DNA of 35,867 bases from positions 1-35,867 of the forward strand of contig SHZN01000005.1 of NCBI GenBank assembly GCA_009692245.1, read 5' to 3'. Within the stretch, counting starts at the first letter, position 1. Each line of letters starts with the position of its first letter. The position numbers and the translations under genes were made by a program. Origin of the DNA: Gammaproteobacteria bacterium (GTDB taxonomy: Bacteria > Pseudomonadota > Gammaproteobacteria > Steroidobacterales > Steroidobacteraceae). Positions 1-35,867 of the stretch are shown piece by piece. The notes below the pieces were generated by a model, which was not told where the DNA came from, ran no database searches, and saw only the letters and a list, made by a program, of their open reading frames with translations.

Positions 1-768
1 GAGCGGCCCGCCGGTCAGGACGATGCGTTCGTAATCCAGACCGGACATCAGGATGGCCGCGCCCTGACCGATGCCGCCCAGCAGGTTTTCCATCGGCACG
101 AAGCAGTCTTCGAAAACGAGTTCGCTGGTGTCCGAGCCGCGCATGCCGAACTTGTCGAGTTTCTGCGCGCTCCTGTAGCCATTCATGCCGCGTTCGACGA
201 TGAATGCCGTGATGCCGGGTGCGCCGCTGCCGGGTTCGACGGTTGCGTAGACGACGGCCGTGTCGGCCTCCGGACCATTGGTGATCCACATCTTGCTGCC
301 ATTCAGCACGAAGCCGTCGCCACGGCGATCGGCCCGCGTGCGCATCGAGATGACATCGGATCCGGAGCCCGGCTCGCTCATCGCCAGTGCGCCGACATGC
401 TCACCGTTGATCAGCTGCGGGAGATAGCGGTGCTTCTGTGCGTCGTTCCCCCAGCGCCGTAGCTGGTTGACGCAGAGATTCGAATGCGCGCCATAAGACA
501 GTCCGACCGAGCCCGAGCAGCGACTGATCTCTTCCATCGCGATGACATGCTCGAGGTAGCCGAATCCGAGGCCGCCGAACTCCTCCGGCACAGTCATGCC
601 GAGGAGCCCCATCGCGCCCAATTCAGGCCACAGGTCGCGCGGGAACAGGTTGCTGCGGTCGATCTCGTCGGCGCGCGGCGCAATGCGGCGCAGGGCGAAT
701 TCGCGCACGGCACGGCGCAGGTCGTCGGCCCGCTCGCCGAGCTGGAAGTCGAAGTCCACCTGGAACAT
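1..768 (-). CDS. ivd: isovaleryl-CoA dehydrogenase, C-terminal part cut by window edge
   Basis: FAD-dependent acyl-CoA dehydrogenase that would oxidise isovaleryl-CoA to 3-methylcrotonyl-CoA in leucine breakdown, passing electrons to ETF. I translated the minus strand by hand because the ORF is open at the edge: 256 codons start at ATG 768, which has a clear GGAGGT ribosome site just upstream. Visible motifs are the family's [25 protein letters not shown] (flavin/substrate binding) and [10 protein letters not shown]. Near the edge is [12 protein letters not shown], whose Glu aligns with the catalytic base of isovaleryl-CoA dehydrogenases; that position separates them from short-chain relatives. 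The remaining C-terminal domain lies outside the window. It is transcribed divergently from the GntR regulator at 851, which probably controls it. Family assignment is firm; exact chain-length preference is inferred. Confidence 0.9.
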
Positions 769-811
769 GGCACCTCCGGGGCGGCCTGTGCCCCCTTGTC
801 AGGCACATATT

Positions 812-824
812 ATTGTCCGACAAT
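812..824. promoter_or_regulatory. palindromic GntR/FadR-type operator
   Basis: ATTGTCCGACAAT is a perfect 6-bp inverted repeat around one central base, placed in the 82-bp gap between the divergent dehydrogenase and regulator genes. It fits the TNGTNNNACNA pattern described for FadR-subfamily GntR regulators. The likely ligand-responsive binder is the product of the adjacent gene at 851, which would repress both its own gene and the dehydrogenase. The palindrome is seen directly; the binding partner is inferred. Confidence 0.6.
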
Positions 825-850
825 CAGACAGGCAAGTTTGAGACGGAGAA

Positions 851-1597
851 GTGCGACCCGTGTTCGATCCGCTTGGTTATGCACCCGCCTACCTGCGCGT
901 TTCCGAAGCGATCCGGGACCGGATCTTGCGCCGTGACCTGAAGGAAGGGCAGGCGCTCCCGACCGAAACCGAGCTGGCACGCCAGTTCGAGGTCAACCGT
1001 TCGACCGTGCGCGAGGCGCTCCGCAAGCTCGAGAGCAGTGGCCTGCTGGGGCGGCGCGCAGGCGGGAAGAGGCTATATGTCACGCGGCCGACCCGAGAGT
1101 CGGTGGGCGGCGGCCTGTCGCAGGCCCTGGCCCTGCATGAAACACGGGTCGTGGACGTTTGGGAGGCACTGCAGGCCGTGCAGCCCGGCATCGCTCAGGC
1201 GGCGGCGCTACGCCGGACGCCTGCGGCGCTCGAGCGACTCGCGGCGGCAGCACGGCGCTTTGCGGGCCGGCGCGCCGATCGCGATCACGCGGTCGAGGAC
1301 GTGGCGGATTTTTTCAATGCCCTGGGGGAAGCCAGCGACAACCTGGTCTTCGTGCTACTGAATGAGCCCTTGTTGCGGCTGCTGAAGCCGAGCCTCGCCG
1401 TGATCATCGACCGCGTGGCTCAGGCGCGCGGCCGTATCGAGACCGCGCAAAAGCACATCGTGAATGCCGTCGCGGCGAAAGATTCGGAAACGGCCGCGGC
1501 CTGGATGACGCGCCATGTGCGCGACTTTCGCCGCGGCTACGAGGTGGCTGGCATTCCGCTGTCCTCGGAAGTCGGCCAGGACCTTGACGTCGCCTGA
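851..1597 (+). CDS. GntR-family transcriptional regulator, FadR/FCD subfamily
   Basis: A 248-residue regulator. Residues about 12-80 form the winged helix-turn-helix of GntR proteins (EGQALPTETELARQFEVNRS followed by TVREALRKLESSGLL). The rest is an all-helical ligand-binding domain of the FadR C-terminal (FCD) type, with HAVEDVADFF and a late HIVNAVAAKD segment that supplies the usual metal or ligand histidines. The start is GTG 851, chosen because ACGGAGAA lies directly upstream. The gene is divergent from an isovaleryl-CoA dehydrogenase and shares the palindrome at 812-824, so local control of branched-chain acyl-CoA use is likely. The effector cannot be read from sequence; an acyl-CoA or organic acid is plausible. 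Confidence 0.88.
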   Translation: MRPVFDPLGYAPAYLRVSEAIRDRILRRDLKEGQALPTETELARQFEVNRSTVREALRKLESSGLLGRRAGGKRLYVTRPTRESVGGGLSQALALHETRVVDVWEALQAVQPGIAQAAALRRTPAALERLAAAARRFAGRRADRDHAVEDVADFFNALGEASDNLVFVLLNEPLLRLLKPSLAVIIDRVAQARGRIETAQKHIVNAVAAKDSETAAAWMTRHVRDFRRGYEVAGIPLSSEVGQDLDVA

Positions 1598-1612
1598 GCC
1601 GGTCTCAGGCGA
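1590..1612. terminator. hairpin shared by two convergent stop codons
   Basis: TCGCCTGAG-CCGGT-CTCAGGCGA forms a 9-bp stem with a 5-base loop. The left arm contains the TGA of the GntR gene and the right arm contains the stop of the convergent thiolase gene. On the plus strand it is followed only by TTTCG, so it is a weak or Rho-assisted bidirectional terminator at best. Confidence 0.45.
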
Positions 1613-2786
1613 TTTCGACTGCAATGGCCGTGGCTTCGCCGCCGCCGATACAAAGCGCGGCGATGCCGCGTTTCTTGCCGCGCTTGATCAAGGCATGCAG
1701 GAGTGTCGTCATGATGCGCGCGCCCGTGGCGCCGATCGGATGGCCCAGCGCGCAGGCGCCGCCATTCACATTAACGCGGTCGTGTGAGATGCCGATGTCC
1801 TTCATCGAAGCCATGGTCACGACCGCAAAGGCTTCGTTGACCTCAAAGAGATCGACATCGTCCGCGCGCCAGCCGGCCTGCTTCAGGACCCTGGCGATGG
1901 CGCCCGCCGGTGCGGTCGTGAACCACTCGGGTGCATGAGCGAAGCTTGCATGCGCAACGATGCGCGCAATGGGCTTGAGACCTGCGCCAGCCGCCGCCTG
2001 CGGGCTCGCGAGCAGGAGCGCCGCCGCGCCATCGGCAATGGACGACGAACTCGCCGCCGTGACCGTGCCGTCCTTGGCGAATGCGGGCTTGAGATTCGGG
2101 ATCTTTTCGATCGAGACGGCGAATGGCGTCTCATCGCGCGCCACGATTCGCTCGCCCTTGCGATCGGTGATCGTGACGGGCGCGATTTCAGTTTCAAATG
2201 CCTTCGATTCAACGGCCGCAAGTGCGCGACGCACCGATTCCGCCGCGAATGCGTCCTGGTCGGCGCGCGTGAAGCCGTACTTGGCTGCGGTCGCATCGGC
2301 GAAGCAGCCCATCAGCTTGCCGTCCCAGGGACTCTGCAGGCCGTCGTAGAACATGTGGTCGATAATCTCGCCATGACCCATGCGATATCCCGCGCGGGCC
2401 TTCAGCAGCAAATATGGTGCGTTTGTCATGGACTCCATGCCGCCCGCCAGCACCAACGAGGCGCCACCGGCTGCGATCTGGTCGGAGGCGAGCATCACGG
2501 CTTTCATGCCGGATCCGCACATCTTGTTGACCGTGGTGGCCGGGACCGAAATCGGCACACCGGCGGCGATCGCCGCCTGGCGTGCCGGCGCCTGGCCCAG
2601 GCCGGCCGGCAGCACACAGCCCATAACGACTTCATCGATGGTGGCCGGATCGACACCGGCGGTCGCGATGGCGGCGCGCAGCGCGGTAGCGCCAAGGGCA
2701 GGGGCCGCGACCGCCGCGAATGCCCCCAGCATTGAGCCGATCGGTGTACGCCGTGCGGCCAGAATGACGACCGAATTTTGAGTCAT
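1605..2786 (-). CDS. acetyl-CoA C-acyltransferase (thiolase)
   Basis: Thiolase of 393 residues, the normal length, that cleaves 3-ketoacyl-CoA with CoA or condenses two acetyl-CoA. The nucleophilic cysteine sits in VNKMCGSGMKAV (about residue 90). The C-terminal half carries GGACALGHPIGATGAR with the catalytic histidine and CIGGGEATA with the second cysteine. I start at ATG 2786 (MTQNSVVILAARRTP) rather than at the upstream codon of the ORF track, because thiolases begin at this point and an AGGA lies 8 bases upstream. It converges on the GntR gene. With the isovaleryl-CoA dehydrogenase and IcmF nearby, a role in branched-chain or short-chain acyl-CoA breakdown is likely, but whether it is degradative (FadA-like) or acetoacetyl-CoA specific (AtoB/PhaA-like) is not settled. 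Confidence 0.92.
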   Translation of the reverse strand: MTQNSVVILAARRTPIGSMLGAFAAVAAPALGATALRAAIATAGVDPATIDEVVMGCVLPAGLGQAPARQAAIAAGVPISVPATTVNKMCGSGMKAVMLASDQIAAGGASLVLAGGMESMTNAPYLLLKARAGYRMGHGEIIDHMFYDGLQSPWDGKLMGCFADATAAKYGFTRADQDAFAAESVRRALAAVESKAFETEIAPVTITDRKGERIVARDETPFAVSIEKIPNLKPAFAKDGTVTAASSSSIADGAAALLLASPQAAAGAGLKPIARIVAHASFAHAPEWFTTAPAGAIARVLKQAGWRADDVDLFEVNEAFAVVTMASMKDIGISHDRVNVNGGACALGHPIGATGARIMTTLLHALIKRGKKRGIAALCIGGGEATAIAVEIA

Positions 2787-2867
2787 GTAATTGATCCTGC
2801 TGGTATTTATAGCCACCGTATCGCACTGCACCATGACGCATTGTGCGGGATTTCGTTGCGGATCCCT

Positions 2868-3422
2868 TCATTTTGCCATGCAAAAAGAAAAGTGTCGCGG
2901 CCCAATGGGCCAGCCCCCGGCCGGCAGGCCACCGCGCTCGGCGATCGTGTGCAGGGTCAGGGCCGTCACGACGATGATTTCGAGATCGTTGATCGCCCCG
3001 GAGGCCTGCAGGGCACGGATCATTTCAAAGCCGTCGATACCCGGCATGCGCAGGTCGGTGATCAGGAGGTCGGGCCGCGCCGAGCCGATGCGAACCAGCG
3101 CATCGAAACCGCTTGGCACGCTTTGCAGTTCACTGGGCAGGCCCCAGGATCCCAGATGCAACTCGAACAAACGGCGGAAATCCGGCTCGTCCTCGACGAT
3201 CAGGACCTGGTAACTATCGCTTTCGGCGCGCCGCGCAAGTTCGCCGCCGCGCATGCGCAGCAACTCCTCGACCGACGACAGCAGGATCGGGCGGTGGCCG
3301 CCAGGGGTCTTCCACGCGGGCAGCACACCGCCCTCGGACCACAATTGCACGGTGCGCAGCGATACGCCCAGGCGTTCCGCAGCCGCACGGGTCGAAAAGA
3401 CGTCCTGTTCGGCTTGTTCCAA
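2868..3422 (-). CDS. MerR/excisionase-type HTH fused to a shortened response-regulator receiver domain
   Basis: A 184-residue two-domain protein. Residues about 8-55 are a MerR/excisionase-like helix-turn-helix (STRAAAERLGVSLRTVQLW, then the wing KTPGGHR). Residues about 72-165 are a CheY-like receiver (VLIVEDEPDFRRLF with the acidic pocket, LLITDLRMPGIDG with the phospho-acceptor Asp, IIVVTA with the conserved Thr). After ERGGLPAG the protein ends in a low-complexity tail; the conserved Lys-Pro of beta-5 and helix 5 cannot be found in this or the other two frames. The domain is therefore truncated or diverged. The start is a TTG with only a distant GGGAG; a different start is possible. No histidine kinase is adjacent. 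Fusions of this kind are known as orphan regulators; the target here is unknown. Confidence 0.75.
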   Translation of the reverse strand: MEQAEQDVFSTRAAAERLGVSLRTVQLWSEGGVLPAWKTPGGHRPILLSSVEELLRMRGGELARRAESDSYQVLIVEDEPDFRRLFELHLGSWGLPSELQSVPSGFDALVRIGSARPDLLITDLRMPGIDGFEMIRALQASGAINDLEIIVVTALTLHTIAERGGLPAGGWPIGPRHFSFCMAK

Positions 3423-3524
3423 CTGGTCTGCCGCACTCCCTGCAATCAGTTGTTCCCGACGACCTTCATGACAGCATCAGTCGGCCCTCGAATGCAATCA
3501 ACCCGCGCGCCGGGCAGGCACAAT

Positions 3525-3552
3525 TTGAGCCGACCCCGGCTGCCGTTACACT
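3525..3552 (+). promoter_or_regulatory. probable sigma-70 promoter for icmF
   Basis: TTGAGC, 16 bases, then TACACT, ending 27 bases before the ATG at 3580. The spacing and hexamers are a fair match to the sigma-70 consensus. It lies in the divergent gap between the HTH-receiver gene and icmF, so it may be controlled by that regulator. Prediction by eye only. Confidence 0.4.
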
Positions 3553-3579
3553 GTCCCCTCGGTCCTCTGGAGGTCCGCG

Positions 3580-6500
3580 ATGAGCAGTCCGGCCGAACGC
3601 ATCGACAGGGACGCCGACCCGGCGCGCTGGCCGCTGCGCTTCGTCAGCGCTGCCTCGCTGTTCGACGGCCATGACGCCGCGATCAACATCATCCGCCGGA
3701 TACTGCAGGCGCATGGCGCCGAGGTGATCCACCTGGGCCACAACCGCAGCGTGGCCGATATCGTTCGCGCAGCGATCCAAGAGGATGCTGATGGCGTCGC
3801 GGTCAGCAGCTACCAGGGCGGTCACAACGAATATTTCCGCTACATGGTGGACATGCTGCGCGAGCGTGGTGCGGGCCACATCAAGGTCGTGGTGGGCGGG
3901 GGCGGCACGATCGCGGCGCATGAAATCGAGGAACTCGAGGCCTATGGCATCGAGAAGATATACACGCCCGACGACGGCCTGCGCCTGGGCCTCGACGGAA
4001 TGATCAGCGACGTGTTCCGCAGGGTGCAAAGCGGGGCGAGGCCGGCATTCGACTGCAACGCCGTCTCGGCGGACGATCCCGTGGGACTCGCGCGCGCCAT
4101 TTCTGCACTGGAGCAGGGTAGCAACGAGGCGCTGGTGACGAGGATCCGCAGTCTTGCCGCCAAGACTGTGAATCGGCCGCCGGTGCTCGGCATCACCGGC
4201 ACGGGCGGGGCGGGCAAGTCCTCGCTGACGGACGAGATCCTGAACCGGATCGTGCGTTTCTTCCCGGACCGCAAGGTTGCCATCGTCGCGATGGACCCGA
4301 CTCAGCGGCGCTCGGGCGGGGCGCTCCTGGGCGACCGCATCCGCATGAACTCGCTCGCGAACGAGCAACTTTTCATGCGCTCGCTCGCAACGCGGCGCCA
4401 GCACCTGGCAACGAGCGCGGTGCTCGCGGACACGGTGCAGTTGCTGAAAACCGCCGGATTCGACCTGATCGTCATCGAGACTGCGGGCATCGGCCAGAGC
4501 GACACCGAGATCGTGGATCTGGTGGACCTCTCGATGTACGTGATGACGAGCGACTACGGCGCGGCGAGCCAGCTCGAGAAGATCGACATGCTGGACTTCG
4601 CGGATTTTATTGCGCTCAACAAGTTCGAGAAGCGCGGCGCTGAGGATGCCCTGCGCGACGTGCGAAAACAGTTGGCGCGCAACCGGAAGCTCTTCAAGAC
4701 GCCGCCCGAGCAGCTGCCGGTCTACCCGACCATCGCGAGCCAGTTCAATGACGCGGGTGTCAACACATTGTTTGCCGCGCTCTGCGCAAAGCTTCACGAG
4801 CAATGGGGCCGCCTGAGGCCTTGGCAGCCCGAAGGGCTCGCACCGCTCGGCCCGCCACATCGCCAGGCGGTCATCCCGGGCGAGCGCGTGCGCTATCTGG
4901 CGGAGATTGCCGCTGACGGGCGCAAGGCGCATCAGGGGGCGCTTACTGCCGCGGAAGCGGCAAGTCGCGCGCATGGTCTGCATCGTGCGATGACCGCGGC
5001 CGGTGATCCTGCGCTTCCGGGCCCGCTCGATCGTTATCCGGAGGCGGGGTTGCGGGACGCCGACGGCGCAATGCAGAAACTGCGGCGCGAATACAACGCG
5101 GCACTCGACGCGGTCGGGCCAGAGGGCATCGCGCTGCTGAAGGCCTGGCCAGAGCGTGACGCGGCCGCTACCGCAGACGAATACAGTTACAAGGTCCGCG
5201 ACCGTGAAGTGCGCGGCGCGAATTACACCGAGTCGCTATCGCATCTGAAGCTTCCGAAGATCGCGACTCCACGGTATCGCGATTGGGGCGACCTTCTCGC
5301 GTACCTGCTGACCGAGAATCTGCCCGGCTCCTATCCGTACACCGGTGGCATCTATCCGTATCGACGCGAGGACGAGGATCCGACCCGCATGTTCGCGGGC
5401 GAGGGCATGGCGGAGCGCACGAACCGGCGTTTCCATTACGTCGCTGCTGGGCACAAGGGCGCGCGGCTCTCGACCGCCTTCGATTCGACCACGCTTTACG
5501 GCGAGGACCCCGACGAACGTCCCGACATCTACGGCCGCATCGGCAATTCGGGTGTCTCGATCGCGACACTTGACGACATGAAGCGCCTGTATTCCGGATT
5601 TGACCTCTGCGCGCCGTCGACATCTGTCTCGATGACGATCCATGGCCCGGCGCCGATGATCCTCGCAATGTTCATGAATACCGCCGTGGACCAGCAGGTC
5701 GAGCGGCAGCTGCGGGAGAGCGGCGGCTGGGCGGCCGCCGAGGCGAAGATTGCAAGGCTCTTCGCGGGCCGCGAGCGGCCGCGCTACCGCGGCGAATTGC
5801 CGCCCGGCCACGATGGCAGCGGCCTCGGGCTGCTGGGCGTCAGCGGCGATCTGCTGTTTGACGGCGAAACTTACGGAAAGATCCGCGCCGATGCGCTTGC
5901 GAAAGTGCGCGGCACGGTGCAGGCCGATATCCTGAAGGAGGACCAGGCCCAGAACACCTGCATCTTCTCGACCGAGTTCGCGCTCAGGATGATGGGCGAC
6001 ATGCAGCAGTTCTTCATCGACAATCGCGTGCGGAATTTCTATTCGGTGTCGATCTCGGGCTATCACATCGCGGAAGCCGGCGCGAACCCGGTCTCGCAAC
6101 TCGCATTCACGCTCGCGAACGGCTTCACGATCGTCGAGTACTACCTTTCGCGAGGCATGAAGATCGACGACTTCGCGCCGAACCTGTCGTTCTTCTTCTC
6201 GAATGGCATGGATCCCGAATACGCCGTGATTGGGCGTGTCGCGCGCCGCATCTGGGCGCGTGCGATGCGCGATCATTACGGCGCCGGACCGCGCAGCCAG
6301 ATGCTGAAATACCACGTGCAGACGTCCGGGCGCTCGCTGCATGCGCGCGAGATCCAGTTCAATGACATCCGCACGACGCTGCAGGCGATGTATGCGCTCT
6401 TTGACAGCTGCAACAGCCTGCACACCAATGCCTATGACGAGGCGATCACGACGCCGACCGAGGAAAGCGTGCGCCGCGCGGTCGCGATCCAGCTGATCAT

Positions 6501-7010
6501 CGCGCGCGAGCTTGGCCTCAATCAGAACCAGAATCCCTGGCAGGGATCATTCGCGCTCGAGCGGCTGACCGAAGTGGTAGAGGAAGCCGTCTACCGGGAA
6601 TTCGAGAGCATCTCGGAGCGTGGCGGCGTGCTGGGTGCGATGGAGACCATGTACCAGCGTGGCAAGATCCAGGAAGAATCGCTCTACTACGAGCACAAGA
6701 AGCACGACGGCAGCCTGCCCATCGTCGGCGTCAACACGTTCCTGCCTGAGCATGCGAATCCCGACGAGAACCGGCATGCCGAGCTGATCCGCTCGACCGA
6801 GATGGAAAGCAGGCGCAGGTTTTCGCGGTACGCGCGTTCAACGATGCCCATGGGTCCGCGCAGGGCGCTGCTCTCGATCGATTGCAGGCTTCGGCGGCCA
6901 CGGCCGGAAATGTGTTCGGCGAACTCATGGAGACCGTGAAATCGGCTTCACTCGGACGCATCTCTCGCGCGCTTTACGCCGTCGGGGGCCAATACTGCCG
7001 CAACATGTGA
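3580..7010 (+). CDS. icmF: fused isobutyryl-CoA mutase IcmF, with one frameshift near 6806
   Basis: Coenzyme B12-dependent mutase that interconverts isobutyryl-CoA and n-butyryl-CoA, joining cobalamin domain, G-protein chaperone and mutase in one chain. Residues about 20-150 are the B12 domain, with DGHDAA carrying the cobalt-binding His. Walker A (GTGGAGKS) is at about 207-214, with ETAGIGQSD after it. The mutase barrel runs from about 560 (TRMFAGEGMAERTNRRFHYV, NSGVSIATLDD, FDLCAPSTSVSM). The ORF track ends at 6939 with a nonsense tail after RSTEMES. Reading the next frame from base 6810 gives QAQVFAVRAFNDAHG... to GGQYCRNM and a stop at 7010, the expected IcmF C-terminus. One A missing from GGAAAGC (6804-6810) explains this and restores MEKQAQVF, for 1143 residues. 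The start ATG has GGAGGT upstream. Either a real lesion or a homopolymer sequencing error. Confidence 0.93.
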
Positions 7011-7012
7011 AG

Positions 7013-7723
7013 CTAGAGCAGGGGCTCCGGCAGCGCCGCCGCGATCTGCTCGCGCGCGGCATCACGCACCGTGGCCGCGACCACGCCCGGAGCGGCTGTC
7101 ATCGGCGCAAGCGCCTCGACCTCGATTCGCGACCAGCGCGGCACGAAGGTTTTCGCGTGCAGCGCGCGACGGGTGCCACGGATGGCGACCGGTGCGACCG
7201 GCACGCCGGCGCGTGCCGCGGTCACGAATGCCCCGGTATGGAAGCGCGCAACGCCCGTCTGCGCGCCGAATGTCCCTTCGGGAAAGAATGCGACCGACTG
7301 ACCCTGACTCACGGCGCGCAGGATGCGCCGCGCGTCGTTGGCGCCCTCGTGGCGGTTGCTGCGGTCGACAAATTGATGACCGAGCCGCCGCAGCAGCAGC
7401 CCCACCACCGGTATGCGCGACGCCTCCTTCTTGATCACGAATGCGAAGCGCGGCGGCAAAACCGCGAACAGCAGGGGCCCGTCGAGGTAGCTCGCGTGAT
7501 TCGCGACCACGATGCAAGGGCCTGCCGGCAGGCGGTCCATGCCGATCCGGTGGACGGGCAGGCCACATAGCAGGAAGTACGCGCGGCAAATGAGGCCGGC
7601 CGCGCTGCGGCGCAGCGAGAGCCTCGGCAAGGCGAGCACGGGCAAGGCGGCGATCAACAGCAGCAGGACCACCAGCAGCCAGGCGTAGACGCCCCAGACC
7701 AGGCGCAGCGGATTGGCGGTCAT
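7013..7723 (-). CDS. plsC: 1-acyl-sn-glycerol-3-phosphate acyltransferase
   Basis: Membrane acyltransferase of the PlsC family that adds the second acyl chain to lysophosphatidic acid. An N-terminal hydrophobic segment (YAWLLVVLLLLIAALPVLAL) anchors it. Motif I is NHASYLDGP (the HX4D catalytic pair), followed by FVIKKEASRIPVVG, then motif III FFPEGTFG and motif IV VPVAPVAIRG. I choose ATG 7723, giving 236 residues, with a GGGAAG upstream, over the GTG at 7744 in the ORF track. It converges on icmF with only two bases between the stops, and diverges from xerD. Substrate acyl preference is not readable; related LPLAT enzymes acylate other lysolipids. Confidence 0.88.
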   Translation of the reverse strand: MTANPLRLVWGVYAWLLVVLLLLIAALPVLALPRLSLRRSAAGLICRAYFLLCGLPVHRIGMDRLPAGPCIVVANHASYLDGPLLFAVLPPRFAFVIKKEASRIPVVGLLLRRLGHQFVDRSNRHEGANDARRILRAVSQGQSVAFFPEGTFGAQTGVARFHTGAFVTAARAGVPVAPVAIRGTRRALHAKTFVPRWSRIEVEALAPMTAAPGVVAATVRDAAREQIAAALPEPLL

Positions 7724-7792
7724 CGCTTCCCGCCGGCCGGCCACCGGGGGTACTGTGAACTGGTTCCGGTTATGTTAATGGTCATTGTCGTA

Positions 7793-7808
7793 TGTGAGAC
7801 CGGTCACG
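7793..7808. promoter_or_regulatory. possible CRP/Vfr-like site between plsC and xerD
   Basis: TGTGA-GACCGG-TCACG matches nine of ten bases of the TGTGA-N6-TCACA dyad. It lies in the divergent 173-bp gap between plsC and xerD. I saw no convincing promoter at a fixed distance, so this may be chance. Confidence 0.3.
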
Positions 7809-7896
7809 TTCGATCACCTCGGAGGCAAACCATACTGCGTCCGCATTCTGTCGCACAGGCCCGTCGCCTGCCATAACGCGCCAGCAGGGCAAGTAA

Positions 7897-8856
7897 ATGA
7901 GCGCAGCCATGAAGTCCTCGACATCGGTACGCGCCGCGACGCTCGCGGCCGCTGAAGCGGCGGGCGACTCCGTCAAGCCGATGATCGTCCGTTTCCTCGA
8001 CGCAGTCTGGATGGAGCGCGGACTTTCGCCAAATACGCTCGCCGCCTACCGGGCCGACCTCACGGCGCTGTCGCGCTGGTTGCGTAAGCGCGGCACGGCG
8101 CTCACGCACACGACGCGCAATGACCTGCTTGCATTTATCGCCTGGCGTGTCGAGACGGGCGCGCGGCCGCGCTCCACGGCGCGCCAGCTGTCGAGTTTCC
8201 GCCGCTTCTTCCGCTACCTGGTGCGTGAGGGCGTCGTCAAGGAAGATCCCACCGCCCAGATCGCGATGCCGAAGATTGGCCGCTCGTTGCCGCAGTCGCT
8301 GACCGAAGCTCAGGTGGACGCACTGCTGGCTGCACCGCTGACCAGCGATCCGCTCGGCTACCGCGACCGCGCGATGCTCGAGGTGCTTTACGCGACCGGC
8401 CTGCGGGTTTCCGAACTCGTGAGTCTCAGGCACGGCCAGGTCAACCAGAATCAGGGCGTGATCCGCATCGTCGGCAAGGGCAATCGCGAGCGGCTCATTC
8501 CGCTCGGCGAGGAAGCCGTGCGCTGGCTCGGCGATTTCGTGCGCGGCGCGCGCAGCGAGATCCTGCTCGACCGCCAGACCGATCACCTGTTCCCGACCCG
8601 ACGCGGCGACCGCATGACCCGCCAGGCCTTCTGGCACATCATCAAGCGTTATGCGAAGAAGGCCGGCATCGAAAAGGAATTGTCGCCGCACACGCTGCGC
8701 CACGCCTTCGCGACCCACCTGCTGAATCACGGCGCCGACCTGCGGGTCGTGCAGATGCTGCTGGGTCACAGCGACCTCTCTACGACCCAGATCTATACGC
8801 ACGTCGCGCGCGAGCGAATGAAAGAATTGCACGCGCAGCACCACCCGCGCGGCTGA
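7897..8856 (+). CDS. xerD: site-specific tyrosine recombinase XerD
   Basis: Chromosome dimer resolution recombinase that acts with XerC at dif under FtsK control. The 319 residues include a SAM-like core-binding domain (about 28-115: FLDAVWMERGLSPNTLAAYR) and a catalytic domain with all expected residues: Arg in ATGLRVSEL, Lys in VGKGNRER, His-Arg in HTLRHAFATHLL, His in LLGHSDLSTTQ and nucleophile Tyr in IYTHV. It has about 20 extra N-terminal residues relative to E. coli XerD. The start ATG 7897 has CAGGG upstream. The xerD-dsbC order is the one conserved in gammaproteobacteria, which argues for the housekeeping XerD rather than a phage or island integrase. Confidence 0.93.
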   Translation: MSAAMKSSTSVRAATLAAAEAAGDSVKPMIVRFLDAVWMERGLSPNTLAAYRADLTALSRWLRKRGTALTHTTRNDLLAFIAWRVETGARPRSTARQLSSFRRFFRYLVREGVVKEDPTAQIAMPKIGRSLPQSLTEAQVDALLAAPLTSDPLGYRDRAMLEVLYATGLRVSELVSLRHGQVNQNQGVIRIVGKGNRERLIPLGEEAVRWLGDFVRGARSEILLDRQTDHLFPTRRGDRMTRQAFWHIIKRYAKKAGIEKELSPHTLRHAFATHLLNHGADLRVVQMLLGHSDLSTTQIYTHVARERMKELHAQHHPRG

Positions 8857-8862
8857 TAGAAT
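8854..8862 (+). promoter_or_regulatory. extended -10 promoter for dsbC
   Basis: TGATAGAAT, an extended -10 element (TGn plus TAGAAT), overlaps the xerD stop codon and lies 66 bases before the chosen dsbC start. No good -35 is seen at 17 bases, as is usual for extended -10 promoters. The same TAGAAT hexamer recurs before trmJ and ndk. Confidence 0.4.
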
Positions 8863-8928
8863 CGACGGCGCTGAACCGCGCCCCGGTGCCGCGGTCCAAA
8901 CCGCGTGCAACCACCTGTAGAGGGCCGC

Positions 8929-9678
8929 TTGAACCGCCAAATCCGGATACTGCCGTCCCTTGCTGCGCTCGCCCTGCTGCTGACGGTGCCGGGTGCATCG
9001 TCGCAATCAGCGCCCAAGCCTGACCCGCGCGCCGAGATTGCGCGCCGCCTGGACGTCAAGCTGGAAGAAATCCAGCCCTCGCCGATCCCTGGTTTATATG
9101 AAGTCCGTTCCGGCACCGATGTCGGTTACATTTCGATGGACGGGCGTTTTTATGTCGACGGCGACATCTTCGACATGAAGACCCGGGACAATCTGACCGA
9201 GACTGCCCGGCAGCAGGGAAGACTCGACTTGTTGGCGAAGGTCCCGGATGCAGACTCAATCGTGTTCGCGCCGCAGGGCCCCGTCCGGCACACGCTCACC
9301 GTATTCACGGACATCGACTGCCAGTACTGCCGCCGCATGCACGAGGAAATGGCCGAATTGAACCGGCTGGGTATCCGTGTCCGCTACCTGATGTTTCCGC
9401 GCAGCGGCCCGGACACGGATTCCTGGCACAAGGCGGAAGCGGTCTGGTGCAGCGCCGATCGTCGCGATGCGCTGACCCGCGCGAAGAAAGGCGAAGTCAT
9501 CAAGGCGCCTGATTGCAAGTCACTGGTCGCCGAACAGTATGCGCTGGGTCATGAGTTGGGAATCCGTGGCACGCCCGCGATCATCACCGACAAGGGCGAG
9601 TACGTGGATCACTACATGCCGGCGGCGCAACTCAGCGAATACCTGTCGAAGCCCGCCGTGGCGGTGGCGTCGGACTGA
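8929..9678 (+). CDS. dsbC: thiol:disulfide interchange protein DsbC
   Basis: Periplasmic disulfide isomerase. After a signal peptide (LPSLAALALLLTVPGASS) comes the DsbC dimerisation domain (residues about 30-85 with PIPGLYEVRSG and ISMDGRFYVDGDIFD). The thioredoxin-like domain follows, with TVFTDIDCQYCRRMH holding the CXXC active site and the cis-proline loop GIRGTPAII. A second Cys pair (VWCSADR, APDCKSL) matches the structural disulfide of the family. I prefer TTG 8929 because AGAGGG sits five bases before it and it puts the basic n-region at the front; the GTG at 8905 in the ORF track has no ribosome site. It follows xerD as in E. coli and converges on fdxA. Confidence 0.92.
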   Translation: MNRQIRILPSLAALALLLTVPGASSQSAPKPDPRAEIARRLDVKLEEIQPSPIPGLYEVRSGTDVGYISMDGRFYVDGDIFDMKTRDNLTETARQQGRLDLLAKVPDADSIVFAPQGPVRHTLTVFTDIDCQYCRRMHEEMAELNRLGIRVRYLMFPRSGPDTDSWHKAEAVWCSADRRDALTRAKKGEVIKAPDCKSLVAEQYALGHELGIRGTPAIITDKGEYVDHYMPAAQLSEYLSKPAVAVASD

Positions 9679-10002
9679 TCAACGCTCCAGTAGCGGCAAT
9701 TTCTCTGCGACGTCTTTCCATGCGTCCGCATCAGCGGGCGGCTCGCCGCGTTGCGTGATCACCGGCCATCCTTTTGTCAGCTCGGCATTGATGGCGAGAA
9801 ACTGCTCCTGCCCCGCCGGCAACTCCTCTTCGGAATAGATTGCCTCGACCGGACATTCGGGCTCACAAAGTGTGCAATCGATGCATTCTTCCGGGTCGAT
9901 GACCAGGAAGTTGGGCCCTTCGTGGAAGCAGTCCACCGGACAGACTTCCACGCAGTCCATGTACTTGCATTTGATGCAGCTTTCGGTGACGACAAATGTC
10001 AT
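9679..10002 (-). CDS. fdxA: 7Fe-8S ferredoxin
   Basis: Small electron carrier of 107 residues, very like Azotobacter ferredoxin [21 protein letters not shown] continues into CPVDCF and supplies ligands for the [3Fe-4S] and [4Fe-4S] clusters, and [13 protein letters not shown] supplies the second set. The acidic C-terminal extension ([19 protein letters not shown]) is typical of the FdI type. I start at ATG 10002 (GGAG eight bases upstream); the longer ORF in the track adds low-complexity residues not found in the family. Its stop abuts that of convergent dsbC. The redox partner is not evident from neighbours. Confidence 0.94.
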
Positions 10003-10072
10003 CCCGGTGACTCCATGCGGGTTTTGCGGCGGCGCGCATTGTGCCACAGGCGGGCCGGCACGGCAGTCACTC

Positions 10073-10618
10073 CTATCGGCCCGGCAGGCGCATGTCGATG
10101 GTCGTGAAATGAAGGCCCTGCGCGGCCGCGGCGCGGTCCTCGAGATACTTGCGGAGCGCGAATGCGACGCTCGGGAATGCAATCTCCGGCCAGGGGATTT
10201 GCGCCTCGGCGCAAAGCATCACTTCGAGACTCTCCACGCCGACGCCGTAAGACGGTTCCGCCAGTGTGGCCCGGAACATCACGTGCACCTGATGTGCATG
10301 CAGCACGTGCACGATCGCGCAGAGACTGCCGATCTCGACACGGGCAAGCGCCTCCTCCCAGCACTCGCGCGCCGCCGCCTGCTGCAGGGTCTCCTCGTTT
10401 TCCATGAAACCCGCAGGTATGGTCCAGTAGCCCCGCCGTGGCTCGATCGCGCGCCGGCATAAGAGGATCCGTCCATCGTGTTCCGGCACGCAGCCCGCTA
10501 CCAATTTCGGGTTTTCGTAGTGAATGGTGCCGCAGGCCGGGCAGACGTGGCGTTCAAGGTGATCGCCATCGGGGATGCGGAGCGCGACCCGGGCCCCGCA
10601 GCTGGAGCAGAAGTTCAT
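10073..10618 (-). CDS. NUDIX hydrolase with N-terminal zinc ribbon
   Basis: A 181-residue hydrolase for nucleoside-diphosphate-linked compounds. The N-terminus has a four-cysteine zinc ribbon (CSSCG and CPACG), followed by the NUDIX fold. The NUDIX box reads [20 protein letters not shown], with the conserved Gly, metal-binding Glu residues and REXXEE core; the usual Gly after EE is replaced, as is common in this COG1051-type subgroup. I start at ATG 10618, the first residue of the zinc ribbon; the longer reading frame would run through the tRNA gene. Possible substrates are NADH or ADP-ribose, but the NADH-pyrophosphatase SQPWPFPxS signature downstream of the box is not seen. Confidence 0.85.
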
Positions 10619-10627
10619 AACCCGATT

Positions 10628-10633
10628 TATACT
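10628..10633 (+). promoter_or_regulatory. -10 element for tRNA-Leu
   Basis: TATACT followed by a C-rich discriminator (CGCCCCCCGC), a pattern typical of stringently controlled stable-RNA promoters, 13 bases before the mature tRNA. The -35 region is weak. It overlaps the start region of the divergent NUDIX gene. Confidence 0.4.
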
Positions 10634-10646
10634 CGCCCCCCGCACC

Positions 10647-10733
10647 GCCGGGGTGGTGGAATTGGTAGACACAGCAGACTCAAAATCTGCCGACCGCAAG
10701 GTCATGCGAGTTCGATTCTCGCCCTCGGCACCA
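10647..10733 (+). tRNA. tRNA-Leu (anticodon CAA)
   Basis: An 87-base class II tRNA. The 5' GCCGGGG pairs with 3' CCTCGGC (one G-T pair), and the D-arm has GGTGGAATTGGTAGACAC. The anticodon stem-loop is GCAGA-CTCAAAA-TCTGC, giving anticodon CAA, which reads UUG. A long variable arm follows. The T-arm is GCGAG-TTCGATT-CTCGC and the CCA end is encoded. Leu identity follows from the anticodon, the long variable arm and discriminator A. Confidence 0.95.
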
Positions 10734-10773
10734 TCTTGTGACCTTTTTCGACCCTGGGGCATCTAAACCCCTG

Positions 10774-11361
10774 ATGCCCAGGATTGCAGACGTTTCGATT
10801 CCGGAATCGGTCACCCTGGCCGCCCGTCAGGGCGACGTGCAGGCACTCGACACTATCTACCGGGCAACTGCTGCACCCCTTTACACGCTGCTGCGCCGCC
10901 TGGTGCGGCGGCCGGCGATTGCGGAAGAACTGCTGCAAGAGTCATTTGTGGACGTGCTCGAGCACATTGGCGCATTCGAGGGCCGCTGCCCATTGACGGC
11001 CTGGATCCGCTCAATTGCCGTCAACCTGGCGCTGATGTACCTGCGCTCGCCCTGGCATCGCAGTCTCGAGTGGCTGGACGCGGAACCCGGCCGCACGGAG
11101 GACCTGCAGTCAGAAAGCCCGGCGGCAGCCCGGAGTTCGGAGCCAGGCCTCGATCGGGCATTGATGCGGCTGCCGGCAATCGCCCGCGCCGTCGTCTGGC
11201 TGCACGATGTCGAGGGCTATACACATGCTGAAATCGGGGCAGCACTCGGGCGTACACCCAGTTTCTTGAAGACCCAGCTCGCGCGCGCCCATGCGCGCCT
11301 TCGTGATCTGCTTGCAGGCGCGGAGACGATCAAAGAGGGCACATCATGCACACCGGCCTGA
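10774..11361 (+). CDS. ECF-type RNA polymerase sigma factor
   Basis: A 195-residue extracytoplasmic-function sigma factor. Region 2 spans about residues 12-100 (ARQGDVQALDTIYRATA, AEELLQESFVDVLEHIGAFE, then the core-binding and melting helix TAWIRSIAVNLALMYL). Region 4 spans about 130-185 (RLPAIARAVVWLHDVEGYTH, AEIGAALGRTPSFLKTQLAR). The latter is a clear helix-turn-helix for -35 recognition. I use ATG 10774; the GTG at 10738 in the track is only five bases after the tRNA and has no ribosome site. The next gene overlaps the end and looks like its membrane-bound partner, so a cell-envelope stress response is likely. Confidence 0.88.
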   Translation: MPRIADVSIPESVTLAARQGDVQALDTIYRATAAPLYTLLRRLVRRPAIAEELLQESFVDVLEHIGAFEGRCPLTAWIRSIAVNLALMYLRSPWHRSLEWLDAEPGRTEDLQSESPAAARSSEPGLDRALMRLPAIARAVVWLHDVEGYTHAEIGAALGRTPSFLKTQLARAHARLRDLLAGAETIKEGTSCTPA

Positions 11362-11852
11362 GTGAATGGAGCGCCCGGTTGGCGGTTCTTGCGGAATTTG
11401 AGCCGCCCCGGGATGGCTGGGAGGCTATCCAGGCAGCGCGCAGGCTGCGCGCGGCCGGGGAATCCCGGCGTTGGCCGATCGCGATCGCCGCCACAGTGCT
11501 AACGGCCGTGGCGGGACTCGCCTGGCAGCTGCAATCGACGCAGCGTGAACCGATGTCCGGAATTTCGCTGGCTGCCGCCCCCGCAATCGTTGCGGGCGAC
11601 GCCGTGCGCGTGGAAAACGCCTGGCTCGAGAGGCTGCTGGCGTCCCTGCCGGAAATGCGCGTCATACGTGGCAGCACGGCATTCACCGTGTCGCAGCTCG
11701 AAGACCGGCTGGCATTCGTCGACGACCGCCTGAGCCGCATCACGCTCGAACCGAATGCACCCGAGCATGCCGAACGACTCTGGCGTGAGCGCGTCGAACT
11801 GATGAATTCGCTGGTGCAGGTCCGCTATGCGGACGTGGCCAGCCCACTCTGA
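11346..11852 (+). CDS. probable membrane anti-sigma factor
   Basis: A 168-residue protein with no family I can name. It has a cytoplasmic N-terminal part of about 42 residues (WSARLAVLAEFEPPRDGWEA) and one transmembrane helix (residues about 43-62, WPIAIAATVLTAVAGLAWQL). The periplasmic part of about 105 residues contains a helical heptad-like segment (SQLEDRLAFVDDRLSRI). The start overlaps the sigma gene by 16 bases, with GAGGG upstream, a hallmark of sigma/anti-sigma pairs. There is no zinc-binding HXXXCXXC motif, so it is not a ZAS-type anti-sigma. Function is inferred from position and topology. Confidence 0.65.
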   Translation: MHTGLSEWSARLAVLAEFEPPRDGWEAIQAARRLRAAGESRRWPIAIAATVLTAVAGLAWQLQSTQREPMSGISLAAAPAIVAGDAVRVENAWLERLLASLPEMRVIRGSTAFTVSQLEDRLAFVDDRLSRITLEPNAPEHAERLWRERVELMNSLVQVRYADVASPL

Positions 11853-11868
11853 TGACCCGGAGGTCACG

Positions 11869-12822
11869 ATGAACAGGACAATTCTGGCGGTCTTGGCGAC
11901 AGCGGCATTGGGTTGCGTGGCAGCACCCGCACTCGCTCAGGCCAGTGATGAGGCCTCGCTCGAAAAGCGCCTTGAGGATGCCCAGCAGCGACTCGAGGCT
12001 GCGGCCCGTGAGGTCGCGGAACTCTCCGCCGAGGCCGGTGGACCGCAGGCGATGCGGGAATTCGCATTTCTCCTGCCGTCGCCGCGCCGCGCCATGCTCG
12101 GCATCAATCTCGGCGGCACTGAAGCCAATGGCAGCGGCGTGAAAGTCAATGGCGTGAGCCCAGGCGGTGCGGCCGCGCAGGCGGGTGTCAGGGCGGAAGA
12201 CGTCATCGTGGCGATCGACGCCAGGCCGGTGGCCACCGGTCGCGACCTCGTCGCCGCGATGAAGGATGTCGAGCCCGGCCAGAAGGTCGCGCTCGAGCTG
12301 CGTCGCGACGGAAAGCCCGTGCAGGTCACGGTCGTGGCGCGCCCGATGGACCAAGTATTTATGGTGGGTCCGGCGACGATGGTTCCCGCGGTGCCGGGCA
12401 TCCAACCACTGCCGGCGATGCCGCCGATGCCACCAATGGAGGGCATGACGTTTGCTCGCGGCCACCATTGGCTGCTCGAAGGCTGGAGCGATGCGGAACT
12501 CGTGGAGGTCACGCCTGCATTGGGCCGCTACTTCGGCACCGACAAGGGCGTGCTCGTGGCGCGCGCGCCGTCAGACGGTTCACTCGGACTGCAGGACGGC
12601 GCTGTCATCGTCGCGATCGGCGGGCGCGAGCCGCAGAGCGGGGCGCATGCCATGCGCATTCTGCGTTCCTATCAGCCGGGCGAGTCGGTGGAGATTCGCT
12701 TGCTGCGGGATCGCAAGGCGCAGACTCTGAAAGCGACCGTGCCGGAAGACGAAATCGGGCGCGGACCGCACATGAGAGTTGCGCCACCCCGGCTGCCGGC
12801 GGAACCCCCGAGCGCGAGCTGA
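11869..12822 (+). CDS. periplasmic protein with two PDZ domains
   Basis: A 317-residue exported protein. The signal peptide is MNRTILAVLATAALGCVAAPALA. A coiled coil follows (residues about 28-52, SLEKRLEDAQQRLEAAAREV). PDZ 1 lies at about 76-158 (AMLGINLGG, GVSPGGAAAQAGVRAEDVIV). A Met/Pro-rich linker (PLPAMPPMPPMEGM) leads to a second, more divergent PDZ at about 205-298 (YFGTDKGVLVARAPSDG, LQDGAVIVAIGG). There is no protease domain, unlike DegS or DegP. A strong GGAGGT precedes ATG 11869, and the gene lies 16 bases after the anti-sigma candidate. It probably works in the same signalling unit, perhaps sensing misfolded outer-membrane protein tails; that role is inferred. Confidence 0.8.
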   Translation: MNRTILAVLATAALGCVAAPALAQASDEASLEKRLEDAQQRLEAAAREVAELSAEAGGPQAMREFAFLLPSPRRAMLGINLGGTEANGSGVKVNGVSPGGAAAQAGVRAEDVIVAIDARPVATGRDLVAAMKDVEPGQKVALELRRDGKPVQVTVVARPMDQVFMVGPATMVPAVPGIQPLPAMPPMPPMEGMTFARGHHWLLEGWSDAELVEVTPALGRYFGTDKGVLVARAPSDGSLGLQDGAVIVAIGGREPQSGAHAMRILRSYQPGESVEIRLLRDRKAQTLKATVPEDEIGRGPHMRVAPPRLPAEPPSAS

Positions 12823-12855
12823 ATCTGGCAAACGCTGTGCTAGTCTGCGCGGCGC

Positions 12856-19437
<6,582 letters not shown>

Positions 19438-19492
19438 GGCCAGTAGTTTTTCCAGACTATACGTCGCACCGGGTACTTAGCAGCTTGACGAC

Positions 19493-19498
19493 ATAATC
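19493..19498 (-). promoter_or_regulatory. -10 element for the oxidase gene
   Basis: On the minus strand GATTAT, placing +1 near 19486, with the centre of the CRP-type dyad about 40.5 bases upstream. There is no good -35, as expected for an activator-dependent class II promoter. A second candidate, TATAGT at 19456-19461, is closer to the gene but out of phase with the dyad. Confidence 0.4.
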
Positions 19499-19518
19499 AC
19501 GACCATTCGTCCAGGCAC

Positions 19519-19534
19519 TGTGACTCAAATCACA
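19519..19534. promoter_or_regulatory. CRP/Vfr-type binding site, perfect TGTGA-N6-TCACA
   Basis: TGTGACTCAAATCACA has both half-sites perfect. CRP, Vfr and Clp proteins bind this pattern. Its position relative to the minus-strand GATTAT fits class II activation of the oxidase gene. Which CRP-family protein the host has is not known from this window. Confidence 0.65.
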
Positions 19535-19663
19535 TTTCTGGTTGCCGCCATCAGTGTAGCGCAAATTATCGGGTAAAAAATGCCGGACCCGGTTGTTTCG
19601 GGATGCCCGGCCTGTCTGGTCCGAGCCCGGCCGGTCGTCCATGCGGGGCGGTGACCAGGCACC

Positions 19664-19725
19664 GCAATCGCCACTGGCGCCCCTGGTGTGTTCCGCGCCG
19701 GATTCCATGCCGAGCGCCGGCCACA
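19664..19725 (+). repeat. right copy of 62-bp direct repeat, decayed tgt 3' end
   Basis: Same orientation as 14946-15007 and 4718 bp away. The half corresponding to tgt coding sequence has drifted and the tgt stop is changed (TGA to GGA), while the last 25 bases are identical. This looks like a second, no longer selected copy of the tgt terminus on the yajC side. Confidence 0.85.
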
Positions 19726-19745
19726 GACCGGCTCTGTGGCATAAT
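19720..19745 (+). promoter_or_regulatory. hairpin and extended -10 promoter for yajC-secD-secF
   Basis: GCCACAGA-CCGGC-TCTGTGGC is an 8-bp stem. Its right arm runs into TGGCATAAT, an extended -10 (TGn plus CATAAT) with +1 near 19752, 48 bases before yajC. This could give the sec genes their own promoter now that they are cut off from tgt. Confidence 0.45.
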
Positions 19746-19799
19746 CACGCGCCAAAATCGGGGCCGGTACCGCCGGCCCGCTTTCGCAGAGGATCATCG

Positions 19800-20129
19800 A
19801 TGGACTTTTTCATTTCACCCGCCTGGGCCCAGGCCGCCGGAGGGTCGTCCGCCAGCACCTGGATGAACATCCTGCCGCTGGTGCTGATCTTCGTCGTGTT
19901 CTATTTCCTGCTGATCCGGCCGCAGACCAAGCGCGCCAAGGAGCACCGTGAAATGGTCGCCAAGCTGTCGGCAGGCGACGAGGTCGTCACGACCGGTGGG
20001 ATCCTCGGGCGGATTGCCGAGATTGACGAGAGCTTCGTGACACTCGAAGTGGCGCCGAAAGTCACCATCCGGGTGCAGCGACACCAGGTCACGCAGCTGA
20101 TGCCGAAGGGCACGTTCAAGGGCACCTGA
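19800..20129 (+). CDS. yajC: preprotein translocase accessory subunit YajC
   Basis: Small inner-membrane partner of SecDF. The 109 residues begin MDFFISPAWAQAAGG, contain one membrane helix (residues about 22-41, MNILPLVLIFVVFYFLLIRP) and the cytoplasmic signature KRAKEHREMVAKLSAGDEVV followed by TTGGILGRI. I start at ATG 19800, with AGAGGA nine bases before, rather than at the longer open frame in the track. It heads yajC-secD-secF. In most gammaproteobacteria tgt lies immediately upstream; here the antisense oxidase gene intervenes. Confidence 0.94.
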   Translation: MDFFISPAWAQAAGGSSASTWMNILPLVLIFVVFYFLLIRPQTKRAKEHREMVAKLSAGDEVVTTGGILGRIAEIDESFVTLEVAPKVTIRVQRHQVTQLMPKGTFKGT

Positions 20130-20147
20130 GCGCCCGCCACAGCTGCC

Positions 20148-21998
20148 GTGAGGCCAAGTCACTCCTGGTGGAAGAACGCTGCATTGTCGGCCGTCATGCT
20201 GATTGCCGGCCTGCTGGCGCTCCCGAATCTCTATGGCGAGTCGGAAGCGTTGCAGCTTTCGAGGCGCGATCGTGCCTTATTCGATGCCGCCTCGGTCACC
20301 GAGTTCGAGGGAGTGCTGAACGGCGCACACATCCCGTTTGATGAGTCATTTGTCGACGACGATGGCCATTTGTGGATCCGCTTCAGCGACGTTTCCAACC
20401 AGCTTGCCGCCCGCGACCTGATTCAGAGCCGTTACGAGGGCCAGTTTGCGATCGCGACGACATTCGCATCGCGCGCGCCGGAATGGATCAACCGGCTGGG
20501 TCTTGAGCCCATGAGCCTGGGTCTCGACCTGCGTGGCGGCATCTATATCGTCTATGAAGTCGACGTCAATGGTGCCGTCCAGCAATTGCTGCAGCGCATG
20601 GAGAGGGATTTCCGCAAAGCGTTGCGCGACGCGAAGTTGCAGTACGAAGACGTGACGGTTTCCGGAACGGTCACGCAAATTCGTCTGCGCAATGCCGCGC
20701 AGACGGAAGCGGCATTGGCTGCGCTGCGCAAATACGATTCCACGCTCTCGATCGAACCGGGCGCCGAGGCCGGATTGCTGGTGGCCCAGCTGACGTCGGA
20801 CCAGATCAAGCAGCGCGAAGATTTTTCGATACAGCAGAACATCACGGCTCTCAACAATCGCGTCAATGCTCTGGGTGTTGCCGAGCCGGTGATCCAGCGC
20901 CAGGGCCTGAACCGGATTGCCGTGCAGCTGCCAGGCATCCAGGATGCGTCCGAGGTGGTGCGCCTGCTCGGCAAGGTCGCCACTCTCGAATTTCGCCTTG
21001 TAGACACCGTCAACAGCCCGTTGGAAGCGCAGCGCAGTGGGCGCGCGCCACTTGGTACGAAGCTGTACAAGGAACGCAATGGCAGCCCGGTGCTGCTGCA
21101 GCGCGAGGTCATCGCGACCGGTGAGCAGCTGATCGACGCCTCGTTCGCGCCGTCACAGGGCGAGCCGGCCGTCAGCGTGAAGCTCGACAGCCGTGGCGGC
21201 GAAGAGATGCTGCGCACGACTCGCGAGAATCTGGGCCGGCCAATGGCCGTGGTGTTCATCGAGAAGGAGCGCGAGCAGGTCGATCGGGACGGCCAGAAAG
21301 TGGTGATCGACCGTTCGAAGGAAGAAGTCATCAGCGTAGCGACCATTCGCGGCGTGTTTTCCAACAACTTCCAGATCACCGGCCTTTCGGCAATGGAAGG
21401 CTCCGAACTTGCGAAATTGCTGCGCGCTGGCGCGTTGGCGGCGCCGATCTATATCGTCGAGCAGCGCTTGATCGGGCCAAGTCTCGGACGCGACAACATT
21501 GAGCGCGGCTTCAAGGCGCTGCTGATGGGCATGGCGGCGTTGTTCGCATTCATGCTGGTGTACTACCGTGTTTTCGGCATTGTGGCGAGCGTAGTGCTGA
21601 TCGCCAACGTGATCCTCATCACCGCGCTCCTGTCGTTGTTCAAGGCGGCGCTGACATTGCCCGGCATCGCGGGAATTGTGCTGACTGTCGGCATGGCGGT
21701 GGATGCCAACATCCTGATTTATGAACGCATACGCGAGGAACTCCGCAACGGAAATTCGCCGTTGGCGTCGATCAACGCCGGATTCGAACGGGCGTTTTCC
21801 GCGATCGTCGACTCCAATGTCACGACACTGATCGCGGGCATCATGCTTTTCGCATTCGGCACCGGACCGATCAAGGGATTCGCCGTGGTGCTGAATCTCG
21901 GCATCCTGACCTCGATGTTCACTGCCCTGGTTGGGAGCCGCGTGCTGCTGCACCTGATTTATGGCCGCCGCCGGCGCGTTGAGCGCCTGGCAATCTGA
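20148..21998 (+). CDS. secD: protein translocase subunit SecD
   Basis: Proton-motive-force-driven subunit that helps pull exported proteins into the periplasm. The 616 residues match the family. A first membrane helix (AALSAVMLIAGLLALPNLYG) is followed by the periplasmic P1 region with LGLDLRGGIYIVYEVD. Five clustered helices fill the C-terminal third, with GIAGIVLTVGMAVDANILIY holding the essential Asp and ERIREELRNG after it. The start is GTG 20148 (MRPSHSWWKNAALS); no strong ribosome site is seen, so translation may be coupled to yajC, which ends 18 bases upstream. Confidence 0.95.
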   Translation: MRPSHSWWKNAALSAVMLIAGLLALPNLYGESEALQLSRRDRALFDAASVTEFEGVLNGAHIPFDESFVDDDGHLWIRFSDVSNQLAARDLIQSRYEGQFAIATTFASRAPEWINRLGLEPMSLGLDLRGGIYIVYEVDVNGAVQQLLQRMERDFRKALRDAKLQYEDVTVSGTVTQIRLRNAAQTEAALAALRKYDSTLSIEPGAEAGLLVAQLTSDQIKQREDFSIQQNITALNNRVNALGVAEPVIQRQGLNRIAVQLPGIQDASEVVRLLGKVATLEFRLVDTVNSPLEAQRSGRAPLGTKLYKERNGSPVLLQREVIATGEQLIDASFAPSQGEPAVSVKLDSRGGEEMLRTTRENLGRPMAVVFIEKEREQVDRDGQKVVIDRSKEEVISVATIRGVFSNNFQITGLSAMEGSELAKLLRAGALAAPIYIVEQRLIGPSLGRDNIERGFKALLMGMAALFAFMLVYYRVFGIVASVVLIANVILITALLSLFKAALTLPGIAGIVLTVGMAVDANILIYERIREELRNGNSPLASINAGFERAFSAIVDSNVTTLIAGIMLFAFGTGPIKGFAVVLNLGILTSMFTALVGSRVLLHLIYGRRRRVERLAI

Positions 21999-22008
21999 GG
22001 ATCCGGCC

Positions 22009-22941
22009 ATGGAATTCTTCAAGCGCACGCCGCGCATCAAGTTTCTCGAGAGACGCCGATACTGGTACGCGGTTTCGGTGCTGCTGGTTGTTGGTTCATT
22101 CGTCGCGGTCGGTGTGCATGGCCTGAATTTCGGCATCGACTTCACCGGGGGTGTCGTCGTAGAGGCTCATTTCCCCCAGGCCCCGAATCTCGAACGCCTG
22201 CGCGATTCGCTTTCCGACCTTGGTCTCATCGGTGCGCAAGTTCAGAGTTTTGGCACTGCGCAGGACGTGCTGGTGCGGCTGCCGCCAGTCGAGGCATCCG
22301 CCGCACGACTGGTGAACGAGCAGGTGCGCACCGCGCTCGCTGCAGTGGATCCTGGTGTCGATATCCGCCGCACCGAGTCGGTCGGCCCGCAAGCTGGCAG
22401 GGAACTGGCTGAAAAGGGTGCGACGGCGCTCTTGATGTCAATTCTATTCATCGGCATCTACGTGATCATGCGCTTCCAGTGGAAATTTTCGGTTGGCGCG
22501 ATCGTTGCCGTGCTGCATGACCCGATTGTGGTGGTCGGGGCGTTTGCAGCTACCGGAATCACCTTCGACCTGTCCGTCATGGCGGCGATCCTGGCGGTAA
22601 TCGGCTACTCGCTGAATGACACGGTGGTCGTGTTTGACCGGGTTCGCGAGCGACTCGTGCAGATGCGCAAGGCGACATCGACGGAAGTCATGGACACGGC
22701 GATCAATGAGACGCTGTCGAGGACATTGCTGACTTCCGGTTCGACCGCGCTCGTTGTCGTGGCCCTGGTCTTGTTCGGCGGCGAGGCATTGCGACCATTC
22801 GGGCTCGCCCTGCTGATCGGCATTGTTGTCGGCACCTACTCGTCAATTTATGTCGCCGGAGCGCTTGCGCTCGATCTGGGCCTGTCGCAACGCGACCTGA
22901 TGCCGCCCGAGAAGAGAAACGAGGCCGACGCGCTGCCCTGA
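22009..22941 (+). CDS. secF: protein translocase subunit SecF
   Basis: Partner of SecD in the inner-membrane translocon. The 310 residues include the first helix (YWYAVSVLLVVGSFVAVGV), the periplasmic NFGIDFTGGVVVEAHF motif and the C-terminal helices with AILAVIGYSLNDTVVVFDRV and RERL, which carry the conserved proton-path residues. I start at ATG 22009 (MEFFKRTPRIKFLERRRYWY), with GAGGAT seven bases before, ten bases after the secD stop; the longer frame in the track overlaps secD. Confidence 0.95.
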   Translation: MEFFKRTPRIKFLERRRYWYAVSVLLVVGSFVAVGVHGLNFGIDFTGGVVVEAHFPQAPNLERLRDSLSDLGLIGAQVQSFGTAQDVLVRLPPVEASAARLVNEQVRTALAAVDPGVDIRRTESVGPQAGRELAEKGATALLMSILFIGIYVIMRFQWKFSVGAIVAVLHDPIVVVGAFAATGITFDLSVMAAILAVIGYSLNDTVVVFDRVRERLVQMRKATSTEVMDTAINETLSRTLLTSGSTALVVVALVLFGGEALRPFGLALLIGIVVGTYSSIYVAGALALDLGLSQRDLMPPEKRNEADALP

Positions 22942-22961
22942 GCGGCCTGACCGGAGGGCAA

Positions 22962-23720
22962 GTGATCGAGTTTCTGGGTGATCCGGCAGTCTGGGTATCG
23001 TTCCTGACGCTGACGCTGCTCGAGATCGTTCTCGGCGTCGACAACATCATTTTCCTTTCCATCCTGGTGTCACGGCTGCCGAAGGAGTTGCAGGCCCGGG
23101 CGCGGATAATGGGGCTTGCCTTCGCGATGTTCACGCGGATCGGCCTGCTATTCTCGATCACCTGGCTGACGAAACTCACGACGCCGCTGTTCACGATCCT
23201 GGCCGAGGCGATCTCGGGCCGCGACCTGATCCTGTTCGCCGGCGGGTTATTCCTGATGGCAAAGAGTGTCGGCGAGATCCACAACGCGCTTGAAGGGCCG
23301 GAGTCCGGCAGTCCGAATGTGCAGCTGCGGACCAAAGTGCTGGGCGTGATCGTCCAGATCGGCATCGTGGACATCATCTTCTCGCTGGATTCCGTATTGA
23401 CGGCGGTCGGTCTCGCCAATCACGTCTCGATCATGGTCGCAGCGATCGTGCTCGCCGTGCTGGTGATGATGTTCCTGGCAGGCCCGATACACGAGTTCAT
23501 TGAGCGCCACCCGACCATCAAGATCCTGGCACTGTCATTCCTGATCCTGATCGGAGTCGCGCTGGTCGGAGAATCCTTCGACATGCGGGTGCCGAAGGGT
23601 TATCTGTATTTCGCGATGGCGTTCTCGGTCTGCGTCGAGATGGTCAATATCCGGATGCGCCGCAAGAGCCACGGCGCGCCAGTCGCGTTGCGCGAGCGGG
23701 GAATTCCGGGAGACGACTAA
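22962..23720 (+). CDS. TerC-family integral membrane protein
   Basis: A 252-residue polytopic membrane protein of the TerC/Alx/YoaE type, a group linked to manganese or other metal-ion export during protein secretion. It has about seven helices. The two conserved acidic signatures are present: TLLEIVLGVDNIIFLSIL near the start and VDIIFSLDSVLTAVGL in the middle, whose Asp and Glu residues likely bind metal. The start GTG 22962 follows GGAGGGCAA. It lies 20 bases after secF in the same direction, so it may be co-transcribed with the Sec genes, which fits the proposed role in metal supply to exported proteins. No yybP-ykoY riboswitch is seen. Confidence 0.88.
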   Translation: MIEFLGDPAVWVSFLTLTLLEIVLGVDNIIFLSILVSRLPKELQARARIMGLAFAMFTRIGLLFSITWLTKLTTPLFTILAEAISGRDLILFAGGLFLMAKSVGEIHNALEGPESGSPNVQLRTKVLGVIVQIGIVDIIFSLDSVLTAVGLANHVSIMVAAIVLAVLVMMFLAGPIHEFIERHPTIKILALSFLILIGVALVGESFDMRVPKGYLYFAMAFSVCVEMVNIRMRRKSHGAPVALRERGIPGDD

Positions 23721-23733
23721 GCGCTCAGGCGCT
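23720..23733. terminator. small hairpin between convergent terC-type gene and permease
   Basis: AGCGC-TCAG-GCGCT, a 5-bp stem in the short gap between the two stop codons, without a T-run on either strand. Weak candidate for a bidirectional terminator. Confidence 0.2.
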
Positions 23734-25179
23734 GCGGTTCAGCACGCTGTGACTGCGACTGTAGCCGAAGTAGATCAGGAACCCGATCACGATCCAGGCG
23801 CTCATCCAGTGCCAATTGGCCCGGAACACCGGGAAGAACAGGTACAAGCAGGCCGCGGCGCCCAGGATGCAGACGACCGGTGCCGCAGGCACCCGGAATG
23901 CGCGTGGCAGATCGGGCCGCGTCTTGCGCAGCACCAGCACACCGATGCAGACCGTCGCGAAGGCGAGCAGCGTGCCCATGGACACCAGTTCGCCCAAGAC
24001 GCCGATCGGCAGCAGGCCCGCGAGCACGACCGCGGTCGCGCCCACGACCACGGTGCCGACGTGCGGTGTGCGGAATTCGGGGTGGATGCGGCCGAACATC
24101 TTCGGAATCAGTCCGTCGCGCGACATCGCATAGAAAATCCGCGGCTGGCCCAGCATCATCACGAGGATCACGGAAGTCAGGCCCGCGATGGCGCCGATCT
24201 CGACCAGGGACTTGAGCCACAGCAGGTTCGGGTAGTTCTCGAGCGCGGTCGCGACCGGCCTCGGCGTCCCGAGCAGATTGTACGGCATGATGCCGGTCAT
24301 CACCGCCGACATCGCAATGTAGATCAGCGTGCAGATCGCGAGCGAGCCGAGGATGCCGATCGGCATGTCGCGCTGCGGATTTTTGGCTTCCTGGGCGGCG
24401 GTCGAGACGGCGTCGAAGCCGATATAGGCGAAGAACACGACGCCGGCGCCGCGGACCACGCCGTCGAAGCCGAATCGGCCCGGGCCTTCGGGTTCCGGGA
24501 TGAACGGAATCCAGTTGTCCGGATTGACGTATTGCAGCGTGAAAGCCATGAAAATCAAGATCACGCCGACCTTGATCGCCACCACGATGGAGTTGACCGT
24601 TGCCGATTGCGAGATGCCGCGATAGCAGAGCGTCGCAACCGCGAGCACGATCGCGACCGCCGGCAGGTTGATCAGCGCGCCGGTCGGCACCAGGCGGCCC
24701 TCAACGACATTCAGCGGTGCGGAGGTCAGCGCTGTCGGCAGCGACAGCGAGGTGCCGAATGCATGGCCGATCGTTTCGAGTAGCCCTGTGAAGTACCCCG
24801 ACCAGCCGACTGCGACAGTCGCCGCAGCGAACGTGTATTCGAGCACCAGATTCCAGCCGATGAACCAGGCGACCAGTTCGCCAAGCGTCGCATAAGAGTA
24901 CGAATAGGCACTGCCCGATACAGGCAGCATGGCCGCGAATTCCGCGTAACAAAGACCGGCGAAGCCGCAGGCGATGCCCGCCATCACGAAAGAAAGGACG
25001 ATCGCGGGGCCGGCATGATTGGCCGCGGCGTTACCCGTCAACACGAAGATGCCGGCACCGATCACCGCGCCGATGCCGAGCATTACGAGGTGGCGTGCGT
25101 CCAGAACGCGTTTCAGCGTGACTTCACCCGCTTCGACCTGTGCGACTGCCGTGACGGGCTTGGTGCGGAACAGATTCAT
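23725..25179 (-). CDS. APC-family amino-acid permease
   Basis: A 484-residue inner-membrane transporter with 12 to 14 predicted helices, of the cationic-amino-acid-transporter-like APC group (YfnA/YhdG type). Visible are the first-helix signature MLGIGAVIGAGIFVLTGNAA, AMLPVSGSAYSYSYATLGEL and VVFFAYIGFDAVSTAAQEAK, then QRDMPIGILGSLAICTLIYI and the late ILVMMLGQPRIFYAMSRDG. I start at ATG 25179 because AGGGGA lies eight bases upstream and the added N-terminal stretch in the track is low-complexity. It converges on the TerC-type gene. The amino acid carried is not readable from the sequence. Confidence 0.9.
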   Translation of the reverse strand: MNLFRTKPVTAVAQVEAGEVTLKRVLDARHLVMLGIGAVIGAGIFVLTGNAAANHAGPAIVLSFVMAGIACGFAGLCYAEFAAMLPVSGSAYSYSYATLGELVAWFIGWNLVLEYTFAAATVAVGWSGYFTGLLETIGHAFGTSLSLPTALTSAPLNVVEGRLVPTGALINLPAVAIVLAVATLCYRGISQSATVNSIVVAIKVGVILIFMAFTLQYVNPDNWIPFIPEPEGPGRFGFDGVVRGAGVVFFAYIGFDAVSTAAQEAKNPQRDMPIGILGSLAICTLIYIAMSAVMTGIMPYNLLGTPRPVATALENYPNLLWLKSLVEIGAIAGLTSVILVMMLGQPRIFYAMSRDGLIPKMFGRIHPEFRTPHVGTVVVGATAVVLAGLLPIGVLGELVSMGTLLAFATVCIGVLVLRKTRPDLPRAFRVPAAPVVCILGAAACLYLFFPVFRANWHWMSAWIVIGFLIYFGYSRSHSVLNRSA

Positions 25180-25252
25180 GCTGGTATTCCCCTTGCAGGA
25201 TCTGGCGGACTCTAACCCACGCCCGGGGCGATTACGAGGCCGCCCGGCTCCG

Positions 25253-26050
25253 TCATCCGCGCAGGTCGTCGCCGAGGAACGGCGCGCAGGTCTCGACGAG
25301 AGCCGTGAAGATGCGCGGATTTCCCGCGATGAGATTACCGCCGTCCGCATACGGATTGCCGGCCAGCGTGCCGATGCGGCCACCGGCTTCGGTGATCATC
25401 AGATTGCCCGCGGCCGTGTCCCAGGGCGCCAGCCCCAGTTCCCAGAAGCCATCCAGGCGGCCCGCCGCGACATAAGCAAGATCGAGCGCTGCGGATCCGG
25501 GCCTGCGCACGCCGGCCGCCCGCTGCATGACCTGCTCGAGCATCGCAAGGTAGGGCTTGAGCCAGCGTGTATTGGCGCGATAGGGGAATCCGGTGCCGAT
25601 CAGCGAGCCCTCGATTGCGCGCTGCGCGGAAACGCGCAGCCTGCGATTCTCGAGTTGTGCGCCTGCACCGCGCGAGGCCGTGAAAAGCTCGCTGCGCAGC
25701 GGGTCGAAGATCACACCTGCCTCGACACGGCCGCGGTGCTGGCAGGCGATCGACACGGCGAATTGCGGGAAGCCATGCAGGAAATTTGTCGTGCCGTCCA
25801 GCGGGTCGATGATCCAGACGTATTCGTCGCCGCCATGGCGACCGCTTTCCTCGGCGAGGATGCCGTGATCCGGATAGGCCTTGTGGATCGTCTCGATCAC
25901 CAGCTGCTCAGCCGCACGATCGATTTCGGTGACGAAATCGTTGCGGCTCTTCTCGCTGACCGTGACTCCACCGGCGCGATCGAGGTTTCGCACGATCAGC
26001 TCACCGGCGCGACGCGCGGCGCCGACGGCGATATTGACCAATGGATGCAT
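25253..26050 (-). CDS. suhB: inositol-1-monophosphatase SuhB
   Basis: Mg-dependent phosphatase of 265 residues that also serves in ribosomal RNA antitermination in enterics. Metal-binding motifs are ILAEESG, WIIDPLDGTTNFLHGFP (motif A) and WDTAAGNLMITEAGG (motif B). I start at ATG 26050 (MHPLVNIAVGAARRAGELIV), the family start, with GGGAGCGGG upstream; the extra 60 residues in the track run into the trmJ promoter region. Divergent from trmJ, the same neighbour pair as in E. coli. Confidence 0.93.
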   Translation of the reverse strand: MHPLVNIAVGAARRAGELIVRNLDRAGGVTVSEKSRNDFVTEIDRAAEQLVIETIHKAYPDHGILAEESGRHGGDEYVWIIDPLDGTTNFLHGFPQFAVSIACQHRGRVEAGVIFDPLRSELFTASRGAGAQLENRRLRVSAQRAIEGSLIGTGFPYRANTRWLKPYLAMLEQVMQRAAGVRRPGSAALDLAYVAAGRLDGFWELGLAPWDTAAGNLMITEAGGRIGTLAGNPYADGGNLIAGNPRIFTALVETCAPFLGDDLRG

Positions 26051-26093
26051 GACCCGCTCCCGCAGCAGCTCAAAGAACCGCCGCGGCGAGGCT

Positions 26094-26123
26094 TTCGGCG
26101 CCATCGCGCGGCACCGGTAGAAT
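26094..26123 (+). promoter_or_regulatory. probable sigma-70 promoter for trmJ and Fe-S genes
   Basis: TTCGGC, 18 bases, TAGAAT, ending 24 bases before the trmJ ATG. The only promoter-like signal upstream of the four tightly packed genes trmJ to iscA. Confidence 0.4.
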
Positions 26124-26147
26124 ACCAGCAATCCTTCGTGAGCCGCG

Positions 26148-26873
26148 ATGACTGAAGCGATCCGAATCGTCCTTGTAGACACCAGCCACCCGGGCAACAT
26201 CGGCGCATCGGCGCGCGCGATGAAAAACATGGGGCTGTCTTCGCTCGTGCTGGTGCGTCCTCAAGCGTATCCGGATCCGGAGGCCACGGCGCGCGCTTCC
26301 GGGGCGGCGGGCCTGCTCGCACGAGCAAGCGTCCTGCCTTCCATCGACGCTGCAATCGCAGGTTGCGGGCTGGTGCTTGGCACGAGCGCGAGGCGGCGCA
26401 ATGCGAACTGGCGCATGCTCGATGCGCGTGAGGCTGCCAGTGAGCTGCTGGCGACAGGCAGGACACGGCCCGCAGCGGTGCTGTTTGGCAGCGAGCGCAA
26501 TGGACTCGCAAATGATGAGCTTGCGCGCTGCCACGCCCTGATCCAGATTCCGGCCGACCCGGAGTATGAATCGCTGAATCTCGCCCAGGCCGTGCAGATC
26601 GTCTGCTACGAGATCATGATGGCAGAACGCGGTCCGGCGGTTCCGCCCGAGCCGGTATCGCCGCCGGCCGGCACCGAGGACATGGCCGCATTGCACCGGC
26701 ATCTGGATGCGGTGCTCGAGCGCATCGGATTCATGCATCCGGGAAATGCCGCGCAGCTGCGCCCACGACTCGAGCGCTTTCTGGCGCGCGCCGTGCCGGA
26801 TGAAAAGGAAGTGCGCATCCTGCGCGGACTGCTGGCTGCGATCGAACGGCGCAGCACGATTCCCGGGGAATGA
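26148..26873 (+). CDS. trmJ: tRNA (cytidine/uridine-2'-O-)-methyltransferase TrmJ
   Basis: SPOUT-class methyltransferase that methylates the ribose of residue 32 in several tRNAs. The 241 residues hold the knot motifs: RIVLVDTSHPGNIGASARAM at the start with the conserved Asn and Arg, AAVLFGSERNGLANDEL for SAM binding, and IPADPEYESLNLAQAVQIVC. A helical C-terminal tail (about 170-241) matches TrmJ. The stop overlaps the start of the cysteine desulfurase gene (ATGA), so the two are translationally coupled; the trmJ-isc link is also found in E. coli. Confidence 0.94.
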   Translation: MTEAIRIVLVDTSHPGNIGASARAMKNMGLSSLVLVRPQAYPDPEATARASGAAGLLARASVLPSIDAAIAGCGLVLGTSARRRNANWRMLDAREAASELLATGRTRPAAVLFGSERNGLANDELARCHALIQIPADPEYESLNLAQAVQIVCYEIMMAERGPAVPPEPVSPPAGTEDMAALHRHLDAVLERIGFMHPGNAAQLRPRLERFLARAVPDEKEVRILRGLLAAIERRSTIPGE

Positions 26874-28066
26874 CGATCATGCCGGACCGAGTACCGATCT
26901 ATCTAGATTACGCAGCGACCGCGCCGCTCGATCCGCGGGTCGCGGATCTCATGAGCGAATGCCTACGTGATCCCGCGCTGCAGGGTAACCCCGCCTCTGC
27001 GCATGCGCCGGGACGCGCGGCGGCGGTGCACGTGGAATCTGCGCGCGGGCAAGTCGCGCAGTTGATCGGGGCACAACCCGAATCCATCGTATTTACATCC
27101 GGCGCGACAGAAAGCGTGAATCTCGCGGTCCTTGGTGCCGCGCGCGCAGCGGGCAGCAGCAAGCGCCATGTCGTCACGGCACGTACCGAGCATCGCGCGG
27201 CGCTTGATGCCTGCCGCCAGCTCGAACGCGAGGGATTCACCGTTGGCTGGCTGAAGTCCGGCACAGATGGCAGCGTGGATCCAGGACAGGTTGCGGCAGC
27301 GCTGCGCGCCGACACGGCGCTGGTCTCGCTGATGCATGCGAACAACGAGACCGGCGTGATCAATGATATTGCCGCGGTCGGGCGCATCTGCCGCGAACGA
27401 GGTGTGACATTCCACGTCGATGCCGCCCAGAGCGCGGGCAAGTTGCCGATCGACGTGGATGGGATGGGCATGGCGCTCCTCAGTTTCTGCGCACACAAGC
27501 TCGGCGGTCCGAAGGGCATCGGCGCGCTTTACCTCAGGCACCGTCCGCGGCCCGCGCTGCAGCCGCTGCAGTTCGGTGGCGGCCACGAGCGCGGCCTGCG
27601 TGCAGGCACCCTGGCCACGCACCAGATCGTCGGTTTCGGCCTTGCCTGTGAACTCGCGCGCGTTGGCCTTGCCACCGAGCCCGCGCGCATTCGCGCGCTG
27701 CGCGAGCGACTATGGGCCGGTCTTCAGCCTGCGGCGCCGGTTGCGCAGAACGGCGCCGCCGAACCCGGGCTCCCTGGCATCCTGAATGTCCGCTTTCCAG
27801 GTGTGGAGGGCGAGAGCCTGCTGTTCGCCCTGGATGGCAGCCTGGCGACCTCCAGTGGCTCGGCCTGCAGCTCGGCGACGGCAGAGCCTTCCTATGTGCT
27901 GCGCGCGCTCGGTCTCTCGGACCTGGCGGCACAGGCCTCATTGCGGCTGAGCCTTGGCCGCGAAACGACGGAGGAGGAAATCGATCGCGCAGCCAGGCTG
28001 CTCGTGGACTGCGTGCGGCGGCTGCGTGCTCCACTGCCCGCCGGCGCGAGCGAAGCGATCGCATGA
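26870..28066 (+). CDS. cysteine desulfurase (IscS/NifS family)
   Basis: PLP enzyme of 398 residues that takes sulfur from cysteine for Fe-S clusters and tRNA thiolation. Seen are YLDYAATAPLDPRV at the start, the cofactor site TSGATESVNLAVLG, TEHRAALD with the His stacking on PLP, VDAAQSAGK, and FCAHKLGGPKG with the Schiff-base Lys. The mobile loop SSGSACSSATAEPSYVLRAL carries the catalytic Cys, placing it in the IscS group (long loop) rather than SufS. The start overlaps the trmJ stop; the end overlaps the IscU-like gene. It is more divergent in places than a typical IscS (for instance the SGSACSSATAEPS region), so a specialised NifS-like role is possible. Confidence 0.9.
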   Translation: MTIMPDRVPIYLDYAATAPLDPRVADLMSECLRDPALQGNPASAHAPGRAAAVHVESARGQVAQLIGAQPESIVFTSGATESVNLAVLGAARAAGSSKRHVVTARTEHRAALDACRQLEREGFTVGWLKSGTDGSVDPGQVAAALRADTALVSLMHANNETGVINDIAAVGRICRERGVTFHVDAAQSAGKLPIDVDGMGMALLSFCAHKLGGPKGIGALYLRHRPRPALQPLQFGGGHERGLRAGTLATHQIVGFGLACELARVGLATEPARIRALRERLWAGLQPAAPVAQNGAAEPGLPGILNVRFPGVEGESLLFALDGSLATSSGSACSSATAEPSYVLRALGLSDLAAQASLRLSLGRETTEEEIDRAARLLVDCVRRLRAPLPAGASEAIA

Positions 28067-28458
28067 CCGGATTGCGTACGACGTATTCACCGCTGGTACG
28101 CGAGCTGTTCGAGCGGCTGCCGCATGCCGGCGACCTGGCGCCGGGTCCTGGCACGGTGGTGCATGGAGAGGCGATTGCGCTCGATCGCGGCGCCTGGGTC
28201 CGCTACGAGGCGCGGATCAAGGACGGCCGGGTGGCCGATTGCGCGTTTCGTGCCTGGGGATGTCCACACACGCTCGCGGCAGCGGCGCTGGTCGCAAGTC
28301 GCATGCAGGGCCATTGCATCGACGCAGAGGCCGCCTTCGACGCCGGGTGCCTGGCAATGGAACTCGATGCGCCCCCGGAGAAACTCGGCCGCCTGCTGGT
28401 CGTGGAGGATGCGCTGTCCGGGATGCTGGCCCGGGCGCTTGCGTTACAATTGACCTGA
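28063..28458 (+). CDS. IscU-like scaffold protein with only one scaffold cysteine
   Basis: A 131-residue protein related to the IscU/NifU N-terminal fold: a YSPLVRELFERLPHAG start and CAFRAWGCPHTLAAAALVAS, equivalent to the IscU region around its second cysteine. IscU uses three cysteines, an Asp and a His for cluster binding. Here the first site (GAPxCGD in IscU) reads LAPGPGTVVHG with no Cys, and the third (HCSxLAEDA) reads RLLVVEDAL with no Cys. Only the middle Cys remains of the three (other cysteines, in VADCAF, GHCID and DAGCLA, lie elsewhere). It overlaps the desulfurase stop by four bases and is followed at once by iscA. It may be a sulfur acceptor or carrier, not a classic scaffold. 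The 248-residue frame in the track starts inside the desulfurase and is not real upstream of 28063. Confidence 0.75.
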   Translation: MTGLRTTYSPLVRELFERLPHAGDLAPGPGTVVHGEAIALDRGAWVRYEARIKDGRVADCAFRAWGCPHTLAAAALVASRMQGHCIDAEAAFDAGCLAMELDAPPEKLGRLLVVEDALSGMLARALALQLT

Positions 28459-28460
28459 GC

Positions 28461-28784
28461 ATGGCCATTACCCTGACCCCAGCCGCAGCAGACCGCGTCC
28501 GTCACTTCATGGCCGAGCGCGGCCACGGCGTCGGCCTGCGCCTCGGTGTGCGCAAGACCGGCTGTTCCGGCTTCGCCTATGTCGTAAATTACGCCGATGA
28601 GGTGCAGGAAAGCGATCGCGTCTTTGCGAGTCAGGGTGTCCAGGTGCTGGTCGATGCCGTCAGCCTCGCCCTGATCGATGGCACCGAGATCGATTTCGTC
28701 CGCCATGGACTCAATGAGGCATTTCGCTTCCGGAATCCGAACGTGCGCGGCGAATGCGGCTGCGGCGAAAGCTTCAGCGTCTGA
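28461..28784 (+). CDS. iscA: A-type Fe-S carrier protein, IscA/ErpA family
   Basis: A 107-residue Fe-S carrier. MAITLTPAAADRVRHFM begins the fold, and the three cluster cysteines are present in the standard arrangement: KTGCSGFAYV and ECGCGESF at the C-terminus. It starts two bases after the stop of the IscU-like gene and ends the trmJ-desulfurase-IscU-like-IscA run. No iscR, hscB, hscA or fdx follows, so this is a minimal isc set. Distinguishing IscA from ErpA or SufA by sequence alone is uncertain; the position favours IscA. Confidence 0.9.
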   Translation: MAITLTPAAADRVRHFMAERGHGVGLRLGVRKTGCSGFAYVVNYADEVQESDRVFASQGVQVLVDAVSLALIDGTEIDFVRHGLNEAFRFRNPNVRGECGCGESFSV

Positions 28785-28823
28785 TTTTTCCTTTGGCGGC
28801 AGGCACTTCCACGCTCCCGGCGA

Positions 28824-28853
28824 TTGCCGGCCAGGGGTCGCGGGGGCTAGAAT
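28824..28853 (+). promoter_or_regulatory. probable sigma-70 promoter for ndk
   Basis: TTGCCG, 18 bases, TAGAAT, with +1 near 28860 and the ndk ATG at 28890. It sits in the 105-bp gap after iscA and probably drives ndk and the following tightly linked genes. Confidence 0.5.
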
Positions 28854-28889
28854 GCGCGGTCCAATCCTGCCCCATCGCACGAGGAATCA

Positions 28890-29330
28890 ATGGCGGTTGA
28901 GCGCACCTTGTCCATCGTCAAGCCCGACGGCGTGGCACGCAACCTGATCGGCGACGTTTATCGCCGATTCGAGCATGCCGGCCTCGCGATCATCGGTGCC
29001 CGGATGCTGCGGCTGACACAGAGCCAGGCGGAAGGCTTTTATGCCGTGCACCGCGAACGTCCGTTCTTCAGGGACCTGTGCGCCTACATGACCTCGGGCC
29101 CGGTGATGGTGCAGGTCCTGGAAGGCGAGTCGGCCGTCGCGCGTAATCGCGAAATCATGGGTGCGACCGATCCGAAGAAAGCTGCTCCCGGAACGATCCG
29201 CGCCGACCTCGCGACCAGCATTGAGGAGAATGTCGTGCACGGCTCCGACAGCGTCGAGAATGCCGCGCGCGAGATTGCCTATTTTTTTGCGGACATCGCA
29301 CTTTGTGCGCGGACCCGCCGAATCAGGTGA
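28890..29330 (+). CDS. ndk: nucleoside diphosphate kinase
   Basis: Balances NTP pools by moving gamma-phosphate through a phosphohistidine. The 146 residues show [34 protein letters not shown], then [19 protein letters not shown] and [20 protein letters not shown] with the active-site His. The C-terminus CARTRRIR is three residues longer than usual. It begins after AGGA in GCACGAGGAATCA and is followed four bases later by rlmN, the common gammaproteobacterial order. Confidence 0.96.
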
Positions 29331-29334
29331 CACG

Positions 29335-30459
29335 ATGAGCGGCAAGGTCCCCGGGCGCAGCAACCTGCTCGGACTGAACCGGTCCGAGCTGGAAGCCTTT
29401 GTCGCGACGCTTGGCGCAAAGCCCTACCGCGCGCGCCAGTTGCTGAAGTGGATCTACCGCCGCGGCGAGTCTGACTTTGCGCGCATGACCGATCTTGCGA
29501 AGGATTTCCGGGCACAGCTCGCGGACGTCGCCGAAGTGAGCGTGCCGGAGATCGTGAGCGCGAGGACTTCGGCGGATGGCACGCGCAAGTGGCTGCTGCG
29601 CATGCCGGGCGCTGCCGGCAACGAGCAGGTCATCGAGACGATTTTCATCCCGGAACCGGGGCGCGGGACACTCTGCATCTCGAGCCAGATCGGCTGTGCG
29701 CTGGACTGTTCCTTCTGCGCGACCGGTCAGCAGGGATTCAACCGCAACCTGACATCGGCCGAGATCATTGGCCAGGTGTGGCTCGCCAATCGCGAACTCG
29801 GGCGTGAGCCGGACGGCGAGCGCGTCATTACGAATGTCGTCCTGATGGGCATGGGCGAGCCGCTCGCCAACTACAAAAACGTGCTGCCGGCCATGCAGTT
29901 GATGCTCGACGATCTTGCCTACGACCTGTCACGCCGGCGCGTCACGCTTTCCACTTCCGGCCTGGTGCCGCAGATCTACCGCCTGGCGGAGGACAGCAAC
30001 GTGGCGCTCGCCGTTTCGCTGCATGCACCGAATGACAAGCTGCGCGATGAGCTCGTCCCGATCAATCGCAAGCACCCGATCGCGGAGTTGCTGGCCGCCA
30101 GTTGGCATTACCTTGAGCGCCAGAATGGCCGCAGCGTTACATTCGAGTACACGATGCTAGATGGCATCAATGACCAGCCCGGGCACGCGCGGGAACTAGC
30201 GGTACTGCTGCGCGGTCATGATGCCAAGGTGAATCTGATTCCGTTCAATACATTCCCGGGCACCCGGTACCGGCGCTCGCCAGCCGCGACAATCGATCGA
30301 TTCCGCGACCTGCTGGCACAGGGAGGGGTGATGGCGACCGTGCGGCGAACCCGGGGTGACGACATCGACGCGGCCTGCGGTCAGCTCAGGGGCCAGGTGC
30401 TGGATCGCACACTGGTCAGGCTCGGCAGCAAAATGGTCCGGCTTGCGGTGCGGGCATGA
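29335..30459 (+). CDS. rlmN: dual-specificity RNA methyltransferase RlmN
   Basis: Radical-SAM enzyme that puts methyl on C2 of adenosine 2503 in 23S rRNA and A37 in tRNA. The 374 residues include [27 protein letters not shown], the cluster motif [28 protein letters not shown], the methyl-accepting region and [19 protein letters not shown], which contains the second catalytic Cys. I start at ATG 29335, with AGGTGA just upstream; the longer frame in the track is inside ndk. The stop overlaps the pilF start (ATGA). Confidence 0.95.
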
Positions 30460-31214
30460 TCGCGCGAATGGCGGCGGCCCTGGTTGCGCTGCTGCTGGCG
30501 ACGGCGGCGCCCGCGCAGGAAGCCTCGAAAAAACCGTTGACCGAAGCGGCGCGCGTCAATGCCCGCCTTGCCATGGAGTACATGAAGCGTGACCAGTTGT
30601 CGGTCGCACGCGACAAGGTCGAAAGGGCGCTCGCGCAGAATCCGAAGGACCAGACTGTGCAACTCGCTGCCGGCCTGGTCTATGAGCGCTTGCTGGACAC
30701 CCAGCGTGCTGAGAAGCACTTCCGGCTCGCGCTGCGTGCCGATGCCGACAGCCAGGAGGCGCAGAATGCGCTGGGTGCATTCCTTTGCCGCCACCGGGAA
30801 TTTGCGAAGGGCGAGGCGATGTTCCTCAAGGCGGCAGGCAATCCCCTGTACGATACGCCGGAAGTCGCCTACACCAATGCGGGTGTCTGCGCCCGCAGTG
30901 CCGCGGCGCTGGAAAGGGCCGAAAAATACCTGCGCCAGGCCCTGACGGTTAGCTCGACCTACCCGGAAACATTCCTGCAGCTGGCGGGCGTCTTGCATGA
31001 TCGCGGCAATCACCTGCAGGCGCGGGCATTCATCGAGCGATTCCTTGCCGCTGCGCCGGCAACATCCGATGTGCTCCTGCTGGGCCACCAGATCGAGATG
31101 GCGCTGAATGATCGCGCGGCGGCTGCCGTGTACAGCGAACGATTGCGCAAGGAATTTCCGGAATCCGTGCAGTTGCGCGTACTCGACGACATCGAGCGCA
31201 GGAATCCCGGATGA
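30456..31214 (+). CDS. pilF: type IV pilus biogenesis TPR protein PilF/PilW, apparently not lipidated
   Basis: A 252-residue TPR protein. The N-terminal [20 protein letters not shown] is a signal peptide, and five or six TPR units follow (for example [38 protein letters not shown] and [20 protein letters not shown]). In Pseudomonas PilF is the outer-membrane lipoprotein that localises the PilQ secretin. Here the signal peptide ends in APAQEAS with no lipobox Cys, so it may be a soluble periplasmic protein. Position between rlmN and the RodZ-like gene supports the assignment. It overlaps both neighbours by four bases. Confidence 0.85.
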
Positions 31215-31597
31215 ACACGCGGACCAGCGGCCCGTCGCCTGGCACGCGGTTGCGCGGTGCTCGTGAAGCCAGGGGGCTCACGATCGAGGCTGCGGCCGAG
31301 CGCCTGCGGCTCAATGCAGCGCTGGTACTCGCGATGGAGGAAGACCGTCTTGCACTGCTCGGCGCGCCAGTCTTTGTGCGCGGGCACCTTCGTAATTACG
31401 CGGCGCTGCTTGGCCTGCCCGAGGAGGAGATCCTGGCTGCATTTGGCAGTGGCGAGATTCCCGAACCCAGTTTCCTGCCGGCGATGGACCTGCGGCCCAA
31501 GGTGCGCGATCACGCGCGCTGGGCCTGGCCGATCACCGCCGTGCTGCTCGCAATCGCGGTGGTCGCCGCATTCTGGTGGTGGGGCGCACGCTTCTAG
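31211..31597 (+). CDS. short RodZ-like protein: HTH plus one membrane helix
   Basis: A 128-residue protein. Residues about 11-80 are the RodZ helix-turn-helix (TRLRGAREARGLTIEAAAER, LRLNAALVLAMEEDRLALLG, FVRGHLRNYAALLGL), which in RodZ binds MreB. One membrane helix lies at about 108-125 (WPITAVLLAIAVVAAFWWW) and the protein ends three residues later. The long periplasmic linker and DUF4115 domain of full RodZ are missing, and no downstream frame supplies them because hisS starts three bases later. It may still anchor MreB, but cannot sense the periplasm in the usual way. Coupled to pilF by an ATGA overlap. Confidence 0.85.
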   Translation: MNTRTSGPSPGTRLRGAREARGLTIEAAAERLRLNAALVLAMEEDRLALLGAPVFVRGHLRNYAALLGLPEEEILAAFGSGEIPEPSFLPAMDLRPKVRDHARWAWPITAVLLAIAVVAAFWWWGARF

Positions 31598-31600
31598 GCC

Positions 31601-32878
31601 ATGAACAGGAAACTCCAGGCTGTCCGTGGCATGAATGACTTGCTCGCGGACCAGCTGCCCTGGTGGCAGCTGGTGGAGCAGAGCGCGCGCGAACTCTTTG
31701 CGGACTATGGCTATCAGGAATTCCGCGTCCCGCTGGTCGAGCACACGGAACTGTTCCAGCGCTCGATCGGCGAGCACACCGACATCGTCGAGAAAGAGAT
31801 GTACAGCTTCGAGGACCGCGGTGGCGACAGCCTGAGCCTGCGTCCCGAAGCGACCGCCGGCCTGGTGCGCGCGGCAATCGAGCACGGCCTGCTGCACAAC
31901 CAGAAGCAGAGACTATGGACGTCGGGGCCGATGTTCCGGCACGAGAGACCCCAGCAAGGCAGGTACCGCCAGTTTCACCAGATTGATTGCGAGGCCTTTG
32001 GATTTGAAGGCCCTGACGTCGATGTCGAGGTAATCCAGATTTCGGCGCGCCTGTGGCGGAAGCTCGGCATCACCGACGTGCGCCTGCATGTCAATTCGCT
32101 CGGCACACCGGAATCGCGCCGGCAATACCGCGCGCTGCTGGTGACCTACTTCGAGCGCCACCGGACCGGGCTCGATGCCGAAAGCCTGCGCCGTCTCGAG
32201 TCTAATCCGATGCGGATCCTCGATTCGAAGAACCCTGCGATGAAGGAAATCATCGCCGGCGCTCCCGTGCTGACCGATCATCTCGACCTGGCCTCGCGCG
32301 AGCATTTTGACCGTTTCCGCGACCTGCTCGGTGCTTGCGGAATTTCTTACGAGGTGGATCCGCGGCTGGTCCGCGGCCTCGATTACTACACGCGCACCGT
32401 CTTTGAATGGACAACGACTGCACTCGGCACCCAGGATGCCGTATGTTCCGGCGGCCGCTATGATGGCCTAGTCGCGCAACTGGGCGGCGACCAGACACCC
32501 GCGATTGGCTGGGCGCTCGGCATCGAGCGAATCGTTGCCATGCTGCAGGCTGCTGGAACGGCGGCAAGAGCCGCTGTGCCTGCTGTCTACCTGGTGCTGT
32601 CGGGTGATCGCGCACAGCGCGCCGGGCTCGCAATCGCCGAGCGCCTGCGCGATGCCCTGCCGGGTGCCGGTGTCCACGCCAATATGGGTGGCGGAAGCCT
32701 GAAGTCGCAGATGAAGCGCGCGGACAAGAGCGGCGCTTCGCTTGCGCTGATCATTGGCGACGATGAGATGGCGCGTGGTGTTGCGGCGGTCAGGGTGCTG
32801 CGCGGCGATGCCAGCCAGCAGGACTGTCCGTGGGATGAGCTGCCCGGGCACATTGCGTCAGTGCTTGGCCGCATTTGA
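31601..32878 (+). CDS. hisS: histidine-tRNA ligase
   Basis: Class II aminoacyl-tRNA synthetase for histidine. The 425 residues show RGMNDLLADQLPWW at the start, motif 2 MFRHERPQQGRYRQFHQ, the histidine-binding RGLDYYTRTVFEW, motif 3 AIGWALGIERIVAM and the anticodon-binding domain (about 325-425) with MGGGSLKSQMKRADKSGA. The start ATG 31601 is four bases after the RodZ-like stop. In E. coli ispG sits immediately before hisS; here it does not. Confidence 0.97.
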   Translation: MNRKLQAVRGMNDLLADQLPWWQLVEQSARELFADYGYQEFRVPLVEHTELFQRSIGEHTDIVEKEMYSFEDRGGDSLSLRPEATAGLVRAAIEHGLLHNQKQRLWTSGPMFRHERPQQGRYRQFHQIDCEAFGFEGPDVDVEVIQISARLWRKLGITDVRLHVNSLGTPESRRQYRALLVTYFERHRTGLDAESLRRLESNPMRILDSKNPAMKEIIAGAPVLTDHLDLASREHFDRFRDLLGACGISYEVDPRLVRGLDYYTRTVFEWTTTALGTQDAVCSGGRYDGLVAQLGGDQTPAIGWALGIERIVAMLQAAGTAARAAVPAVYLVLSGDRAQRAGLAIAERLRDALPGAGVHANMGGGSLKSQMKRADKSGASLALIIGDDEMARGVAAVRVLRGDASQQDCPWDELPGHIASVLGRI

Positions 32879-32893
32879 CTTCGAGGAGTGACG

Positions 32894-33556
32894 ATGGTCG
32901 ATGAGTATCTGTCGGAACGCGAGCAGGCTGCACAGCTCAGGCACTGGCTGCGCGAGAACTGGCTCTGGCTCGTGACCGGTGTTGTGCTGGGTCTCAGCAT
33001 CGTGTTTGGTTACCGCTGGTGGAACGCGCATCAGGCTGCGCGGTCCCAGGAAGCAGAGCAGCAATTTTCCGCGATGCTGGATGCGCTCGGCCGCAATCAG
33101 CGCGATGAGGGCCTGCAGATAGCCGGAAAGATCACCGCTGAATACGACGACACACCCTATGCCGACCAGACTCAGCTGGTGCTCGCAAGACTCGACATTG
33201 AAGCAGGCGAGTTTGACAAGGCGGCGGCGACGCTAAGGCAGGTCATGGATTCGACGCGCGATCCGGACCTGGCGCTGGTCGCGAGACTGAGGCTCGCGCG
33301 CGTGCAGCTCGCGAAGGGAAACTATGACGATGCCCTCGCGACACTCGAGGCCGTCGATAATGCTGCGGTCGCCGCGCGTGTCGCTGAATTGCGCGGCGAC
33401 GTCATGGTGGCGCGCGGAAAGCCGGCGGATGCGCTACTGGCCTATCGGCAGGCCCAGTCGGCGGCGGAAGAGGGCAAGAGCGCCGACGGCCTGGTCGACC
33501 AGGAACTGTTGCGGCTGAAGATCGACGAACTGTCCGCGGCGACCGCGGCTGAATGA
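32894..33556 (+). CDS. yfgM: YfgM-type tetratricopeptide membrane protein
   Basis: An ancillary SecYEG-associated protein of 220 residues that works with periplasmic chaperones. A cytoplasmic N-terminus (VDEYLSEREQAAQLRHWLRE) precedes a membrane helix (WLWLVTGVVLGLSIVFGYRW) and a periplasmic TPR-like domain (NYDDALATLEAVDNAAVAAR, ALLAYRQAQSAAEEG). I start at ATG 32894 (MVDEYLSEREQ), with GAGGAG eight bases upstream, rather than at GTG 32888. Its place between hisS and bamB is conserved in gammaproteobacteria. Confidence 0.92.
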   Translation: MVDEYLSEREQAAQLRHWLRENWLWLVTGVVLGLSIVFGYRWWNAHQAARSQEAEQQFSAMLDALGRNQRDEGLQIAGKITAEYDDTPYADQTQLVLARLDIEAGEFDKAAATLRQVMDSTRDPDLALVARLRLARVQLAKGNYDDALATLEAVDNAAVAARVAELRGDVMVARGKPADALLAYRQAQSAAEEGKSADGLVDQELLRLKIDELSAATAAE

Positions 33557-33565
33557 GGAATGCGG

Positions 33566-34714
33566 ATGAAGAGAATGGCCTGGCTGCTGGCACTTGCGTT
33601 TAGCTTGATCGCCTGCAGCAAAGAAAAAGACCTGGAGCCGCCGGCCGAGCTCGTGGATTTCAGCGTCAAGTTGAAGCCCACTCATCTATGGAGCACCGGG
33701 ACCAAGGGCGGCGATGAGGTACTGCGCCTGGGACTTGGCCCGGTCATCGTGGATGACCGCGTCTACGTCGCGGGTCATGGCGGCGATGTCCAGGCGCTGG
33801 AACTCGGCAGCGGTCGCAGCCTGTGGAATACGAAGACCGATCTCGACCTGAGCGGTGGACCAGCCTATGGCGAAGGCCTGGTGGTCGCCGGAACCAATAG
33901 TGGCCAGGTGCTGGCACTGGATGCCACGAGCGGGGCGGAGCGCTGGCGGATCGCAGTCAGCGGCGAAGTTTTGTCGGCTCCGGCCATCGGCGCAGGTCTC
34001 GTGATCGTCCACACGGTGGATGGCAAGTTGAGGGCGCTGCGCATCGCCGATGGCACCGAGGCCTGGAGCTACGAACAGCCCGTGCCGCGGCTGACATTGC
34101 GCGGCAATGGTCCGCCGATCATCAGTGGCGACATGGTGCTGTCGGGCTTCGACAACGGCAAGGTCGTGGCACTCGCGCTCTTGACCGGTGACCTGCTGTG
34201 GACCGCGACTGTCGCACCGTCCCGCGGCCGAACCGAGATCGAGCGGCTCGCCGACATCGATTCGGCGCTTCGGGTCGTTGACAAGGATGTCTTCGTCGTC
34301 GGCTACCAGGGGCGTGTGGCGATGCTTTCGCTCGAGTCCGGCCAGATCTGGTGGGGACGGGATATGTCGAGCTACCGCGGCATGGCCACCGACGCCGAAA
34401 ACCTGTACGTGACGACGGCCGATAGTACGGTTGTCGCAATGCGCCGCCGCGATGGCACGGAACTGTGGCGCCAGGCCCAGCTCCTGCACCGCGCGCTGAC
34501 GGCGCCTGCGATCCAGGGTGACACGGTGGTGGTCGCCGACTTCGAAGGCTACCTGCACTGGCTCGATGCGGCCACGGGCGAAATTCTCGGCCGCGCAAAG
34601 CTCGGCGGTGGGCGCATCAGCAATTCACCGGTGAGCGCCGGCGAGCTGTTGCTGGTGCAGGGCGATTCCGGCGAGGTCCAGGCTTATCGCGCGCGGCCGC
34701 GCACCGCCGGGTAA
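33566..34714 (+). CDS. bamB: outer-membrane protein assembly lipoprotein BamB
   Basis: Beta-propeller lipoprotein of the BAM complex that inserts outer-membrane proteins. The 382 residues begin MKRMAWLLALAFSLIACSKE, a signal peptide with lipobox LIAC. An eight-blade propeller of PQQ-like repeats follows, with recurring patterns such as GDVQALELGSGRSLWNTKTD and GQVLALDATSGAERWRIAVS, each ending in W. ATG 33566 is chosen over 33560 because GAGGAA is correctly spaced for it. It lies directly between yfgM and der, as in E. coli. Confidence 0.94.
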   Translation: MKRMAWLLALAFSLIACSKEKDLEPPAELVDFSVKLKPTHLWSTGTKGGDEVLRLGLGPVIVDDRVYVAGHGGDVQALELGSGRSLWNTKTDLDLSGGPAYGEGLVVAGTNSGQVLALDATSGAERWRIAVSGEVLSAPAIGAGLVIVHTVDGKLRALRIADGTEAWSYEQPVPRLTLRGNGPPIISGDMVLSGFDNGKVVALALLTGDLLWTATVAPSRGRTEIERLADIDSALRVVDKDVFVVGYQGRVAMLSLESGQIWWGRDMSSYRGMATDAENLYVTTADSTVVAMRRRDGTELWRQAQLLHRALTAPAIQGDTVVVADFEGYLHWLDAATGEILGRAKLGGGRISNSPVSAGELLLVQGDSGEVQAYRARPRTAG

Positions 34715-34737
34715 GCGGCTGTCCGGGATCCTGAGTC

Positions 34738-35867
34738 ATGTTGCCCGTCGTCGCGCTGGTGGGCCGGCCCAATGTCGGCAAGTCCACGCTGTTCAATGCG
34801 CTGACCGGGACCAGTGACGCGCTGGTCTCGGATGTGCCGGGTCTGACGCGGGACCGCAAGTACGGCTACGGCCGCCAAGGTTTGCATCGTTTCATCGTGG
34901 TCGACACCGGCGGGCTCGTGGAATCGCCGCGCGGTATCGAGCAACTGATGGCGCAGCAGACCCAGCGCGCGATCGATGAGGCTGACCGGGTCGTGTTCCT
35001 CGTCGATGGGCAGTCGGGAATCGAACCCTCCGATCGATTTGTCGCCGATGTCCTGCGCAAGAGCGGCAAGCCGGTGACGATTGCCGTCAATAAATGCGAG
35101 GGACGCGATTCGGACGTCGCCGTATCTGACTTTCACGGCCTCGGTCTCGGCGAGCCCCAGTCCTTGTCGGCGGCGCATCGCCAGGGCATCGACGAACTGA
35201 TTGATCATGCGCTTGCGGGTATCGCGCCGCCTGCCGAGGACGCAGTGGAAGATGCCGCTCGCGCGACCCGGGTCTGCGTTGTCGGTCGCCCGAATGTCGG
35301 CAAGTCCACACTGATCAACCGCCTGCTGGGCGAGGAGCGGATGATTGCCACGGACCAGCCGGGCACGACCCGCGACACCGTGCATGTGCCATTCGAGCGT
35401 GATGGGCAGGCCTACGTCCTGATCGACACCGCCGGCGTCCGGCGTCGCGCACGCGTCGAGGAACAGCTTGAAAAATGGAGTGTGATCAAGACGTTGCAGG
35501 CGATTGACGACGCAAATGTCGTCATCGGTGTGCTGGATGCGCAGGAGACCGTGGCCGAACAAGACGCAACACTCCTCGGCATCGTCGCCGAGCGCGGACG
35601 CGCGATGGTGATCGCGGTCAACAAGTGGGATCACGTCACGCAGGAGCATCGCGACGAGATCCGCTCGCAAATTGCATTGCGGTTGCGCTTCCTGGATTTC
35701 GCGCCAGTCCATTTCATCTCCGCGCTGCACGGCAGTGGCGTCGGCGAAATGATGCAGTCGGTGCGCGAGGCGCACGCCGCGGCCATGCGGGCCATGCCGA
35801 CGCCGGAACTGACGCGCGTGCTCGAAGCAGCGATCCGGCAGCACCAGCCGCCATTGGTGCGTGGGCG
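34738..35867 (+). CDS. der: GTPase Der (EngA), C-terminal end outside window
   Basis: Ribosome-assembly GTPase with two G domains in tandem. Domain 1 has ALVGRPNVGKSTLFNAL, the G3 motif DTGG and a G4 motif reading NKCEG, where the consensus NKXD Asp is Glu. Domain 2 (from about residue 178) has VVGRPNVGKSTLINRL, DTAGVRRRARVEEQLEKWSV and the canonical NKWD. About 376 residues are in view, and the KH-like C-terminal domain has just begun (LTRVLEAAIRQHQPPLVRG). Starts at ATG 34738, 24 bases after bamB. Confidence 0.95.
   Translation, partial: MLPVVALVGRPNVGKSTLFNALTGTSDALVSDVPGLTRDRKYGYGRQGLHRFIVVDTGGLVESPRGIEQLMAQQTQRAIDEADRVVFLVDGQSGIEPSDRFVADVLRKSGKPVTIAVNKCEGRDSDVAVSDFHGLGLGEPQSLSAAHRQGIDELIDHALAGIAPPAEDAVEDAARATRVCVVGRPNVGKSTLINRLLGEERMIATDQPGTTRDTVHVPFERDGQAYVLIDTAGVRRRARVEEQLEKWSVIKTLQAIDDANVVIGVLDAQETVAEQDATLLGIVAERGRAMVIAVNKWDHVTQEHRDEIRSQIALRLRFLDFAPVHFISALHGSGVGEMMQSVREAHAAAMRAMPTPELTRVLEAAIRQHQPPLVRG

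Follow-up and report, generated by a model that had tools for sequence, protein, structure and literature searches.

Class II CRP-dependent promoters are defined by a binding site centred at -41.5, which overlaps the -35 element (PMC2859248). The closest described counterparts of the promoter analysed here are Escherichia coli promoters of this kind, galP1 and CC(-41.5), which, as predicted for the present promoter, combine TGTGA-N6-TCACA at about -41 with a -10 element and have no -35 of their own (PMC2859248, PMC5449483). CRP orthologues of the same consensus also govern quorum sensing, motility, biofilm formation and more (PMC5449483). A regulator of the same type, Vfr, acts in Pseudomonas aeruginosa at promoters such as that of fimU; its targets there are pili or virulence genes, whereas the predicted target at the present locus is an oxidase (PMC8787478). 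As an enzyme, this oxidase is comparable to the AA5 copper radical oxidases, of which galactose oxidase is an example: the copper-site residues are common to both, but here one chain also holds PKD, beta-propeller, di-haem cytochrome and PA14 domains. A literature search on cytochrome-fused copper radical oxidases found nothing relevant.

The window, that is, the whole stretch of 35,867 nt that was analysed, contains a single exact match to the pattern TGTGA-N6-TCACA: the sequence TGTGACTCAAATCACA, which reads TGTGATTTGAGTCACA towards the oxidase gene (Table 1). The preliminary description had placed this perfect dyad about 40.5 bases upstream of a start predicted from the hexamer GATTAT. This geometry is confirmed, as the dyad centre, at 19526.5, lies 28.5 bases upstream of GATTAT and at -40.5 to -41.5 relative to the predicted start. 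The promoter had also been described as lacking a good -35, and we indeed found none, with not one sigma-70-like hexamer pair in 19330-19810. Compared with the E. coli class II promoters, the start of the oxidase transcript is a predicted one and the regulator is a CRP/Vfr orthologue with an in-frame stop in the assembly. The dyad agrees with both half-sites of the published Vfr consensus, TGNGA and TCACA, and departs from it at the centre, where it has GAG instead of AGW (PMC8787478).

Table 1. Coordinates of the features discussed in the text (window positions unless another locus is named).
Feature	Position	Strand	Basis or remark
Copper radical oxidase fused to PKD, beta-propeller, di-haem cytochrome c and PA14 domains	14926..19350	-	ORF, Pfam
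Left copy of 67-nt imperfect direct repeat (3' end of tgt)	14941..15007	+	empty site seen in L075
Predicted transcription start of oxidase	19485..19486	-	inferred from the -10
GATTAT, predicted -10 hexamer of oxidase promoter	19493..19498	-	20 nt past dyad
Perfect CRP/Vfr-type dyad	19519..19534	.	sequence
Right copy of direct repeat	19659..19725	+	82% identical to left copy
CATAAT of conserved TGTGGCATAATC element before yajC	19740..19745	+	outside insertion
yajC, divergent neighbour	19800..20129	+	orthologue in 37 of 38 relatives searched
Dyad between MFS and FHA-domain genes	L001:1501-1516		orthologues L150, L147; class II layout to GATACT
Exact CRP dyad between FimT-like pilin gene and pyrG	L002:1501-1516		
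Dyad between aroC and FimV-like gene	L003:307-322		orthologues L144, L145, L146, L148
crp	L005:1432-2130 (G000:C19)		in-frame TAG at codon 69 in available assembly

Taken on its own, GATTAT is weak evidence for a -10, because it matches TATAAT at only four of six positions and because a hexamer of this type is found at the class II gap, on either side of the dyad, in about 9% of cases by chance. Its assignment as a -10 gains support, at the level of alignment, from the nearest orthologue of the oxidase (L043, 71% identity), which has upstream DNA in common with the window from TGATTATG, in the GATTATG region, down to the start codon. Above TGATTATG, this orthologue has no dyad, and a TCAC half-site alone remains. 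Footprinting across the other oxidase orthologues examined revealed no convincing dyad upstream of any of them. In one of these, L113, a near-dyad TGTGACGCGCGTCTCG with two mismatches lies 22 nt before TTATGTCG, at a spacing equal to that in the window; we set it aside as an instance of conservation, the upstream DNA failing to align even with that of its nearest relative, L105. Since neither the nearest orthologue nor the others examined carry a convincing dyad, the site is particular to this oxidase locus or lineage.

Evidence that the motif itself is meaningful comes from the genome as a whole (1.62 Mb in 132 contigs, 76% complete), which was scanned by pattern searches with the reversed pattern as a control. 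Four exact dyads were observed against about 0.56 expected from base composition (P about 0.003), all four of them intergenic, and the reversed pattern had no exact match. When one mismatch is tolerated, little excess is left, with 11 dyads versus 6 for the reversed pattern. Exact dyads also clearly exceed the reversed pattern in many genomes across the order.

Two of the four exact dyads recur at orthologous places within the genus. One, located between aroC and a FimV-like gene, is found at an equivalent position in five of the seven genomes of the genus; both half-sites are invariant there, whereas the spacer differs. The other separates an MFS gene from an FHA-domain gene in three genus genomes, again with fixed half-sites and a variable spacer, and is always followed 21-22 nt further on by GATACT, a class II layout. 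A third exact dyad separates a FimT-like pilin gene from pyrG; a search for a class II -10 next to it found none. In genome G037, an exact dyad lies just upstream of a crp orthologue, about 0.3 kb ahead of its conserved C-terminal half. Comparative evidence of this sort indicates that TGTGA-N6-TCACA is in use by the genus and functional in the group. Separately, on the FimV strand a strong and conserved TATAGT precedes the aroC/FimV-like dyad, so that CRP could act there as a repressor.

A CRP-family gene, on which the proposal of a CRP/Vfr site had been made to depend, is present. Searches with PF00027 and HTH_Crp_2 identified one CRP-type gene in the genome and, within its 76%-complete assembly, no second full CRP/FNR-type gene. 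In the available assembly this crp is interrupted by an in-frame TAG at codon 69. Copies in other genomes of the genus are intact, and the rest of the gene is under strong constraint, with 54 synonymous against 7 replacement differences from the G003 copy; the TAG therefore either arose very recently or reflects a consensus error in the metagenome assembly. With it, the regulator may or may not work in this strain. The orthologue from another genome of the genus (L115) gives matches of 8.5e-79 to E. coli CRP and of about 1e-75 to Vfr. In an alignment read by eye, with residues placed by the E. coli CRP numbering, it keeps the recognition-helix motif SRE..GR, the cAMP-pocket RS and the AR1, AR2 and AR3 residues, either identical or conserved in charge. 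The genome further encodes one class III nucleotide cyclase domain above the Pfam cut-off, which may be of the adenylate or the guanylate type.

Since TGTGA-N6-TCACA is in use in the genus, and since the genome has both a CRP/Vfr-type gene and a cyclase domain of class III, the dyad is best read as a probable class II CRP site acting on the inserted oxidase gene, a reading we hold with some reserve. Under this model, the genus's single CRP/Vfr-type regulator would bind the dyad; with cAMP, and positioned at about -41.5, it would substitute for the missing -35 and recruit RNA polymerase to GATTAT by class II activation, and the copper radical oxidase gene would thereby be switched on. The start site, the binding of CRP, its role as activator and not repressor, and the signal that induces the gene are all inferred. 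The class II CRP/Vfr site of the preliminary description thus stands as far as genus-wide motif conservation, promoter geometry, the CRP gene and the cyclase domain are concerned, and lacks a counterpart at the oxidase orthologues examined. The accompanying suggestions of carbon control and of an alternative substrate fare less well: nothing in the sequence supports either, and they do not follow from the site, because CRP orthologues with the same consensus serve many functions besides catabolite control. To name the carbon source as what controls the oxidase would be a guess.

The genomic setting of the site is less familiar than the site. Relative to G003 (about 91% nucleotide identity), the window has an insertion of about 4.7 kb between tgt and yajC, flanked by the two copies of the 67-nt direct repeat. 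It holds the oxidase gene with its upstream region, dyad included, and nothing else; neither an integrase nor a transposase was seen within it. The left copy of the direct repeat carries a TGA that ends tgt early. The oxidase frame is without the stop present after RLYSN in the nearest orthologue and, because this stop is missing, it runs on antisense into tgt. Of the yajC loci of 29 relatives, 25 have tgt upstream of yajC at a distance of at most a few hundred bases, and none has an oxidase gene there. Because the oxidase-free relatives have no dyad and the nearest oxidase orthologue has none either, the dyad arose in the insertion or came with it. We tentatively envisage that a single gene, encoding a copper radical oxidase-cytochrome fusion, was inserted where tgt ends, with the 67-nt duplication as its mark, and that a class II CRP site which it brought along or acquired may have wired it into the cAMP network of its host; this full scenario is possible rather than probable. 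The insertion is the more unusual part of the finding, while the regulation itself is ordinary: the arrangement is a familiar one and knowledge of CRP itself is unchanged. What the locus adds is a probable target of CRP in a gammaproteobacterial group that is uncultured, together with a genus shown by comparison to read TGTGA-N6-TCACA, and a modest example of the way in which a global regulatory network may take up an inserted gene.

Other readings of the dyad were weighed. The site might be a genuine CRP-type site that is now an orphan, the TAG in crp being real and the strain without a working regulator. The in-frame stop at codon 69 and the failure to find a second full CRP/FNR-type gene both point in this direction; against it stand the strong constraint on the rest of crp, the intact copies elsewhere in the genus and a genome just 76% complete. 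We regard an orphan site as rather unlikely. An equally modest chance attaches to the dyad being a random match in AT-richer inserted intergenic DNA, binding nothing that matters. It is conserved in no oxidase orthologue examined and was picked by eye, and a window of this size would hold an exact dyad about once in 80 (base composition predicts 0.012 per window and, for the 226 bases of inserted intergenic DNA, 0.00015). Against this, about six-sevenths of the genome's exact dyads are in excess of chance, and the oxidase dyad is intergenic and combines class II spacing with the absence of a -35.

That the dyad serves the divergent yajC-secD-secF genes and not the oxidase is suggested by its position, some 266 bases ahead of yajC in upstream DNA common to both sides. 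However, yajC has its own conserved TGTGGCATAATC element, situated outside the insertion and also found before yajC in L075, L076 and L078, and as TGTGTCATAATC in L077; no dyad, even with one mismatch allowed, precedes yajC at any of the 29 relatives' loci; and towards yajC no -10-like hexamer stands at a class II gap. With relatives retaining the yajC promoter element and having no dyad, we reject this assignment as highly improbable. An FNR/Anr-type site was likewise discarded: the half-sites fit CRP better, and the incomplete genome yielded no separate Crp/Fnr gene. A probable class II CRP site acting on the oxidase is the reading we retain.

As to the oxidase itself, its open frame extends to GTG 19437, and its start is likely to be ATG 19350, judging from the signal peptide and the alignment of orthologues. 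The motifs FCSS, RWYS, LYHS and VTHN of the protein align with FCPG, RGYQ, TYHS and VTHT of galactose oxidase, and the Cys, Tyr, Tyr-His and His aligned with the copper site of that enzyme are all present. In galactose oxidase the Cys-Tyr cofactor and copper ligands are Cys228, Tyr272, Tyr495, His496 and His581. By residue conservation, then, the gene product is classed as a galactose-oxidase-type (AA5) copper radical oxidase. The family is patchily distributed in the order and in Burkholderiales. Beside the nearest orthologue lies a gene for an SCO1-like copper chaperone, named by eye.
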